The translations under genes were made by a program, and so were the position numbers. Below, one piece after another: positions 1-64,000 of a DNA stretch of 64,000 nt. The stretch is from Gemmobacter aquatilis. Its GTDB lineage: Bacteria; Pseudomonadota; Alphaproteobacteria; Rhodobacterales; Rhodobacteraceae. Positions within the stretch are counted from its first letter, which is position 1; each line of letters begins with the position of its first letter. Where the stretch lies: assembly GCF_900110025.1 (NCBI RefSeq), contig NZ_FOCE01000008.1, positions 1 through 64,000 on the forward strand, given 5' to 3'. Under the pieces are notes generated by a model. That model ran no database searches, had not been told where the DNA came from, and saw nothing but the letters and a program-made list of their open reading frames with translations.

Positions 1-8
1 TGTAAAAA

Positions 9-35
9 CGCGCTGGAACTCAAAACCCCAGCGCG
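9..35 (+). other. 23S-5S spacer hairpin
   Basis: CGCGCTGG at 9-16 pairs with CCAGCGCG at 28-35, giving an 8-bp stem just before the 5S rRNA. Stems of this kind in 23S-5S spacers are usual RNase processing substrates. The 23S gene itself lies outside the window. Confidence 0.55.
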
Positions 36-47
36 GGTCTTTCCTCG

Positions 48-164
48 GTTTGGTGGTCATAGCGCAAGCAAAACACCCGATCCCTTCCCGAACTCGGCCG
101 TTAAGTGCTGCCGCGCCAATGGTACTGCGTCTCAAGACGTGGGAGAGTAGGTCACCGCCAAACC
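48..164 (+). rRNA. rrf: 5S ribosomal RNA
   Basis: This is the 5S rRNA of the large ribosomal subunit. The conserved blocks CCCGAACTCGGCCGTTAAG and TGGGAGAGTAGGTC are present, and the ends GGTTTGGTGG (from 47) and CCGCCAAACC (to 164) pair to close helix I, with one G-U pair. It sits at the end of an rRNA operon whose 16S and 23S genes lie upstream of the window and is followed 70 bp later by the initiator tRNA, the usual order in Rhodobacterales. The exact 5' end could differ by 1-2 nt. Confidence 0.95.
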
Positions 165-233
165 TAGAAAAGACCCAAACACTCTCTCTTTACGATACAC
201 CCAAACCCGATCAGCTTATCCCATCGGGACAGA

Positions 234-310
<77 letters not shown>

Positions 311-351
311 AAATTTATAACAATATATCAATGACTTAAAGTGATCCAGGG

Positions 352-371
352 CGCCCCACGGGGCGTTTTTT
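352..371 (+). terminator. rrn operon terminator
   Basis: CGCCCC at 352-357 pairs with GGGGCG at 360-365, followed by six T residues (366-371). It lies 41 bp after tRNA-fMet and would end the rRNA operon transcript. Confidence 0.88.
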
Positions 372-558
372 GCATTTACCACACAGCACAACACGTTTCT
401 TCGCGATTCCAAAGGTTTACAGCCAGTCCGATTTCTTCCGTGCATCACCCATGTGACACGGGAATGGACGGATGTCATGGGACGTTCCGTGTCCAATTGA
501 GCTTGACCAGCGGGTAAACCAGAGCCGTCATGTCCTCGAAACCAACTCGGGGACAGAC

Positions 559-775
559 ATGCCCAAAACCAATGACGCCGCGCTAGACGCCTTCATCACC
601 GCCAAGAACGAGATCGACGCAATGCTTGCGCGGCTGGTGGCGCACAGCGCCGACCACTTCGGATACAGCCCCGTGGATGTGAATTGGGGGCCATGTTGAA
701 CCGTTAGACCACTACTACGCCCGCCTACGCGACATCACTGACATGGCATTCCGCGAGTGCAAGCACCGGGAATGA
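559..775 (+). pseudogene. Frameshifted small hypothetical protein of mobile-element type
   Basis: Reading from the ATG at 559 (starts MPKTNDAALDAFITAKNEID) gives a sensible acidic helical protein up to NWG, then a stop at 697-699 inside a run of five G. Removing one G restores a frame running HVEPLDHYYARLRDITDMAF to a stop at 773-775, about 71 residues in all. Homologues with the pattern NWG.V..L.HY...L..ITD.AF are, from memory, small proteins on plasmids and integrated elements of Rhodobacterales. The function is unknown. The break may be real decay or a base-call error in the G run. The tRNA-adjacent position fits a decayed integrated element. Confidence 0.6.
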
Positions 776-881
776 GCAAATTGCTGCTGCCCTGTTTTCC
801 AACAAACAATTGCTCCATGTCAGAGCAACGACAATCCTTCACGCCGTTTCTTGACTGCGTCACTGAAAGGGCCATCCACGA

Positions 882-1235
882 CTATGGCCAGATGAGTTTA
901 AAGGTGCCTTGGGATGGATAGGCCAACCCGACGGGGATGCGCACGCTCGCCGCGATCTGCTTCTGGAACAGCGCCAAGAAACCGTAGGCGCCGGTGATGG
1001 TCCGCACCCCGCGCGCCTCAAGCTCGCGTGCGGCCTCGATGAAGGGCTCGGCCAGGCTCGGATCGCGCTGGTTCAAAAGCCGGTCGATCGAGGCGCCGCG
1101 CACCTCCTGATAGCGGACAGGGAAAGGGAAACTGGTGGCATTGCCGACATTGCCGGGCACGCAGGGGTAAGCGGCATCCAGGATCAGGATGCCGATATCC
1201 TCGCCAAACCAGGATTGCCGCTTGTCGCGGATCAT
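882..1235 (-). pseudogene. Truncated Asp/Glu racemase-family protein
   Basis: The 117-residue frame begins MIRDKRQSWFGEDIGILILD and matches the N-terminal half of the Asp/Glu/hydantoin racemase family, including GNVGNATSFPFPV and GVRTITGAYGFLALF. The expected first catalytic Cys, in a TxxCGF-like motif, is replaced by the A of GAYGF. Similarity ends near residue 102 (VRIPV, about position 930). The following 15 residues look unrelated, and the C-terminal half of a protein of about 230 residues is missing. A broken remnant is therefore the best reading. It lies in the decayed stretch behind the rrn operon. Confidence 0.6.
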
Positions 1236-1766
1236 GCCCGACCTGACGCTCTGTCTGCCCGCCGCGATGCGCTGAAACGGGACTGCAGACGACAGAGGCC
1301 CGCCCGGAAATCCAGGCCGGTTCTGTTATTGAAGGGGAACCCAGTCAGCCTGAACCGCCACTTCTCGTGAGGTCGCCGAATTTTGTAGGTCTCGCCAGCT
1401 TTTCGGTCGCCACCGACGCCGATCCCGAGGTGGTCTATCGTGAAGGGTTGGGGTGAAGGTGCTGCATCGCATGCAGCGGCGGCTCAAGCGCCATTAAGTC
1501 AAATGGCTATGCTGCCAAGCGGCGCCAGCAAACTTGGCGCATCTATCTTCTCTTTCTGAAACCATTTAGTTTCAGATGCTTGCTATAATTCCCGCATATC
1601 CGCCGGGCATCAGTGTTCAAAAGTGACGCCTCGTCGGACTGGAGAGTAGGTTCGGTGCGGTGCAGATATACAGCGCGCGCAGCCGATACGGACCTGCACT
1701 TCCGGGGGTGCAGGCTTGGCTGATGATACGCCAAGTTCGCCTGTTGGCTTTCGTGGCACCACCAGA
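1236..1766. other. Gene-free stretch downstream of the sulfatase
   Basis: No frame in this stretch shows convincing protein character on either strand. A short plus-strand frame around 1387-1456 reads like a coding remnant (SFSVATDADPEVVYREG) but has no start or family that I recognise. The stretch looks like further decayed DNA between the broken racemase and the sulfatase terminator. Confidence 0.4.
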
Positions 1767-1792
1767 CCGGGGGGCATCGGAATGCCCCCCGG
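1767..1792 (-). terminator. Terminator-like hairpin after the sulfatase
   Basis: A perfect 11-bp stem: CCGGGGGGCAT at 1767-1777 pairs with ATGCCCCCCGG at 1782-1792 around a 4-nt loop. It lies 16 bp beyond the sulfatase stop. The tract after the stem is not T-rich on the minus strand, so it may act as a 3'-end stabiliser rather than a strong intrinsic terminator. Confidence 0.6.
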
Positions 1793-1808
1793 ATTTGCGC
1801 CTGCGCGG

Positions 1809-4184
1809 TTACTGACGTGCCATCATCATGGCAATGGCATCTTCTGGCCTGATCAGGTGGTCGAGGTCTTCCGCATCCTCGGCAATCGCCAGTTGCACAC
1901 CTCTGATCTCGCCGTTGAACGCATTGTTCCTCGGGCCGTAGTCTTCCGAAACGGGCGCACCCGTATCCTTGCCCACGTCACAGCCGTCGTCGGCCGAGTA
2001 GATAATGGCCAGAGTGGCATCGACCCGGCCCTCGCCTACCTTCTCGCCGTTCTGGTACAGGGTTGCCATGCCACCTTTGCCAAGGCCGCCGCCGTCATAA
2101 GCGAACTCCATACGGACCTGATGCCGACCCGCCGGGATCGGTTTCGAGGCCTCGATATAGAACCGCTTGAGGCCGCCCCAGTTGTAGCAATACTTCAGTT
2201 TCCCGTCCTTGGCATACAAGCTCCAGCCGCCGATGTCGGCCCCCTGCGAGATGATCACACCTTCCGCACCATTCTCCGGCACATCAATCTCGGCAGTGAC
2301 CGAGTGGGACTTGTTCTTGATGTTCAGGACGGTGTTTTCCGACAGACGACCCATCCCTTTGAAGAGAACCTGCGACTTGCCCTTGATCAGAACCGGGCGC
2401 CCCGCCGTATCCGGGTTCATCTTTTCGGCCATGCGGTCGTCAATCGGCAGCACCTTGTAGCGTGTGGCCTCGATCATCCAGAGCCGCTGCAGTTCATGCA
2501 GTTTTTCCGGCATTTCCTTGGCAAGGTTGCGCGACTGGCTCCAGTCCTTGGTTGTGTCGTAAAGTTCCCAAACGTCATCATCCAGCGGGACCGGCTTGGC
2601 CTGCATCGCGGTCCATGGCGTCAGGTGCTTGGTCACCGCCGTCCAGCCCTTGTGGTAGATGCCGCGGTTGCCGAACATCTCGAAATACTGGGTCTCATGG
2701 CGTTCCGGCGCTGCGCTGTCGTCAAAGGCATACATCATGCTGGTGCCTTCGATCGGGTCTTGCGGCACACCATAGACTTCGACCGGCTCGGGCAGACCCG
2801 CGGCTTCCAGAATGGTCGGGGCCACGTCGATCACATGGCTGAACTGCGACCGGATTTCGCCCTTCGCCTTGATGCCCTTGGGCCAATGTACGATCGTGCC
2901 GTTGCGCGTGCCGCCAAAGTGCGATGCCACCTGCTTGGTCCACTGGAATGGCGTGTTCATCGCATGAGCCCAGCCAACCGCATAGTGGTTGTAGGATTCC
3001 GGCCCACCCAGATGTTCCAGCCGTTCGTTCAGGTATTCCGGCGTTTCATACGCCTGAAGACCGTTGAAATAGCTCATCTCGTTGAAGCAGCCGTTGATGC
3101 CGCCTTCGGCCGAGGCCCCGTTGTCACCGATGATGTAATAGATCAGCGTGTCTTCAAGGATGCCCAGCCGCTCCAGGTTTTCGACCAGTCGGCCAACATG
3201 GTAATCCGTGTATTCCATGAAGCCGGCATAGACTTCCATCTCGCGGCGCAGGGTCGGCTTGAATTCTTCCGGCGTCTCGTCCCAGCCCGGGATCTCCGCG
3301 TGCCGGGCGGTCAGTTCGGTATCGGCCGGAATGACCCCCAGTTTCTTCTGCCGCGCAATGGTTTCTTCGCGCAGCTTGTCCCAGCCGCCGTCGAACTTGC
3401 CCTTGTACTTGTCGGCCCATTCCTTGGGGACATGGTGAGGAGCGTGGGTGGCACCGGGCGCGAAATAGATGAAGAACGGCTTGTCGTTCGCCAGCGATTT
3501 CTGCTGGTTGACCCAGTTGATCGCCTTGTCGGTCATGTCCTCCATCAGGTGATAGCCCTCTTCGGGCGTCTTTTCAGGATCGACCGGGTTGGTGCCCTCG
3601 AACAGCGCCGGATACCACTGGTTCGCCTCCCCGCCGATGAAACCGTAGAAATATTCAAAGCCGCCGCCGCCGGTCGGCCAGGCGTCGAACGGGCCAACGG
3701 CACTCGTTTCCCAGACCGGCACTTCGTGGCACTTGCCAAACTGCGCGGTCGAATAGCCGTTCAGCTTCAGCGTGCGCGCCAACGGCGACATCGAGTTGGG
3801 CAGGATCGAGCAATAGCCGGGTGCACCCGTTGCAATTTCGGTGATGCCACCCATGCCTGCGGAATGGTGGTTGCGCCCGGTCAGCAGCGCCTGCCGCGTG
3901 GGCGAACACAGCGCCGTGGTGTGAAAGCGGTTCATCTTGAGGCCACTGGCCGCCAGTTTCTCGGCAGTCGGCGTCTGGCAGGGCCCGCCAAACGCGCTGG
4001 ACGATCCGAACCCTGCGTCATCAATCAGAATTACCAGAACGTTCGGCGCCCCCTTCGGCGGACGCAGCAATTCTATCGGGGGAAAGCTGGTGTCAGGATC
4101 CCGCGCATCATAGGTGATGTGGCGTTGACGCGCGACATTGCGCATCGGCAAGTGCGTGCGAATCTTCTTGTCCTGATCATTCAT
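1809..4184 (-). CDS. Arylsulfatase, type I sulfatase family
   Basis: Predicted to hydrolyse sulfate esters, with a 791-residue product. The motif CSPTR at residues 93-97 carries the Cys that a formylglycine-generating enzyme converts to the catalytic aldehyde. LIDDAGFG (about residue 55) holds metal-binding aspartates, and IIGDNGASAEGG supplies the downstream D-N pair. Length and the C-terminal extension resemble the roughly 790-residue arylsulfatases, like mycobacterial AtsA/AtsD, rather than short choline sulfatases. No signal peptide is visible, which suggests a cytoplasmic enzyme. I chose the ATG at 4184 because GGAG lies 7 nt upstream; an in-frame start exists at 4247. The substrate is unknown, and no formylglycine-generating enzyme or sulfate ester transporter lies nearby. 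By eye the gene is less GC-rich than its neighbours, so acquisition by transfer is possible. Confidence 0.9.
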   Translation of the reverse strand: MNDQDKKIRTHLPMRNVARQRHITYDARDPDTSFPPIELLRPPKGAPNVLVILIDDAGFGSSSAFGGPCQTPTAEKLAASGLKMNRFHTTALCSPTRQALLTGRNHHSAGMGGITEIATGAPGYCSILPNSMSPLARTLKLNGYSTAQFGKCHEVPVWETSAVGPFDAWPTGGGGFEYFYGFIGGEANQWYPALFEGTNPVDPEKTPEEGYHLMEDMTDKAINWVNQQKSLANDKPFFIYFAPGATHAPHHVPKEWADKYKGKFDGGWDKLREETIARQKKLGVIPADTELTARHAEIPGWDETPEEFKPTLRREMEVYAGFMEYTDYHVGRLVENLERLGILEDTLIYYIIGDNGASAEGGINGCFNEMSYFNGLQAYETPEYLNERLEHLGGPESYNHYAVGWAHAMNTPFQWTKQVASHFGGTRNGTIVHWPKGIKAKGEIRSQFSHVIDVAPTILEAAGLPEPVEVYGVPQDPIEGTSMMYAFDDSAAPERHETQYFEMFGNRGIYHKGWTAVTKHLTPWTAMQAKPVPLDDDVWELYDTTKDWSQSRNLAKEMPEKLHELQRLWMIEATRYKVLPIDDRMAEKMNPDTAGRPVLIKGKSQVLFKGMGRLSENTVLNIKNKSHSVTAEIDVPENGAEGVIISQGADIGGWSLYAKDGKLKYCYNWGGLKRFYIEASKPIPAGRHQVRMEFAYDGGGLGKGGMATLYQNGEKVGEGRVDATLAIIYSADDGCDVGKDTGAPVSEDYGPRNNAFNGEIRGVQLAIAEDAEDLDHLIRPEDAIAMMMARQ

Positions 4185-4288
4185 CGAAATGCTCCATGGG
4201 CTTTGATAGCCCTTAGCAGTTACGTTCTTTTGGGGGCGGTCTGGCAAGCAGACTTGCGCAAGCTACGCCAAAATGATGGGCGCCTGAT

Positions 4289-4302
4289 TTGATTTGGATC
4301 AA
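4289..4302 (-). promoter_or_regulatory. FNR/FnrL-type box upstream of the sulfatase
   Basis: TTGATTTGGATCAA is a perfect match to the FNR-type palindrome TTGAT-N4-ATCAA. Its centre lies about 111 bp upstream of the sulfatase start, in the 346-bp gap between the sulfatase and holA. No plus-strand gene begins nearby, so the sulfatase is the only candidate target. I infer oxygen-dependent regulation by an FnrL-like protein. Confidence 0.6.
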
Positions 4303-4530
4303 GGCTGCCGCTGTTTATCGTGTAGTTTCTGTGGTTTACGGTCACGTTCCCTTTGTCTGGGCCCTGTTGCCCGATAGATCCGTGCGGATTCATGCCGAGA
4401 GTCCACTGCGATAGCCGGGGGCCTGAGTCGCCTGACATCCGGCCTGCAAGACCAGAAACGGGCCGCCCCAGAAGGAAGGGCCAGCGCAGAGTCACAGCAC
4501 AGAAGGGGCTGGTGCGTGGGGTGACGGCTG

Positions 4531-5550
4531 TCAGCGTTTCATCATGGCGAGGCGGATCAGCGCGCGTTCCATCAGGGCCATGGCGGGGGCTTTGGAGGTG
4601 GAGCGCAGCGTGAGGTCGGTTTCAACCAGCAGGCTCAGCGCCTCTTCCAGCCGTTTGAGGCCCCAGCCTTCGGCCTGCCGCAGGATGCGGTCGCGGCGGG
4701 GGCCGAAGACCGGGGGGCGCATCCGTTGCACCCCGGCTGAAGGGCCGCCGGGATCGGAGGAGGCGGCGTGCAGGGTGCGGAAATGGCGCATGGCGCCAAT
4801 GCAGAGCGTGACGGGCAGCACGCCCTGACCTTCGAGTCGCCGCATCAGCGGGCCGATGGCGGCGCCGCGCCCTTCGGCCACGGCGTTGAGCACGTCATCC
4901 ACCTCGGCTTCAACCGTTGCGGGGGCGCAGGCGGCGACATCTTCGGGCGTCAGCGGCGCCGGATCGCGGTATTTGTAGAGCGCGATCTTCTCGACCGTCT
5001 GGCGGAAATCGCCGGGGTCAAGCTCGCGCGCCAGCGCCAGCAGGTCGGTCATCGCGGGGGGCGCGATCTGGGTCAGACCGGCGCGGGTGAGGGTCGCCTC
5101 GATTTCGTCGCGCGAGGGCGGATCGTCGTAAAGACCGGCAGAGCGGGCAGAGGGATGCGCGTCGAACAGTTTGACCAGCGCGGATTTGGAGGTGAGGCCT
5201 GCGGCGGTGACCACAAGCTGCGCATCGCCGGGGCGCCAGTCTTTCAGCGCGGCGGTGACGGCGGGGGCGAGGCCGTCGGTCGCCTCTTCCAGAAACACCA
5301 CGCGGGGGCCGGGGAAGAAGCCCTGCGCCTTCAGCGCATCGAGCAGCAGCGCCGGGTCTTTGCGCAGATCGGCGCCCGACATGCGGGTCAGGCGCATTTC
5401 CGCCTCGCCCTCCGGGCCGATCAGGGCGGCGATCACCTCTTGCCGCCGCAGCGCCACGCGCATCGCATCCTGCCCGTAGATCAGCAGGCCGGTGGCCTTG
5501 GGATCGGGCTTGGCGAAATAGGCCGGGGCGGCGCTGCCGGTGAGCTTCAC
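4531..5550 (-). CDS. holA: DNA polymerase III, delta subunit
   Basis: HolA opens the beta sliding clamp as part of the clamp loader. The 339-residue protein has the AAA+-related HolA layout, with early motifs GLLIYGQDAMRV and PGPRVVFLEEATDG and a helical collar domain rich in Leu and Arg ending at RLAMMKR. The start is a GTG at 5550, whose last bases overlap the lptE stop as GTGA, so the two genes are translationally coupled. The leuS-lptE-holA order is conserved in alphaproteobacteria. The gene ends the operon, and nothing follows on this strand until the sulfatase 346 bp away. Confidence 0.92.
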   Translation of the reverse strand: MKLTGSAAPAYFAKPDPKATGLLIYGQDAMRVALRRQEVIAALIGPEGEAEMRLTRMSGADLRKDPALLLDALKAQGFFPGPRVVFLEEATDGLAPAVTAALKDWRPGDAQLVVTAAGLTSKSALVKLFDAHPSARSAGLYDDPPSRDEIEATLTRAGLTQIAPPAMTDLLALARELDPGDFRQTVEKIALYKYRDPAPLTPEDVAACAPATVEAEVDDVLNAVAEGRGAAIGPLMRRLEGQGVLPVTLCIGAMRHFRTLHAASSDPGGPSAGVQRMRPPVFGPRRDRILRQAEGWGLKRLEEALSLLVETDLTLRSTSKAPAMALMERALIRLAMMKR

Positions 5551-6035
5551 AGGAAGGTACCGGACGCCGCCAGAAGCCGGGTGACGATCTGGTCCGCAAG
5601 GATGCGCATCAGGCGGTAAGAGGCGTCTTCCTCGGCTGCCAGACCCGCCACGGTAGAGCCGGTGGCCGACCAGGAGGTGAAACTTTGCGCGGTGCCGGTG
5701 AGGATGGCGGCGCCGGTCTGGTCTTTCAGCGCCCACTCCACCTGACCGGTGATGTTGTAGCGGGTGATGGCGTTTTCCGGCGTGACGCCCACGCCGATGC
5801 TTTTGGTGGTGATGGTATAGCTGAGGTCAAAGCGGGCGTCTTGCGGGCGGCCAAGGCGCTCTTCCAGCCGTTCGACCAGATCGAAGCCGTTCTTGGTATC
5901 CGGGCTGTCCACCCGGATGGCGCCTTGCAGCGTGGCGGCGGGGCCGCCCGGCGCATAGGCGGGGGTGAAGGTACAGGCCGCCAGGGGGCTGGCGGCCAGC
6001 AGGGCCAGAAAGGTGCGGCGGTCAGGCAACGACAT
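5547..6035 (-). CDS. lptE: LPS-assembly lipoprotein LptE
   Basis: LptE is an outer-membrane lipoprotein that plugs LptD and helps deliver lipopolysaccharide to the cell surface. The 162-residue product has a short leader with a lipobox LAAC (lipidated Cys at 21). DRRTFLALL in the leader resembles a twin-arginine signal, so Tat export is possible. The mature part reads as a beta-rich domain of usual LptE length. It overlaps leuS by 14 nt and holA by 4 nt. The sequence is divergent, as usual for the family, and the call leans on the lipobox, the size and the synteny. Confidence 0.85.
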
Positions 6036-8568
6036 TGATGATACGCCCCGGGACGACGATGATCTTCTTCACCGGCTGACCGGCAAGGAACCTGATGACA
6101 TCCTCGTTCGCCAGCGCGATCTTTTCAACCTCGGGGGCGGGCATATCCTTGGGCACGCAGATTTCCGCCCGCCGCTTGCCGTTGATCTGGATCGGCAGGG
6201 TGACGGTATCGTCGATCAGCAGTGCCGGATCGGCCTTTGGCCAGGGAGCTTGCGCGCAAAGGCCCGCGCCGCCCTGATACGTCCAGATCGATTCCGCGAT
6301 ATGCGGGGTCATCGGCGACATGAGCTGCGCCAGCGTGCGGATCGCCTGTTGCAGCGCGGGTTTGGAGGCATCGGCCTTGGCCAGCGTGTTGGCAAAGCTG
6401 TAGAGCGCGGCGATGGCCTTGTTGAAGGCGAAGCCGTCGATGCTTTGCGTCACCTCGTGAATGGCCTTTGCGGTGGCGCGGGCCAGATCCGCATCGCCGG
6501 GGCCGGTGTGGTCGGCGGGCAGTTCACCGATGCGGGAGCACAGGCCCCAGACGCGGCTGAGGTGCTTGAACGCGGCCTCGGCGCCCGAGGCGGTCCATTC
6601 CACGTCCCGCTCGGGCGGGCTGTCGGACATGACGAACCAGCGGGCGGTATCGGCGCCGAAAGCCGCGATGATGTTCATCGGATCGACGACATTCTTCTTG
6701 GATTTCGACATCTTGGCGGAGGGGATGATCTCTACCGCCGTACCGTCGGCCAGTTTTCCCTCGGTCACATCTTCGGGCAGGTGATAGACGGGGCGGCCAT
6801 TGGCGTCGCGCGTCATGTAGATTTCATGCGTCACCATGCCTTGGGTGAACAGGGCATTGAACGGCTCGATCGCTTTCGCGGGCAGGTGGCCGGTTTTGGC
6901 CATGGCGCGGGCGAAGAAGCGGGAATAGAGCAGGTGCAGGATCGCGTGTTCGATGCCGCCGATATATTGATCGACGTTCATCCAGTAATCGGCATCTTCG
7001 GCCACGGTCGGCGTGGTGGCGTGCGGTGCGGTGAAGCGGGCGTAATACCAGCTTGAATCCACGAAGGTATCCATCGTGTCCGTCTCGCGCCGGGCCGCAG
7101 CGCCACATTTCGGGCAGGTGCAGGTGCGCCAGGTCGGGTGACGGTCCAGCGGGTTGCCGGGGATGTCGAAGGTGACATCATCGGGAAGCTGGACGGGCAG
7201 GTTTTCCTTGGCCTCGGGCACCACGCCGCAGGTGGGGCAGTGGATCACCGGGATCGGGCAGCCCCAGTAGCGCTGACGCGAGATGCCCCAGTCGCGCAGG
7301 CGGTAATTGGTGACGCCGCGCCCGATGCCGCGCGCCTCGCACAGGGCGATGGCTTCGGCCACGGCGGCCTCGCCGGTGGTGGCGGTGCTGCCGGGCAGGG
7401 CGCGGACATAGGTCACGCGCTCTGATTTCATCGGCACGAAGGCTTCGGTCAGTTGCACATCGGCTGCATCGGGGGCGGTGAAGACAGCGTTGATGGAAAG
7501 GCCGTATTTGGTGGCAAATTCGAAGTCGCGGGCATCATGCGCCGGGCAGCCGAAGATCGCGCCGGTGCCGTAATCCATCAGGATGAAGTTGGCGATGTAG
7601 ACCGGCAGTTCCCAGGCCGGATCGAAGGGATGTTTCACCCGGATGCCGGTATCGAAGCCGCGCTTTTCGGCCTTTTCCAGCGCCTCTTCCGAGGTGCCGA
7701 TGCGGCGGCATTCGGCGACGAAGGCGGCCAGTTCGGGGTTGCTGGCTTCCAGCGCCTTGGCCAGCGGATGGTCGGGGCTGATCCCGGCGAAGCTGGCGCC
7801 CATCAGCGTGTCGGGGCGGGTGGTGTAAACCTCCAGCGCGTCGAAGCCGGCGGGGGCGCCGACGGTCTCGAAGCTGAATTGCAGCCCGCGCGACTGGCCG
7901 ATCCAGTTGGCCTGCATCAGGCGCACCTTTTCGGGCCAGTCTTTCAGCCCGTCCAGCGCCGACAGCAATTCGCCCGCATAGTCGGAAATCTTGAAGAACC
8001 ACTGGGTCAGTTCGCGCCGTTCGACCACGGCGCCAGAGCGCCAGCCCTTGCCGTCGATCACCTGTTCATTGGCCAGCACGGTCATATCGACCGGATCCCA
8101 GTTCACCACGGCATTCTTGCGGTAGACGAGCCCGGCCTCCATCATGTCGATGAACATGGCCTGCTGCTGGCCGTAATATTCCGGGTCGCAGGTGGCGAAT
8201 TCGCGGCTCCAGTCGATGCTGAGGCCCAGGGGCTTCATCTGGCCGCGCATGTCGGCGATGTTGCCATAGGTCCAGGTTTTCGGGTGGCCGCCGCGTTCCA
8301 TCGCGGCGTTTTCGGCGGGCATCCCGAAGGCATCCCAGCCCATCGGATGCAGCACGGAAAAGCCGCAGGACGCCTTGTAGCGCGCCACCACATCGCCCAT
8401 CGTGTAGTTGCGCACATGGCCCATATGGATGCGCCCCGACGGGTAGGGAAACATCTCCAGCACATAGTATTTCGGCTTGGCCGCGTCGCGCTTGGCGGTG
8501 AAGACCCCGGCCTTGTCCCAGGCCTCTTGCCATTTCGCCTCGATGACGGCGGGTTCATAGCGCGACAT
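6022..8568 (-). CDS. leuS: Leucyl-tRNA synthetase
   Basis: Charges tRNA-Leu with leucine. The 848-residue class I synthetase carries the HIGH-type motif HMGH (residues 48-51), the KMSKS loop (619-623), a CP1 editing domain with [10 protein letters not shown], and a zinc-like cluster CPTCG...CPKCG. I chose the ATG at 8568 because GAGG lies 5 nt upstream; a GTG five codons earlier is possible. It heads the leuS-lptE-holA operon. Length and motifs are complete. Confidence 0.97.
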
Positions 8569-8662
8569 GCTTGCCTCATTCACAACGGATCATCCGCGCG
8601 GATTACACTGCGGCGGGGTGAAAGGCCAGTGGGTCGGCGGGGGGCGTAGGGAAAGCCATGGG

Positions 8663-8686
8663 CTTTCACCCTGGCCCAAATACTCA
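8663..8686 (-). repeat. Post-stop intergenic repeat, copy a
   Basis: On the minus strand this reads TGAGTATTTGGGCCAGGGTGAA, just after the DUF3576 gene and before leuS. It is one of four copies of a short motif in the window (others at 16659-16684, 19244-19270 and 46308-46338), all placed behind a stop codon on the same strand. By memory such motifs are common in Rhodobacteraceae genomes. The function is unknown. Confidence 0.55.
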
Positions 8687-8739
8687 TCTGCGCTGCGGGT
8701 CAGCCGGGGCGCCGCCAGGGTGGGGCGCCCGGTGCCGGG

Positions 8740-9270
8740 TCAGAGCTTGCTGTCGCGGATGCGGATTTCGCGGGCGCGGGTCAGGATGGCGTCTTCGACG
8801 GCGCGCTGGGTTTCCGGCGAGACGGCGCCGCCGCCCTTGCCTTGCAGCGACACCTTGAGCGAGCGGGCGTCGAGCGCCGGGTCGCTGACATAGATCGTCG
8901 CGCGATAGGCGCGGCCGCCGCCGGGCGGGGTGCCATAGCCGGTGACGATGACGCCGGTGAAGGGATCGACCGATTCGATGGGCAGGAAGTTCAGGATCTC
9001 CAGCGAGGCCTGCCAGAGATACTTGTTTACCGCGACGGTGGAATTGGGATCGGCGCTATTCTCGAACAGATCCCAGATGGTGGAGCGTGGCTTCTCGGTG
9101 CCATAGGCATTGGCCTGAGCGGCGCGTTGGGCATCGGCGGCCTGGCGGCTTGCCATTTCCTGTTCGGTTGTCACACCATCGGAGCCCAGCCCCGAGAAAT
9201 TGCCACAGGCCGCAAGCAACAGAGCGAGGCTGCCTGTGGAAAGGACGCGTGCGAGGCTTTTCAGGATCAT
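8740..9270 (-). CDS. DUF3576 lipoprotein
   Basis: A 176-residue envelope lipoprotein of unknown function. It has a hydrophobic leader ending in the lipobox LAAC (Cys at 22), then a Gln/Ala-rich linker and a folded domain containing NKYLWQASLEILNFLPIES and ATIYVSD, characteristic of DUF3576. The family is restricted mainly to alphaproteobacteria. It lies upstream of leuS on the same strand with a 171-bp gap holding a repeat copy, so co-transcription is possible but uncertain. The divergent porin starts 281 bp away. Confidence 0.82.
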   Translation of the reverse strand: MILKSLARVLSTGSLALLLAACGNFSGLGSDGVTTEQEMASRQAADAQRAAQANAYGTEKPRSTIWDLFENSADPNSTVAVNKYLWQASLEILNFLPIESVDPFTGVIVTGYGTPPGGGRAYRATIYVSDPALDARSLKVSLQGKGGGAVSPETQRAVEDAILTRAREIRIRDSKL

Positions 9271-9551
9271 TCGTCTTCCCCGTCAGGTATAGCGGTTGTC
9301 TATCCGAGCGACCGGAAGCGAACAAGGCTTTTCCCGTGCGGCACTCTGTGAGGCGCGGGCAAAGCGGGCCATCGGCATGCCCGGGAAGGGTGGTCTGGCG
9401 GCACTGTGGCTTTGCTGCACCAGCTACGCCATGATTGCCCCGGCGCCCCTCGTCCTCGTTGCAATCCGGCGTCCTTCCGTCGAAATAAGGTCCATACCCA
9501 ATTCGGATTCCCCTGAGTTGGGCCGCACCTTTGAGACAACGAGGGAAGACG

Positions 9552-10469
9552 ATGAAAAAAATTCTGCTTGCGACCACGATCCTGGTCGGCACCGCTGGCT
9601 TCGCTGCCGCTGAAGTGACCCTGTCGGGTTCGTCCGTGTTCGGTCTGGGCTACTGGGAAGCGATCGAAGAAGGCAATGACACCTTCTCCGTGATGGAAAC
9701 CTACCTCACCGCCACCGCGACCGTTCAGTCGGACGCTGGCCTCGAGTTCGGCTTCGAGCAAACCTTCGGCACCTACTCGACCGAAGACGCTCGCGCCGGC
9801 GACGGCATCTCGAACGACGGCACCTCGGTCTACGTTTCGGGCGCCTTCGGCAAACTGAGCTTCGGTTCGGTTGAAGAAGCCAACGACTTCGCCGACCTGC
9901 CGGACATCGGTGGCCTGAACGGCCTCGGCGTTGACGATGTTGCTGAACTCTACAGCGACACCGGCGACAATGGCGACCTGTTCCCGGGCCTCGGCTACAA
10001 CCGTTCGTCGGACATCAACTACACCGGCACCTTCGGCGCCTTCACGATCGGTCTGTCGACCAACCTGAATGGCCCGGGCGATGACACCGATGACAGCTCG
10101 TCGATCGGCCTGAACTACAACTTCGGCGACGGCTATGTCGGCCTCGGCTATGTCAACACCGAAAACTTCGGTGAAGCCATGTCCCTGTACGCTGGCGGCA
10201 CCTTCTCGGGCGTCACCGTGAACGCGATGTACACCGAGTTCGATCCGGAGCTCGACATCGACAAGCAAAGCGCCTACGGCATCTACGCTGCCTACACCAC
10301 CGGCGCTCTGACCCTGTCGGCCGAAGTGGCTGATGCTGACGCCTTCGAGGACACCTCGTACGGCTTCGGCGCTTCCTACGACCTCGGCGGCGGTGCTGCT
10401 GTTGTCGGCGGCATCGGTTCGGTTGCCGGCACGACCCGCGCCGAAGCTGGCGTGTCGTTCGAATTCTGA
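9552..10469 (+). CDS. Outer-membrane porin, Rhodobacter type
   Basis: A 305-residue protein with a clear signal peptide (MKKILLATTILVGTAGFAAA, cleavage before EVTLSG) and a mature part of alternating polar and hydrophobic residues, many Gly/Tyr, and a C-terminal Phe (VSFEF). This is the signature of a 16-strand trimeric porin recognised by the Bam machinery. Many Asp/Glu in the loops suggest cation preference, as in Rhodobacter capsulatus porin. The start has GAGGGAAGAC upstream. The gene stands alone with its own terminator, and its uniform codon use (GGC, TCG, ACC, CTG) suggests high expression. Confidence 0.92.
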   Translation: MKKILLATTILVGTAGFAAAEVTLSGSSVFGLGYWEAIEEGNDTFSVMETYLTATATVQSDAGLEFGFEQTFGTYSTEDARAGDGISNDGTSVYVSGAFGKLSFGSVEEANDFADLPDIGGLNGLGVDDVAELYSDTGDNGDLFPGLGYNRSSDINYTGTFGAFTIGLSTNLNGPGDDTDDSSSIGLNYNFGDGYVGLGYVNTENFGEAMSLYAGGTFSGVTVNAMYTEFDPELDIDKQSAYGIYAAYTTGALTLSAEVADADAFEDTSYGFGASYDLGGGAAVVGGIGSVAGTTRAEAGVSFEF

Positions 10470-10492
10470 TCCTACCCGGATCGGTTTCAGGG

Positions 10493-10522
10493 AAGAGCGG
10501 GCGCAAGCCCGCTCTTTTCCTT
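10493..10522 (+). terminator. Porin gene terminator
   Basis: AAGAGCGGGC at 10493-10502 pairs perfectly with GCCCGCTCTT at 10507-10516 around a GCAA tetraloop, followed by a T-rich tract. It lies 24 bp after the porin stop. Confidence 0.92.
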
Positions 10523-10599
10523 TTGGGCCCTGGCGCAAGCCGGGGGTCTTTTCATTTGCGGCGCGCTGTGGCCATCTCGCGCGAAAGACGGAGGCGAAG

Positions 10600-11253
10600 A
10601 TGGGACTGGCAGGGATCCGGGCGCGGGTGGCGGCGGCAGAGCGGGCGGCGGGGCGCGACGCGGGGTCGGTGGTGCTGATCGCGGTGTCGAAGGTGCAGCC
10701 GCTGGACCGGGTGGTGGCGGCGCTGGATGACGGGCAGCGGGTGTTCGGCGAGAATTATGTGCAGGAAGCGGCGGGGAAATGGCCGGATCTGCGGGCGCGG
10801 TTTGCCGGGGTTTCGGTGCATATGATCGGGCCGTTGCAGACCAACAAGGCGAAGCTGGCGCTGGACCTGTTCGATGCGATCCACACGGTGGACCGGGCGT
10901 CGCTGGCCGAGAAGCTGGCGAAGCTGGCGCAGGCGCGGGGGGCGTGCCCCGATCTGTTCGTGCAGGTGAATACCGGGGCGGAGCCGCAGAAGGCGGGGGT
11001 GTTGCCGGGCGAGGCGGACGGGTTCATTGCCGCCTGCCGGGCGATGGATCTGCCGCTGCGCGGGCTGATGTGCATCCCGCCCGAGGGCGGGGACAGCACG
11101 CCGCATTTCGCCGCGTTGGCGGGGATCGCCGCGCGCAACGGGCTGGCTGGGCTGTCGATGGGGATGAGCGGAGATTTCGAAGCGGCGATTGCGGCGGGGG
11201 CGACCCATGTGCGGGTGGGCAGCGCGATCTTCGGCGCGCGCGATTACGGCTGA
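10600..11253 (+). CDS. yggS: PLP homeostasis protein, YggS/PROSC family
   Basis: Binds pyridoxal 5'-phosphate and balances the vitamin B6 pool; no catalytic reaction is known. The 217-residue alanine-racemase-like barrel has the PLP lysine in LIAVSK (residue 31), the family motif FGENYVQEAAGKW, HMIGPLQTNK, and the phosphate-binding end LSMGMSGDFEAAI...VRVGSAIFG. I chose the ATG at 10600, which has GGAGG 5 nt upstream; the open frame extends further upstream over the porin end but without signal. It is monocistronic, between the porin terminator and the convergent L,D-transpeptidase. Confidence 0.93.
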   Translation: MGLAGIRARVAAAERAAGRDAGSVVLIAVSKVQPLDRVVAALDDGQRVFGENYVQEAAGKWPDLRARFAGVSVHMIGPLQTNKAKLALDLFDAIHTVDRASLAEKLAKLAQARGACPDLFVQVNTGAEPQKAGVLPGEADGFIAACRAMDLPLRGLMCIPPEGGDSTPHFAALAGIAARNGLAGLSMGMSGDFEAAIAAGATHVRVGSAIFGARDYG

Positions 11254-11259
11254 CCGGGT

Positions 11260-11278
11260 GATTTTTCTGCGAAAAATC
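11260..11278. repeat. Dispersed hairpin repeat, copy 1
   Basis: GATTTTTC, loop TGC, GAAAAATC: an 8-bp perfect inverted repeat starting 7 bp after the yggS stop. It shares the core TTC-TGC-GAA with copies at 11298-11318, 11529-11550 and 55831-55849. It could end yggS transcription, although no T-run follows. Confidence 0.6.
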
Positions 11279-11297
11279 GGGTGCCCGACGGGGGAGG

Positions 11298-11318
11298 CAA
11301 TTCTTCGCAGAAGAATTG
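11298..11318. repeat. Dispersed hairpin repeat, copy 2
   Basis: CAATTCTTC, loop GCA, GAAGAATTG: a 9-bp perfect inverted repeat 19 bp after copy 1 and 7 bp beyond the end of the convergent L,D-transpeptidase gene. Its core is the reverse complement of the core of copy 1. Confidence 0.6.
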
Positions 11319-11324
11319 TGCGGA

Positions 11325-11825
11325 TCAGCGGATGAGCAGCTTCGTGCCGGGTGGAGCGTGGCCTGCGATCCAGCCGAGGTCTGCCGGGGCGAAGGCGATG
11401 CAGCCTGCGGTGGGATAGCCGGGGCGGCGCCAGCGGTGCAGGAAGATGGCCGATCCGGCGCCGGGCGTGGCGCTGGGGCTGTTCCAGTCGGTCAGCAGCA
11501 CCAGATCATAGAGCGGATCGGCGCGGCGCAATTTTTCGTGCGAAAAATTGTGTGGGGCGCGGACGGGGTGGTTGTAGGCGGGGTCGGCGGGATCGTCGGA
11601 CCACAGATCGCGCGGGCCGATGGGCTGCGCCCAGGCGGGGGCATGGGCGATGCGGTCGGGGCGGTAGAGCAGGCCGGTGATGCGGTGCAGCCCGGCGGGG
11701 GTGGCGCCGTCACCTTCGCGCTTGGCAGCGGCAGGCACGATGCCGCCGCGCCCGAGGGTGCAGGGAAAGCGGCGGCCAAGGAACAAGACGCCGGTCGGGG
11801 TGACGACAAGGGTATCGCGGCTCAT
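11325..11825 (-). CDS. L,D-transpeptidase (YkuD) family protein
   Basis: A 166-residue protein with the YkuD catalytic signature HRWRRPGYPTAGCIAF, in which His and Cys form the cysteine-transpeptidase site that makes 3-3 peptidoglycan crosslinks or attaches proteins to peptidoglycan. WSDDPADPAYNHPV and LYDLVLLTDWN are the family's conserved N-terminal parts. No signal peptide is visible in the MSRDTLVV start, which is unusual for a periplasmic enzyme but common in this short subgroup. The start overlaps the ribA stop as ATGA, so it is coupled to ribA. A perfect 22-nt hairpin repeat lies inside the frame. Confidence 0.85.
   Translation of the reverse strand: MSRDTLVVTPTGVLFLGRRFPCTLGRGGIVPAAAKREGDGATPAGLHRITGLLYRPDRIAHAPAWAQPIGPRDLWSDDPADPAYNHPVRAPHNFSHEKLRRADPLYDLVLLTDWNSPSATPGAGSAIFLHRWRRPGYPTAGCIAFAPADLGWIAGHAPPGTKLLIR
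11529..11550. repeat. Dispersed hairpin repeat, copy 3, inside a gene
   Basis: CAATTTTTCG, loop TG, CGAAAAATTG: a 10-bp perfect inverted repeat within the L,D-transpeptidase frame, where it encodes HNFSHEKL on the minus strand. The AT-rich palindrome stands out in GC-rich coding sequence. SHE.L is consistent with the family consensus at this place, so the gene seems to tolerate or to have absorbed the element. Confidence 0.6.
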
Positions 11826-12910
11826 AGCAGGTGGCCGGATTTGGCGGCCTTGGTGGCGAGGTAGCCCGCGTTCTGCGCGGTCTGGCCCACCTGCAGCGGC
11901 ACGCGTTCGGCCACATGGATGCCGTGGCTTTCCATCATGGCGATCTTGCGCGGGTTGTTGGTCAGCAGCCGCACGGCGGAAAAGCCGAGCGCGCGCAGCA
12001 CCCCGGCGCCGAGCCGGAAATCGCGTTCGTCATCCTCGAACCCCAGCCGGTGGTTGGCCTCGACGGTATCGAAGCCCTGATCTTGCAGCGAATAGGCGCG
12101 CATCTTGTTGGCAAGGCCGATGCCGCGGCCTTCCTGATTGAGGTAGAGCAGCACGCCTGCGCCTTCGGCCCCCATCTGGGCGAGGGCGGCGCGCAGTTGC
12201 GGGCCGCAATCGCATTTCAGGCTGCCCAGCACATCGCCGGTGAAACAGGCGGAATGCAGGCGCGCCAGCACCGGTTGGCTGCGATCAGGCTGGCCGATCT
12301 CGATGGCATAGTGTTCTTCGCCGCCGTCCTCGGGGCGGAAGATATGGACGCGCCCGGCCTCGGAGGCGGCCATGGGCAGGCGGGCCGACACCACCTCGGC
12401 CAGCGGCGAGGCGCGGGTGAGTTCGGGGGCGGCTTCGGCGATGTCGATCAGGGTCAGCGACAGGCGGGCGGCGGTGGCGGGGCCGTCGGCCACCGGCACC
12501 AGCAGGGCGGCGGGCAGCAGATGGGCGGATTTGGCCAGCGTCAGCGCGGCGCGGTGCAGATCGGCAGTGCCGCCACGCAGGCAGAGGAACGGGCCTTTCA
12601 TCGGCACGCGCAGATCATCCGCCGGGTCGGCCATGGCGGACAGCCAGTCCACCCCCAGATCGGCGGGCAGGGCGAGGCGGGCCAGATCGCCGTCATAGGC
12701 GCGGGCCTTCAGCGTTTCGGCGCGCCGCGCGGTCAGCGCCAGTTCCGGCGCCCCGAGCGCGCGCAGATCGGCGAGGCGGGCGGGGGTCAATGCCTCTACC
12801 GCGACGGCGAGGGCGGCATGGGCGCCTGCGGTCAGCACCACGGGCACACCCATGCGCAGGTCGCCGCGGGCGCGGGCAAGGCGTTCGATGATGCTGGGGG
12901 CGAGGGTCAT
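11822..12910 (-). CDS. ribA: GTP cyclohydrolase II
   Basis: Catalyses the first step of riboflavin synthesis, opening GTP to a diaminopyrimidine phosphate. The C-terminal half of the 362-residue protein has the zinc-binding block CFTGDVLGSLKCDCG, the catalytic stretch LLYLNQEGRGIGLANKMRAY, and LLTNNPRKIAMMESHGI. The N-terminal 150 residues form an extra domain common in alphaproteobacterial RibA and without DHBP-synthase acidic motifs that I can see. I chose the ATG at 12910. It is divergent from cenR (154 bp gap) and coupled to the following transpeptidase by ATGA. No FMN riboswitch is visible upstream. Confidence 0.93.
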   Translation of the reverse strand: MTLAPSIIERLARARGDLRMGVPVVLTAGAHAALAVAVEALTPARLADLRALGAPELALTARRAETLKARAYDGDLARLALPADLGVDWLSAMADPADDLRVPMKGPFLCLRGGTADLHRAALTLAKSAHLLPAALLVPVADGPATAARLSLTLIDIAEAAPELTRASPLAEVVSARLPMAASEAGRVHIFRPEDGGEEHYAIEIGQPDRSQPVLARLHSACFTGDVLGSLKCDCGPQLRAALAQMGAEGAGVLLYLNQEGRGIGLANKMRAYSLQDQGFDTVEANHRLGFEDDERDFRLGAGVLRALGFSAVRLLTNNPRKIAMMESHGIHVAERVPLQVGQTAQNAGYLATKAAKSGHLL

Positions 12911-13064
12911 GGCGCGTCCTTTCCGCCCCTTCTGTAACGCCCCGCGCAGGAAAGTGAAACATTTGCCGTGCTGGCGACACGACCGCGTGAGTCTTTCGTC
13001 ACAAATCTTGCCGGGTTCGTGTGGCGGGCGCATCTGTGAGGGGAACCAACCACGGAGCAGACCC

Positions 13065-13751
13065 ATGGCAACGCTGCGGAAGATCCTTCTCGTCGATGAT
13101 GACGACGACCTGCGCGAGGCGCTGAGCGAACAACTGGTGATGACCGAGGATTTCGATGTCTTCGAGGGATCGACCGGGGCCGAGGGGATGGAGAAGGCGA
13201 AGGCCGGGTCTTATGACCTTGTGATCCTTGATGTGGGGTTGCCGGATACTGACGGGCGCGAGCTGTGTCGCCGGATGCGCAAGGCGGGGGTGAAATGTCC
13301 GATCCTGATGCTGACCGGGCATGATTCGGATGCCGATACCATTCTGGGGCTGGATGCGGGCGCGAATGACTATGTGACCAAGCCGTTCAAGTTTCCGGTG
13401 CTGTTGGCGCGCATCCGGGCGCAGTTGCGTCAGCATGAACAATCGGAGGACGCGATCTTTCAGCTTGGCCCTTACACCTTCAAGCCCGCGCAGAAGATGC
13501 TGGTGGACGAGAAAGAGCGGAAGATCCGGCTGACCGAGAAAGAGACCAACATCCTGAAGTATCTGTACCGCGCCCAACAAGGGGTGGTGGCGCGGGATGT
13601 GCTGCTGCATGAGGTCTGGGGCTACAATGCCGGGGTGACGACCCACACGCTGGAGACGCACATCTACAGGTTGCGCCAGAAGATCGAGCCCGATCCCTCG
13701 AATGCGCGGCTGCTGGTGACCGAGAGCGGCGGCTATCGCTTGGTGGCGTGA
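13065..13751 (+). CDS. cenR: OmpR-type response regulator, CenR-like
   Basis: A 228-residue two-domain response regulator. The receiver has the acidic cluster DDDDD at 11-15, phosphorylation site D56 in LVILDVGLP, LTGHDSD, and K in TKPFKFP. The C-terminal winged helix contains IRLTEKETNILKYLYRA and GYNAGVTTHTLETHIYRLRQ. That wording, together with QLRQHEQSEDAIFQLGPY, closely matches CenR of Caulobacter and Rhodobacter, an essential regulator of cell-envelope genes, by memory. No histidine kinase lies next to it, which also fits CenR, whose kinase CenK is encoded elsewhere. The ATG at 13065 follows CGGAGCAGACCC. Confidence 0.88.
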   Translation: MATLRKILLVDDDDDLREALSEQLVMTEDFDVFEGSTGAEGMEKAKAGSYDLVILDVGLPDTDGRELCRRMRKAGVKCPILMLTGHDSDADTILGLDAGANDYVTKPFKFPVLLARIRAQLRQHEQSEDAIFQLGPYTFKPAQKMLVDEKERKIRLTEKETNILKYLYRAQQGVVARDVLLHEVWGYNAGVTTHTLETHIYRLRQKIEPDPSNARLLVTESGGYRLVA

Positions 13752-13871
13752 CAACGGAAAATTAACGGTGCCGGTCTTATTGTTGTCGGGATTGGTGCCT
13801 ATATCTGAGGTTGAGCGGGATTGACACCGCAAACAGTTCCCCTTGCCGCGTCGGGGTCATGGCGCGGTTCC

Positions 13872-13913
13872 CTCCCTGTTGGACTGGCCGGGCCTCGTGC
13901 CCGGCCTTTTTTT
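13872..13913 (+). terminator. Terminator, first copy of a duplicated hairpin
   Basis: GGCCGGGC at 13886-13893 pairs with GCCCGGCC at 13899-13906, followed by seven T residues. The preceding 14 nt belong to a 33-nt block (13872-13904) repeated at 13994-14026 with one mismatch. It lies 120 bp after cenR, whose transcript it may end, or it may be the 3' end of a small RNA. Confidence 0.75.
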
Positions 13914-13993
13914 GTTCCGGGGGGCGGGGGTGCTGTTTTTTCGGGGAAAAGCGTGATACAACCAAGGGGTGAGCGTTGTAACGGCGCTTGCGT

Positions 13994-14035
13994 CTCCCTG
14001 TTGGACTGGCCGGGCCTTGTGCCCGGTTTTCTTTT
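13994..14035 (+). terminator. Terminator, second copy of the duplicated hairpin
   Basis: CCGGGC at 14010-14015 pairs with GCCCGG at 14021-14026 and is followed by TTTTCTTTT. The block 13994-14026 repeats 13872-13904 with one mismatch. No gene lies between the two copies, so this copy either backs up the first or ends a separate short transcript. It lies 6 bp from the end of the convergent MFS gene. Confidence 0.65.
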
Positions 14036-14041
14036 GGGGGG

Positions 14042-15271
14042 TTACGGGTCAAGCTGCAGGCGGCTGCGCAGGGCTGCGACCAGCAGGGCCAGATGGCCGA
14101 GGGTGGCGAGCGCGAAGGGCGCGTGCAGGGCGGTGCCGCGCGGCAGCGCCGGGTCCAGCGCCGCGACCAGCGCACCACCGGCCAGCGCGCCCAGTGCCAT
14201 GGTGCCGGTGCCGAGGAAGCGGTAAATCGCATTCACCCGGCCCAGCAGCAGCGGCGGAATGGCGCGCTGGCGATAGCTGACCGTGACGATGTTCCACAGC
14301 AGGCCGGCAAAAGCCTGGGTCCCCAGCGCGAGGCCGATCAGCGGCGCAGAGGCGGGGAGGAGGAAGACCAGGTATCCCAAAGCCATCAGGGCGAGGCTGA
14401 GGGTGAGGCTGCGCTGCGGGCCGAGCTTGGCGGCAAGGCCGGGGCCGCCCAGCCCGCCCAGCACGCCGCCCGCAGCGCCGCACATCAGCAGCAGGCCATA
14501 GCCGGTGGCGGCCAGGCCCAGCACCTCTTGCGCGTAAAGCACGAGGACGGTGGCGGTGGCGGCGTAAAGCCCGTTCATCACGCCCAGCATCAGCGCCAGG
14601 CGCAGGATCGTGCGGTGGCCCAGCAGCCAGTTCAGCCCGGCGCGGAACATTGGCCAGAAGCGGCCTGTGCTGCCGGGGGGCGTGGCGGGCAGGGCCAGGC
14701 TGGCGATCAGCGCGGCAGAGAGGGCGAAGCTGGCGGCGTCCAGCCCGAAGGGGAGCGCCACGCCAAGGCCGATCAGCGCCCCGGCCAGCGGCGGGCCTGC
14801 GAACTGACCCATCACCTGTTCAATGCTCCAGATCTGGCCATTGGCGCGTTCAAGCTGGCCGGGGGCGACGAGGGCGGGCAGCAGGGTTTGCGCGGCGGTG
14901 TCGCGCAGCACCTCGGCGCAGCCCAGGGCGAAGGCGAGCAGGGCCAGCGGCCAGATCAGCGCGGCATCGGGCGGGCTGAGCGCCAGAAGGACGAGGCCGA
15001 GCGACAGCGCGGCGCGCAGCAGATCGGCGCGCAGGATCAGGCGGCGGCGGTCGGCGCGGTCTGTCCAGACGCCGACGGGCAGCGACAGCAGCAGCCAGGG
15101 CAGGCGGCCTGCCATGGCGACGGCACCGATCAGCAGCGGATCGCGGGTGAGCAGGGTGGCGAGCCAGGGCAGGGCAAGGCTGGACACCCCGTCGCCCAGA
15201 TTGGTGAACGCGGAGGCGGTGAAGAGTTTGCGGTAATTGGCGTTGTGCCAGAGGGGGCGATCAGTCATCAA
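14042..15271 (-). CDS. MFS transporter, drug/siderophore exporter type
   Basis: A 409-residue integral inner-membrane protein with about 12 hydrophobic segments and the MFS loop motif VWTDRADRRRLI after helix 2. AEVLRDTAAQTLLPALV in the middle and the overall style (NANYRKLFTASAFTNLGDG at the start) resemble the MFS_3/DHA3 group, which includes enterobactin exporters and macrolide pumps. The substrate is unknown. The start MMTDRP leaves two possible ATG codons (15271 or 15268). It is convergent to cenR and divergent from the small exported protein at 15417. No siderophore genes are nearby. Confidence 0.85.
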   Translation of the reverse strand: MMTDRPLWHNANYRKLFTASAFTNLGDGVSSLALPWLATLLTRDPLLIGAVAMAGRLPWLLLSLPVGVWTDRADRRRLILRADLLRAALSLGLVLLALSPPDAALIWPLALLAFALGCAEVLRDTAAQTLLPALVAPGQLERANGQIWSIEQVMGQFAGPPLAGALIGLGVALPFGLDAASFALSAALIASLALPATPPGSTGRFWPMFRAGLNWLLGHRTILRLALMLGVMNGLYAATATVLVLYAQEVLGLAATGYGLLLMCGAAGGVLGGLGGPGLAAKLGPQRSLTLSLALMALGYLVFLLPASAPLIGLALGTQAFAGLLWNIVTVSYRQRAIPPLLLGRVNAIYRFLGTGTMALGALAGGALVAALDPALPRGTALHAPFALATLGHLALLVAALRSRLQLDP

Positions 15272-15416
15272 GGCAGGCTGTGCGGGGGGCGGGGCTTTGT
15301 CAACGGCGGCGGCGGGGGGCTAAAATGACGTGGCGCCCCGATTTCTCCCCGTTGGAATCGCGCCGGGGCGTGATTAGATGAAGGTCAGGGCGCAGGTGTC
15401 GCCGATGGAGAGAATG

Positions 15417-15734
15417 ATGGCTCTGCACAAGGTTCTGGGGATTCTGGCGGTTTCGGCCCTGATGGCCGCTCCGGCTTTGGCCGAGAGCCTGACGCTGGAT
15501 GTGGTGAACAATTCGGCGGCGGATCTGACCGAGCTTTATGCCTCGCCCGTGGGCGTGGACGATTGGCAGGCCAATATCCTGACGGCGACGGTCGGTGCCG
15601 GGACCAGCGGCACGGTGACGATTTCCGAGGCGCAGGGCTGTGACTATGATCTGCGCATGGTGTTCGCCGATGGCGATGCGCTGGAGCAGACCGGCAACGA
15701 TCTGTGCGCCATGGCGTCTTTCACCATCCAGTGA
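15417..15734 (+). CDS. Small exported protein of unknown function
   Basis: A 105-residue periplasmic or secreted protein. A signal peptide (LGILAVSALMAAPALA, cleavage before ESLTLD) precedes a compact beta-rich domain with two Cys (EAQGCDYDLR and NDLCAM) that could form a disulfide. The motif V.NNS...LTE.YASP...DW...IL is shared with a family often labelled argininosuccinate lyase in alphaproteobacterial genomes. That label cannot be right, because the lyase is over 450 residues and cytoplasmic. I prefer the ATG at 15417 (GGAG 6 nt upstream); ATGs at 15378, 15405 and 15414 are in frame. Monocistronic. Confidence 0.7.
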   Translation: MALHKVLGILAVSALMAAPALAESLTLDVVNNSAADLTELYASPVGVDDWQANILTATVGAGTSGTVTISEAQGCDYDLRMVFADGDALEQTGNDLCAMASFTIQ

Positions 15735-15789
15735 CGGCGTTTGACGCAGCCCGCCCGGCCCCCTAGACAGGGGGAAAGAGGAGCGCGCC

Positions 15790-16578
15790 ATGCCATTCAC
15801 CCTTGCGACCTGGAACATCAACTCTGTCCGTCTGCGCGAGGCGCTGGTGGCGCGGCTGTTGACCGAGGAAAGCCCCGACATCCTGTGTTTGCAGGAGATC
15901 AAGACGCCGGTGGAAAAGTTCCCGATGGAGCAGTTTCAGGCGCTGGGCTACCGCTACATGGTGGCGCGGGGGCAGAAGGGCTATAACGGCGTGGCGATCC
16001 TGTCGAAATTGCCGATCATGGATGATGGCGACAAGGATTTCGCGGCTTTGGGCCATGCGCGCCATGTGGCGGCGCGGCTGGAAAACGGCGTGTCGATCCA
16101 CAATTTCTATGTGCCCGCCGGGGGTGACATTCCGGACCGCGAGCAGAATGTGAAGTTCGGCCAGAAGCTGGATTTCCTGACCGAGATGCGCGACTGGTTC
16201 CGCTGGGAAAAGCCGGACCGGGCGATCCTTGTCGGCGATCTGAACATCGCCCCACGCGAGGATGACGTGTGGAACCACAAGGCGCTGCTGAAGATCGTGA
16301 GCCATACGCCGGTCGAGGTGGAGCATCTGGGCGCGGTGCAGGACTCGGGCAACTGGGTGGACATCACGCGGCAGGATATCCCGTCGGGGCCGCTGTACAG
16401 CTGGTGGAGCTATCGCGCTGCCGATTGGGATGGCGCCGACAAGGGGCGGCGGCTGGATCACATCTGGGCCACGCAGGACATCGCGGCGGCGGGCCATTCG
16501 AGCCGCATCCTGCGGCCCTGCCGGGGCTGGGAACAGCCGTCGGACCATGTGCCGGTGCTGGCGACATTCGATCTGTAA
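15790..16578 (+). CDS. xth: Exodeoxyribonuclease III
   Basis: An AP endonuclease and 3'-5' exonuclease of base excision repair. The 262-residue endonuclease/exonuclease/phosphatase fold has all catalytic blocks: TWNINSVR, LQEIKT (metal-binding Glu), NGVAILSK, VGDLNIAP (Asp/Asn), DKGRRLDHIWA and the final SDHVPVLATF (Asp-His). Length is normal. The start ATG has GAGGAGCGCGCC upstream. It stands alone between the small exported protein and the convergent GDSL hydrolase. Confidence 0.95.
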   Translation: MPFTLATWNINSVRLREALVARLLTEESPDILCLQEIKTPVEKFPMEQFQALGYRYMVARGQKGYNGVAILSKLPIMDDGDKDFAALGHARHVAARLENGVSIHNFYVPAGGDIPDREQNVKFGQKLDFLTEMRDWFRWEKPDRAILVGDLNIAPREDDVWNHKALLKIVSHTPVEVEHLGAVQDSGNWVDITRQDIPSGPLYSWWSYRAADWDGADKGRRLDHIWATQDIAAAGHSSRILRPCRGWEQPSDHVPVLATFDL

Positions 16579-16616
16579 GAAAGGGGGCGCTGCCCCTGCC
16601 GCGTTGCGGCTGCCCG

Positions 16617-16638
16617 GCCCGATCCTTGCGGATCGGGC
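16617..16638 (+). terminator. Terminator-like hairpin after xth
   Basis: GCCCGATCC at 16617-16625 pairs with GGATCGGGC at 16630-16638 around TTGC. No T-run follows, so it is only terminator-like. It lies between two convergent genes. Confidence 0.5.
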
Positions 16639-16658
16639 GTTCGGGCGCCGCTTGCCCC

Positions 16659-16684
16659 TGAGTATTTTTTGCCAGGATGAAGGG
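16659..16684 (+). repeat. Post-stop intergenic repeat, copy b
   Basis: TGAGTATTTTTTGCCAGGATGAAG follows xth on the plus strand and runs up to the end of the convergent hydrolase gene. It is the clearest copy of the four-member family also seen at 8663, 19244 and 46308. Confidence 0.6.
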
Positions 16685-16685
16685 G

Positions 16686-17321
16686 CTAGAGCCGGGTGAT
16701 CGCTTCGGCCACGGCACGGGCGAGGGTGGCGTGGGCTTCCGCCTCGAAATGCACGCCGTCCACCGGGCTGGTTTCGATGACGGTGCCCGCATCCAGAAAG
16801 CCGGTGCCGCGTGAGGCGGCGAGGGCGGCGCAGAGCGAGGGCAGGGCCAGCGCCTTGGGGCGGGCGCCCCAGAAATCAGCGGCAAGCACGCCGGTTTCCT
16901 GCACCGGCGGCGGGCAGATCAGCAGGATCTTGAACCCGCCATGGCGGGCCTGCATCTCGGCGCCGGTGGCGAGATCGAGCAGGCCGGCAAGGCCGCCCAT
17001 CACGGTTTCGGGCGGGGCGCCGAAGCGGGTTTTCACGTCATTGGTGCCGAGCATGATGGTCAGCACATCAATCGGCCCATGGCTTTGCAGCGCCTGTCGC
17101 AGCGCGGGGTGGCCGTTCATCAGCCCGTCCATCCCCGGATCGTCGAATTGGGCGGTGCGGCCGGGCAGACCCTCTTCCACCAGATCCCAATCGGGGCCGA
17201 GCGCGGCGCGGGTCAGCGGCGGCCAGCGGGTTTGCGCATCGAAGCGGGCATAGGTGAGGCGGTCGGTCATCGGCGGGGTGCCGTGGGTATTGCTGTCGCC
17301 AAAGGTCAGCAGGATGGGCAT
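16686..17321 (-). CDS. SGNH/GDSL hydrolase, arylesterase-like
   Basis: A 211-residue SGNH-fold esterase with the nucleophile block TFGDSNTHG at the start, the oxyanion motif LGTNDVK, and the catalytic Asp-His near the end in SPVDGVHFEAEAH. LVEEGLPGRTAQFDDP is the block II glycine region. It resembles cytoplasmic arylesterase/acyltransferase enzymes such as Mycobacterium smegmatis Est, by memory. No signal peptide is seen. I chose the ATG at 17321; the frame is open further upstream, but the protein motif begins here. The substrate is unknown. Divergent from the thioredoxin gene at 17453. Confidence 0.87.
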   Translation of the reverse strand: MPILLTFGDSNTHGTPPMTDRLTYARFDAQTRWPPLTRAALGPDWDLVEEGLPGRTAQFDDPGMDGLMNGHPALRQALQSHGPIDVLTIMLGTNDVKTRFGAPPETVMGGLAGLLDLATGAEMQARHGGFKILLICPPPVQETGVLAADFWGARPKALALPSLCAALAASRGTGFLDAGTVIETSPVDGVHFEAEAHATLARAVAEAITRL

Positions 17322-17452
17322 CGCGGTTTCCTCTCTGCCGGAATTGCGGCAGGCTATGCCTTGTGGCGGCGGATGCAAAGACCCTTGGCCTTTGGCTTGG
17401 CTGCGACCATATAGGGAAGCAAATGGACCCCCCTTTGCGGATGAGGATGACG

Positions 17453-18358
17453 ATGTTCGGACTGGATGGAGCAACGGCGGCGCCGAAAGCGGATCTGATC
17501 AAGGATTCGACGGAAGCCACCTTCATGGCCGATGTGATCGAGGCGAGCCGGGAAGTGCCGGTGATCGTCGATTTCTGGGCGCCGTGGTGCGGGCCGTGCA
17601 AGACGCTCGGCCCGGCGCTGGAGGCGGCGGTGAAGGCGGCCAAGGGCAAGGTGAAGATGGTGAAGGTCGATGTCGATCAGAACCAGATGATTGCCGGGCA
17701 GTTGCGCATCCAGTCGATTCCGACGGTCTATGCCTTCTGGCAGGGGCAGCCGGTCGATGGGTTCCAGGGCGCGCTGCCGGGATCGGAGATCACCAAATTC
17801 GTGGAGCGCGTGGCGGCGCTGGCCGGCGATGGCGGGCTGGCCGAGGCGATCGAGGCGGCAGAGCAGATGCTGGCCGAGGGCGCGGCGGTGGATGCGGTCG
17901 AGACCTTCGCGGCGATTCTGGGCGAAGAGCCGGAGAATGCGGCGGCCTTTGGCGGGCTGGTGCGGTCTTATCTGGCGCTGGGGCAGGTGGAGCAGGCCGA
18001 GGGCTTTCTGGCCGGGGTGCCCGCGAAGATCGCCGGGGCCAAGGAAGTGGACGCCGCGCGGGCGCAGATCGAACTGGCCAAGCAGGCCGCCAAGGCCGGG
18101 CCGCTGGACGCGCTGGAGGCGGCGGTGGCCGCCAATGCCGACGACCATCAGGCGCGCTTCGATCTGGCGGTGGCGCTGAATGCCGCCGGGCAAGTGGATG
18201 CGGCGGTGGACCAGTTGCTGGAGCTGTTCCGGCGTGACCGGGAGTGGAACGAGGGCGCGGCGCGGGCGCAGTTGCTGACGATTTTCGATGCGCTGAAGCC
18301 CACCGACCCCATCGTGCTGAAGGGGCGGCGGCGGCTGTCGTCGATGATATTTGCCTGA
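17453..18358 (+). CDS. cnoX: Thioredoxin-TPR protein, CnoX/YbbN family
   Basis: A 301-residue cytoplasmic protein with an N-terminal thioredoxin domain (WCGPC, Cys 46 and 49) and a C-terminal helical TPR-like part rich in Ala and Glu. CnoX proteins hold oxidised clients and pass them to GroEL/DnaK. E. coli CnoX lacks the paired cysteines, whereas this one keeps a full CGPC motif and so could also reduce disulfides, as shown for Caulobacter CnoX by memory. The ATG at 17453 has GAGG 6 nt upstream. The Lon-like gene follows after 26 bp, likely in one operon. Confidence 0.87.
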   Translation: MFGLDGATAAPKADLIKDSTEATFMADVIEASREVPVIVDFWAPWCGPCKTLGPALEAAVKAAKGKVKMVKVDVDQNQMIAGQLRIQSIPTVYAFWQGQPVDGFQGALPGSEITKFVERVAALAGDGGLAEAIEAAEQMLAEGAAVDAVETFAAILGEEPENAAAFGGLVRSYLALGQVEQAEGFLAGVPAKIAGAKEVDAARAQIELAKQAAKAGPLDALEAAVAANADDHQARFDLAVALNAAGQVDAAVDQLLELFRRDREWNEGAARAQLLTIFDALKPTDPIVLKGRRRLSSMIFA

Positions 18359-18384
18359 TGGCGCGCGCGGTCTAGGTTAGTGCC

Positions 18385-19029
18385 ATGATCAAAGCAGCCG
18401 ACCTTCCCGAAGTCATCGCGGTGTTCCCGCTTCCCGGTGCGTTGTTGCTGCCGCGGGGGCGGTTGCCGCTGCATATTTTCGAGCCGCGCTATCTTGCGAT
18501 GCTGAGCGACTGCATGAAGACCGGCACGCGGCTGATCGGCATGGTGCAGCCGCGCGAGGTGCCGGGTGGGGCTGAGAAGCGGTTGCAGGCGATTGGCTGT
18601 GCCGGGCGGCTGACCGGGTTTTCCGAGACGGAAGACGGGCGCTACATGATCACCCTGTCGGGGATTTCGCGGTTCCGGGTGCGCGAGGAGGTGCAGGGCT
18701 TTCAGCCCTATCGGCGCTGCGCCGTGGATTGGGCGCCGTTCGCCCGCGATCTGGGCGGGGTGGAGAAGGATGCGGGTTTCCGGCGGGCCGAGTTTCTGGA
18801 GCTGCTGGGGCGGTATTTTCAGGCGATGAACCTGTCCACCGACTGGGGCAGCCTGAAGGAGGCGGAGGAGGAGATGCTGGTCAACACCCTGTCCATGCTG
18901 TGCCCCTTTGAGCCCGAGGACAAGCAGGCGCTGCTGGAGGCGCCCTCGCTGACCACGCGGCGCGAAACGCTGGTGACATTGATGGAGATTGCCCTGCGGG
19001 GCGGCACGGAAGGGGAGCGGTTGCAATGA
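18385..19029 (+). CDS. LON peptidase substrate-binding domain protein
   Basis: A 214-residue protein made only of the Lon N-terminal (LAN) domain, without ATPase or protease parts. Typical motifs are [24 protein letters not shown] near the start (split here as [11 protein letters not shown] and [10 protein letters not shown]) and [10 protein letters not shown]. Stand-alone LAN proteins are widespread, and their role is unproven; substrate binding is an inference from Lon. It follows the CnoX-like gene by 26 bp and overlaps the Trm112 gene by 4 bp (ATGA), which suggests a three-gene operon. Confidence 0.9.
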
Positions 19030-19208
19030 GCGATCAGGTGGTGGTGGATCGTCGGATGCTGGAGGCGCTGGTCTGCCCGGTGACGCAGGCGGTGTTGAGC
19101 TATGACGCGGAGCGGAAAGAGCTGGTGTCGAAGGCGGCCAATCTGGCCTTTCCGGTGCGGGACGGGATTCCGATCATGCTGGTGAGTGAAGCGCGGGCGT
19201 TGGAATAG
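19026..19208 (+). CDS. Trm112-family small zinc-ribbon-like protein
   Basis: A 60-residue protein of the Trm112 family with the hallmark [13 protein letters not shown] and [18 protein letters not shown]. In other organisms Trm112 proteins activate partner methyltransferases, and bacterial versions are poorly studied. Only one Cys remains, so a complete zinc site is absent, as is usual for the short bacterial form. It is coupled to the preceding gene by ATGA and followed by a GC-rich hairpin terminator. Confidence 0.88.
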
Positions 19209-19219
19209 GCGGAGAGCGC

Positions 19220-19238
19220 CGGGGGCTTTGCCCCCGGA
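19220..19238 (+). terminator. Terminator-like hairpin after Trm112
   Basis: CCGGGGGC at 19220-19227 pairs with GCCCCCGG at 19231-19238 around TTT. It lies 11 bp after the stop, with no clear T-run following, and precedes repeat copy c. Confidence 0.55.
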
Positions 19239-19243
19239 CCCCC

Positions 19244-19270
19244 AGGATATTTAGAAACAGAAAATGAAGG
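19244..19270 (+). repeat. Post-stop intergenic repeat, copy c (divergent)
   Basis: AGGATATTTAGAAACAGAAAATGAAGG keeps the GATATTT and ATGAA ends of the family but has a longer, divergent middle. It lies 35 bp behind the Trm112 stop on the same strand. Confidence 0.45.
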
Positions 19271-19292
19271 AGGCGGGTGTTTTGGACCCGCC

Positions 19293-20519
19293 TCAGATCT
19301 TTTGGCCGGCGAGCAGGCGGGGCAGATCGCCGCTGAGGCCTGCGGCCTGACGCATGAAGTGGCGGCGCAGGCCGGGCAGGGCGCCTACGAGGCCAAGGCC
19401 GAGGTCGCGCCCGGCGCGCAGCAGCGGATTGTTGTTGGAAAACAGCCGGTTCACCGTATCCATGCCAAGCGCGAGGGTGGTGCTGTCAAAGCGGCGCCAG
19501 CGTTGATAGGCGTCCAGCGTGACCGGGCTGCCGATGTCATCGCCGCGGCGCCGCGCCTCGATCAGCGTCTGGGCCAGCGCCGCCACATCGCGCAGGCCGA
19601 GGTTGAGGCCCTGCCCCGCAATGGGGTGGACTCCATGCGCGGCATCGCCCACCAGCGCCACGCGCGGCGCGATGAAGGCATTGGCCAGCGTCAGGTTCAG
19701 CGGATAGGTGAACCGCGCCCCGGCCAGCGTGATGGCGCCGAGGTAATCGCCGAAGCGGGGGCGCAGGGCATCGAGGTATTCGGCATCGGGCAGCGACTGG
19801 ATCGCCTGCGCGGTGGCGTCGGATTCGGACCAGACGATGCTGGAATGGTGGCCGCCGGGCAGCGGCAGGATGGCCAGCGGGCCGGAGGGCATGAAGAACT
19901 GCTGCGCCGTGCCTTCGTGATCTTTCTCGTGGTGAATGGCGGTGACCAGCGCGGTCTGGCCATAGCCCCAGCCGGTGCGCTTGATCCCGGCGCGGGCGGC
20001 AGTGCCCGAGGTGCGGCCATCGCAGCCGACCAGCAGGCGGGCGGTGATCTGGCGGCCCGAGGCGAGGGTGACGGTGATCGCCTGCGGCTGCGGCTCTTGC
20101 GCCACCACGGTTTCGCCGGACAGCAGGGTGATGCGCGGGTCTGCCTGCATCGCGGCGAGGAAGGCGGCATAGAGGTGGCGGTCTTCGACCATGTAGCCCA
20201 TCGGGCCTTCCTCCAGCTCCGCGCTGTCGAAGCCGAGGAAGAAGGGCGAGGGGCCCTGGCCTGCGATGCCGTCGGAGGCCTTGATCTTGAGGATCGGCTG
20301 GCTGGCGGCGATGCGTGGCCAGACGCCGGTGACGGCGAGCAGGCGTTGCGAGGCCAGCGCCAGCGCATAGGCGCGGCCGTCGAACCCGGCCTCGGCCCGG
20401 GCGGGGGCGGGGCGGCTGTCTACCACCGTGACGGAAAGCCCGCCTTGCGCGAGGGCGAGGGCGAGGGCGGGGCCGTTCAGGCCGCCACCGGCGATGAGAA
20501 TGTCTGTATCCGGCATCAT
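19293..20519 (-). CDS. UbiH/UbiF/VisC-type FAD monooxygenase
   Basis: A probable hydroxylase of ubiquinone biosynthesis. The 408-residue flavoprotein has the N-terminal dinucleotide fold ILIAGGGLNGPALALAL, the DG motif LLVGCDGRTSGTA, and the second FAD motif RVALVGDAAHGVHPIAGQGLNLGLRD, which is diagnostic for the UbiH family. Which ring position it hydroxylates cannot be told from the sequence. Adjacent ATG codons at 20519 and 20516 are both possible. It is divergent from the amidase, with 79 bp between. Confidence 0.88.
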   Translation of the reverse strand: MMPDTDILIAGGGLNGPALALALAQGGLSVTVVDSRPAPARAEAGFDGRAYALALASQRLLAVTGVWPRIAASQPILKIKASDGIAGQGPSPFFLGFDSAELEEGPMGYMVEDRHLYAAFLAAMQADPRITLLSGETVVAQEPQPQAITVTLASGRQITARLLVGCDGRTSGTAARAGIKRTGWGYGQTALVTAIHHEKDHEGTAQQFFMPSGPLAILPLPGGHHSSIVWSESDATAQAIQSLPDAEYLDALRPRFGDYLGAITLAGARFTYPLNLTLANAFIAPRVALVGDAAHGVHPIAGQGLNLGLRDVAALAQTLIEARRRGDDIGSPVTLDAYQRWRRFDSTTLALGMDTVNRLFSNNNPLLRAGRDLGLGLVGALPGLRRHFMRQAAGLSGDLPRLLAGQKI

Positions 20520-20598
20520 GGGGTTAAATATGGTGGTGCGGGCGGGATTGTCCATGCGCGGAAGCGTCGCTAGCGTGGGGGCAAATCGGAGGGTCGGC

Positions 20599-21927
20599 AT
20601 GGACAAGTGGCTTGGGCGGACGGCGGCGGATCTGGGGCGGGCGATCGGGGCGGGCAAGCTGCATCCGGTGGACTTGACGGAAGCCTATCTGGAGGCGATT
20701 GCCAGCCACCCCGATGCGCCCCGCATCTATGCCCGCACCACGCCGCGCCGGGCGCAATCCATGGCGATGGCGGCGGCACAGCGGGCGCGCAGTGGCACGC
20801 GGATCGGGCTGCTGGACGGGGTGCCGCTGAGCTGGAAAGACAATTTCGACGCGGCGGGGGCGGTGTGCGAGGCGGGCTCGGCGCTGCTGAAGGGGCGGGT
20901 GCCCGCCGTGGATGCCGAGGTGCTGCATTCGGCGACGGCGCAGGGGCTGATCTGTCTGGGCAAGACGCATATGACGGAACTGGCCTTTTCGGGGCTGGGG
21001 TTGAACCCGGTGACGGCGACGCCGCCTTGCGTGAATTTTCCGGGCGCGGTGCCGGGGGGATCAAGCTCTGGGGCGGCGGCCTCGGTGGCCTTCGGGCTGG
21101 CGCCTGCGGCGATTGGCACGGATACCGGGGGATCGGTGCGGATACCGGCGGCGTGGAACGACCTTGTGGGGTTGAAGACCACGCCGGGGCGGCTGTCGCT
21201 GAAGGGCGTGGTGCCGCTGTGCGAGCGGTTTGATACGGTGGGGCCGCTGGCGCATACGGTGGAGGATTGCGCGCTGCTGCTGGCGGTGCTGGAAGGCGGC
21301 GCGCCTGCCGATCTGGCGGGGGTCAGCCTTGCGGGCACGCGGATCGCGGTGCTGGACAGCGTGGCGATGGATGACTTGCGCGAAGCCCCGGCGAAGGGGT
21401 TCGAGGATGCGCTGGCGGGCATGGCCAAGGCCGGGGCGGGGATCGCGCATATCCGCCTGCCCGAGGTGGAGGAGGCGATGCGCATCGCCGGGGTGGTGTT
21501 CACCCCCGAGGCCTATGCGATCTGGGGCGAGACCATCGAGGCCGCGCCGCACAAGATGTATGCGCCGGTGCTGGAGCGGTTCCGGTCGGGCGCCACGGTG
21601 AAGGCCACCGACTATGTGGCGGGCTGGCGACGGCTGGAGGTGTTGCGCGGCATCTGGGGCAAGCTGACGGCGGGCTATGATGCGGTGGCGATTCCCACCT
21701 CGGCGATTCTGCCGCCCGAGGCGCAGCGGCTGCTGGACGACCCGGCCTATTTCGCCGCGGAGAACCTGCTGGCGCTGCGCAACACGCGGATCGGCAATCT
21801 GTTCGGGCTGTGCGTGCTGACGCTGCCGACGGGGCAGCCGTCTTGCGGGATCAGCCTGATGGCCGAACCGGGCAAGGAGGAACGGCTTTTGCGGCTGGGC
21901 GCTGCGGTGGAACGCGCGCTGGGCTGA
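20599..21927 (+). CDS. Amidase signature family enzyme
   Basis: Hydrolyses an amide bond of unknown substrate. The 442-residue protein has the Ser-cisSer-Lys triad of the amidase signature family: Lys 80 in SWKDNFD, the cis-Ser in PGGSSSGAA (about 155-157), and the nucleophile Ser 179 in GTDTGGSVRIPAA. It resembles GatA, but no gatB or gatC is adjacent and the C-terminal tRNA-amidotransferase features are absent, so a stand-alone amidase is more likely. The start at 20599 follows GGAGGGTCGGC. The aminotransferase gene follows after 125 bp on the same strand. Confidence 0.87.
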   Translation: MDKWLGRTAADLGRAIGAGKLHPVDLTEAYLEAIASHPDAPRIYARTTPRRAQSMAMAAAQRARSGTRIGLLDGVPLSWKDNFDAAGAVCEAGSALLKGRVPAVDAEVLHSATAQGLICLGKTHMTELAFSGLGLNPVTATPPCVNFPGAVPGGSSSGAAASVAFGLAPAAIGTDTGGSVRIPAAWNDLVGLKTTPGRLSLKGVVPLCERFDTVGPLAHTVEDCALLLAVLEGGAPADLAGVSLAGTRIAVLDSVAMDDLREAPAKGFEDALAGMAKAGAGIAHIRLPEVEEAMRIAGVVFTPEAYAIWGETIEAAPHKMYAPVLERFRSGATVKATDYVAGWRRLEVLRGIWGKLTAGYDAVAIPTSAILPPEAQRLLDDPAYFAAENLLALRNTRIGNLFGLCVLTLPTGQPSCGISLMAEPGKEERLLRLGAAVERALG

Positions 21928-22052
21928 GGGCGGAAAAGCCACAATTTTCACCGCCTTGGCCGGGGGCCCCGTTCGTTTTTCTGGACCGCGCGGGCGAGGC
22001 CCGCTATCCTGACCTCGAACGGGGCGACATGACCCCGACGAGAGGCAGAATA

Positions 22053-23231
22053 ATGGCGTTTCCTGAGCGGTTTTCGAACCTGCCGGATTATGCGTTTCCG
22101 CGCCTGCGGAAATTGCTGGATCATCACCCCGCGGGCGGTGCGCCCATCGCCATGACCATTGGCGAGCCGAAGCATGCCATGCCGGATTTCGTGGGGCCGA
22201 TTCTGGCGGCGAATCTGGCGGGGTTCGGGGTCTATCCGCCCAATGACGGCACGCCGGAGCTGCTGGCCAGCATCGCCGGATGGGTGCAGCGCCGCTATGG
22301 CGTGGCGCTGGGCGAGGATCGGTTCATGGTGCTGAACGGCACGCGCGAGGGGCTGTTCAACGCCTGTATCGCGCTGTGCCCGGAGGCCAAGCGGGGCGGG
22401 CAGCCGGTCGTGCTGATGCCGAATCCGTTTTATCAGGTCTATGCCGTGGCCGCGCTGACCGTGGGGGCAGAGCCGGTTTATGTGCCCGCCACCGCGGCGA
22501 CCGGGCATCTGCCCGATTATGCCGGGCTGGCGCCCGATGTGCTGGACCGGGTGACGGTGGCCTATATCTGTTCGCCCGCCAATCCGCAGGGCGCGGTGGC
22601 GAGCCGCGACTATTGGAAAACCCTGCTGGCGCTGGCGGAAAAGCACGATTTCCAGATCTTTGCCGACGAGTGTTATTCGGAAATCTGGCGCAGCGCGCCG
22701 CCGCCCGGGATTCTGGAAGTGGCGGCAGAGGTGGGCGCCGATCCCGAGCGGGTGGTGGCGTTCCATTCGCTGTCGAAGCGGTCCAACCTGCCGGGGTTGC
22801 GGTCGGGCTTTGTGGCGGCGGGTGTGCAGAGCATGGAACGGCTGCGCAAGCTGCGCGCCTTTGCCGGGGCGCCGCTGCCGCTGCCGTTGCAGCGCGTGGC
22901 CGAGGCGGCCTGGGCGGACGAGGCGCATGTGACGCAATCGCGCGCGCTGTATCAGCGCAAATTCGCGCTGGCCGACCGGATTTTCGCCGGGATGCAGGGC
23001 TACCAGACGCCGGAGGGAGGGTTCTTCCTGTGGCTGCCGGTGGAGGATGGCGAGGCGGCGGCGCTGAAGCTGTGGACGGAAACCGGCGTGCGGGTGTTGC
23101 CCGGCGCCTATCTGTCGCGCGAGGCGGGCGGGCAGAACCCCGGCAAGGGCTATATCCGGGTGGCGCTGGTCGCCCCGGAAGATGAAACAGAACGCGGCCT
23201 GACAACGCTGCGCGATTGTATTTACGGGTGA
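22053..23231 (+). CDS. dapC: Class I/II aminotransferase, DapC-like
   Basis: A 392-residue PLP aminotransferase. The PLP lysine is in SLSKRSNLPGLRSGF (about residue 242), with the cofactor-binding blocks LNGTREGLF, YICSPANPQGA and FADECYSEIW. The SLSKRSN context and the opening TIGEPKHAMPD are typical of proteins annotated as succinyldiaminopimelate transaminase in alphaproteobacteria, which act in lysine and peptidoglycan precursor synthesis. No other dap gene is next to it, so the substrate call is tentative. ATG at 22053. ftsK starts 9 bp after its stop. Confidence 0.82.
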   Translation: MAFPERFSNLPDYAFPRLRKLLDHHPAGGAPIAMTIGEPKHAMPDFVGPILAANLAGFGVYPPNDGTPELLASIAGWVQRRYGVALGEDRFMVLNGTREGLFNACIALCPEAKRGGQPVVLMPNPFYQVYAVAALTVGAEPVYVPATAATGHLPDYAGLAPDVLDRVTVAYICSPANPQGAVASRDYWKTLLALAEKHDFQIFADECYSEIWRSAPPPGILEVAAEVGADPERVVAFHSLSKRSNLPGLRSGFVAAGVQSMERLRKLRAFAGAPLPLPLQRVAEAAWADEAHVTQSRALYQRKFALADRIFAGMQGYQTPEGGFFLWLPVEDGEAAALKLWTETGVRVLPGAYLSREAGGQNPGKGYIRVALVAPEDETERGLTTLRDCIYG

Positions 23232-23240
23232 GGACAGCAG

Positions 23241-26200
23241 ATGGCCCTATATCAGATGCGTCAACGCGATCCGCTGGTTGATCCGAACACCCAGGCGCTG
23301 CTGGAGCGGCGGGCGCGCGAATTGATCGGGCTGGGCCTGATCTTCGTGGCACTGGTCTTTGTGGTGATGCTGGGCAGCTATTCGCCCGCCGATCCGGGCT
23401 GGATGGTGGCGACGGATCAGCCGGTGCAGAACTGGCTGGGCCGGATTGGTGCGGCCATCGCCTCGACGTTGATGATCATTGCCGGGCAGGGCGCCTGGGC
23501 GCTGCCGCTGATCCTGTGCGCCTGGGGCGTGCGCTTCGTGCTGCATCGCGGGGCGGATCGCGCCATGGGGCGGGTGGTGTTCGCGCTGATCGCGGTGGCG
23601 GTCGCCTCGGTCTTTGCGGCGACGCATGTGCCGGGGGCGGATTGGCCGCATTCCTTCGGGCTGGGCGGGCTGTTCGGCGATACGGTGCTGGGCGCGCTGC
23701 TGGGCATGGCGCCGGTGAAGGCGACCTTCGGGTTGAAGGTGATGTCGCTGATCGCCGGGCTGGCGGCGCTGGGCATGATGCTGTTCGTGACCGGGTTCGA
23801 TGCCGAGGAATTGCGGGTGATCCGGCATTTCCTGATGGTCGGATCGGTGCTGACCTATTCGCAGGTGATGCTGTGGGCGGGCAAGGGCACGGCGGGCGCG
23901 TCGCGCGCGGCGGTGATGATGCAGGAACGGCAGCGCCAGCGGCGGGCCGATGCGGCGGCGTTGCGGGCGGGGCAGGCCTATGCCGCCGAACCTGCGGCGG
24001 CCCCGGAACCGATGGAGCGGCGCAGCTCGCGCGTGGTGCGGGCCGAGGCCGAGGCGATGGCGGCGCGCCGTCGTCCGGTGGCCGAGCCGGTGATGATCGA
24101 GGACGATCTGCAGGACGAGTTGCCGCTGGCGCCGCGCTATGCGGCACCGATCAGCTTGCGTGGCGGGGCGGCCGCGGTGGTGGCCCCGGCTCTGGCGTCC
24201 TCTCGTCTGGCCGCTGCGCCGCGTGATCTGGCCCCGTCGCCGATGCGGGCACCGCAACCGGTGGTGGCCAAGCCGAAGGGCGGGCTGCTGAACCGCCTGC
24301 GCCGCGTGGTGGAGCCCGATCCGGTGATGATGCCCGAGGAAGAGGATTTCGACCATCTGCCGCCGGAAGACCGCATCAAGGCGCGGATTTCCGATGTGAT
24401 CCGCACGCGGGTGCGGCTGGGCATGGGGGCTGCGGCGCCGCAGCCGCATATGACGCCGCTGCAGGCCGCGATTGCCCGGCGCGAGCCGGTGGCCGGGCGG
24501 GCGGCCAAGGTGGGCCGTGGCCTGATGGAACCGCCGGTGATGGCCGTGCCGCAACAGGCCCCGGCGCCCGCCGCCCCGGCCAGCCCGCTGGCCGCTGCCG
24601 TGGCAGGGGCTGCCGCGCGGGCCGCCGCTGCACAGGCGCAACTGGCGCAGCAGATGGCGCGCCCGGTGGCCAAGGCGGCCGCCGCGCCGCTGACGCTGGG
24701 CGCAGACCATGCCGCCGCCGCCTCGAATCTGGACCGGCCTGCGCCGCTGATGCGCCCGGCCTCGTCGCGGGTGGCGCCGCTGCAATTGCAGCCGGAACCG
24801 GAATGGGAGCCGGAGGTTGAGGCCGCACCGCTGGCCTATGCGGAAGACGGCTATGCCGATGCCTATGACGAGAGCGCCGACTGGGAGCCGGATGACAATT
24901 TCGAGCCGGATTTCGACCCGACGCCGGTGGTGCCGCGTGTGGCGCTGGGCGCTGCCCCCAGCCGCAGCGCCGCACCGATGGCCGCCCCGCGACTGAACGC
25001 CGTACCGACCACCGCCGAGGTGAAGCGCGTGGTGCAGCACCCGGTGAAGAAGCCTGTGGCGCCCTCGACCCGCGCGGTGGCCGAGGCACAGCCGCGTCTG
25101 CGCTTTGAAGACATTGCCCAGCCGGATTACGAACTGCCGCCGCTGTCGCTGCTGACCCCCGCCTCGACGGTGGAACGGCACGCGCTGTCGGATGACGCGC
25201 TGGAAGAAAACGCGCGGATGCTGGAATCGGTGCTGGATGATTACGGGGTCAAGGGCGAGATCGTGTCTGTCCGGCCCGGCCCGGTGGTCACGATGTACGA
25301 GCTGGAACCGGCGCCGGGGTTGAAGGCCAGCCGGGTGATCGGGCTGGCGGATGACATTGCGCGGTCAATGTCCGCGCTGTCTGCCCGCGTGTCCACCGTG
25401 CCGGGGCGGTCGGTGATCGGGATCGAATTGCCCAATGCCACCCGCGAAAAGGTGGTGCTGCGCGAGATCCTGTCGGCGCGCGAGTTTGGTGACAGCGCGA
25501 TGCGGCTGCCGCTGGCCCTGGGCAAGGACATTGGCGGCGATCCCATCGTGGCGAACCTGGCCAAGATGCCCCACCTGCTGATTGCCGGGACCACCGGGTC
25601 GGGTAAATCGGTGGCGATCAACACGATGATCCTGAGCCTGCTGTACAAGCTGTCGCCCGAGGAATGCCGGTTGATCATGATCGACCCGAAGATGCTGGAA
25701 CTTTCGGTCTATGACGGGATTCCGCATCTGCTGTCGCCGGTTGTCACCGACCCGAAGAAGGCGGTCGTCGCCCTGAAATGGGTCGTTGGCGAGATGGAAG
25801 AACGCTATCGCAAGATGTCCAAGATGGGCGTGCGCAATATCGACGGCTATAATGGCCGGGTGCGCGAGGCGATTGCCAATAACGAGATGTTCAAGCGCAC
25901 CATCCAGACCGGGTTCGACGAGGATACCGGCGAGCCGGTGTTCGAGACGGAGGAATTCCAGCCGGTGGCGATCCCCTATATTGTGGTGATCGTGGACGAG
26001 ATGGCCGACCTGATGATGGTTGCGGGCAAAGAGATTGAGGCCTGCATCCAGCGTCTGGCGCAGATGGCGCGGGCCAGCGGCATCCACCTGATCATGGCGA
26101 CGCAGCGGCCTTCGGTCGATGTGATCACCGGCACGATCAAGGCCAACTTCCCGACCCGGATTTCGTTCCAGGTGACCAGCAAGATCGACAGCCGCACCAT

Positions 26201-26639
26201 TCTGGGCGAACAGGGCGCGGAACAACTGCTGGGCATGGGCGACATGCTCTATATGGGCAATGGCGCGCGGATCACCCGGATTCACGGCCCCTTCGTTTCC
26301 GATGAGGAAGTGGAGGAAATCGTCAACCATCTCAAGAGCTATGGCCCGCCGGTCTATATGTCGGGCGTGGTGGAAGGGCCGGAGGACGACAAGGCCGACG
26401 ATATCGACGCGGTGCTGGGGCTTTCGACCGGCGGCAATACCGACGGCGAGGATGCGCTGTACGATCAGGCCGTGGCGATCGTGGCGAAGGACCGGAAATG
26501 CTCCACCTCTTACATCCAGCGCAAACTGGGCATCGGCTATAACAAGGCCGCGCGTCTGGTGGAGCAGATGGAAGAAGAGGGCGTGGTCACCTCGGCCAAC
26601 CATGTGGGCAAGCGCGAGATCCTGATCCCCGAGGCGTAA
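23241..26639 (+). CDS. ftsK: DNA translocase FtsK
   Basis: Pumps chromosome ends through the division septum and activates XerCD. The 1132-residue protein has an N-terminal membrane part with about four helices (residues 25-220), a long Ala/Pro-rich low-complexity linker (about 230-620), the RecA-like motor with Walker A GTTGSGKS (about 783-790) and Walker [14 protein letters not shown], and the C-terminal gamma winged helix ([21 protein letters not shown]) that reads KOPS sites. Complete. The close spacing to the aminotransferase suggests co-transcription. A strong terminator follows. Confidence 0.96.
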
Positions 26640-26646
26640 GGGTTTG

Positions 26647-26672
26647 GGGCCGCCCTGAGGGCGGCCCTTTTT
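26647..26672 (+). terminator. ftsK terminator
   Basis: GGGCCGCCC at 26647-26655 pairs perfectly with GGGCGGCCC at 26659-26667 around TGA, followed by five T residues. It lies 7 bp after the ftsK stop. Confidence 0.92.
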
Positions 26673-26699
26673 CATGTCACGAGTGATGGGGATGGCGCC

Positions 26700-27272
26700 G
26701 TGATTGCCCCGGTTTTTCTTCTGGTCCTGTCGGCGCTGGGGGCGATTTACGCCCTGACCCAGCCCGGTGCTGCCGATTGGCTGCCGCTTGCCGGGCTGTC
26801 GGCGCTGGCGAGCCTGTTGCTGCTGCTGAAAGCGTGGTGGGGCGGGCGCGGCAGGGCGGTGCGCAGGCGCGCGGCCGCAAACCATATCATCGTCGATGGC
26901 TCGAACGTGATGCACTGGAAAGGCGGCCCGCCGCAGATCGGGCCCCTACGCGAGGTGATTGCGCGGCTGTTGGACGAGGGCTTTGCCCCCGCCGCCGTGT
27001 TCGATGCCAATGCGGGCCACAAGATCGGCGGGCGCTATATGCACGATCAGGCTTTGGGCCGCGCGATTGGCCTGCCGGCGGACCGGGTGCTGGTGGTGGA
27101 CAAGGGCACGCCCGCCGATCCGGTGATTCTGGCCGTCGCGCGTGGCTATGGCGCGCGGATCGTGACCAACGACCGTTACCGCGACTGGCTGCACGATTAC
27201 CCCGAGGCGGCCCAGCCCGGCACGCTGATCCGTGGCGGCTATCGTGACGGCCGGCTGTGGCTGGATCTGTAG
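26700..27272 (+). CDS. Membrane-anchored NYN/Zc3h12a-like ribonuclease domain protein
   Basis: A 190-residue protein with two hydrophobic helices (residues 3-45), an Arg-rich stop (GRGRAVRRR), then a PIN/NYN-type nuclease domain. Key acidic residues appear in IIVDGSNVMHW, AAVFDANAG and IVTNDRYRDWL. The last block matches Zc3h12a-like RNases (regnase type). I infer a membrane-tethered endoribonuclease; the target is unknown. Translation begins at a GTG (26700) right after the ftsK terminator. It is convergent with the decarboxylase gene, with only 9 bp between stops. Confidence 0.8.
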   Translation: MIAPVFLLVLSALGAIYALTQPGAADWLPLAGLSALASLLLLLKAWWGGRGRAVRRRAAANHIIVDGSNVMHWKGGPPQIGPLREVIARLLDEGFAPAAVFDANAGHKIGGRYMHDQALGRAIGLPADRVLVVDKGTPADPVILAVARGYGARIVTNDRYRDWLHDYPEAAQPGTLIRGGYRDGRLWLDL

Positions 27273-27281
27273 GCGGCGGGG

Positions 27282-28523
27282 TTAGCCCGGCGTCGGCAGC
27301 GCCGGGGCGATCCGCGTCACGTCGCGCAACTGGCCGCCTTCGGCGAGGATTTCGCGCGGGGTGGGGTGGCTGATGAAATGCAGCGGGCTGGCGGTGGGGC
27401 CATAGGCGCCGCTGGTATGAAGGGCGATCAGGTCGCCTTCAGCCAGCGGGGGCAGCAGCACGCCGCCGCCGATCTTGTCGATCGAGGTGCAGAGCGGGCC
27501 GGAAAGATCGACCTTTTCCTCGCCGATCCCACCACCGACCTTGTGCATGACGTAGTTGCGGCGCAGCACCATGCCGAAATTGCCCGAGGCGGCGAGATGG
27601 GCGTTCATGCCGCCGTCGCAGATCGCAAGGCGGCTGCCGCGCGAGGCTTTGGTGGAGATGACGCGGGTGACGAAATAGCCCGCCTCGCCCACCAGAAAGC
27701 GGCCCAGTTCCAGCACGAGTTTCGTCTGGGCAAAGCGGGGTTCGCTGCGGAAGGCGCTCAGGTCCGGGCCGATGTCGGCGGCGATGTCAGGCAGGGACAG
27801 CGGCGTGTCGCCGGGGTGATAGGGGATGCCGAGGCCGGAGCCGAACACGAGTTTTTGCGGCGTCAGGCCCTGCGCCGCGCAGGTGTCGCGGAAGATCTGC
27901 AGGAAGATGCGCCAGTTTTCGGCTATGGCGGCGGGTTTCAGGCATTGGGTGCCGGAATAGATGTGCAGCCCGATCACCCGCAGATGCGGCAGGGCGAGGA
28001 TCTGCGGCAGGATTTCGGGGGCGTCCTCGATGTCGATGCCGAAGGGGCTGGGGCGGCCCGCCATATGGTCGCCAAAGCCCTTGGGCACGCGGTCGGGGGC
28101 GAGGCGGATCAGCACGGGCTGCACGCGGCCCAGGGCGGCGGCGATGCGGTTGGCGGCTTGCGCCTCGCGCAGGCTTTCCAGCACCAGCTCGCCCAGCCCT
28201 GCCGCGATTGTCGCCTGCACTTCGGCGTCGCGCTTGGCCGGGCCGGTGAAGGAGGCGCGGTCGGGCGCCCATCCGGCGGCGCAGGCCAGCGCAAATTCAC
28301 CGCCCGAGGACACGTCGATCAGATCGACGCGCGGTTCCAGCCAGGACAGCAGCGCCGGGTTGGGGTTGCATTTCATCGCATAGCTGAGCGCAAACCACTG
28401 GCCCAGCGTGGCGCGCAGATCGGCCAGACGGGTGTCGATGGCATCGGTGACATAGACATAGGCGGGGGTGCCGAACCGGCCCGCCGCCGATGCCAGCAGG
28501 GGGTCGAGATCAGGCTTCGGCAT
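27282..28523 (-). CDS. PLP-dependent decarboxylase, exosortase-A-associated type
   Basis: A 413-residue fold-type III PLP enzyme of the diaminopimelate/ornithine decarboxylase family. The PLP lysine is K51 in SYAMKCNPNP. Other motifs are DVSSGGEFALA, GLHIYSGTQ, GSGLGIPY, VLELGRFLVGEAGYFV, DGGMNAHLAASGNFG, and the second-subunit substrate block GPLCTSID. The last three are wording I know from the decarboxylase that accompanies exosortase A loci (TIGR03099). The substrate is unknown and may be an amino acid carried on the neighbouring ACP. It overlaps the ACP gene by 14 nt and is the last gene of the six-gene run. Confidence 0.85.
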   Translation of the reverse strand: MPKPDLDPLLASAAGRFGTPAYVYVTDAIDTRLADLRATLGQWFALSYAMKCNPNPALLSWLEPRVDLIDVSSGGEFALACAAGWAPDRASFTGPAKRDAEVQATIAAGLGELVLESLREAQAANRIAAALGRVQPVLIRLAPDRVPKGFGDHMAGRPSPFGIDIEDAPEILPQILALPHLRVIGLHIYSGTQCLKPAAIAENWRIFLQIFRDTCAAQGLTPQKLVFGSGLGIPYHPGDTPLSLPDIAADIGPDLSAFRSEPRFAQTKLVLELGRFLVGEAGYFVTRVISTKASRGSRLAICDGGMNAHLAASGNFGMVLRRNYVMHKVGGGIGEEKVDLSGPLCTSIDKIGGGVLLPPLAEGDLIALHTSGAYGPTASPLHFISHPTPREILAEGGQLRDVTRIAPALPTPG

Positions 28524-28746
28524 GGGCGTAGGCCACGATGGCCTGCACGGTGTCGAAATTTTCCAGCGTCACATCTGCGGGGCGCACCTCGATCCCGGCC
28601 TGTTCTTCGACAAAGGCGATGATGGTCATCATGGCGACGGAATCGAGCAGGCCGGAGGAGAACAGCTCGGTCTCCGGCGCGATGTCGTCTTCAAGGTTCA
28701 GGTCGTTGCGCAGATAGGCGATCAGGGTGTCGGCAGTCAGGGTCAT
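28510..28746 (-). CDS. Free-standing acyl/peptidyl carrier protein
   Basis: A 78-residue acidic four-helix carrier protein. The phosphopantetheine serine is S36 in GLLDSVAMM. The DSVAMM wording, instead of DSLDTVEL, sets it apart from fatty-acid AcpP and is like carriers that work with AMP ligases. It sits between the AMP ligase (21 bp upstream) and the decarboxylase (14-nt overlap), which suggests that the ligase loads it and the decarboxylase acts on, or next to, the tethered group. A phosphopantetheinyl transferase is not in the window. Confidence 0.88.
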   Translation of the reverse strand: MTLTADTLIAYLRNDLNLEDDIAPETELFSSGLLDSVAMMTIIAFVEEQAGIEVRPADVTLENFDTVQAIVAYAHAEA

Positions 28747-28767
28747 GGCGTCCTCGGGGTGATCGGA

Positions 28768-30312
28768 TCAGGGGCGCGCCTTGCAGGCGGCGATGACGGC
28801 GGGGCGATCAAGCTTGCCGCTTGCGGTGCGGGGCATGGCGCCGGGCCAGGGGTGCAGGCGGCGGGGCACCATGTAATGGGCCATGGTCTTGCGGCAATGG
28901 GCCAGAAGGGCGGCTTCGGTCGTGTCGGGCAGCAGGGTTGCGGCGACATGGACGGCCTGCCCCAGATCGGGGTCATCGGTGCCGTAAGCCACGACATCGG
29001 TGACAAGGCCGGATTTCGACACGAGGTCTTCAACCTCGGTCGGCGACAGGCGGAAGCCGAGGGTCTTAATCATGTCGTCCATCCGGCCCACGAACCACAG
29101 ATCGCCGTCTTCGTCCACGCGGATCAGATCGCCCGACCAGACCACCGGCGCGTCGCCGATCAGCGGGGCGAGTTCGGGGCAGGGGCGGATTTTCTCGGCG
29201 GTCAGGTCGGGGCGTTCCCAGTAACCCATGCTGACGAGCGGGCCGGCATGGACCAGCTCTCCCTGTTCGCCCGGGCCTGCGGGGCCGATGCCGGGTTTGA
29301 CGACAAACACCTGCGCATAGGGGATGCCCTGGCCGATGGAACCCATCTTGGCGGCAAAGCGGGCGGGGGGCAGGTAGGTAGACCGGAACGCCTCGGTCAG
29401 GCCATACATCAGGAAGATTTCGGCGCCGGGAAACACCTGCGGCAGCAAGGGCAGGATGTCGGGCGGGATCTTGCCGCCGGTATTGGTGATGCGGCGCAGG
29501 GCGGGCAGCGGGGTGGGGGCGTCGCGCAGGTAGCGGGCGATCTGGTTCCACAGCGGCGGCACGCCTGCGATGCCGGTGGCGCCATGGGTGGCGGCGCTGC
29601 GGATCACCTCGGACGGCATGGCGACGGGCTGGTGGATGACGGTGCCGCCCAGCAGCAGCATGGTGGTCAACTGGTTCAGCCCGGCGTCGAAACTGTAGGG
29701 CAGGACCGACAGCAGCCGGTCGTCTGCGGTCAGCCGCAGATATTCGGCCACGGCCTGCGCGCCGATGCGGATGTTGCTGTGGCTGAGCATCACGCCCTTG
29801 GGCATCCCGGTGGAGCCGGAGGTGTAGATGATCATCGCAAGGCTGGCCGGGTCGGGCGTGGCCTCGGGCGCGGTGGCGGGGGGCAGATCGTCCCAGCGCG
29901 TGGCGCCGTCGGGCAGGGTGCCTGCGCCGCGCGCCAGCATTGGCAGGGGCGTGGGCAGGGCGGCGACGACCGGGGCGGCGGCGGCGCGGCCCAGGATCAC
30001 CGCGCGGGCGCGGCAATCGCCCGCGACATAGGCCAGTTGCGCGGGCGTCCATTGCACGTTCACATTGACCACCACGGCGCCGATCTTCAGCGCGCCGAAC
30101 ATGGCGGCAACCTCGTCAATCCCCTTGCGGACATGGACGATCACCCGGTCGCCTGCGGTGATGCCGCTGGCCAGAAGCCATGCGGCGACGCGATCCGCCT
30201 CGGCGGCGAGGTCGGCATAGGTGGCTTGTCGCTTGTCGTCGATCAGGGCGATCTTGGCGGCGCGGGCGGGCAGGTTGTCGGCCAGCAGGCGATACAGGGG
30301 CGCGCCGGTCAT
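28768..30312 (-). CDS. AMP-forming acyl/aminoacyl ligase, exosortase-A-associated type
   Basis: A 514-residue ANL-superfamily adenylating enzyme. The P-loop-like motif is IIYTSGSTGMPKG; others are LPYSFDAGLNQL, ITNTGGKIP, MYGLTEAFRSTYLPP, VWSGDLIRVDEDG, and the C-terminal catalytic Lys in TASGKLDRP. The phrases DAGLNQLTT and LTEAFRSTYLPP match ligases paired with exosortase A loci (TIGR03098, by memory). It probably activates an acid or amino acid and loads it onto the adjacent carrier protein. The start overlaps the acetyltransferase stop (ATGA). Confidence 0.87.
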   Translation of the reverse strand: MTGAPLYRLLADNLPARAAKIALIDDKRQATYADLAAEADRVAAWLLASGITAGDRVIVHVRKGIDEVAAMFGALKIGAVVVNVNVQWTPAQLAYVAGDCRARAVILGRAAAAPVVAALPTPLPMLARGAGTLPDGATRWDDLPPATAPEATPDPASLAMIIYTSGSTGMPKGVMLSHSNIRIGAQAVAEYLRLTADDRLLSVLPYSFDAGLNQLTTMLLLGGTVIHQPVAMPSEVIRSAATHGATGIAGVPPLWNQIARYLRDAPTPLPALRRITNTGGKIPPDILPLLPQVFPGAEIFLMYGLTEAFRSTYLPPARFAAKMGSIGQGIPYAQVFVVKPGIGPAGPGEQGELVHAGPLVSMGYWERPDLTAEKIRPCPELAPLIGDAPVVWSGDLIRVDEDGDLWFVGRMDDMIKTLGFRLSPTEVEDLVSKSGLVTDVVAYGTDDPDLGQAVHVAATLLPDTTEAALLAHCRKTMAHYMVPRRLHPWPGAMPRTASGKLDRPAVIAACKARP

Positions 30313-30833
30313 TTCGGGGCCTTCTTGGCAAAGATCGGCAGGCGCGGGTAGATTTTGGCGGGCGAGCCGATGGCGATGGAATCGGCGGGGACATTGGTGG
30401 TGACGCAGGTATTGGCACCGATGCGCACCCGGTCGCCGATCTTGATGCGGCCCAGCACGGTGGAGTTGACGCCGATGAACACATCGTCGCCGATCACCGG
30501 GGCGCCCGCGCCCATATTGGTGCCGATGGTGACATTGTGCATCACGCCGCAGCGGTCGCCGATCACCGCATCGGGGTGGATCGACAGCGAGCCTTCGGCA
30601 TGGACGATGTGAAAATCCTTGCCGATCTGCGTCTGCGGCGGAATCCACACCTTGGTGACATTGAGGATGAACAGCTTCAGCACTCCGTAGCCCTTGTTCG
30701 CCAGCCAGCGCAGCGCCGGGTTGCGGAGGCCGATGGCAAAGCGGCCATAGCGATAGATGGCCAGCGACACGAAGGCGGGCTCGGTCAGGGACCGGCCGTG
30801 GCGGATGTAATCCTCTTTGATCTCTTTGAACAC
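30309..30833 (-). CDS. Hexapeptide-repeat acetyltransferase, serine-acetyltransferase-like
   Basis: A 174-residue left-handed beta-helix protein with repeated hexapeptides such as IHPDAVIGDRCGVMHNVTIG, APVIGDDVFIGVNSTVLG and IKIGDRVRIGANTCV. The catalytic-type His lies in GVMHN and in IVHAEGS. The short N-terminus lacks the helical domain of housekeeping CysE, so an O- or N-acetyl/acyl transfer to a glycan or to the ACP product is more likely than cysteine synthesis. It is translationally coupled to the AMP ligase, which places it in that pathway. GT61 lies 97 bp upstream on the same strand. Confidence 0.85.
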   Translation of the reverse strand: MFKEIKEDYIRHGRSLTEPAFVSLAIYRYGRFAIGLRNPALRWLANKGYGVLKLFILNVTKVWIPPQTQIGKDFHIVHAEGSLSIHPDAVIGDRCGVMHNVTIGTNMGAGAPVIGDDVFIGVNSTVLGRIKIGDRVRIGANTCVTTNVPADSIAIGSPAKIYPRLPIFAKKAPK

Positions 30834-30930
30834 GGTGAAAGGCTTCCGTTAGGTCAATGGGGAATGGCTGCGGATTGCAAGGTGAAGGCCGAAAAGGGCA
30901 ACGATATGGCCCGGATCGGGCAATCTGTGG

Positions 30931-31971
30931 TTAGGGGATCAGGTCAAGCGTGCGGGCGATTTCGCCCCAGTCGGCCTCGTATTCGCCATTGCCGCCGGTG
31001 GAGACGATGAAGGCGAAGCGCAGGCCCTGCCGGTCGGTGAAGATCTTCAGCGGCACGGTCATCCGGTCGGGGGGCTGGATGGTCAGCAGCGCGCTGCCGG
31101 GGGGCATGACGGCCACGCCGTTGCACATATGGCTGCCTTCGACCCCGGCGATGATGCGGGCACCGCCGCAGGCTTGCAGCAGGTCATCCAGCGGTGTGGT
31201 CATCGGGTCCAGCACGCGAAAGCCGCGGTCGCGTTCCAGCCGGGCGGCGATCTCCATCTCATTGCGCAGCACGCGGCGAGAGCCGGAAGTGCCGCGCAGC
31301 AGGAAGACGCCGGGATTGGGGGCAGGGGTCTGGCCAGCCAGCAGCCGCTGGCGCATCGCTTCGCCGCGGGCGGCCTTGTGCGGGTTGGGGGCGAGATCGT
31401 CGAACAGGATCAGTTCGTCGAAATGCGCGTCAGCGATGCGGCGGGGGGTCATGCCCAGCAGCGATTCAAAGCGCGGGATATTGCCGGGGCGGGGCCCAAG
31501 GGTCGCCACGGGCATGCCGGTTTCGGCGGCGAGGGTGTGGGTCAGGCAATCATCCAGCAGCCACATGCCGAACCAGCGGTTGCCGTTCCAGCTTTCATAG
31601 AATGCGCCGGACAGGGCCTCGCGCGGGCGGGGGCGCAGCGGGTTGCGGTGCTTTCGGGCGCGCAGGTGGTATTCGGCGTGCTGATGATACAGCACGCCAT
31701 CCACCAGATCGACATCGCGCAGCCGGAAGCCGCGCGTGGCGGTCAGCGCCACGTCGCAATCGCCATGGCAGGCGGCGAGGGTGGCGGGCAGATCGGCAAA
31801 TTCGGTGGCGCGGATACGGTCAATCTGATCGGGCAGGAAGATCGCGGGCGGCAGATATGCGGTTTGCGCCGGGGCGATTTCCCAGCTTTCGATGGCGAGA
31901 TCGGTCAGGGCGGGGGGCTGATGCCCCGCCAGCCTGCGCAGCCGGTTGGTGATGGGTTTCACGAATGCCAT
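30931..31971 (-). CDS. Glycosyltransferase family 61 protein
   Basis: A 346-residue cytoplasmic protein of the GT61 (DUF563) type. The most diagnostic part is C-terminal: ARIIAGVEGSHMCNGVAVMP followed by GSALLTIQPPDRM, preceded by FLLRGTSGSRRVLRNEMEIA. FYESWNGNRWFGMWLLDDC lies in the N-terminal half. GT61 enzymes add sugars to polysaccharides or glycoproteins; donor and acceptor are unknown here. The ATG at 31971 has GGAG 6 nt upstream. It is the second gene of the minus-strand run, so it likely builds the glycan that the downstream genes decorate. Confidence 0.8.
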   Translation of the reverse strand: MAFVKPITNRLRRLAGHQPPALTDLAIESWEIAPAQTAYLPPAIFLPDQIDRIRATEFADLPATLAACHGDCDVALTATRGFRLRDVDLVDGVLYHQHAEYHLRARKHRNPLRPRPREALSGAFYESWNGNRWFGMWLLDDCLTHTLAAETGMPVATLGPRPGNIPRFESLLGMTPRRIADAHFDELILFDDLAPNPHKAARGEAMRQRLLAGQTPAPNPGVFLLRGTSGSRRVLRNEMEIAARLERDRGFRVLDPMTTPLDDLLQACGGARIIAGVEGSHMCNGVAVMPPGSALLTIQPPDRMTVPLKIFTDRQGLRFAFIVSTGGNGEYEADWGEIARTLDLIP

Positions 31972-32057
31972 GCGGGACTCCTGTCGCGCGATGATGGTCA
32001 GGCTAGGGCAGAAAGGCGGCGCGGGGAAGGAAAGCCGGGGTTGTGGGGCAGGTTTGG

Positions 32058-33188
32058 TCAGGGCGCGGGCAGGGCGGTGATCGCGTCGATCAGCGTTTGG
32101 GCGATCAGGGCATGGTCGTCCAGCGTCGGGTGCCAGTCGCAGGCGTGGCGGCCCAGCTTTGGCAGCGGGACCAGCGTTGTGGCAAGGCCCGTGCTGGCCA
32201 GTTCGGCCTGTGCGGCCTGATGGGCGGCGAGGATGTCGGCGCCGTATTCGGTGAACACCAGCAGCAGGATCTGCGCGTGCGGGGCCTCGGCGTGGCGTTG
32301 ACGGGTGAAGGCGACCAGCGCGCGGGTGAAATCGGCGCGCAGGGCGGCGGCATCGGGCCAAGGCTCGCCGTCGCGCAGCGGGGTGGAGAAATCGTTGGAG
32401 CCCAGCGCGATGACGATGATCTGAGGCGGGGTTTCGGGCGGGGGCGGGTAGAGCATGGTCATCGTGCGCCCCGGATCGGCGCCGTCGTAATTGCGCACGA
32501 GGCCAAGGCCGGAGCGGGCGATGAGCCGGTAATCGGCGCCGAACTGCGCAGCGGTGCGCGGGCCGAAGGCGGCGCTGCTGTCGGTGGCGAGGAAGACGGT
32601 GTCGGGTGTGCAGGCGCGGTTGGTGGCGGTGTTGGCGTAACCCACGCTGTCGGAATCGCCGATGAAGTCGAACAGCCGGGCCGCCGGGGCCGGGGGTGGC
32701 AGAGCCGTGCTGCCGGGGGGCAGGAAGACGCCGCCGAACAGCGCCGGTCCGGGGCTTTCGCTCAGCTTTTCCAGTGCGATGTCATGCGGGCCGGGGGGCA
32801 GGCCGGTCAGATCGACCACCTGATTGCCGGTGCGGGTGAGGATCGCCACGGGGCGGCCATCCAGCGACAGGCGAAAGCGGTTGGCGGCATCATCGAACAG
32901 CAGGCGCAGGGCGGTGCCGGTGAAGCGGGCCCGCAGGTGCAGGCCGGGCCAGTCGTGCTGCAGCCCTTCGGGGGTGGCGGTGGCGAGGCCGGTGACCTGT
33001 GGCGCAAGGCGGGGCAGGGCGGTGACGGCAGAGGGGGGCAGCAGGGCGATCTGCGGCGCCCCCGCCAGCGGCTGGATCACCGGGGGCAGGGGGCGGGCTT
33101 CGGGTGCGGGCGGCTGCCGCAGGGCGAAGCCCGTCAAGGCCGCCGCCATGACCGGGGCGAGTGCCAGCGCCGCAATGCGTTTCGTCAT
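32058..33188 (-). CDS. Exported CE2-like carbohydrate esterase (SGNH hydrolase)
   Basis: A 376-residue protein with a signal-like hydrophobic N-terminus (IAALALAPVMAAALTGFAL), a beta-rich N-terminal domain (about 70-165) and an SGNH hydrolase domain starting at FIGDSDSVGY (nucleophile Ser 179). IIVIALGSNDFSTPL is the oxyanion block, and GRHACDWHPTLDDHALIA holds the catalytic Asp-His. The two-domain layout matches carbohydrate esterase family 2, which removes acetyl groups from sugars. It is the first gene of the six-gene minus-strand run, 86 bp before the GT61 gene. I infer deacetylation of a cell-surface or extracellular glycan. Confidence 0.8.
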   Translation of the reverse strand: MTKRIAALALAPVMAAALTGFALRQPPAPEARPLPPVIQPLAGAPQIALLPPSAVTALPRLAPQVTGLATATPEGLQHDWPGLHLRARFTGTALRLLFDDAANRFRLSLDGRPVAILTRTGNQVVDLTGLPPGPHDIALEKLSESPGPALFGGVFLPPGSTALPPPAPAARLFDFIGDSDSVGYANTATNRACTPDTVFLATDSSAAFGPRTAAQFGADYRLIARSGLGLVRNYDGADPGRTMTMLYPPPPETPPQIIVIALGSNDFSTPLRDGEPWPDAAALRADFTRALVAFTRQRHAEAPHAQILLLVFTEYGADILAAHQAAQAELASTGLATTLVPLPKLGRHACDWHPTLDDHALIAQTLIDAITALPAP

Positions 33189-33556
33189 GCTGCCCACTTT
33201 TCCAAGGCCCCGCCTGTACTCGTCTGTGATAGCGTGGAACCTTGGTGTGGGGCAGGGCAAATCTGCCCGGGACAGGAAGCCGCCCGCGTGCAGCATGACT
33301 CGCCCGACAAGACCAGCCGCAGATCGGCCCGCAGGCGGATGTGCGCTCCGCGCCCGTGCCTTGTGTGCCGGAGGCCACAGGTCAACGCGATGCCGTCAAG
33401 GGTGTTGTCGGGTGTGTCGCCGAAGACGGATGTGAAAAATCCGATGGAAACCATCAACAACACGGTCCGCCTGCCGGGCATGGGGCGCAGCAGGGCTGGA
33501 CATCGGCGCCAGACCGGCCAAGGATGCAGGCAGATGAAATTCCCGGATCGACAGAC
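33189..33556. other. Divergent intergenic region, esterase / AbrB-type protein
   Basis: A 368-bp gap between two divergent genes. It must hold both promoters, but I see no clear -35/-10 pair, operator or hairpin. A plus-strand frame ending at 33560 overlaps the AbrB-type gene start, but its composition is not convincing as protein. An in-frame ATG at 33524 could extend the AbrB-type protein by 11 residues. Confidence 0.4.
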
Positions 33557-34597
33557 GTGACCCCAGTTTTTCGCAACATTCTTGCGTTGATCATCGGCGC
33601 GGCGGGCGGGTCTGCGTTTTACATGCTGGATTTGCCGTTGCCCTGGATGCTGGGGGCGCTGTTTGCGGGCATGGCGGCCTCGCTCGGCGGGCTGCCGGTA
33701 TTGCCGCCGGTGCGCATCCGGCCTGCGGTGGTGGCGGTGATCGGCGTCATGCTGGGCGCGCGCTTCACCCCGGCGGTGATGGATCATGCGGCGGCGTGGT
33801 CAGGCTCGCTGGCCTTGCTGCTGGTCTATATCTGCGTCGTTGCGGCGGTGATCGTGCCATTTTACCGGCTGTGCGGCAAGTTCGACTGGGTGACCGCCTA
33901 TTTCGCCGGGATGCCCGGCGGGCTGAACGAGATGATCGAGATCGGCGAGGCGAAGGGGGCGGATGTGCGCAGCATCATTCTGGCCCACAGCCTGCGCATC
34001 GTGGTCACCATTGCGCTGATCGCGGTGTGGTTCCGGGTGATTCAGGGCCATGCGGTGAACAGCAGCCGCAACTGGGTGGCGCTGGATGCGGTAAGCCTGC
34101 CGGATGCCGCGCTGATGATCGGCTGTGCGGTGCTGGGGGCCTTTGGCGGCGGCTGGCTGCGGCTGCCTGCGGCCAGTTTTCTGGGGCCGATGATCCTGTC
34201 AGGCGCGCTGCATCTGAGCGGGTTGAGCGACGGGGCGCCGCCGACGCTGGTGGTGAATGCCGCGCAGGTCTTGCTGGGCACGGTGCTGGGCTGCCGGTTT
34301 CTGGGGGTGCGGCTGGTGGAACTGGCGCGGGCGGCGGTGCTCAGCCTCGGGTCAACCGTGCTGACGCTGGCGATCGCGCTGGTGTTCTGTCTGATCCTGC
34401 AGCGCTTTCTGGGCATCGGGTTCGAGCAGGCGATGCTGGCGCTGGCGCCGGGGGGCCTGACCGAAATGGGGCTGGTGGCGCTGGCGATCCATGCCGATGT
34501 GGCCTTTGTGGCGCTGCATCATGTGGTACGGATTCTGGTGGTGATCCTGCTGGCCCCGGCGCTGTTTTCGCTGGTGGCGCGGTTGGGGCGCCGGTAG
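33557..34597 (+). CDS. AbrB-type integral membrane protein
   Basis: A 346-residue inner-membrane protein with about 9-10 hydrophobic helices in two repeated halves. The repeat signature is LDLPLPWMLGALFAG near the start and LAPGGLTEMGLVALAIHADVAFV in the second half; GMPGGLNEMIEIGEAKGADV is the matching motif of the first half. The Pfam family is called AbrB or ammonia monooxygenase by historical error and has no link to the DNA-binding AbrB. Transport of an unknown substrate is the best inference. The start is uncertain: GTG at 33557, or ATG at 33524. The RND operon follows 90 bp later. Confidence 0.8.
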   Translation: MTPVFRNILALIIGAAGGSAFYMLDLPLPWMLGALFAGMAASLGGLPVLPPVRIRPAVVAVIGVMLGARFTPAVMDHAAAWSGSLALLLVYICVVAAVIVPFYRLCGKFDWVTAYFAGMPGGLNEMIEIGEAKGADVRSIILAHSLRIVVTIALIAVWFRVIQGHAVNSSRNWVALDAVSLPDAALMIGCAVLGAFGGGWLRLPAASFLGPMILSGALHLSGLSDGAPPTLVVNAAQVLLGTVLGCRFLGVRLVELARAAVLSLGSTVLTLAIALVFCLILQRFLGIGFEQAMLALAPGGLTEMGLVALAIHADVAFVALHHVVRILVVILLAPALFSLVARLGRR

Positions 34598-34614
34598 CGC
34601 AATCAAACTCATAT

Positions 34615-34628
34615 TGACATAAGTGTCA
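34615..34628 (+). promoter_or_regulatory. Probable TetR operator of the RND operon
   Basis: TGACA-TAAG-TGTCA is a perfect inverted repeat with 5-bp arms, and it overlaps a -35-like TTGACA (34614-34619). Its centre lies 67 bp before the first adaptor gene. The operon ends with a TetR gene, so self-repression through this site is the natural inference. Confidence 0.6.
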
Positions 34629-34687
34629 TTATGGAGGAAATCGGAACCTTGCCGTGCGCAGGCGCGGTGGCACCCTGCGGAGGTCCG

Positions 34688-35746
34688 ATGCCCCACGCCC
34701 GATATTCCCTGACGTTTGGCCTGCTGCTGCTGGCCGCCCCGCTGGGGGCCGAGCCGCTGCCGGTGCGCCTTGTGACGGCCCTTCCGGATGCGGCGCAGCG
34801 CGACGCGCTGTTCACCGGCACGATCGAGCCGCTGGATGATTTTGCCAGTGCCTTCCGCGACAGCGGGCGGCTGATCGCGGTGCCGGTGCGCGAGGGCGAC
34901 CGGGTGGTCGCCGGGCAGGAACTGGCGCGGATCGACCCGACGCAGGCCGATGCGGCCTTGCGCGCGGCGCAGGCGGCGCTGACCGGGGCCGAGGCGGCGC
35001 TGCGTCAGGCGCAACAGGCGCGCGACCGGGCCGAGGGGCTGCTGTCGCGCGGTGCGGGCACGCGGGCCGATCTGGATGCGGCGACCGAGGCGCTGCTGGC
35101 GGCGGTGTCGGGGCGCGATCAGGCGGCGGCGGCGCTGACCAAGGCGCGGTCGAACCAGCGCGACACGGTGCTGCGCGCGCCGCAGGCCGGCACGGTGACG
35201 GCGCGCAGCGGCGAGCCGGGGCAGGTGGTGGAGGCCGGGCAGGCCGTGGTGCAGATCGCCGCCGATACCGGGCTGGAGGCGGTGTTCAACGCGCCCGACG
35301 CTGTGGATCTGGAGGCGTTTCTGGGGCATCCGGTGACGCTGTCCTTCATCGACCGGCCCGAGGTGACGCTGCCCGCCGCGATTTCCGAAGTGGCGCCGCT
35401 GGTCGATGCCGCGACCGGATCTGTCAAGGTGAAGGCGCGTGTCGATGGTATGCTGCCCGAGGGCATGGCCTTTGGCAGTGCGGTGGTGGGCAAGATCGGC
35501 TTGCCGCTGCCCGGAGGGATGTCGCTACCTTGGACGGCGCTGACCACGCAGGGCGGCAAGCCTGCGGTCTGGGTGGTGGACCCGGCTTCGATGACCGTGA
35601 CGCTGACCCCGGTGGTGGTGGCGGATTATGGTGCGGCGGTGGTGCGCCTGTCGGGTGGGCTGGAACCGGGGGCGCTGGTGGTGACCGAAGGGTCACAACT
35701 GCTGTATCCCGGGCGGGCGGTGATCAAGGTGGAGGACGCGCAATGA
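34688..35746 (+). CDS. RND efflux periplasmic adaptor subunit 1
   Basis: A membrane-fusion protein that links an RND pump to an outer-membrane channel. The 352-residue product has a short signal peptide (LTFGLLLLAAPLGA) and the adaptor layout: a lipoyl half (LIAVPVREGDRVVAGQELARI), a helical hairpin rich in Ala/Gln/Arg (about 85-150), the second lipoyl half (RAPQAGTVTARSGEPGQVVEAG), a beta-barrel and a membrane-proximal domain. The ATG at 34688 has GGAGG 4 nt upstream; an ATG at 34631 is possible but lies next to the operator. Coupled to the second adaptor by ATGA. Confidence 0.88.
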   Translation: MPHARYSLTFGLLLLAAPLGAEPLPVRLVTALPDAAQRDALFTGTIEPLDDFASAFRDSGRLIAVPVREGDRVVAGQELARIDPTQADAALRAAQAALTGAEAALRQAQQARDRAEGLLSRGAGTRADLDAATEALLAAVSGRDQAAAALTKARSNQRDTVLRAPQAGTVTARSGEPGQVVEAGQAVVQIAADTGLEAVFNAPDAVDLEAFLGHPVTLSFIDRPEVTLPAAISEVAPLVDAATGSVKVKARVDGMLPEGMAFGSAVVGKIGLPLPGGMSLPWTALTTQGGKPAVWVVDPASMTVTLTPVVVADYGAAVVRLSGGLEPGALVVTEGSQLLYPGRAVIKVEDAQ

Positions 35747-36801
35747 CGCGGTGGACCGCAGCCCGCGCGCTGCCGCTTCTGGCGCTGCTGGCGCTGCCCG
35801 TATCGGCGCAAGAGGCGCCGCCGCCCCGGCCCGTGGTGTCGGAATTGGTGACGGAAGGCCCGCTGCGCCAGCGCAGTTTCGCCGGGCAGATCGAGGCCGA
35901 GGTGTCGGCGGTGCTGGCCTTTCAGACATTGGGCCGGGTGGCGACGCTGCCGGTGGCGGCGGGGGATCGCGTGGCCGAAGGGCAGGTGCTGGCGACGCTG
36001 GATCAGGTGACGCTGGCCGAGGATGTGGAGGCGGCGCAGGCCGCGCTGGCCGGGGCGCGCGCCAGTGCGCAACTGGCGGCGCAGACGCTGACCCGCACGC
36101 AAGAGCTTTCGCGCCGGGGTGTCAGCGCCGAGGCGCAGCTGGAGGCGGCGCAAAGCGCGCGCGACACGGCGGCGGCGCAGGTGCTTTCCGCCGAGGCGGC
36201 GCTGGCGCAGGCCGAGGATGCCGCGCGCTTTGGCGTGCTGACCGCGCCGATGGCGGGGATCGTGCTGTCCACCTCTGTCACGCCGGGCACGGTGGTGTCG
36301 CCCGGCACGCCGGTTCTGCAACTGGCGGGGCTGACGGGGCGCGAGGCAGTGATCGACGTGCCTGCCGAATATCTGGCGCTGCTGGCGCCCGATGCCGAAT
36401 TCACCCTGCGCGGCCATGGCGACGATCAGGGGCCGATCACCGGCAAGCTGAAACTGGTGGAGCCGACCGCCGATCCCGGCACGCGCAGCCGCCGCTTGCG
36501 GCTGACGCTGGGCGAGATTCCGGCGGCGTACCGGCTGGGCAGCCTGATCACCGCGACGCTGGCCGGGGTGCCCGAAGGTGTGGTGACGCTGCCCGCAACG
36601 GCGGTGTTCGGCCCGGCAGAGGCGCCGCAGGTCTGGCGCGTGGGCGAGGGCCGGGCGGTGGCGGCGGTGCCGGTGGTGCTGGGCGAGCCATTGGGCGACC
36701 GGGTGGTGGTGACGGGCGGAATCGCGCCCGGTGAGGAAATCGTGGTGAAGGGGGTGCATTCCCTGACGCCGGGCCAGATCGTGGGCGGAAGGATCGAATG
36801 A
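35743..36801 (+). CDS. RND efflux periplasmic adaptor subunit 2
   Basis: A second membrane-fusion protein, also 352 residues, with signal peptide ALPLLALLALPVSAQE. Lipoyl halves RVATLPVAAGDRVAEGQVLA and TAPMAGIVLSTSVTPGTVVS flank an Ala/Gln-rich helical hairpin. It is paralogous to the preceding adaptor but clearly diverged. Two adaptors for one pump occur in the VexHK/TriABC type, where both are needed in the complex. ATGA overlaps join it to both neighbours. Confidence 0.88.
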   Translation: MTRWTAARALPLLALLALPVSAQEAPPPRPVVSELVTEGPLRQRSFAGQIEAEVSAVLAFQTLGRVATLPVAAGDRVAEGQVLATLDQVTLAEDVEAAQAALAGARASAQLAAQTLTRTQELSRRGVSAEAQLEAAQSARDTAAAQVLSAEAALAQAEDAARFGVLTAPMAGIVLSTSVTPGTVVSPGTPVLQLAGLTGREAVIDVPAEYLALLAPDAEFTLRGHGDDQGPITGKLKLVEPTADPGTRSRRLRLTLGEIPAAYRLGSLITATLAGVPEGVVTLPATAVFGPAEAPQVWRVGEGRAVAAVPVVLGEPLGDRVVVTGGIAPGEEIVVKGVHSLTPGQIVGGRIE

Positions 36802-39800
36802 TGCGTGGGTTCAACCTTTCCGACTGGGCGCTGAAGCACCGGTCCATGGTGTGGTATCTGATCCTTGTCTCGCTGCTGGCGGGGGCGATCGGCTATAGCT
36901 CGATGGGGCGCGAGGAAGACCCGTCTTTCACCATCAAGACCATGATCATCGCGGCGGCGCTGCCCGGCGCCACGACCGAAGAAACGGTGACGCAGGTCAC
37001 CGAACGGATCGAGAAAAAGCTGCAGGAGCTGGAAAACCTGAAACTCACCCGGTCGGAAACCCGGCCCGGGTCTGCCACGGTCTATCTGGAACTGCGCGAC
37101 GATACCCCGGCCAAGGATGTGGCGCCGACATGGGCGCGGGTGCGCAACATGATGACCGATATCCGCGCCAGCTTTCCGGCGGAATTCGCGGGGTTTTCGT
37201 TCAATGACAGTTTCGGCGATGTCTATGGCAACATCTATGCCTTCACCGCTGACGGCTTTTCGCCGCGCGAGGTGAAGGATTGGGCCGAAACCGCGCAAAG
37301 CGCCATTCTGGGGCTGGAGGATGCGGGCAAGGTCGATCTGATCGGCGTGCAGGACGAGGTGATCTATATCGAGTTTTCCGCCCGCAAGCTGGCGGCGCTG
37401 GGGCTGGATCAAGGGGTGGTGCTGGATACGCTGGCGCAGCAGAACGCCATCGTGCCCTCGGGCATCATCCGCACCGCGCAGGAACAGGTGCTGGTGCGCG
37501 TGTCCGGCCGGTTCTCGGCGGCCGAGGAACTGGCGGCGACGACGCTGCGGGTGGGCGACACCTTCTTTGCGCTGGCCGATGTCGCGACGGTACGGGCCGG
37601 TTATGAAGACCCGCCGGGCGAGTTGTTCCGCTATGACGGCAAGCCCGCGATTGCGCTGATCGTGGGGATGCGGGCGGGCGCCAATGTGCAGCAGTTCGGT
37701 GCGGCGCTGGATGTGCTGACCGAGCGGTTGTCGGCGCAGTTGCCGGTGGGGATCGAGTTGCACAAGGTGGCCGATCAGCCGCATGTGGTGGAGGAATCGG
37801 TCAACCACTTTCTGCGCGCGCTGATCGAGGCGGTGGTGATCGTGCTGGCGGTCAGCTTCGTGTCGCTGGGGATGCGCGCGGGGCTGGTGGTGACGATGAC
37901 CATTCCGCTGGTGCTGGCGCTGACCTTCGTGATCCTGCACATCATGGGGATCACGCTGCAACGCATCTCGCTAGGGGCGCTGATCATCGCGCTGGGTTTG
38001 CTGGTGGATGATGCGATGATCGCCATCGAGACGATGATTTCGCGGATGGAGCTGGGCGAAAGCCGCGAAAAGGCGGCCAGCTATGCCTGGACCTCGATTG
38101 CCTTTCCGATGCTGTCGGGCACGCTGATCACCATGGCGGGGTTCATCCCCATCGGGCTGAACTCGTCGGCGGCGGGGGAATACACGATCTCGCTGTTCTA
38201 TGTGATCGTGATTTCGCTGTTGCTGTCCTGGGTGGTGGCGGTGCTGTTCGCGCCGATCCTGGGCACGACCTTCCTGCCCAAGACGATGAAGCACCACAAC
38301 CCCGAACCGGGCCGGATGCGCCGCGCCTTTCACTGGCTGTTGCGGCTGGCGATGCGGGCGAAATGGGCGACGGTGGCGATCACCTTTGCGATTTTCGTGG
38401 GGGCGATCTTCGGGATGCGGTTCGTGGAACAGCAGTTCTTCCCGACCTCGGACCGGCCCGAACTGGTGATCGACGTGACGCTGCGGCAGAATTCGTCGTT
38501 CAAGGCGACGGATGCGGTGATGGCCGATCTGGATGGCTGGTTGGGCCAGCAGGAGGAGGCGAGCTATTGGTCCACCTATGTGGGCCGGTCGGCGCCGCGC
38601 TTCATTCTGGCCTTCGATGCGATGACGCCGACGCAGAACTTTGGCCAGATCGTGGTGATGACCGAAAGCCTTGAGGCGCGCGATGCGCTGAAGGCCAAGG
38701 CCGAGGCGCTGGCGGCAACCCTGCCGGGGGTGGATCTGTTCCCGAAATATCTGGAGCTTGGCCCGCCGGTGGGCAAGCCGGTGCAATACCGCCTGTCCGG
38801 CCCCGACCCGGACCGGGTGAGCGATCTGGCGCGCGAACTGGCGGCGGTGGTGGCGCAGGATGCGCGGCTGGCCAAGGTGACCCTGAACTGGAGCGAGCCT
38901 GCCCGCGTGGCGCGGGTGGTGCTGGATCAGGACAAGCTGCGCCAGTTGGGCCTGACGCAGACCGATGTGGCGCAGGCGCTGTATGGGTTGTTCGACGGGG
39001 CCACGGTGACGGAACTGCGCGACGGCAAGACGCTGATCGACGTGGTGGCGCGCGGCACGGCGGTGGACCGGTCGTCCATCGCGTCGTTGCAGAACCTGCA
39101 ACTGGGCAATGCGGCGGGGCAGCCGATTCCGCTGGTGTCTTTCGCCACGCTGGAATGGGCGACCGAACAGCCGGTGATCCACCAGCGCAACCGCGTGCCG
39201 ACGGTGACGGTGAAGGCGGCGGTGGCGACCAAGGATCAGCCCGCCACCATCGTGACCGCCTTGCAGCCCGCCATCGACGCCTTCGCGGCCAAGCTGCCTG
39301 CGGGCTATCTGCTGGAACTGGGTGGCGCGGTGGAAAACAGCGCCGACAGTCAGGCACCGATTGCGGCGGTGGTGCCGGTGATGCTGCTGATCATGGTGAC
39401 GCTGGTCATGGTGCAGATGCAGGGGTTCCGGCTGATGGGGATCGTGCTGGCGGTGGCGCCGCTGGGCATGATCGGCGTGGTGATCGCGCTGGTCTCTTCG
39501 GGCGCGCCGCTGGGATTCGTGGCGATTCTGGGGGTGCTGGCGCTGATGGGCATCCTGATCCGCAACTCGATCATCCTTGTGCATGAGGTGGAAGAACTGC
39601 TGCACAAGGGGCGCGACCGCTGGCAGGCGGTGTTCGAGGCGTCGGACAGCCGGGCGCGCCCGATCCTGCTGACGGCGGCGGCGGCGAGCCTCGCGCTGAT
39701 CCCGATCTCGCGGCAGGTGTTCTGGGGGCCGATGGCCTATGCGATGATGGGGGGCATCGTGGTCGGCACGCTGATCACGCTGATCTTCGTGCCGGCGCTG

Positions 39801-39842
39801 TATTGCGTGGTGTTCCGGCTGCGCCCGCCGGTGCCGCAATGA
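36798..39842 (+). CDS. RND efflux pump permease subunit
   Basis: A 1014-residue proton-driven inner-membrane pump of the AcrB superfamily. It has 12 predicted helices in two halves, each with a large periplasmic loop. Helix 4 carries the proton-relay pair in GLLVDDAMIAIE (about residue 400). The opening MMRGFNLSDWALKHRSMVWY and the length fit the HAE-1-like group rather than metal pumps (no Met-rich or CzcA motif). No TolC-type outer-membrane gene is in the operon, so it must use one encoded elsewhere. Coupled by ATGA at both ends. Confidence 0.92.
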   Translation: MMRGFNLSDWALKHRSMVWYLILVSLLAGAIGYSSMGREEDPSFTIKTMIIAAALPGATTEETVTQVTERIEKKLQELENLKLTRSETRPGSATVYLELRDDTPAKDVAPTWARVRNMMTDIRASFPAEFAGFSFNDSFGDVYGNIYAFTADGFSPREVKDWAETAQSAILGLEDAGKVDLIGVQDEVIYIEFSARKLAALGLDQGVVLDTLAQQNAIVPSGIIRTAQEQVLVRVSGRFSAAEELAATTLRVGDTFFALADVATVRAGYEDPPGELFRYDGKPAIALIVGMRAGANVQQFGAALDVLTERLSAQLPVGIELHKVADQPHVVEESVNHFLRALIEAVVIVLAVSFVSLGMRAGLVVTMTIPLVLALTFVILHIMGITLQRISLGALIIALGLLVDDAMIAIETMISRMELGESREKAASYAWTSIAFPMLSGTLITMAGFIPIGLNSSAAGEYTISLFYVIVISLLLSWVVAVLFAPILGTTFLPKTMKHHNPEPGRMRRAFHWLLRLAMRAKWATVAITFAIFVGAIFGMRFVEQQFFPTSDRPELVIDVTLRQNSSFKATDAVMADLDGWLGQQEEASYWSTYVGRSAPRFILAFDAMTPTQNFGQIVVMTESLEARDALKAKAEALAATLPGVDLFPKYLELGPPVGKPVQYRLSGPDPDRVSDLARELAAVVAQDARLAKVTLNWSEPARVARVVLDQDKLRQLGLTQTDVAQALYGLFDGATVTELRDGKTLIDVVARGTAVDRSSIASLQNLQLGNAAGQPIPLVSFATLEWATEQPVIHQRNRVPTVTVKAAVATKDQPATIVTALQPAIDAFAAKLPAGYLLELGGAVENSADSQAPIAAVVPVMLLIMVTLVMVQMQGFRLMGIVLAVAPLGMIGVVIALVSSGAPLGFVAILGVLALMGILIRNSIILVHEVEELLHKGRDRWQAVFEASDSRARPILLTAAAASLALIPISRQVFWGPMAYAMMGGIVVGTLITLIFVPALYCVVFRLRPPVPQ

Positions 39843-40525
39843 TCTGCGCGCGGGCGGTTGATCACCGCCCCGCCGTCGCGGCACAGCGGCGCGAGAAGAT
39901 GCGCGCCCGGCTGGTCGAGGCGGCGGTGCTGGTGATCGCGGCCAAGGGGATGGATCATGTGGTGATCGAGGATGTGATCGCGGCGGCAGGCGTGTCGCGC
40001 GGCACCTTCTACAACCATTTCCCGGCGGTGCCCGATCTGATGCAGGCCGCCAAGGATGCCTTGGGCAATGAGTTGCTGCTGATGGTGCTGGAGGAGACGG
40101 CGGCGATTGCCGACCCGGCAGACTCCTGCGCGCGGGCGCTGTTGCTGGCGCTGGCCACCTCGGCGGCCTATCCGCTGCTGGCGCGGTTCTCGGCGCAGAT
40201 CGGGATGCATTTCCTTAGCCCCGGCAATCTGGTGGCGGACCTAGTGCCCCCCCTGCTGATCCGCGGGATGGAGGAGGGGCGGTTCTGCCGCATGTCGGTG
40301 CCGCTGGCGCTGGAAGCGCTGACCATGGTGTTCATGTCGGCGCTGCGGCGGCAGGCGCAAGACGCGGTCCTGCCCGCGTCCGAGGTGGTGGCGGCGCTGC
40401 TGCGGCTGCTGGGCGTGGCACCGGACGAGGCGGCGGCGCTGGCCGCGCAGCCGGTGGAGGCGCTGCGCCCCGCGCCCGACGGGTTGATCGCGCGGTCGGA
40501 TGCGGTGCTGCGGGGCGCTGCGTAA
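39839..40525 (+). CDS. TetR-family repressor of the RND operon
   Basis: A 228-residue regulator with an N-terminal helix-turn-helix (IEDVIAAAGVSRGTFYNHFP, about residues 40-59) and a helical ligand-binding domain. It is the fourth gene of the efflux operon, coupled to the pump by ATGA, an arrangement that makes negative autoregulation likely. The palindrome TGACA-N4-TGTCA upstream of the first adaptor is its probable operator. The inducer is unknown. Confidence 0.87.
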   Translation: MICARAVDHRPAVAAQRREKMRARLVEAAVLVIAAKGMDHVVIEDVIAAAGVSRGTFYNHFPAVPDLMQAAKDALGNELLLMVLEETAAIADPADSCARALLLALATSAAYPLLARFSAQIGMHFLSPGNLVADLVPPLLIRGMEEGRFCRMSVPLALEALTMVFMSALRRQAQDAVLPASEVVAALLRLLGVAPDEAAALAAQPVEALRPAPDGLIARSDAVLRGAA

Positions 40526-40662
40526 GGGGTCAGCGCAACTGCACCGGCAGGTGGATTTTGTGCCATTGGCGTCAGGTGTGGCGGCGGCAGCGTGCTTTGG
40601 CCTGAATCGCTCAAGATGGTTGGGCATTGCGCCAAGACATTCGAGCGCCGCCGCGCAAGCGC

Positions 40663-40738
40663 TGGTGACCCCGGATGGATTCGAACCATCGACCTGCCGC
40701 TTAGGAGGCGGCCGCTCTATCCCCTGAGCTACGAGGCC
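40663..40738 (-). tRNA. tRNA-Arg (CCT)
   Basis: A 76-nt tRNA on the minus strand with anticodon CCT in the loop CTCCTAA, D-loop AGGGGATA, T-arm GATGG-TTCGAAT-CCATC and an encoded CCA end. The acceptor stem GGCCTCG/CGGGGTC pairs with two G-U wobbles. It decodes AGG, a rare codon in this GC-rich genome. Confidence 0.95.
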
Positions 40739-40752
40739 AAACCAGCGCGCCC

Positions 40753-40781
40753 TTCATGCTGGCAAACGCGGTCTGTTGCAA
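40753..40781 (-). promoter_or_regulatory. Probable tRNA-Arg promoter
   Basis: On the minus strand TTGCAA (40776-40781) and CATGAA (40753-40758) are separated by exactly 17 nt and end 15 bp before the tRNA 5' end. The -10 element is weak, so this is only a candidate. Confidence 0.45.
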
Positions 40782-40799
40782 GGTTTTCTACGGAAAATG

Positions 40800-40837
40800 A
40801 AAAAGGGGGAGTGAAATTTGGCCCACCACTCCCCCTT
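40800..40837 (-). terminator. Intrinsic terminator of the candidate small RNA
   Basis: On the minus strand AAGGGGGAGTG (complement of 40827-40837) pairs with CACTCCCCCTT (complement of 40803-40813) around a 13-nt loop, with a run of T residues at 40804-40800. The perfect 11-bp stem has its T-run on this strand only, so it ends leftward transcription. No known leftward gene begins upstream, which points to a short transcript. Confidence 0.8.
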
Positions 40838-40901
40838 CAGTCCATCGCGCCGGTTGAGAGCTTGCAAGGCGCGCGGGATTGCGTCAGTCTTGTGACTGTT
40901 A
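40800..40901 (-). ncRNA. Candidate small RNA under LacI-type control
   Basis: About 100 nt transcribed leftward. A promoter (TTGTCC-N17-TATAGT on the minus strand) starts it, and a strong intrinsic terminator ends it at 40800-40837. A second hairpin is internal: CGCGCC at 40846-40851 pairs with GGCGCG at 40868-40873. No ribosome site plus ORF is visible within the predicted transcript. The unit lies between the divergent LacI-family gene and tRNA-Arg. I do not recognise it as a known RNA family. Existence is inferred from the signals alone. Confidence 0.55.
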
Positions 40902-40936
40902 GCGCTAACTATACCCTGTGACGTGCCCTTGGACAA
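40897..40936 (-). promoter_or_regulatory. Promoter with overlapping LacI-type operator
   Basis: On the minus strand the -35 TTGTCC (complement of 40931-40936) and -10 TATAGT (complement of 40908-40913) are 17 nt apart. The near-perfect palindrome TGTTAGCGCTAACT (40897-40910) covers the downstream edge of the -10 and the expected start site, where a bound repressor would block transcription. The central CG step is the usual mark of LacI-family operators. The adjacent LacI-family gene is the likely regulator. Confidence 0.65.
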
Positions 40937-40944
40937 GCCATTCT

Positions 40945-40958
40945 TTTGGCGCTAACAC
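40945..40958 (+). promoter_or_regulatory. Second LacI-type operator, one good half
   Basis: TTTGGCGCTAACAC keeps the right half and centre (GCGCTAACA) of the operator at 40897-40910, 48 bp away, but has a degenerate left half. It lies 32 bp before the GTG start of the LacI-family gene, where it could mediate autoregulation or looping with the first operator. Confidence 0.5.
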
Positions 40959-40989
40959 TATAGGCATTCCGAACCGGAGATTGCAGCCA

Positions 40990-42024
40990 GTGACCAAAGC
41001 CCCCGTTGTTGACCCCCGCCGCACCCTGACCCTGCGTGATGTATCCGAAGCCTCGGGTGTCAGCGAAATGACGGTGAGCCGGGTGTTGCGCAACCGGGGC
41101 GATGTATCGGATTCGACCCGGGAAAAGGTGCTGCACGCGGCGCGCAGTCTGGGCTATGTGCCCAACAAGATCGCGGGGGCGCTGGCCTCCCAGCGGGTGA
41201 ACCTTGTCGCGGTCATCATCCCCTCGATGTCGAACATGGTGTTCCCCGAGGTGATGATGGGGATTTCCGACACACTGGAGGATACCGGGCTGCAGCCCGT
41301 GGTCGGCATCACCAACTATTCGCCCGAGCGCGAGGAGAGCGTGCTGTATGAAATGCTCAGCTGGCGTCCCTCGGGGGTGATCATCGCGGGGCTGGAACAC
41401 AGCCCGGCGGCCCATGCCATGCTGGAAAGCGCGGGCATCCCGATCGTCGAGATCATGGATATCGACGGCACTCCGGTGGACAGCGCGGTGGGGATTTCGC
41501 ATCGCCGGGCCGGGCGGCAGATGGCCGAGGCGATCATCGCGGCGGGCTATCGGCGCATCGGCTTTCTGGGCACCAAGATGCCCGACGATCATCGCGCCCG
41601 CAAACGGCTGGACGGGTTCCGCGAGGGGTTGGCGCGCGCGGGGCTGACGCTGGCGGACGAGGAATATTATCGCGGCGGCTCGGCTCTGCTGAAAGGGCGC
41701 GAGATGACCGAGGCGATCTTGAAGCGGACGCCCGATCTGGATTTCCTCTATTACTCCAATGACATGATCGGTGCGGGTGGGCTGCTTTACTGTCTGGCGC
41801 AGGGAATTGACGTGCCGGGCACGCTGGGTCTTGCCGGGTTCAACGGGGTGGAGCTGCTGGATGGCCTGCCGCGCAAACTCGCCACGATGGATGCCTGCCG
41901 CCGCGAGATCGGCATCCATGCCGCCGAGATCATCGCAGGCAAGCGCCCGACCGGCGTGATCGGCGGCGAGGTGATCGAACTGTTTCCAAAGCTGCAGCCG
42001 GGCGACACCATCCGCAAGGTGTGA
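40990..42024 (+). CDS. LacI-family transcriptional regulator, GntR-like
   Basis: A 344-residue repressor with a LacI helix-turn-helix (LRDVSEASGVSEMTVSRVL), the hinge helix PNKIAGALASQR that inserts at a central CG, and a periplasmic-binding-protein-like sensor domain (VAVIIPSMSNMVFPEVMMGI, LGLAGFNGVELLDGL). The overall wording resembles gluconate repressor GntR of Rhodobacterales, but no gluconate genes are adjacent, so the ligand is uncertain. Start is a GTG at 40990 with GGAG 10 nt upstream. The sites at 40897-40910 and 40945-40958 are its likely operators. Confidence 0.88.
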   Translation: MTKAPVVDPRRTLTLRDVSEASGVSEMTVSRVLRNRGDVSDSTREKVLHAARSLGYVPNKIAGALASQRVNLVAVIIPSMSNMVFPEVMMGISDTLEDTGLQPVVGITNYSPEREESVLYEMLSWRPSGVIIAGLEHSPAAHAMLESAGIPIVEIMDIDGTPVDSAVGISHRRAGRQMAEAIIAAGYRRIGFLGTKMPDDHRARKRLDGFREGLARAGLTLADEEYYRGGSALLKGREMTEAILKRTPDLDFLYYSNDMIGAGGLLYCLAQGIDVPGTLGLAGFNGVELLDGLPRKLATMDACRREIGIHAAEIIAGKRPTGVIGGEVIELFPKLQPGDTIRKV

Positions 42025-42043
42025 TGCCGCCCGCGATGCTGGC

Positions 42044-42631
42044 CTAGCGGAGCAGCGAATCGAACAGGCCATACGCCCCGGCCTGAGCCGAGAGCGCGCG
42101 GCCCTGCCCGGTGTCGTTGGCATAGGCGACAACCGCGCTGTAGGTGCCTGGCCCGAACGACCCGTCGAGGCTGCTGCGATAATAGCCATAGGCGGCCAGT
42201 TGCTGCTGGATGCGGCGGCGGTCGGTATAGCCGTAAGAGTTGAAAGCCTGTGCCACCGGGCTGGAATAGATCGACGGCTGATAGACCGGCGCGGGACGGT
42301 AAACCGGCGGCGGGGCATAGACGGGTGCCGGGCGATACACTGGTGCGGGTTGATAGATGGGCGCGGGCTGGTAGACGGGCGGCTGCACATAGACCGGGGC
42401 GGGCTGGGCCATATAGTAACGCGGTTGTTGCTGTTGGCGGCGCAGATCGTCGAAGATGCGGTCCATCACCATGGCGGCGGCGACGCCTTGCAGGAATTTT
42501 CGTTCATTGTTGCCAAAGGCCTGTGCGGGCGCCACGCTGGCGCCCATCAGGGCAAGGGCGGTGGCTCCGGCTATTGCGGCCCGGGCAACCGTGGTCCGGG
42601 CGTGCGGCGAGGTAGAGACAGCGGGCAGCAT
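42044..42631 (-). CDS. Exported protein with Pro-Tyr repeats and a peptidoglycan-binding-like end
   Basis: A 195-residue exported protein. A signal peptide (ATALALMGASVAPAQA) is followed by a short helical part, then about 60 residues of tandem repeats on the theme PAPVYRPAPVY (about residues 75-125), then a C-terminal region RRRIQQQLAAYGYYRSSLDG...FGPGTYSAVVAYA. That region is like the putative peptidoglycan-binding domain PG_binding_1, in which the G.FGP.T..AV pattern is conserved. Binding to the cell wall is an inference. The stretched Pro-Tyr spacer resembles wall-spanning linkers. Convergent with the LacI-family gene. Confidence 0.75.
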   Translation of the reverse strand: MLPAVSTSPHARTTVARAAIAGATALALMGASVAPAQAFGNNERKFLQGVAAAMVMDRIFDDLRRQQQQPRYYMAQPAPVYVQPPVYQPAPIYQPAPVYRPAPVYAPPPVYRPAPVYQPSIYSSPVAQAFNSYGYTDRRRIQQQLAAYGYYRSSLDGSFGPGTYSAVVAYANDTGQGRALSAQAGAYGLFDSLLR

Positions 42632-42819
42632 GTCGTGTCCTTTCGGGAAGCTGTTGCATTGCTGACCCAGATGCGCCGCAGTGCTGCGCTAGGCAAAAGC
42701 CGCCGCTTTGATATCGGATAGCAGAGCTCTTTTTGGCGCAGGTAACCCGTCGCCTCTTGATCTTTCACCGGGCGGGGCGGACAACCCGTTCACTCAAAGG
42801 TTGCAGAAGGTTACGTGCC

Positions 42820-43794
42820 ATGGCCATATTATACGCGCCCCAGTCCACCCCGCTTCCAGATTTCCATGCGGGTATTTCAGACCCCTACCGCTGGGCCAAG
42901 GCGACTGCATTCAGCTATACAGCGGGCACCTTCGACATCGGGTTTCTGGGCGCGCAGGTGACCATCGCCGATATTGCCACCACGGGCGGCTATGCCGCGC
43001 AACTTGACGATCTTTCCTATTTCGGGGTGCTTGGGAATGACGTCGAGGTAGGCAGCAATGGTGTGCTGAAAGGTGGCCATGCCAAGCTGATTGTCGCGGG
43101 AACAACCGGCAGCACTGACGGCTTCATCATCCTCGACATCAATGTGGAGGTCAGCCGGATTCAGGCCGTCGGCGAAACGCCGGATGCGCGGGACGATGCG
43201 GCGCTGATCCGTGCGCTGCTGACGGGGGATGACATCCTGCTGGGTGTCGAAGGCAGTTGGAGCGATGAAACCCTGTCGGGGGGCACCGGCAAGGATGCGT
43301 TGCTTGGCTATGAAGGAGACGACCTGCTGAATGGCGGCCGCGGCGGTGATCTGGTTCTGGGCGGTGCCGGGGCAGACCGGCTGATCGGCGGTGATGGGCG
43401 CGATTTGCTGGCCGGGGGCGCCGGGGCCGATGTGCTGCGCGGCGATGCGGGTGCGGATGTGCTTTATGCCGAAAGCGGCGCCGACAGCCTGGCTGGCGGG
43501 CAAGGCGCCGATCTGTTCATCCTGACCAGCCAGTCTGATGGTGCCTGTATCCTTGATTTCGAGGCGGGCCGCGACCTGATCGGGCTGGAGTTCGCGCATA
43601 CCGGCTTTCGGGATATTCGAATCACCGCTGATGGCGCAGGTGGTACACGGATCGAGGTTCAGGGGATCAGCTTTACCCTGCGCGGCGTGCGCCCTGCCCA
43701 GCTTGAGGCCGCCGATTTCCGCTTTGCCCATGTGACAGAATCGCGGTTGGAGGCAGCTTTGGACCATTTCTATGACGGTTGGGCATACGCCTGA
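42820..43794 (+). CDS. RTX calcium-binding repeat protein
   Basis: A 324-residue secreted-type protein. Residues 150-250 hold glycine/aspartate-rich RTX nonapeptides, for example GTGKDALLGYEGDDLLNGG and GAGADRLIGGDGRDLLAGG, which fold into a calcium-bound beta-roll. The N-terminal 140 residues have no family that I recognise. No signal peptide is present; RTX proteins leave through type I secretion using a C-terminal signal, and the last 60 residues (acidic, ending FYDGWAYA) could serve. No type I secretion genes are in the window. The ATG at 42820 follows AGAAGGTTACGTGCC. Confidence 0.82.
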   Translation: MAILYAPQSTPLPDFHAGISDPYRWAKATAFSYTAGTFDIGFLGAQVTIADIATTGGYAAQLDDLSYFGVLGNDVEVGSNGVLKGGHAKLIVAGTTGSTDGFIILDINVEVSRIQAVGETPDARDDAALIRALLTGDDILLGVEGSWSDETLSGGTGKDALLGYEGDDLLNGGRGGDLVLGGAGADRLIGGDGRDLLAGGAGADVLRGDAGADVLYAESGADSLAGGQGADLFILTSQSDGACILDFEAGRDLIGLEFAHTGFRDIRITADGAGGTRIEVQGISFTLRGVRPAQLEAADFRFAHVTESRLEAALDHFYDGWAYA

Positions 43795-43945
43795 TCCGAT
43801 GGGGCCTATACAGGATTGCGCCTTTGCTCTATGCGCATCTCCCAAGGCTCCGATGATTCCGGGGCGATCCTGCATTGGGAGGCAGGGTCGCGAGGGGAAC
43901 GCACGGGCCGTCACAGGGCCAAGATTGCCCCCTCAAGGTAGAAAT

Positions 43946-46306
43946 ATGAACGAACTGAATATCGCGGCGCCGCTGGCAGCGGCCCTCGCAGCCAAGGGCT
44001 ATGAAGCCCTTACCCCCGTGCAAATGGCCGTTCTGGCAGATGAGGTCGAAGGGCGCGATGCGCTGGTTTCGGCCCAGACCGGATCGGGCAAGACGGTGGC
44101 CTTCGGCCTTGCCATGGCACCCGAAGTGCTGGCCGGTGCCGACCGCCTGTTGTTCGCCGATACGCCGCTGTCGCTGATCATCGCGCCGACCCGCGAGTTG
44201 GCGCAACAGGTCGCCCGCGAGCTGGACTGGCTTTATGCCGAGGCGGGCGCGATCATCGCCACCTGCGTCGGCGGCATGGATTACCGTGCCGAACGCCGCA
44301 CGCTGGAACGTGGCGCCCATATCGTTGTCGGCACCCCGGGCCGTCTGCGCGACCATATCGAACGCGGCAGCCTTGATCTGTCGAAGCTGAAAGTCGCCGT
44401 GCTGGACGAGGCCGACGAGATGCTGGATCTGGGCTTTGCCGAGGATCTGGAATTCATCCTGTCCTCCGCCCCGGAAGAGCGCCGCACGCTGATGTTTTCG
44501 GCGACCGTGCCGAAGGAAATCGCCGAACTGGCGAAAAGCTTCCAGCGCGACGCGTTGCGCCTGCAGACGCAGGGCGAGGCGAAACAGCACGTCGATATCG
44601 AATATCGCGCGCTGAACGTCACCGCCCGTGACAAGGAACACGCGATTTTCAACGCGCTGCGCTATTATGAAGCGCGCACCGCGATCGTGTTCTGCAAGAC
44701 GCGGATGAACGTGAACCATCTGCTGGCCCGCATGGGCAACCGTGGCTTTCAGGTTGTTGCCCTGTCGGGCGAGCTGAGCCAGACCGAGCGGATGCACGCG
44801 CTGCAAGCGCTGCGCGATGGCCGGGCCCGGGTCTGCATCGCGACCGACGTGGCCGCGCGCGGCATCGACCTGCCGGGGCTGGAACTGGTGATCCATGCCG
44901 ATCTGCCCTCCAACTCGGAAACCCTGCTGCACCGTTCGGGCCGCACCGGGCGCGCCGGGCAAAAGGGTGTTTCGGCACTGATCGTGCCGCCCGCCGAATT
45001 CCGCAAGGCGCAGCGCCTGCTGGCGGGCGCCAAGGTCGTGGCCGAATGGGCCAAGGCGCCTTCGGCGGAAGAAGTGCAGGAACGCGACGATGCTCGCCTG
45101 CTCGACCACCCGGCACTGGCGCAGGCCCCGGGCGACGAGGCCGCGCTGGCCCAGACCCTGCTGGCCCGCCATGACGCCGACCATATCGCCGCCGCTTTCG
45201 TGCGCCTGTGGCGCGAGGGCCGCTCGGCCCCCGAAGTGCTGCAGGACAGCCTGCCGCCCGCCGGGGCGCAGGCCCCGCGCGAACGTGGCGAATTTGGCGA
45301 CAGCGTGTGGTTCAGTCTGTCGGTCGGCCATACTGGCCGCGCCGAAGCGCGCTGGCTGCTGCCCAAGATCTGTGATGCGACCGGCATCACCAAGAACGAG
45401 ATCGGCGCGATCCGGGTGCAGCAAGACAACACTTTCGTGCAGATCGCCAAAGCGGTGGCCGGTAAGTTCGGCGCCCGGATGGAGATCGAGCCGGGCGTTG
45501 ACATGACCCGCCTTGACGGCGAACCCAACCTGGCCCGCCCCGAACGCCCGGCGCCGCGCCCGCGCGGTGACAAGCCCGCCTATACGCCCAAACCCTCGCG
45601 CTTTGTCGAGGATGGCGAAGAAGCCGCACCGCGCAAGCCCTATGTCAAGCGCGAAGCGGCCTCGGACGCCAAGCCTTATGCGAAACGCGACGATGCAGAG
45701 CGCAAGCCCTACACCCCGCGTGAGGGTGCCGAACGCAAGCCCTACGCGCCGCGCGCCGATGCCGAACGCAAGCCCTATACGCCGCGCGAAGGCGCCGAGC
45801 GTAAACCGTGGTCGCCCGAAGAGTCCGACCGCAAACCCTATGCCCCGCGCGAAGCGGCCGAGCGCAAGCCCTATGGCGACCGCAAAACCGCGCGTGGCGA
45901 GGCGGAAACCGAACGCCGCACCTATGCGCCGCGCTCGCTTGATCCGGCCAAACGCGCCCCGCGTCCGGCAGGTGAAGACGGCCCGCGCAAGCCCTATGCC
46001 AAGCGTGATGATGCGGCAGGCCCCAAAAAGCCCTACGCCCCGCGCGCCGAAGCTCCGGCTGAAGGCGGCGAGCGCAAGGCCCGCTGGAAAACCGGCGACC
46101 GCCCGGCGGAAAAACCTGCGGCGCGCTCGGCTGGCTACAAATCCTTCGGCGGTGGCGCTGACAAGCCGGCTCGCGCCGGGGGCTTCAAATCGCATGCTTC
46201 GGAAGGCAAGACCTTCGGCAAGCCCGGCGCCAAGGCGAAACCTGCCCCGGCCCGTTTCGATGCCAAGGACACGTCCAAACGTTTCGTGCCGCCGAAAAAG
46301 AAATAA
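43946..46306 (+). CDS. deaD: DEAD-box RNA helicase, DeaD/CsdA-like
   Basis: A 786-residue ATP-dependent RNA helicase for ribosome assembly and RNA turnover. Motifs in order: Q motif region YEALTPVQMAVL, Walker A AQTGSGKT (43-50), PTRELAQQ, DEAD (155-158), SAT in MFSATVPKE, and HRSGRTGRAG. A DbpA-type RNA-binding domain follows (IGAIRVQQDNTFVQIAKAVA). The last 240 residues are a basic, Tyr-rich low-complexity tail built on KPY..R repeats. The tail is longer than usual for the family. The ATG at 43946 follows AAGGTAGAAAT. A post-stop repeat lies behind the stop. Confidence 0.92.
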   Translation: MNELNIAAPLAAALAAKGYEALTPVQMAVLADEVEGRDALVSAQTGSGKTVAFGLAMAPEVLAGADRLLFADTPLSLIIAPTRELAQQVARELDWLYAEAGAIIATCVGGMDYRAERRTLERGAHIVVGTPGRLRDHIERGSLDLSKLKVAVLDEADEMLDLGFAEDLEFILSSAPEERRTLMFSATVPKEIAELAKSFQRDALRLQTQGEAKQHVDIEYRALNVTARDKEHAIFNALRYYEARTAIVFCKTRMNVNHLLARMGNRGFQVVALSGELSQTERMHALQALRDGRARVCIATDVAARGIDLPGLELVIHADLPSNSETLLHRSGRTGRAGQKGVSALIVPPAEFRKAQRLLAGAKVVAEWAKAPSAEEVQERDDARLLDHPALAQAPGDEAALAQTLLARHDADHIAAAFVRLWREGRSAPEVLQDSLPPAGAQAPRERGEFGDSVWFSLSVGHTGRAEARWLLPKICDATGITKNEIGAIRVQQDNTFVQIAKAVAGKFGARMEIEPGVDMTRLDGEPNLARPERPAPRPRGDKPAYTPKPSRFVEDGEEAAPRKPYVKREAASDAKPYAKRDDAERKPYTPREGAERKPYAPRADAERKPYTPREGAERKPWSPEESDRKPYAPREAAERKPYGDRKTARGEAETERRTYAPRSLDPAKRAPRPAGEDGPRKPYAKRDDAAGPKKPYAPRAEAPAEGGERKARWKTGDRPAEKPAARSAGYKSFGGGADKPARAGGFKSHASEGKTFGKPGAKAKPAPARFDAKDTSKRFVPPKKK

Positions 46307-46307
46307 G

Positions 46308-46338
46308 TCTTTCATCTTGGCTTAAATATCCTCGGGGG
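46308..46338 (-). repeat. Post-stop intergenic repeat, copy d
   Basis: On the minus strand this reads GAGGATATTTAAGCCAAGATGAAAG, behind the crotonase gene stop on that strand and between two convergent genes. It belongs with the copies at 8663, 16659 and 19244. Confidence 0.58.
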
Positions 46339-46380
46339 GTGAGCCCGGGACGGGCGAGGGGGGCTGAAAGCCCCCCTTTC

Positions 46381-46995
46381 CTATTTCACCAGCGCCTTGA
46401 TTCCTGCGACATGCGCCGGGCTTGCGCCCTGCGCGTCTGCGGCCAGTGCCGCCACCTCCGCCGCCAGTGCCTCGCGCGGCACCAGCCGGTCCACCAGACC
46501 CCAGCTCAGCGCCTCGTCTGCCGTGGCTTTCACCCCGGCCATCAGGATCATCTTTGCCCGCGACGGCCCGACCAGCGCCACCAGACGCGGCGGATCAGAC
46601 GGCTGTGGCAGGAAACCCAACTTCATCACCGGGTAAAAGAACTTCGCCTCGGGCACCGCGATGCGCAGATCGCAGGCCAGCACCATGCCCATCGCACCGC
46701 CCGCCAGCGTGCCGTTCAGCGCGGCGATGGTCAGGCAGGGCAGCGCGGCAATCGTGCCCGACAGCCGTTCCCATACGTCATCCGTGGCCAGCCCGGCGCG
46801 CGCCTCGTCCAGATCGGCCCCGGCGGAAAACACCTTGCCCTCGCCGGTCAGCACCAGCACCCGCGCGCCCTCTGCCGCCGCCCGCCCGGCAATCGCCGCG
46901 ATCTCTTCCAGCATCGCCTTGGTCAGCGAGTTCGCCTTGTCGGGCCGGTTCAGCCGCACCGTCCAGACCCCGCCGTCAATCTTCAGTTCAATCAT
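46381..46995 (-). CDS. Short enoyl-CoA hydratase/isomerase (crotonase) family protein
   Basis: A 204-residue crotonase-fold protein. The CoA-binding/oxyanion blocks are FSAGADLDEAR and LNGTLAGGAMGMVLACDLRIA, followed by YPVMKLGFLPQ. The second oxyanion Gly is kept, but the catalytic Glu pair of true enoyl-CoA hydratase is not clear, so the reaction is uncertain. Typical crotonases have about 255 residues; this one lacks the C-terminal helical trimerisation part, as in a short subgroup. It is coupled to the upstream SDR gene by ATGA. Confidence 0.82.
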   Translation of the reverse strand: MIELKIDGGVWTVRLNRPDKANSLTKAMLEEIAAIAGRAAAEGARVLVLTGEGKVFSAGADLDEARAGLATDDVWERLSGTIAALPCLTIAALNGTLAGGAMGMVLACDLRIAVPEAKFFYPVMKLGFLPQPSDPPRLVALVGPSRAKMILMAGVKATADEALSWGLVDRLVPREALAAEVAALAADAQGASPAHVAGIKALVK

Positions 46996-47735
46996 GCGAT
47001 CAGTCCCACTTCCTTGCGTATACCTTCGTCGCGCAGCGACACTTCCTGCCCTGCCCATTTTGCCCCTGCCGGGCCCGCCAGCCACAGCAGCGCCCGCGCC
47101 GGCCAATCCGCCGGGATATGCGCCGCAGGGTCCAGCTGGCTGACGGCGTTCAGCCCCGAGGCCTTGATCTTCACCTGCATCTCGGTCGCCACAGTGCCGG
47201 GCGACAGGCCGATGGCGTGCAGCCAGTGCCCCTCTTCCTCGTGCAGCGCGCGGGTCAGCATGGCAGCCCCGGCCTTGCCGGCGCAATAGGCGCTCCACCC
47301 TTCCAGCGGGCGATGCGCCGCGCCGGAAGAAACGGTCAGGATCGTGCCCGCCCCTTGCGCCCGCATCAGCGGCACCGCTGCGCGCATCCCGTGAAACACG
47401 CCGGTCAGGTTGATGTCGATGGCGCGGCGCCACGCCGCAGGGTCCGCCTCGGCCAGCCGGGCGATCGGGTCGATCACCCCCGCATTGTTCACCAGCACAT
47501 CCAGCCGCCCCCAGCGCGCCTGCACCGCTGCAAAAGCCGCCTGAACCGCCGCCCAATCCGCCACATCGCAGCCCAGCCCCAGCGCGTCGCCGGGCAGGCC
47601 CGCCGCCAGCGCCTGCACCGCTGCCCCGTCGCGTGCCAGCAGCGCCACATGCGCCCCCGCCGCCGCAAAGATCTGCGCTGCCGCCGCACCGATCCCCCGG
47701 CTTGCCCCGGTGATCACGACCACCTTACCTTGCAT
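46992..47735 (-). CDS. Short-chain dehydrogenase/reductase
   Basis: A 247-residue NAD(P)-dependent oxidoreductase with the Rossmann motif TGASRGIGAA, NNAG at 83-86, and the catalytic Ser-Tyr-Lys (SSG, then Y150 and K154 in WSAYCAGK). LSPGTVATEM follows. The Arg after the Gly-rich motif (ASRGIG, then LLARD) suggests NADPH preference. The substrate is unknown. It is paired with the short crotonase gene, so the two may act on one acyl-CoA or alcohol intermediate. I chose the ATG at 47735, just before the fold begins. Confidence 0.87.
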   Translation of the reverse strand: MQGKVVVITGASRGIGAAAAQIFAAAGAHVALLARDGAAVQALAAGLPGDALGLGCDVADWAAVQAAFAAVQARWGRLDVLVNNAGVIDPIARLAEADPAAWRRAIDINLTGVFHGMRAAVPLMRAQGAGTILTVSSGAAHRPLEGWSAYCAGKAGAAMLTRALHEEEGHWLHAIGLSPGTVATEMQVKIKASGLNAVSQLDPAAHIPADWPARALLWLAGPAGAKWAGQEVSLRDEGIRKEVGLIA

Positions 47736-47883
47736 CCACCCCTCCTGCCTCTGCACCATCTTCCCTCGTCGCCGAAAGATTGTTACCTCAGTCACAAAGG
47801 CCCCGGAACCCCCTACTCCCCCTTGACCGGGACGGGGCCACAAGCAGATGCTCGGGCATCATTTAAGACAGGAAGGTTTCGTT

Positions 47884-49401
47884 ATGGCCCAATGGAAATT
47901 CATGTGCACGACCGCGTTTGTGGCGCTCGTGGCCGGCAATGCCGCCCTTGCCGATGTGACGCCGGAAGAGGTCTGGGCGAACTGGAAGGATATGGCAACC
48001 TCAGCCGGGGAAACGCTGACCGTCGCAAGCGAAGGCCGCGACGGCGATACGCTGGTGGTTTCGGGGTTCAAGCTGGTGTCCGGTGATACCACGGCCGATG
48101 CCACAATCACCATCGACCAGATCGACCTGACCGATAACGGCGATGGCAGCGTGGATGTCACGCTCAGCAACAGCTACCCGCTGGTCATCCGCGCCGCGGG
48201 CGAGGTGGGCAAGCCTGACGTGACCACCAAGGTCAGCATCAGCCACCCGGATCTGACGATCACCGTCTCGGGCAGCGCCGCCGAGATGCGTTATGACTTT
48301 GAAGGGCCGAGCCTGCTGGTCAAGTTCGAAGGCGTCGAAGGCGCCGATGCCACCGAGGTTCCCAATGATCTGGTGGCCGAACTGGTGATGACCGCCCTGT
48401 CGGGCAATTACATCGTGGCAGGGGCGGCGGATGCCAAGGCTATCAGCAGCAGCATGTCCGCCGACAGCCTGTCGATGGTCATCAAGGGCACCAACCCCGA
48501 GGATCAGTCGAAGATCGACGCCAAGATTGATCTGTCGGCCCTGACGGGCACCTCCACCGCCAAGACCGTCGCCGATATGGCTGATCTCGCCGCCGCGCTG
48601 AAGGCCGGCCTGACCGCCGAGGGCAATTTCGCCTATGCCGCCGCCACGATGAACATGCTGGTGACGGATGCGAAGGGCGATACCAAGCTCAGCAGCTCTG
48701 CCTCGGGCGGCGAGATCAATTTCGCCATGGATGCCAGCCGCCTGTCCTATGGCGGCGCTGCCCGCGATGTCAGTGCCACGATGTCGGGGCCGGAAATCCC
48801 GTTCCCGCAGCTGAACCTCGCCTACAAGGAAGGGGCGTTCAACTTCCTGATGCCGGTGTCGAAGTCCGACAAGCCGGCGGATTTCGGCCTGATGCTGAAA
48901 TTGGCCGGACTGACGGTTTCGGAAGAGATCTGGTCGATGTTCGATCCGGGCAAGCAACTGGCGCGCGATCCGATGACGCTGGTGATCGACACCAAGGGCA
49001 CCGCGACGCTGAATGTCGATCTGATGGACGAAGCCTCGATGACCGCGCTGGGGGATGACGCGCCGGGGGAACTGAATTCGCTCAACGTCTCGGCACTGCA
49101 ACTGACGGCAGCGGGGGCTGATATCACCGGCTCGGGTGCGCTGACCTTCGACAATACCGACATGACCACCTATGAAGGCTTCCCGGCGCCGACCGGCACG
49201 GTCTCGCTGAAAGGTGTGGGGGTGAACGGGTTGCTGGACAAGCTGATGGCCATGGGTCTGGTGCCGGAAGATCAGATGATGGGCGCGCGGATGATGCTGG
49301 GCATGTTCGCCAAGGTGGTGGAGGGCGAGCCCGACACCATGACCTCGACGCTGGAGTTCAAGGACAAGCACTTCTTTGCCAACGGCATGCAGCTTCAATA
49401 A
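47884..49401 (+). CDS. DUF2125 exported protein
   Basis: A 505-residue protein of unknown function. A signal peptide (CTTAFVALVAGNAALADV) precedes long alternating beta-strands with repeated themes such as ASRLSYGGAARDVSATMSG and FNFLMPVSKSDKPADFGLML, which are typical of DUF2125. The fold probably resembles lipid-handling beta structures of the AsmA or YdbH type, but that is inference. The family is confined to alphaproteobacteria. ATG at 47884 after GGAAGGTTTCGTT. It stands alone with its own terminator; the divergent SDR gene is 148 bp away. Confidence 0.82.
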   Translation: MAQWKFMCTTAFVALVAGNAALADVTPEEVWANWKDMATSAGETLTVASEGRDGDTLVVSGFKLVSGDTTADATITIDQIDLTDNGDGSVDVTLSNSYPLVIRAAGEVGKPDVTTKVSISHPDLTITVSGSAAEMRYDFEGPSLLVKFEGVEGADATEVPNDLVAELVMTALSGNYIVAGAADAKAISSSMSADSLSMVIKGTNPEDQSKIDAKIDLSALTGTSTAKTVADMADLAAALKAGLTAEGNFAYAAATMNMLVTDAKGDTKLSSSASGGEINFAMDASRLSYGGAARDVSATMSGPEIPFPQLNLAYKEGAFNFLMPVSKSDKPADFGLMLKLAGLTVSEEIWSMFDPGKQLARDPMTLVIDTKGTATLNVDLMDEASMTALGDDAPGELNSLNVSALQLTAAGADITGSGALTFDNTDMTTYEGFPAPTGTVSLKGVGVNGLLDKLMAMGLVPEDQMMGARMMLGMFAKVVEGEPDTMTSTLEFKDKHFFANGMQLQ

Positions 49402-49424
49402 GCTGCGCGGCGAAGCACCCTTCC

Positions 49425-49457
49425 GGCCGCCCGCGCCTTCGTGCCGGGCGGCCTTTT
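49425..49457 (+). terminator. Terminator between DUF2125 and the GAF-M24 gene
   Basis: GGCCGCCCG at 49425-49433 pairs with CGGGCGGCC at 49445-49453, followed by four T residues. It ends only 13 bp before the next start codon and 4 bp before its ribosome site. Confidence 0.8.
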
Positions 49458-49470
49458 CATTGGAGCCGAC

Positions 49471-51003
49471 ATGACCCCGACCGAAGTTTTTGCCGATCTG
49501 CACCGCGCCGCCGAGGCGCTGGGGGGCGCCCGGCTGTTCACCGTTTCCGTGCAGGACACTGCGGCGGGGCTGGCGCGGCGGGCCTATACCTCGGATGCGG
49601 CGGCCTATCCGCTGTCGGTGCCCAAGCCGATTCAACAGGATGACTGGTCGCGCCGCGTGCTGATCGAAGGCCAGCCCTTCATCGCCAATACCACCGCCGA
49701 ATTCGCCCCGTATTTCTTCGATCATGCGCAGATCAACGCGCTGGGCTGCTTTTCCGCCGCCAATCTGCCGGTGATCGTGGCGGGCGAGGTGTTGGGCACC
49801 ATCAACATTCTGGATGTGGAGGGGCACTTCACCCCCGCCCGTGTTGCCGCCCTGCAAGCCCTGATCGCCGACCGGCTGGACCGGATCGCCGCCGCCATGC
49901 AGGCGGTGCCGATGGGCGGATCGGGGGTCGAGGCGCGGCTGGCGCGGCTGCGGGTGCGCATGGTCGAGGCGGGGGTGGATCTGGTGGCGCTGGCGCCGGG
50001 CGCGCATATGCGCTGGCTGTGCGGGTTTGCCCCCCATGCGGATGAACGCGCCTGTCTGGCGCTGATCGGGCACCGGGGCGCGGGTTTCCTGATGCCGGTG
50101 CTGAATGGGGACGACGCGCGGCAGCACTGCGACTGGCCGTTCTGGGCTTGGGCGGATGACACCGGCCCCGATGCCGCGCTGGCGCAGGCGCTGGCCGAGC
50201 TTGGCCCGGTGGCGGCGCTGAGTCTGGATGAAACCATGCGCGCCGATCACGCGCTGTTGCTGCTGGATGCGCTGCCCGGCGTGGCGCGCAGCTTTGCCGC
50301 CGATACCGTGGGCGCGCTGCGGCTGTGCAAGGATGCCAGCGAAATCAGCGCCCTGCGCGAAAACGCCCGCATCGCCGATCTGGCGCAAACCGCCCTGCGC
50401 GCCGCCATCCGCCCCGGCGTGACCGAACGCGAACTGGCCGAGGCTGCCCGCGCCGCCTTTCGCGCCGAAGGGGCGGTGCCCGAATTCACCATCGTCGGCA
50501 CAGGGGGCAACGGTGCCTTTCCGCATCACCACACCGGCGAGACGGTGGTGCAGCCGGGCGATGCCATCGTCTGCGACATCGGCGCGCGCAAGGACGGCTA
50601 TTATTCCGACATCACCCGCATGGCCTGCTGCGGCACGATGCCCGAAGGCTATGCTGCGGTTCATGCCGTGGTGAATGCCGCGGTGGAAGCCGCGCTGGCC
50701 ACCATCCGCCCCGGCATCCGCGCGCGCGAAGTGGATGCCGCCGCGCGCAAGGTGATCACCGACGCAGGGTATGGCCCGTATTTCACCCATCGCACCGGCC
50801 ATGGCGTGGGGCAGGAAATCCACGAACCGCCTTATATCACTGGCGTTTCCGACGTGATTCTGGCCCCCGGCATGGTGTTCACGGTGGAACCCGGCATCTA
50901 CCTGCCCGGCCGCTTCGGCATCCGGCTGGAGGAGGTCGCGGTGGTGACCGAGACGGGCTGCGAGATCCTGTCCACCCTGCCGCGCACGCCCTTCGTGGCA
51001 TAG
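49471..51003 (+). CDS. GAF domain fused to an M24 Xaa-Pro aminopeptidase
   Basis: A 510-residue fusion. Residues 1-147 form a small GAF sensor domain (AALGGARLF-type start, then VIVAGEVLGTINILDVEG). After the linker MGGSG comes a creatinase-like N-terminal domain (150-285) and an M24 pita-bread peptidase (290-510). The metal ligands are all present: Asp in VCDIGARKDGYYSDITR, His in RTGHGVGQEIHEPP, and Glu in FTVEPGIYLP and RLEEVAVVTE, so the enzyme should be active on X-Pro or related peptides. Both parts also occur as separate proteins. Ribosome site GGAG is 5 nt before the ATG. Confidence 0.87.
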   Translation: MTPTEVFADLHRAAEALGGARLFTVSVQDTAAGLARRAYTSDAAAYPLSVPKPIQQDDWSRRVLIEGQPFIANTTAEFAPYFFDHAQINALGCFSAANLPVIVAGEVLGTINILDVEGHFTPARVAALQALIADRLDRIAAAMQAVPMGGSGVEARLARLRVRMVEAGVDLVALAPGAHMRWLCGFAPHADERACLALIGHRGAGFLMPVLNGDDARQHCDWPFWAWADDTGPDAALAQALAELGPVAALSLDETMRADHALLLLDALPGVARSFAADTVGALRLCKDASEISALRENARIADLAQTALRAAIRPGVTERELAEAARAAFRAEGAVPEFTIVGTGGNGAFPHHHTGETVVQPGDAIVCDIGARKDGYYSDITRMACCGTMPEGYAAVHAVVNAAVEAALATIRPGIRAREVDAAARKVITDAGYGPYFTHRTGHGVGQEIHEPPYITGVSDVILAPGMVFTVEPGIYLPGRFGIRLEEVAVVTETGCEILSTLPRTPFVA

Positions 51004-51059
51004 GGCTTGCCTAAAGGCCCGGCGCGACTTAGCTCGGAATGGCACGAGAAGGAAATCCC

Positions 51060-52403
51060 ATGACCGACCGCCTGCAACGCCTGACCGAAGCCCTGCTGGA
51101 GGCCGCCAAACGCGCGGGCGCCGAAGCCGCCGATGCGCTGGCGGTGGAGGGCACGTCGCTGTCCATCGACATCCGGCGCGGCGCGCTGGAGCAGGCCGAA
51201 CGGTCCGAAGCGATCGAGATGGGGTTGCGGGTGCTGATCGGCGGGCGGCAGGCCTGCGTTTCGGTCTCCGACACCTCGGCCCGCACCATCGAGGATGTGG
51301 CCGAACGCGCCGTCGCCATGGCGCGCGAGGCGCCCGATGATCCCTATGCCGGGCTGGCCGACCCGTCGCAGATCGCGCGCGACTGGGATCTGGCGGCGTT
51401 CGAGCTGTGCGACCCAGCCGCCGAACCCTCGGCCCGTGCGCTGGAGGAAGACGCCCGCGCCGCCGAGGCGGGGGCCATGGCGCTGGCCGGTATCCGGCAG
51501 GTGGAAGCCTCGGCCGGGTATGGCCTGCGCCGGGTGTTCCTTGCGGCCTCGAACGGGTTTGCGGGCGGATATGCGCGCAGTTCGCGGTCCACCTCGGCGG
51601 TGGCCTTCACCGGCGAAGGTACGGGGATGGAGCGTGACTGGGCCGGGGAATCCCGGATTTATCAAGCGGATATGCCCGACGCCGCCGGGATCGGCGCCCT
51701 TGCCGCCGAACGCGCGCTGGCCCGTGCGGGCGCGCGCAAGCCCGTGACGGGCACCTATCCGGTGTTGTTCGATGAACGGATCGCGCAAAGCCTGATCGGG
51801 CATCTGCTGTCGGCGATCAACGGTGCATCCATCGCGCGCGGGTCAAGCTGGTTGCGCGATGCGCTGGGGCAGCAGGTGCTGCCCAAGGGCCTGTCGCTGA
51901 TCGAAGACCCGCATCGCCCGCGCATTTCCGGCTCGCGCCCGTTTGACGCTGAGGGGCTGCCCACCGCGCGGCGGGTGATCGTGGAAAACGGCATCCTGCA
52001 AGGCTGGACGCTGGACCTTGCGACCGGGCGCAAGCTGGGGATGGCGTCCACCGCCAATGCCGCGCGCGGGACGACCTCGACCCCGTCGCCCGCCACCTCG
52101 AATATCGACCTGACGCCGGGCACGGCCACCCGCAAACAGTTGATTTCGCAGATGGGCACCGGGCTTCTGGTCACCTCACTGATCGGATCGACGATCAACC
52201 CCACCACGGGCGATTATTCGCGCGGCGCCAGTGGCTTCTGGGTGGAGGATGGCGAGATCACCCATCCGGTGAACGAATGCACCATCGCGGGCAATCTGCG
52301 GCAGATGCTGACCGGGATGATCGCCGCCAATGACGCGCGCGACCACCTGTCCACCCGCGTGCCGAGCCTGCTGCTGGAAGGGATGACGCTTGCCGGCGCA
52401 TGA
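51060..52403 (+). CDS. pmbA: TldE/PmbA metallopeptidase subunit
   Basis: A 447-residue subunit of the TldD/TldE peptidase, which trims unfolded peptides and matures some microcins. TldE itself lacks the metal-binding HExxxH motif, and none is visible here, consistent with this subunit. Typical blocks are DIRRGALEQAERSEAIEMGL near the N-terminus and GTTSTPSPATSNIDLTPGT, TGDYSRGASGFWVEDGEITH at the C-terminus. Its TldD partner is not in the window. ATG at 51060 with AAGGAAATCCC upstream. It overlaps cysQ by 14 nt. Confidence 0.93.
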   Translation: MTDRLQRLTEALLEAAKRAGAEAADALAVEGTSLSIDIRRGALEQAERSEAIEMGLRVLIGGRQACVSVSDTSARTIEDVAERAVAMAREAPDDPYAGLADPSQIARDWDLAAFELCDPAAEPSARALEEDARAAEAGAMALAGIRQVEASAGYGLRRVFLAASNGFAGGYARSSRSTSAVAFTGEGTGMERDWAGESRIYQADMPDAAGIGALAAERALARAGARKPVTGTYPVLFDERIAQSLIGHLLSAINGASIARGSSWLRDALGQQVLPKGLSLIEDPHRPRISGSRPFDAEGLPTARRVIVENGILQGWTLDLATGRKLGMASTANAARGTTSTPSPATSNIDLTPGTATRKQLISQMGTGLLVTSLIGSTINPTTGDYSRGASGFWVEDGEITHPVNECTIAGNLRQMLTGMIAANDARDHLSTRVPSLLLEGMTLAGA

Positions 52404-53169
52404 TCTGGCCCTGCTGACCGAAGCGGCGCGCGGCGCGGGCGAGATCGCCCTGCGCTTCTGGCGCCAGTCGCCGCAAGTCTGGGAAAAGCCGGGGCTTGGC
52501 CCGGTGACCGAGGCGGATTTTGCGGTGAACGATTACCTGCGCGGGGTGCTGCGCGGGGCGCGGCGTGACTATGGCTGGCTGTCGGAGGAAGATGCCGATA
52601 GCGCGGAACGCCTTGAGACTGAACGGGTTTTCGTGCTGGACCCGATTGATGGCACCCGTGCCTTCATTGCCGGGGAGGACACGTTTTCAGTGTCGCTGGC
52701 GGTGGTGGAGGCGGGCGTGCCGGTGGCGGGGGTGGTGTATCTGCCTGCGCTGGACCGGCTGTATACCGCCAGCCTGCAGGCCCCGGCGCTGAAGGACGGG
52801 CTGCCGATTGCCGCCAGCACCCGCGCGGGGATCGAGGGGGCGACGCTGCTGACCACGGCGCCGAATCTGGCGCCGGAACATTGGCCGGGCGGCGTGCCGG
52901 ATCTGAAGCGCAGTTTCCGCGCCTCGCTTGCCTATCGGCTGTGTCTGGTGGCCGAGGGGCGGCATGACGGGATGCTGATGCTGCGCGACGCCTGGGAATG
53001 GGACATCGCGGCGGGCAGCCTGATTGCGGCGCGGGCGGGGGCCACGGTGTCGGATCGGCTTGGCGCGGGGCTGCGCTTCAACGCGCCGCATCCGCAAGCC
53101 AAAGGCGTGATCGCCGCCGCGCCAGGGCTGCATCGGGCCTTGGTGGAACGGCTGAGCCATGGCGGCTGA
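52390..53169 (+). CDS. cysQ: 3'(2'),5'-bisphosphate nucleotidase
   Basis: Removes the 3'-phosphate of PAP, a by-product of sulfate assimilation. The 259-residue member of the inositol monophosphatase family has metal-binding motifs TEADFAVN, EEDADS, DPIDGTRAFI and, near the C-terminus, EWDIAAGSLIA. Translation appears to begin at a TTG (52390): the upstream frame is closed by a stop two codons before, and the next possible start would remove the conserved N-terminus. It overlaps pmbA by 14 nt and the next gene by 11 nt. Confidence 0.9.
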   Translation: MPAHDLALLTEAARGAGEIALRFWRQSPQVWEKPGLGPVTEADFAVNDYLRGVLRGARRDYGWLSEEDADSAERLETERVFVLDPIDGTRAFIAGEDTFSVSLAVVEAGVPVAGVVYLPALDRLYTASLQAPALKDGLPIAASTRAGIEGATLLTTAPNLAPEHWPGGVPDLKRSFRASLAYRLCLVAEGRHDGMLMLRDAWEWDIAAGSLIAARAGATVSDRLGAGLRFNAPHPQAKGVIAAAPGLHRALVERLSHGG

Positions 53170-54052
53170 GCGGGTGCTCAACCTCTATCTGCCTGCGCAT
53201 CTGCGGGCGGATCACGACGCCGGAAAATTGAACATTCTCAGCCGGTTGATCGAGGCCCTGCCGGGTTGGACGCTGGTGGACAGGCCCGAGGCAGAGGGTG
53301 CCAGCCAGCCGCATCCGGGCCATGCGCTGACCCATATGCAGGAGCCGCTGTCGGCCCGGGCGCTGTGCCTGCGGCGGGCCTATTACTATCCGTTCTGGCG
53401 GATCGAGCCGACCAACGAACGCTGGAATTTCGCGGTGGCGCGGGCACAACCGGGGCAGGCGGGCATCCCGCCGCAACGCGCGCGCGGCTTTCACCAGCGG
53501 CTGCGCGAGCGGGTGCTGGCGGGGCGGAAAATCACGCAGGAAGGCTTTGTTTTCATGCCCTTGCAGGGGCGGCTTCTGGACCACCGCTCGTTTCAATCCA
53601 TGTCGCCGCTGGCGATGATCCGCGCCACGCTGGCGCAGGGGGCAGAGGTGCGGGCGACGCTGCATCCGGGGGAGAGTTACAGCGCGGCGGAGCGGGCGGC
53701 TTTGGCGGCGGTGCAGGCGGAGGATGACCGGTTCCGGCTGGTGCAGGACCCTGCGGCGGACCTGATAAGCCGTTGTGATTACTGCGTTTCGCAAAACTCC
53801 AGCGTGGCCTTGCAGGCGATGATCGCGGGCAAGGGCGCGGTGCTGTTTGCCGGGATCGACTTTCACCACCCCGCCGGATCGGTGCCGCGCGACGGGCTGG
53901 CGGCGGCTTTCGCCAAGGGGCGGCAGGCGCCGCAGCGGATGGCGGAATACCTGTGGTGGTTCTTCAAGCAACAGGCAATCGACGCGCAGGCCGAGGATGC
54001 GGCGGCGCGGGTACGGGCGCATCTGGGGTGGCTTGGTTGGCCGGTGGAATGA
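53159..54052 (+). CDS. Capsule-biosynthesis-like protein of unknown function
   Basis: A 297-residue cytoplasmic protein. The C-terminal half has DYCVSQNSSVALQAMIAGKG followed by AVLFAGIDFHH, a pattern reminiscent of KpsC/KpsS-type Kdo transferases, in which a Ser/Asn-rich turn precedes a helix. The N-terminal half (AYYYPFWRIEPTNERWNF) has no motif that I recognise. I infer a nucleotide-sugar-dependent transferase fold but with low confidence. It overlaps cysQ by 11 nt, so it is co-translated with sulfur-metabolism and peptidase genes rather than with capsule genes. Confidence 0.62.
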   Translation: MAAERVLNLYLPAHLRADHDAGKLNILSRLIEALPGWTLVDRPEAEGASQPHPGHALTHMQEPLSARALCLRRAYYYPFWRIEPTNERWNFAVARAQPGQAGIPPQRARGFHQRLRERVLAGRKITQEGFVFMPLQGRLLDHRSFQSMSPLAMIRATLAQGAEVRATLHPGESYSAAERAALAAVQAEDDRFRLVQDPAADLISRCDYCVSQNSSVALQAMIAGKGAVLFAGIDFHHPAGSVPRDGLAAAFAKGRQAPQRMAEYLWWFFKQQAIDAQAEDAAARVRAHLGWLGWPVE

Positions 54053-54103
54053 GGAAAGCGGCCCCCGATGGGAGCCGCTTTGTAGTTTCAGATCAAGGCG
54101 TTA

Positions 54104-54430
54104 TCAGATCGCCGATTTGATCCAGGTGGCCAGCGCGGCCTTCGGCGCGGCGCCGATCTTGTTGGACACGACCTGACCGTCCTTGAACAGGAACAGCGCC
54201 GGGATGCCGCGCACGCCCAGAACGGCGGGGCTGTCGGGGTTCTCGTCCACGTTGACTTTCACGATCTTGACCTTGCCGGCCAGTTCGGTCGCCAACTCTT
54301 CCAGAGCCGGGCCGATCTGACGGCAGGGGCCGCACCATTCGGCCCAGAAATCGACGACAACCGGGATGTCCGACTGGCGGACCTCGGCGTCGAAAGTGGC
54401 ATCGGTGACGGCTACGGTAGCGGCGCCCAT
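54104..54430 (-). CDS. trxA: Thioredoxin
   Basis: A general cytoplasmic disulfide reductase. The 108-residue protein has the active site WCGPC (Cys 33 and 36), the cis-Pro loop [11 protein letters not shown] and normal thioredoxin length. The ATG at 54430 has GGAG 7 nt upstream; ten extra upstream residues are possible but not part of the fold. It is convergent with the preceding plus-strand gene and separated from the flavoprotein by 151 bp. Confidence 0.96.
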
Positions 54431-54581
54431 GATTTTTCTCCAAGGGAATCTGTCAGGCACTGAACGTAAGGATTGGGGGGGGCAGCGTCAAGCAGTAGCG
54501 CCCGGCGCATAGCGGACCTCACGATATCGGGACGCTCAAAAAGGGGGGGTGACATCTGTACACCCCCTGTACACCGGGCGT

Positions 54582-55769
54582 TCACCCCCCGTCGGGCATT
54601 TTTTCCAGATGCCGCGCCGCTGCCCGGCCCGCCCAGAGCCCGGTGGCCCATGCGGCGGTGAGCAGGTAGCCGCCGGTCGGCGCCTCCCAATCCAGCATCT
54701 CGCCTGCGGCAAAGACGCCGGGCAGGGCGCGCAGTTCGAGGTCTTCGGTCAGGCTGTCATGGGTGATGCCGCCCGCAGAGGAGATGGCTTCTTCCAGCGG
54801 GCGGGGACCGGTATGGGGCAGGGGCAGGTGTTTGAGCAGGCGGGCGAGGTCGGCGGGCAGCGGGCGGGCCACCTCCATCACCAGCGCCACGGCAGCGGGG
54901 GGCAGGCCGAGCTTGCGCAGGCGGTTGGCGGCACTGTCGCCGGGTTTGTGGCGCGTGAGACGGGCGTGCAACTGCGCCGCGGTCTGATCGGGGAACAGGT
55001 CGAGCGCGAGGGGGGCGCCAAGGCGCAGGGCGCGGCTGACGGTATAGATGCCGCCGCCTTCGAGGCCGCGGGCGGAGAGGACAAATTCGCCGCGTTCGCG
55101 CTGCGCACCGGCGATCAGCGTGGCGCCTTTGATCGGCTGACCGAAGTGCTTGGCCATATGCGGCGACCAGTCCATCAGGAAGCCCATATTGGCGGGCTGG
55201 AATGGCGCGACCTCCACCCCCTTGGCGCGCAGCCACGGCACCCATGCGGCATCCGACCCGAGCCGGGGCCAGCTTGCGCCGCCAAGGGCGAGGACGGTGG
55301 TGGTGGGGGAGAGGGCGCGCGGGCCTTCGGGCGTGTCGAAGGCGAAGGCGGTGCCGGTGAAGCCGGTCCAGCGCCAGCGGGTGTGCAGGGTGACGCCTTT
55401 GGCGGCAAGGCGGGCCAGCCAGGCGCGCAGCAGCGGCGAGCCTTTCATCGCGGTGGGGAACACCCGGCCCGACGATCCGGTGAACACCGGCTGCCCCAGC
55501 GCGCGGCAGAAATCCTGCACCTGATCGGGGCCGAAAGCCGCCAGCATTGGTGCCAGCCAGGCGGCATCATACTGGGCGGCGAAGGCGGGCAGGGGTTCGG
55601 CTTTGGTGACGTTCAGCCCGGATTTCCCGGCCATCAGCAGCTTGCGCGCGGGCGAGGGCTTGGCCTCGGCCACCGTCACCGCATGGCCGGCATCGGCCAA
55701 CGCCTCGGCGGCCATCAGGCCCGCAGGACCGGCGCCGATGACGAGGGCGCTGTGCGCTTGCCTGTTCAT
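54582..55769 (-). CDS. HI0933/BaiN-type flavoprotein
   Basis: A 395-residue FAD-dependent oxidoreductase. The FAD-binding motif ALVIGAGPAGLMAAEALADAG is N-terminal, followed by KLLMAGKSGLNVT, which is diagnostic for the HI0933/YhiN/BaiN family, and VFAAGEMLDWEAPTGGYLL at the C-terminus. The family's biochemical role is mostly unknown; BaiN of gut bacteria reduces bile-acid enones, which need not apply here. It is monocistronic, upstream of trxA on the same strand. Confidence 0.87.
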   Translation of the reverse strand: MNRQAHSALVIGAGPAGLMAAEALADAGHAVTVAEAKPSPARKLLMAGKSGLNVTKAEPLPAFAAQYDAAWLAPMLAAFGPDQVQDFCRALGQPVFTGSSGRVFPTAMKGSPLLRAWLARLAAKGVTLHTRWRWTGFTGTAFAFDTPEGPRALSPTTTVLALGGASWPRLGSDAAWVPWLRAKGVEVAPFQPANMGFLMDWSPHMAKHFGQPIKGATLIAGAQRERGEFVLSARGLEGGGIYTVSRALRLGAPLALDLFPDQTAAQLHARLTRHKPGDSAANRLRKLGLPPAAVALVMEVARPLPADLARLLKHLPLPHTGPRPLEEAISSAGGITHDSLTEDLELRALPGVFAAGEMLDWEAPTGGYLLTAAWATGLWAGRAAARHLEKMPDGG

Positions 55770-55830
55770 GCCTGCCCCCCTTGGTTTCTCCGAGGCTTGG
55801 CAGAGGTGGCGGGGCGGTGCAAGGGCGGGT

Positions 55831-55849
55831 GATCCTTCTGCGAAGGATC
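55831..55849. repeat. Dispersed hairpin repeat, copy 4
   Basis: GATCCTTC, loop TGC, GAAGGATC: an 8-bp inverted repeat between two minus-strand genes, with the same TTC-TGC-GAA core as the three copies near 11.3 kb. It lies 9 bp past the end of the winged-helix gene and might end its transcript. Confidence 0.58.
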
Positions 55850-55858
55850 GGTTGCGGA

Positions 55859-56563
55859 TCAGATCACCCGGATCGTGTCCTTGTCCACCGCCAGCACATA
55901 GCCGCGGCGGGCGATGGTCTTGACCAGCAGTTCGGAGACGAGCTGGTTGCCGAGCGCGTCGCGCAGGCGTTTGACGCGGGTGGCGCCCGAAGCCTCGTCA
56001 CAATCCGATTCGGGTTTGCCGGAGATCATCGCCTCGATCTGCACGCCGGTCATCACGTCGTCATCCATCCGCGCCTCGGCCAGGACGGACAGGGTTTCGA
56101 TCGCGGCCTCGGTCAGTTTGAATTCCAGATCGTTGATGAAGACCGAGCGCGATTCGCGGCTGATGGTCAGCGAGGCGACCTGGATGCCGGAGCGTTGAAT
56201 GGCCGAGATGCGGCGGTTCTGCGTGACGATGGTGACGAGGAACACGAGGCAGGCCAGCAAGAGCGCGGTGGAGAACACCAGCAGCACGAAGATCACCATG
56301 CGGTAAGAGGCCAGCACCTCCTGAAAGCTGGTGCCGGACTGGGCGATGATTTCCAGCAGCTTGATTTCGGCCAGCGTGCGCAGGTCGTCATTTTCGACGA
56401 ACAGCCGTTCCACCCTTGCGTTGAAGGCGTTGGCGTCGGGCAGGTTGAGGAACAGCAAAGCGGCGGCCGCCGCCAGAATGGCGACGATGGCGGCAATACC
56501 GAAGACCACGACGCGGCTGCCCGCGCGCAGGCTGTCAGTAACGGAGGAAGTAGTCTCCGGCAC
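55859..56563 (-). CDS. Membrane protein with C-terminal winged-helix domain
   Basis: A 234-residue protein with two hydrophobic helices (about 17-40 and 88-112) separated by a loop of about 47 residues, and then a C-terminal domain of about 100 residues. That domain has a winged-helix look of the OmpR-effector type (FKLTEAAIETLSVL, ATRVKRLRDALGNQLVSELL, TIARRGYVLAVDKDTIRV). If the C-terminus is cytoplasmic, this is a membrane-bound DNA-binding regulator with the domains in reverse order to ToxR/CadC. The partner and targets are unknown. It overlaps the small exported-protein gene by 29 nt. Confidence 0.75.
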   Translation of the reverse strand: MPETTSSVTDSLRAGSRVVVFGIAAIVAILAAAAALLFLNLPDANAFNARVERLFVENDDLRTLAEIKLLEIIAQSGTSFQEVLASYRMVIFVLLVFSTALLLACLVFLVTIVTQNRRISAIQRSGIQVASLTISRESRSVFINDLEFKLTEAAIETLSVLAEARMDDDVMTGVQIEAMISGKPESDCDEASGATRVKRLRDALGNQLVSELLVKTIARRGYVLAVDKDTIRVI

Positions 56564-56819
56564 TCGACCTTCTTTCGTTCAGACCTTCGGGGCCGAAGGT
56601 GGACAACACGTTGAGGAGCTTCCACCCCCCGGCGGCAAGGCGGGGCTTCAACTCCTGCTTGGCGGCCTTGCGGTCGCCGCAGGCGCCGATTTGCGCCACA
56701 CCGTAATGCAGGCGCAAGGGGTTATCCTGTTTCGCCTTGTAATCGGCAAAGCATTGCGCATGGGCCGGCAGCGCCATCACGGCCAGCAGCAGGGCAGCGG
56801 CGAGAAAGGGGCGGGTCAT
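56535..56819 (-). CDS. Small exported protein of unknown function
   Basis: A 94-residue periplasmic protein: signal peptide AAALLLAVMALPAHAQ, then a compact domain with two Cys (CFADYKAKQDNPLRLHYG and GACGD) and the end GLNERRSSAGDYFLRY. The YKAKQDNPLRLHYG phrase is one I recall from a small conserved family in Rhodobacteraceae without assigned function. It overlaps the start of the membrane winged-helix gene by 29 nt, so the two are coupled. The small exported protein could sense or bind something for the regulator, which is speculation. Confidence 0.75.
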   Translation of the reverse strand: MTRPFLAAALLLAVMALPAHAQCFADYKAKQDNPLRLHYGVAQIGACGDRKAAKQELKPRLAAGGWKLLNVLSTFGPEGLNERRSSAGDYFLRY

Positions 56820-57014
56820 CAGGGATCCTCATGCGGTTCGCGGTTTGGGCGATACTGGACGGGGCGGCGGGGTAATTCAATATCAACCCCCCGAACGCGG
56901 CCTATACCCGGGGGTGGAGGCGTTGTTATCGCATGACAGGGGGGCTGATATTGCTTGCGGTGCGGGCTTTGCGGAAGGGTTGGGGCAGAAACGAACGCAA
57001 CAGGGGGCAAACCC

Positions 57015-57194
57015 ATGCAGGCAAATCGGGCAGAGATCTTTCGGCGGGCGGCGCGGCCCGAACGGCGCTTTGCGGTGCTGATGATCGGGGCGCTGGTGGT
57101 GGCAACGGCGGTAACGCTGGCGGGCGTGCCGGGGCAGGCCGAACATGCGGTGTGCCGCATGGCGCTGACCGGGGCGGCGGTGGGCTGCCTTTAA
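57015..57194 (+). CDS. Possible small membrane protein
   Basis: A 59-residue frame with a basic N-terminus ([16 protein letters not shown]) and one hydrophobic helix ([19 protein letters not shown]), followed by a short tail with two Cys. AGGGGGCAAACCC precedes the ATG, a plausible ribosome site. There is no family that I recognise. A GC-rich hairpin terminator follows 44 bp later, which supports a separate transcript. Confidence 0.42.
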
Positions 57195-57238
57195 GATCGG
57201 GACAGATGCTCCTCTCATCCCCTCAGGGGGGCATCGCG

Positions 57239-57267
57239 GGGGCAGGGCGGATTGGCCGCCCTGCCCC
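57239..57267 (+). terminator. GC-rich hairpin before rnhB
   Basis: GGGGCAGGGCGG at 57239-57250 pairs with CCGCCCTGCCCC at 57256-57267 around a 5-nt loop. The T-run is weak. It separates the small membrane frame from rnhB. Confidence 0.6.
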
Positions 57268-57312
57268 TCATTTCAGGCTTTTCCTTGCGGCGCGGATCGG
57301 CTTTCTGGGGGT

Positions 57313-57939
57313 ATGACCCGATTGATCGCCGATTTCAGTTTCGAGACCGCCGCCCGCGCCCGGGGCGCCACTGTCATTGCCGGGGTGGACGAGGTGGGGC
57401 GGGGGCCGCTGTGCGGGCCGGTGACGGCGGCGGCGGTGATTCTGGATCCGGCGCATATTCCGCAGGGTATAGGCGACAGCAAGGCGCTGTCATCCGCGAA
57501 GCGCGAACGGATTTATGTGGAACTGCTTGCGGTTGCGCAGGTCAGCGTCGCCCATGCCAGCGTGGAGGAGATCGACGCGCTGAACATCCTGCGCGCGTCA
57601 CATCTGGCGATGGAGCGGGCGGTGGCGGGGCTGGTGATCCGCCCGGATTTCGTGCTGGTCGATGGCAACCGGCTGCCCAAGGGGCTGCCCTGCGGCGCCG
57701 AGGCGGTGGTGAAGGGCGATGCGAAAAGCCTGTCGATCGCCGCGGCCTCGATCGCGGCGAAAGTGGTGCGCGATCGCATCATGGTGGATTTGGCGCAACA
57801 GCATCCGGGCTATGGCTGGGAGCGGAATGCCGGTTACCCGACCAAGGACCATCTGGCGGCGCTTCTAAATCTTGGGGTGACCCCTCAGCATAGGCGTTCG
57901 TTCAGGCCCGTCCACAATATCTTGTATCAAGAGATTTAA
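57313..57939 (+). CDS. rnhB: Ribonuclease HII
   Basis: Cleaves RNA in RNA-DNA hybrids, including single ribonucleotides. The 208-residue protein has the catalytic motif GVDEVGRGP (Asp 26, Glu 27), [10 protein letters not shown] with the third acidic residue, and [20 protein letters not shown]. Complete. The order rnhB-ccrM with a short gap is conserved in alphaproteobacteria, by memory. The ATG at 57313 lies shortly after a hairpin. Confidence 0.95.
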
Positions 57940-57949
57940 GTAAGTGCTT

Positions 57950-59164
<1,215 letters not shown>

Positions 59165-59224
59165 GGCGGGTGGCGGGGGACAGCCCCGCCCAAGGCACCC
59201 TAATCCGAAACAATCGGTTACGCC

Positions 59225-59282
59225 TGTGCTTCGGTCCGCCCGAAGCACACCTCCCCGCCATGTTCTCATGGCGGGGCTTTTT
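59225..59282 (+). terminator. Two hairpins ending the ccrM transcript
   Basis: TGTGCTTCG (59225-59233) pairs with CGAAGCACA (59241-59249). Next, CCCCGCCATG (59253-59262) pairs with CATGGCGGGG (59267-59276) around TTCT and is followed by CTTTTT. The second hairpin is a strong intrinsic terminator; the first may protect the 3' end. Confidence 0.88.
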
Positions 59283-59397
59283 GGCATGTGCGGCAGGGCG
59301 GCCTGCCTGGGTGACGTTAGGGCAACTTGCGCTAGGGCGCTGCGGCCTGCGGGTTTACACTGGCATCGGGGACTGAACCATTTCGATGGGGGGAAAC

Positions 59398-60783
59398 ATG
59401 AGCCGGACCATTAATCTTGGGTATCGTACCGAACAGGCCCATTGCGCCGACGGCGCGGCGGGGTTTGAAATGGCGGTTGTCGCGCTGTATCTGAGCCGGG
59501 CAGATGATCTTGGCACGCCGCTGGACCGGGTGATGAAACTGGTGGGCGACACGCTGACCATCAACTGGACCGCGCAGGCGATTGCGGCCTTGCGCGGCGG
59601 GATCCTCGCCGATTATGGGCTGGATATCGCGGACACGCTGCGGGGCACCCGGACACGGATCACGCTGGACAACCCGGAGCTGGATTTCAACGGCGACGGC
59701 AGTCTGAAGACGCTGGGCGGCGACATCCGGTTCTTTGAACACGCCAACAGCGGCGGTGCGCGCGAGACAGAGTTCTTCGTGCCGGCGTCGATGAGTGACT
59801 TTCTGCTGCTGGCGACGGCGCTGGGCACGCTGAACGCGGCGCTGTGGCTGGAGGCGTTCATGGACCTGGTGATCCCGAACCAGACGGTCAGCTATTTCTA
59901 CACCGGCGATGACGGGGCCGAGGCGATCGGGCTGGGGCAGGGCTGGAACAGCGCGCAGGGTGCTGGCGGCGACGATGTGTTTTTCGGGCCGGAGACCGGC
60001 AGCGGGCAGTTGTTCGGCGGCTTGGGGCGCGATGCGTTTTCGGCGGAGATGTGGAGCGCGGGGGCGAAGATCGACCTGCTGGGCGGGTTGGCGGCGAATG
60101 TGACGCTGGGCGCCAATTACGAGCTGGACGGGTTCGAGGATGCGAAGGGCTCGGGCTTCCGCGACCGGATCATCGGCGATGGCGCGGCGAATGGCCTGTT
60201 CGGGCGGGATGGCAATGATGTGCTGATCGGCAACGGCGGCGATGACACGCTGGCGGGCGGCAATGGCGGCGATGTGCTGGCGGGCGGCGCGGGCGGCGAC
60301 AGTCAGGCCGGGGGCGACGGCAAGGACACGCTGACCGGCGGCGATGGCGATGACACGCTGGACGGGCAGGGAGGCAATGACCTGCTGCAAGGCGGCAAGG
60401 GCCATGACTCGCTGCTGGGCGGCGGCGGGCGCGATACGCTGGAGGGTGGCACCGGCAACGACTCGTTGGACGGGGGCGGCGGCAAGGATCTGCTGCTGGG
60501 TGACGAGGGGGACGACCGGCTGACCGGCGGCGCCAAGGAGGATGTGTTCCTGTTCATCCCCAAGGCGGAACAGGGCGATGACACGATCACCGATTTCAAC
60601 CGCAGCGAGGGGGACCGGATCCGGTTCATCCAGAATGCGCTGCAATTCAGCGATCTGACCATCACCCCCACCGGCGATGGCGGCAGCCGCATCAGCTATC
60701 CCGACGGGGCGGGCGGGCAGAATGTGATCACGGTGGACGGTGTGGTGGTGCAGCAGGGCGATTTCGAATTCTTCGGCAACTGA
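59398..60783 (+). CDS. RTX calcium-binding repeat protein, larger
   Basis: A 461-residue protein. Residues 1-240 contain no recognisable enzyme motif; residues 245-395 are about 15 glycine/aspartate-rich RTX nonapeptides (such as GGDGDDTLDGQGGNDLLQGG and GTGNDSLDGGGGKDLLLGD) that bind calcium. The end EQGDDTITDFNRSEGDRIRF...FEFFGN is a typical C-terminal cap and type I secretion signal. It probably is exported and folds on meeting external calcium. ATG at 59398 after GGGGGGAAAC. It is separate from the RTX protein at 42820 and not closely similar outside the repeats. Confidence 0.87.
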   Translation: MSRTINLGYRTEQAHCADGAAGFEMAVVALYLSRADDLGTPLDRVMKLVGDTLTINWTAQAIAALRGGILADYGLDIADTLRGTRTRITLDNPELDFNGDGSLKTLGGDIRFFEHANSGGARETEFFVPASMSDFLLLATALGTLNAALWLEAFMDLVIPNQTVSYFYTGDDGAEAIGLGQGWNSAQGAGGDDVFFGPETGSGQLFGGLGRDAFSAEMWSAGAKIDLLGGLAANVTLGANYELDGFEDAKGSGFRDRIIGDGAANGLFGRDGNDVLIGNGGDDTLAGGNGGDVLAGGAGGDSQAGGDGKDTLTGGDGDDTLDGQGGNDLLQGGKGHDSLLGGGGRDTLEGGTGNDSLDGGGGKDLLLGDEGDDRLTGGAKEDVFLFIPKAEQGDDTITDFNRSEGDRIRFIQNALQFSDLTITPTGDGGSRISYPDGAGGQNVITVDGVVVQQGDFEFFGN

Positions 60784-60860
60784 CCGGCGGGCTGCTGCGC
60801 AAGCGGGGGGCGGGGTGAACCCCGCCCGTCCCGAAGGGTTGCCCGTAGCGGGCGGGCCGT

Positions 60861-61103
60861 TCAGCCGATGCCGAGGATCGCCATGGCCTTGGCCAGCGTG
60901 GCGACCGAGGCGTCGTGATTGCCCGCGACATGCTGCGCCTCGCCCTCGGCGCGCAGGGCCGTCACCTCGGCCAGTTGTTCGGCGGTCAGTGCCGGATTGG
61001 CGGCGAGGGCTGCGTCAATCGCGGCCATGTCTGCGGGGCAATGGAAGGCGAGGGCGGGGGTGGCGGCGAGCAGGGCCGCAAGGATCAGGGCTGCGCGTTT
61101 CAT
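60861..61103 (-). CDS. Small exported helical protein
   Basis: An 80-residue protein with a signal peptide (AALILAALLAATPALA) and a mature part of about 60 residues predicted to form two helices, with LTAEQLAEVTALRAEGEAQH as the clearest amphipathic segment and one Cys (HCPADM). The function is unknown. The ATG at 61103 follows GTAGGAGGAGCACC. It lies 91 bp downstream of phaC on the same strand, with no terminator seen between, so it could be co-transcribed. Confidence 0.7.
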   Translation of the reverse strand: MKRAALILAALLAATPALAFHCPADMAAIDAALAANPALTAEQLAEVTALRAEGEAQHVAGNHDASVATLAKAMAILGIG

Positions 61104-61194
61104 GGTGCTCCTCCTACAGCGGGAAAATTCCGCTGGAGCATCATGCACCTGTTGGCCGAGTCGGCCCAGCCCCTTGCGGGGCCGGGCGCGGGGC

Positions 61195-62946
61195 TCATTT
61201 CGTCATCACATAGCTGCCGGGGGCATCTTCGATCACGCCCAGCTCGCCGGTGCCCGGCACGCGCGCGGGCACGCGCGCTTCGGGGGAATGGCTGTCGATC
61301 CAGTCGCTCCATTCCGGCCACCACGAGCCTTTGTGGGCAGTGGCGCCCTTCAGCCAGTCTTTCGCATCGGCGGGGTAATCGTCACGCGTCCAGTAGCCGT
61401 ATTTCGGGCGTTCCGATGGCGGGTTGATCACCCCCGCGATATGGCCCGAGCCGCCGAGGACGAATTTCACCGGCCCGCCGAGCAGGCTGGTGGTCGGGTA
61501 GATCGAGGTCCAGGGGGCGATGTGATCCTCTTTCGTGGCCAGCACGAAGAAGGGCACGTCGATCTTGGAAATGTCGATCGGGGTGCCGTCCATCGACAGG
61601 TGGCCGGGGATGCGCAAGCCGTTTTCGATATAGATCTTTTCCAGATACCACAGCAGCATGGCGGCGGGCAGGCGGGTGCTGTCGGCGTTCCAGAACAGCA
61701 GATCGAAGGCCGGGGGCTTGCGGCCCATCAGGTAGTTCATCACATGGAAGGACCACACGAGATCATTCTCGCGGATCATCGAGAACATGTCCTGCAGGTG
61801 GTGGTTTTCCAGATAGCCCTTTTCGGCCATATGCGCGCGCAGGGCCACCAGACGGTCGCGGTCGATGAACACGCCGACCTCGCCCACATCGGTGAAATCG
61901 ACCATGGTGGCCAGCGTGGTGGCGGTGACGATGCGCTTGTCGCCGCGCGCCGCAAGCCAGGCAAGCGTGGCGGTGGTGAGGATGCCGCCGATGCAGAAGC
62001 CCAGAATGTCAAAGCGGTCTTCGCCGGTGGCTTTCTGCATCGCCTCCAGCGCCGACAGCGGGCCGAGCTTCATGTAATCTTCGAACGACAGTTCGGCATG
62101 TTCCTGCGTGGGGTTGACCCAAGAGATCAGGAAGACGCTGTGCCCCTTTTCCAGCATGAAGCGCACGAGGCTGTTTTCGGGCTTCATGTCGAAGATATAG
62201 TATTTGTTGATCCATGGCGGCACGAACAGCAGCGGGCGCTTGTGCTGGGTGGGGGTGAGCGGCTCATACTGGATGAGCTGCATCAGGGTGTTCTGGTAGA
62301 TGACCTTGCCGGGGGTGATGGCCAGATCCTTGCCCACCACAAAGGCCTGCGGGTCATTGGTGGCGATGTCGAGCCGGCCGTGGCCACGCTCCAGATCCTC
62401 GACCAGATTGCGCATCCCGTCGAGCAGGCTGCGGCCTTCGGTTTCGACAAAGCGTTCGCGGGCGGCGGGGTTGAGGAACAGGAAATTGGTGGGGGCAAGC
62501 GCGCTGAGCAACTGGCGGGTGTAGAAGCGGACGCGCAGCGATTCCTTGGTCTGGCCGGGCAGCAGGGTCAGGAATTGTTCGGTGGCCTTTTCCAGCGCGA
62601 TATGGCTGTCGCGCAACCCGCGCGCCATGGGATCATTGCTCCACCGCCGGTCGCGGAAGCGTTTGTCGGCGGTTTCGGGTGCGGTGCCCGTCCAGGCGGC
62701 GTGCCAGGCCTGCGCCCAGTCGATCCACATGCGTTGCGAGCGGGCCAGCGTTTCATAGGGCTGTTCCAGAAACGCGGGCAGGGCCGCCGCATAGGCATCG
62801 GTGACCGAACGCAGATCGACGATCGAGAATTCTTCGCCTTTGGCCTTGGAGGCCGCGGTTTCCTGCGCGGATTGCAGCGCGGTTTGGGCGCGCAGCAGCA
62901 GTTCCATCATTTCTGACGTTTGTTTCGTGACAGTTTCAACATCCAT
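61195..62946 (-). CDS. phaC: Class I polyhydroxyalkanoate synthase
   Basis: Polymerises (R)-3-hydroxyacyl-CoA into PHA granules. The 583-residue protein has the alpha/beta-hydrolase core with the lipase-like box GFCIGG (nucleophile Cys 318), the general Asp in ATKEDHIAPW and the catalytic His in GGSGHIAGVINPP. An N-terminal domain of about 200 residues and the length fit class I (PhaC of Cupriavidus/Rhodobacter type). ATG at 62946. It lies 32 bp downstream of the MaoC hydratase on the same strand, which could supply its substrate; phaA, phaB, phaP and phaR are not in the window. Confidence 0.95.
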   Translation of the reverse strand: MDVETVTKQTSEMMELLLRAQTALQSAQETAASKAKGEEFSIVDLRSVTDAYAAALPAFLEQPYETLARSQRMWIDWAQAWHAAWTGTAPETADKRFRDRRWSNDPMARGLRDSHIALEKATEQFLTLLPGQTKESLRVRFYTRQLLSALAPTNFLFLNPAARERFVETEGRSLLDGMRNLVEDLERGHGRLDIATNDPQAFVVGKDLAITPGKVIYQNTLMQLIQYEPLTPTQHKRPLLFVPPWINKYYIFDMKPENSLVRFMLEKGHSVFLISWVNPTQEHAELSFEDYMKLGPLSALEAMQKATGEDRFDILGFCIGGILTTATLAWLAARGDKRIVTATTLATMVDFTDVGEVGVFIDRDRLVALRAHMAEKGYLENHHLQDMFSMIRENDLVWSFHVMNYLMGRKPPAFDLLFWNADSTRLPAAMLLWYLEKIYIENGLRIPGHLSMDGTPIDISKIDVPFFVLATKEDHIAPWTSIYPTTSLLGGPVKFVLGGSGHIAGVINPPSERPKYGYWTRDDYPADAKDWLKGATAHKGSWWPEWSDWIDSHSPEARVPARVPGTGELGVIEDAPGSYVMTK

Positions 62947-62978
62947 GTCCGCAGCCCTCCCAGATTGCGCCAGCTCCC

Positions 62979-63425
62979 TCAGACCGTCGCCTCGCGCCGG
63001 GCGCGCGACGTGGTCCTGACCGTGGCTTCTCCCTCTACCACGACCTTGTCACCCACAGAACAAATTGTCAGCAAAACTGCGCGACTACGTTCACGGGTGA
63101 GTTGTTTTACGGTCACGCGGGCGGTGACGGTATCGCCGGGGCGGACGGGGCCGACAAAGCGCATTTCCTGCGCGATATAGATGGTGCCGGGGCCGGGCAG
63201 CCGGTTGGCAATCGCCGCCGAAATGGTGGAGGCGGTGAGGAAGCCATGGGCGATGCGGCCACCGAACGGGGTGGTGCGGGCGAAATCTTCGTTGATATGG
63301 ATGGCGTTGTTATCGCCCGAGGCACCGGCGAACAGGATGATGTCGGCCTCGGTGATGGTTTTGGAGAAGCTGGCGGTCATGCCGACTTCGAGGTCTTCGA
63401 TGTCATAGCCGTTGAGTTCGTTCAT
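62979..63425 (-). CDS. phaJ: MaoC-family (R)-specific enoyl-CoA hydratase, PhaJ-like
   Basis: Hydrates trans-2-enoyl-CoA to (R)-3-hydroxyacyl-CoA, linking beta-oxidation to PHA synthesis. The 148-residue hot-dog protein has the catalytic hydratase-2 motif with D38 and H43 (FAGASGDNNAIHINEDFA) and GGRIAHGFLTAS. Its place directly upstream of phaC supports a PhaJ role, though other MaoC substrates are possible. The acyl-CoA dehydrogenase gene lies 67 bp further upstream on the same strand. Confidence 0.87.
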   Translation of the reverse strand: MNELNGYDIEDLEVGMTASFSKTITEADIILFAGASGDNNAIHINEDFARTTPFGGRIAHGFLTASTISAAIANRLPGPGTIYIAQEMRFVGPVRPGDTVTARVTVKQLTRERSRAVLLTICSVGDKVVVEGEATVRTTSRARREATV

Positions 63426-63492
63426 TCCGCTCTCCTTTGCGGGGCGGGCAGGGCCGGGGATCGGCCCTGCGCAGGCGTCAGGCGTTGGCCTG

Positions 63493-64000
63493 TCAGGCCA
63501 CGGCGCCCAGATCTTCGGGCGTCAGGGCCAGCACGGTTTCGGCGCCTTCGGTGGCCATCACGCGCAGCGCCTGGGCCTGCGGAAAGACCTGCGTGCGATA
63601 GAAGGCGGCCAGACGCATCTGGCGGCCGGGCAGGGTGCCTGCATCGCCCCGCGCCTGACGTGCGGCGGCGGCAAGGGCGGCATCGGCCATGGCCCAACCG
63701 CCGAGGCAGATGCCGAACAGCTCCAGCAGCGCCGAGGCGGCGGCGGCGGGCAGTTGGGCGTTTTGTCGGGCAGAGGCGAGCAGCCAGTCGCCCGCCGCCT
63801 CCAGCGTCTCAATCACCTGCGCCAGCATGGCGGCCAGGGCGGCGAAATCGGCGCCCGGTGCGGCGCACAGCCGGGTGCGGCTGGCGCGGATGTCTTCGAC
63901 CAGTTCGGCCAGTGCGGTGCCATTGTCGCGGATCACCTTGCGCCCCACGAGGTCCAGCGCCTGAATGCCGGTGGTGCCTTCGTAGATCGTGGTGATGCGG
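63493..64000 (-). CDS. Acyl-CoA dehydrogenase, C-terminal part (runs off the window)
   Basis: Only the last 168 residues are visible; the start lies beyond 64000. The piece begins RITTIYEGTTGIQALDLVGR, the hallmark FAD/substrate-side motif near the C-terminus of acyl-CoA dehydrogenases. About 140 further residues of a helical extension follow, as in the roughly 590-residue group with an extra C-terminal domain. It would oxidise acyl-CoA to the enoyl-CoA that the following PhaJ-like hydratase uses, consistent with a beta-oxidation to PHA route. Confidence 0.88.
   Translation of the reverse strand, partial: RITTIYEGTTGIQALDLVGRKVIRDNGTALAELVEDIRASRTRLCAAPGADFAALAAMLAQVIETLEAAGDWLLASARQNAQLPAAAASALLELFGICLGGWAMADAALAAAARQARGDAGTLPGRQMRLAAFYRTQVFPQAQALRVMATEGAETVLALTPEDLGAVA

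Follow-up and report, generated by a model that had tools for sequence, protein, structure and literature searches.

Introduction

The 64,000-nucleotide stretch of Gemmobacter aquatilis DNA analysed here (contig NZ_FOCE01000008.1, positions 1 to 64,000), which we call the window, contains a run of six genes in which an adenylating ligase and a PLP decarboxylase surround a free acyl carrier protein, next to genes for a glycosyltransferase, a hexapeptide transferase and a CE2 esterase. The question raised by this locus is what such a set does, since the two families that its ligase and decarboxylase resemble most, TIGR03098 and TIGR03099, bear names that refer to exosortase A and not to a tested reaction. 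A literature search on TIGR03098, TIGR03099 and the phrase 'exosortase A system-associated' gave no paper; the words decarboxylase, ligase and acyl carrier were all absent from PMC1569441, and in PMC9850573 the same word search found only DNA ligase. The reading that we favour, and that we hold to be slightly better than an even bet, is that the block serves to build an omega-aminoacyl thioester on a carrier protein of its own and to decorate a surface glycan with the omega-aminoacyl group.

Results

Layout and conservation of the block

All six open reading frames proposed in a preliminary description of this DNA proved real, with the coordinates and the minus strand assigned there. In the order of transcription they encode a CE2-type SGNH esterase (EST, 32058..33188), a glycosyltransferase of family 61 (GT61, 30931..31971), a left-handed beta-helix acyltransferase starting with GTG (HEX, 30309..30833), an adenylate-forming, TIGR03098-like ligase (LIG, 28768..30312), a free acyl carrier protein (ACP, 28510..28746) and a TIGR03099-like PLP decarboxylase of the alanine-racemase fold (DEC, 27282..28523). 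The Pfam cut-offs for AMP-binding, PLP-decarboxylase, PP-binding, GT61, Hexapep and CE2_N were all passed, so that the combination of enzymes first described was upheld. The intergenic distances in the same order are +86, +97, -4 (ATGA), +21 and -14 nt; thus HEX overlaps LIG, and ACP overlaps DEC by 14 nt, but the overlap earlier claimed for LIG and ACP turned out to be a 21-nt gap. GC content of the block (68.4%, compared with 65.9 and 66.6% in the flanks) is uninformative.

Block genes were counted by tblastn because our own gene caller yields some wrong-strand ORFs. GT61, HEX, LIG, ACP and DEC occur together in 15 loci, scattered among Rhodobacter-like bacteria; a copy is also present in Neorhizobium. 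The loosest member is EST, which lies beside the others in 10 of the 15 and in one of those 10 is on the opposite strand; conservation of the block as a unit was therefore borne out for five genes and only in part for the sixth. When flanking families were clustered for 11 of the 15 loci, leaving aside wrong-strand ORFs over the block, the only ones shared were two in L038 and L040 and one in the window copy and L039. With five or six genes staying together in 15 loci, and hardly anything in common among the 11 sets of flanks clustered, the grouping exceeds chance. Pairwise-distance correlations (0.59-0.88, species relatedness uncontrolled) point to co-inheritance. Against the favoured reading, genome G306 has LIG, ACP and DEC with no HEX match at 1e-40, on a contig that ends within LIG. 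Related ligase-ACP-decarboxylase sets are adjoined by hexapeptide transferase genes in L046, L092, L047 and L057, and by MBOAT genes in L050, L128 and L057. In an empty-site comparison, FtsK and AbrB beside the NYN gene were not found in 4 congeners, which makes the comparison uninformative on insertion.

Ligase, carrier protein and decarboxylase

Profile searches confirmed that TIGR03098 and TIGR03099 are the best named families for LIG and DEC, as had been suggested; both proteins, however, missed the curated cut-offs (495.3 bits against 592.35 for LIG, 361.6 against 478.45 for DEC). In addition, DEC of the block belongs to a clade made up of sets in which the carrier protein is free, and this clade is distinct from the exosortase-A type (SH-aLRT 100 and 90).

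LIG would adenylate the side-chain carboxyl group of an acidic amino acid, aspartate or glutamate, and load it onto ACP. This proposal builds on its likeness to VinN. Asp209 and Arg310 of LIG, invariant in 33 of 33 aligned ligases and found in 70 of 71 in a wider count, sit at the positions of D230 and R331 of VinN, and the VinN-type arginine is absent from all 6 control adenylating enzymes. Around YG.TE the enzyme aligns with the VinN type without gaps, its loop being 1-2 residues shorter than that of the two LgrA A domains; PMC11253843 likewise reports a shorter VinN loop relative to alpha-amino acid domains. Other features speak against the proposal. The position of VinN Lys330 is Phe309 in 15 of 15 block ligases and that of Phe231 is Ala210 in 12 of them and Tyr in 3, so that, of the marks of a VinN-type beta-aminoacyl-ACP synthetase, D230, R331 and the shortened loop are present, K330 is absent and a bulky residue at 231 mostly so. 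In view of these two positions, the acidic amino acid is no more than a candidate substrate of LIG. LgrA, 8xjz and 5n9w also outscored VinN among solved structures in a profile search. A confident structural model of LIG (pLDDT 91) retrieved general adenylating enzymes in Foldseek, with VinN absent among the best 50 matches listed; the fold is generic and carries no information on the substrate, and we discarded it as a guide.

ACP matches PF00550 with 36.3 bits (cut-off 20.8), and its Ser36, in a DSV motif, is invariant in the 4 sequences aligned; the DltC model gives only 31.7 bits, with a cut-off of 68.

The closest solved relative of DEC is BtrK (1.3e-62; 215 bits, compared with 135 for the best DAPDC). 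Its motif GPLCTS resembles GPLCTP of BtrK, whereas the two DAPDC have GPxCETG; the residue after the cysteine is threonine in BtrK and in 95 of the 98 proteins of the DEC family at the loci, and glutamate in the two DAPDC. On both counts, closeness to BtrK and CT instead of CE after GPx, DEC has the sequence characters of a carrier-bound decarboxylase of the BtrK/VinO type. By analogy, it is predicted to act on the ACP-bound amino acid, which would place loading before decarboxylation, and to strip the free alpha-carboxyl group, giving beta-alanyl-ACP or GABA-ACP. Decarboxylation to an amine, as originally proposed, is thus retained in a modified form: judging from BtrK and VinN/VinO, the product would probably stay on the carrier as an omega-aminoacyl thioester.

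Hexapeptide transferase, glycosyltransferase and esterase

HEX, a putative aminoacyl transferase, would take the omega-aminoacyl group off ACP and join it to a sugar, at an amino or a hydroxyl group. HEX matches Hexapep (PF00132) with 56 bits (cut-off 27), but its best profile matches are serine and sugar O-acetyltransferases. It might instead be an acetyl-CoA-dependent acetyltransferase acting on the sugar or on the new amine, with EST as the deacetylase and with aminoacyl transfer left to GT61 or to an enzyme outside the block. The preliminary description had already allowed such a role, HEX resembles the EpsC, CysE and WcaB models (under the cut-off in each case; 99.0 of 150 bits for EpsC, 78.6 of 210.65 for CysE), and the closest solved relative of EST, PDB 2w9x (4.1e-57), is named a putative acetyl xylan esterase. 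We nevertheless consider this unlikely, as the block has no acyltransferase but HEX, which is present in 15 of 15 loci, the 4 genomes with a match to the HEX profile, among 394 of the family, all carry the block, and in Paracoccus rhizosphaerae (L042) HEX forms a single ORF with LIG. Furthermore, the alignment contains no equivalents in HEX of Asp157, Arg192 and His193 of SAT, which we take, in role and numbering, to be the serine-site residues; together with the scores below the EpsC and CysE cut-offs, this led us to reject a serine acetyltransferase. The predicted structure of HEX is poor (pLDDT 57.8), which does not help the proposed transferase, and the model was set aside as evidence.

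GT61, with 47.8 bits to PF04577 (cut-off 27, gathering score reached; 12-member alignment), would add the acylated sugar, or the next sugar, onto the glycan. EST reaches the gathering score of CE2_N (PF17996; 58.0 bits, cut-off 27.9) and stays below that of GDSL_2 (27.5 bits, cut-off 32.9); the motifs IGDS, LGxND and WHP are conserved in all 4 sequences aligned. Its N-terminus looks by eye like a signal or anchor, and EST may be exported and take acyl groups off the finished glycan outside the cytoplasm.

Glycan context and the acceptor

Genes for gmd, GDP-L-fucose synthase (fcl) and DegT precede the block in P. ferrooxidans and P. sulfuroxidans, which made perosamine a candidate acceptor sugar. 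They occur beside the block in only 2 of the 14 loci compared (15 in all), a point against the favoured reading, and not beside the window copy; in the genome of the window, a close Gmd (77%) is encoded on contig C31, and the only DegT relatives, at 32-33%, are on C12 and C23. Perosamine was therefore rejected as a general acceptor.

Could the product be a small diffusible molecule, or a lipid, glycosylated by GT61, and not a surface glycan? The related enzymes VinN/VinO and BtrK work in antibiotic pathways, the surroundings of the block in Seohaeicola and Neorhizobium include NRPS- or PKS-like genes (partly by eye), and no glycan genes adjoining the block were seen when the window was read by eye. 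On the other hand, the block includes a GT61 and a CE2 esterase with a signal-like start, a flippase gene lies near the ligase-ACP-decarboxylase set in L027 and L057, and the Neorhizobium copy is found amid genes resembling, by eye, an exopolysaccharide locus (L137). We regard a diffusible or lipid product as improbable.

Relation to exosortase A

The absence of an exosortase noted earlier holds for the contig of the window, where PF09721 has no match at E <= 1, but not for the genome, which encodes one exosortase above the Pfam cut-off. It is of the XrtE/VPEID type, not XrtA, and lies on a different contig (C33) amid rpo and ribosomal genes. XrtA (TIGR03109) exceeded its cut-off in none of 11 block genomes, a count that leaves out G433 and three plasmid strains; G149 (L039) was the single one of the 11 with a match under the cut-off, at 138 bits. 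The block is thus kept in genomes without exosortase A, as predicted, and its homologues are not always beside an exosortase locus. As a control, XrtA was over cut-off in 6 of 7 genomes with an exosortase-A type pair, the seventh (L055, a MAG) having no match, and in G090, G101 and G127 the pair shares a contig with XrtA, at about 9-15 kb. A point to the contrary is that several genomes with the wider triads have exosortase-like matches under the XrtA cut-off (for example 206.5 bits in G096 and 172.4 in G159).

Exosortase A membership of the block is rejected on the sub-cut-off scores, the XrtA count and the separate DEC clade. That LIG and DEC are ordinary TIGR03098/TIGR03099 proteins working for an exopolysaccharide that is tied to an exosortase at another place in the genome would fit the best named families, the shared contigs of G090, G101 and G127 and the presence of XrtE, yet the same three results, together with the setting of XrtE, leave it very little probability.

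Discussion

The enzyme families, the ordered co-occurrence of their genes, the separation from exosortase A, the VinN-like Arg/Asp pair and the BtrK-like motif can be read directly from the sequences. Upon these, glycan decoration with an omega-aminoacyl group is proposed with a core chemistry modelled on that of relatives. If the core is indeed a glycan module of the VinN/BtrK type, TIGR03098 and TIGR03099 gain a testable reaction and a substrate class. This would fit the occurrence of these families away from exosortases, both in the block genomes and in a Sinorhizobium meliloti pSymB stretch in which no exosortase is annotated. It would also predict beta-alanine or GABA on bacterial glycans, made by enzyme types otherwise best known from antibiotic making, and the compact block would be a convenient test case for a carrier-bound glycan module.

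Among the known systems, the exosortase A-associated ligase and decarboxylase share with the block the Arg310/Asp209 pair and the LCT motif. The block differs from them in its scores, its clade and its lack of XrtA over cut-off, and in having a free ACP gene directly between LIG and DEC. In butirosin biosynthesis, which includes the closest solved relative of DEC, the loading enzyme is BtrJ, of the ATP-grasp type, and an aminoglycoside serves as acceptor; the block has the adenylating LIG instead. For BtrI and BtrK, PMC7857480 describes loading ahead of decarboxylation, with BtrK decarboxylating glutamate on the carrier to give GABA-carrier. The vicenistatin starter module VinN-VinL-VinO, in which VinN loads methylaspartate on the carrier before decarboxylation (PMC11284099), likewise consists of an adenylating ligase, a free ACP and a PLP decarboxylase, with Asp230 and Arg331 kept in the block, Lys330 not kept and Phe231 mostly replaced by Ala. 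VinN/VinL/VinO feeds a polyketide synthase, whereas the block has GT61, a hexapeptide transferase and a CE2 esterase.

A further parallel is Dlt, the system of D-alanylation. There, a ligase and a carrier are followed by acyl transfer onto a surface glycan, and the block is proposed to work similarly. It differs in its extra decarboxylase and in lacking an MBOAT, as no DltB-type match was found among the six proteins in the Pfam search, although some relatives have an MBOAT gene adjoining. Tentatively, and with somewhat less than even confidence, we suggest that the block is a portable Dlt-like system, in which a charged group would be made on the carrier by side-chain loading and decarboxylation, the hexapeptide transferase would put beta-alanyl or GABA on a sugar, and the glycan position would turn cationic. 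On this view, the ligase and decarboxylase of the exosortase-A type would represent a branch of this chemistry.

Gene block and families of its products

The six-gene run reported in the preliminary description was found at 27282-33188 on the minus strand, and consists of a CE2-type esterase (EST), which comes first, a glycosyltransferase of family GT61, a hexapeptide acyltransferase (HEX), an adenylating ligase (LIG), a free acyl carrier protein (ACP) and a PLP decarboxylase (DEC). Gaps between successive genes are +86, +97, -4, +21 and -14 nt. Inspection by eye places the block between a small NYN-like ORF with an FtsK-like gene, on one side, and an AbrB-like membrane protein with efflux adaptors, on the other; the genome (G000) comprises 3.96 Mb in 33 contigs, the window belonging to C13.

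Domains of all six proteins were borne out by Pfam, except for the GDSL domain of EST, whose score was under the cut-off. LIG and DEC had been said to carry the wording of the exosortase-A-associated families TIGR03098 and TIGR03099. These are indeed their best NCBIfam models, yet the scores (495.3 and 361.6 bits) are below both cut-offs (592.35 and 478.45). When proteins of the whole genome were ranked with TIGR03098, LIG stood far ahead (494.6 bits, runner-up 231.3), and none exceeded the cut-off. No paper naming both families, and none on this gene combination, was found in the bounded collection of literature searched.

Conservation of the block

The genes of the block are conserved together, as the five-gene set (the block without EST) recurs in at least 15 loci: our own, L025, L026, L027, L037-L043, L127, L135, L136 and L137. 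With DEC as the query, 11 of 147 relatives (our own genome counted) matched at 1e-60, and the block was present in four of these (own, G010, G044, G033); at 1e-100, there were matches in 7 of the 394 family genomes drawn, and the block was present in our own, G033, G044 and G433. As for the remaining three, G306 bears LIG-ACP-DEC on a 3.9 kb contig that is cut off within LIG, whereas the ACP and DEC of G419 and G234 are accompanied by a ligase of lower similarity (30% identity). Scanning of GTDB contigs, in which at least 80 loci were kept, gave the five-gene set in 7 of the 80 listed (L037-L043), and three of six plasmid records opened contained it (L135, L136, L137). With a HEX profile, matches at 1e-40 came from four of the 394 family genomes (G000, G033, G044, G433), all of them genomes where the DEC search had found the block; G306, whose contig stops before the place of HEX, gave no match at that threshold. 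At 1e-45, one of 385 class genomes matched, namely our own.

GT61 lies ahead of HEX on the same strand in 14 of the 15 loci, and beyond DEC on the opposite strand in L042. Nine loci (own, L025, L026, L037, L038, L040, L127, L135, L136) have EST upstream and in the same orientation, and L027 has it downstream on the opposite strand; EST had no match at 1e-3 in L039, L041, L042, L043 and L137, the L042 stretch starting just before HEX. In this last locus (Paracoccus rhizosphaerae, 349-2484), HEX and LIG form one uninterrupted 711-codon ORF, which could also be a sequencing slip. Flank clustering, covering 11 of the 15 loci, revealed two families common to L038 and L040 and one common to our own locus and L039, wrong-strand ORFs over the block aside. 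Pairwise distances of the five genes across the 15 loci correlate at 0.59-0.88, with none of 2000 permutations as high for any of the 10 gene pairs, species relatedness being uncontrolled.

Relation to exosortase systems

The decarboxylases of 100 loci yielded 98 proteins (the fused L032 and L033 were excluded on length), to which BtrK and two DAPDC sequences were added. A tree was built by a quick maximum-likelihood method from 69 of the 101 sequences, the other 32 being judged redundant; many of its forks remain open. Sixteen block-type DECs (the 15 and L124) formed one clade with 12 DECs of other free-ACP sets (SH-aLRT 100), and 15 DECs labelled by similarity as exosortase-A type, for part of which exosortase A (XrtA) itself was searched, were separate from it (SH-aLRT 90). 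The Sinorhizobium meliloti protein of L138, a stretch without an annotated exosortase, is among these 15. Neither group included BtrK or the VinO-like Thermoactinospora protein; DAPDC served as the outgroup. The block DECs are not one clean group: L027 lies outside the main one, and L044, an ACP and DEC locus where a ligase search gave no match at 1e-3, lies inside it. The clade extends to Verrucomicrobiota, Planctomycetota and Myxococcota; the order HEX-LIG-ACP-DEC recurs, without GT61, in a Nannocystaceae locus (L047). Outside the clade, a spirochaete (L057) has GT61-ACP-LIG-DEC-HEX-flippase.

The block is kept in genomes without an exosortase A over the cut-off: the XrtA model TIGR03109 gave no such match in any of 11 block genomes searched (G000, G010, G033, G044 and those of L037-L043, the other loci of the 15 being L127 and the three on plasmids). 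Ten had no match at all at 1e-10, and the genome of L039 had one of 138 bits, under the cut-off. Among seven control genomes with exosortase-A type pairs, XrtA exceeded the cut-off in six (G090, G101, G127 and those of L054, L060 and L067), the seventh, a MAG (L055), giving no match. In our own genome, PF09721 exceeded its cut-off once; the exosortase so identified lies on contig C33 and belongs to the VPEID-CTERM system (XrtE; TIGR04162 at 515 bits against a cut-off of 150). The XrtE gene (C33, 15792-17399) includes a CAAX-protease-like part and, by eye, is located two genes past an rpoC-sized gene, ahead of rpsL, rpsG and fusA.

Genomes with the wider ligase-ACP-decarboxylase triad speak against a clean split from exosortases. 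In G096 the XrtA match (206.5 bits) is under the cut-off and interrupted by a contig end, and the genomes of L045, L046, L049, L050 and L092 have best matches of 93-172 bits, also under the cut-off; since several carry such matches, exosortases other than XrtA may occur there.

Chemistry of the core

The closest solved relative of DEC is BtrK, the L-glutamyl-[BtrI acyl-carrier protein] decarboxylase (215 bits, against 135 for the best DAPDC), with common stretches at GPLCT..D and SGAYG..SP.HF..HPTP.EIL. The residue past Cys is Thr in BtrK and in 95 of 98 locus DECs (the other three have Asn, in L072 and L116, or Ser, in L108), and Glu in both DAPDC sequences. In DAPDC and ODC, this acidic side chain is in contact with the distal amine. 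The ligase beside the VinO-like DEC of Thermoactinospora (L110) scores 645 bits to VinN (3WVN), and alignment through it, with the derived VinN chain offset of 16, places VinN D230, F231, S299, K330 and R331 (numbered as in PMC11253843) at LIG D209, A210, T278, F309 and R310. Every one of 33 aligned DEC-linked ligases has Arg310 and Asp209; a count over 71 ligases finds both in 70, the exception (L034) being a 44-bit match to another enzyme. An Arg310 equivalent was absent from all six control adenylating enzymes (five encoded by our own genome, plus the second A protein from L110; L002 and L006, meant as further controls, yielded no sequence through the filter). The loop past YG.TE is 1 or 2 residues shorter in LIG than in two LgrA domains; in VinN, the shorter loop, together with K330/R331, opens space for a beta-amino acid (PMC11253843). 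Decarboxylation by VinO follows loading in vicenistatin biosynthesis (PMC11284099), and BtrK converts BtrI-S-glutamate to BtrI-S-GABA (PMC7857480).

Because LIG has VinN-like residues and loop, DEC resembles BtrK, and the VinO and BtrK reactions are of this kind, the core most likely performs side-chain loading of an acidic amino acid followed by decarboxylation on the carrier: LIG would attach the amino acid to ACP by its side chain, and DEC would decarboxylate the carrier-bound product. A strict VinN reading of LIG is weakened by Phe at the K330 position in 15 of 15 block ligases, by Ala at the F231 position in 12 of 15 (Tyr in three), and by the ranking of solved matches, where LgrA, 8xjz and 5n9w outscore VinN, which was not among the 50 fold matches listed. 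A larger pocket, were LIG to have one, might take Glu rather than Asp.

Proposed acyl transfer and glycan acceptor

As aligned, HEX is devoid of equivalents of the serine acetyltransferase residues Asp157, Arg192 and His193 (E. coli numbering), and retains the His of 'HAEG'. Hexapeptide enzymes using acyl-ACP include LpxA and LpxD. A hexapeptide protein directly follows DEC in L046 and L092, and MBOAT genes accompany related triads in L050, L128 and L057. In L050 (3590-12835, a Phycisphaerales MAG), GDSL-like and MBOAT genes stand on either side of ligase-ACP-decarboxylase, each of the two MBOAT copies adjoined by a GDSL-like protein below the Pfam cut-off; this layout resembles Dlt or AlgI/AlgJ, plus a decarboxylase. 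Some related triads are without an identified acyltransferase, L129 having a thioesterase and L053 a sulfotransferase in that place.

A glycan role of the block is suggested by GT61, by the CE2 esterase EST with its signal-like start, by a flippase gene close to the set in L027 and L057, and by nearby genes: glycan genes surround the Neorhizobium copy (by eye) and the Sinorhizobium pair, and nucleotide-sugar genes precede the block in the Paracoccus copies L135 and L037. On S. meliloti pSymB (L138, 13923-15463), a decarboxylase annotated 'exosortase A system-associated' and a carrier protein lie amid glycan genes, and no exosortase is annotated within the 29 kb stretch. Contig C31 of our own genome (L151, L152) contains Gmd and, by eye, also Fcl, ManC, Rml-like, several sulfotransferase and ABC ATPase genes; it resembles a capsule locus and is a possible source of the acceptor, no link being seen between it and the block.

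Two further arrangements were observed. In Seohaeicola (L041, 1-5429), the block is immediately preceded by genes for a phosphopantetheinyl transferase and an NRPS-like protein. Plasmid p1 of Gemmobacter fulvus (L139, 3090-16789) has a BtrK-like decarboxylase and an acyl-CoA-dehydrogenase-like part in one gene, accompanied by carrier proteins and adenylating enzymes, two of each, a set that looks like a small-molecule cluster.

The initial proposal, in which an amino acid loaded on ACP is decarboxylated and then transferred or capped by the acetyltransferase, GT61 and the esterase making and trimming the glycan that carries it, is in part supported, and can be sharpened. Its sequence relatives identify the block as a putative VinN/BtrK-like carrier-bound decarboxylation module joined to glycan enzymes, a combination that occurs without exosortase A.
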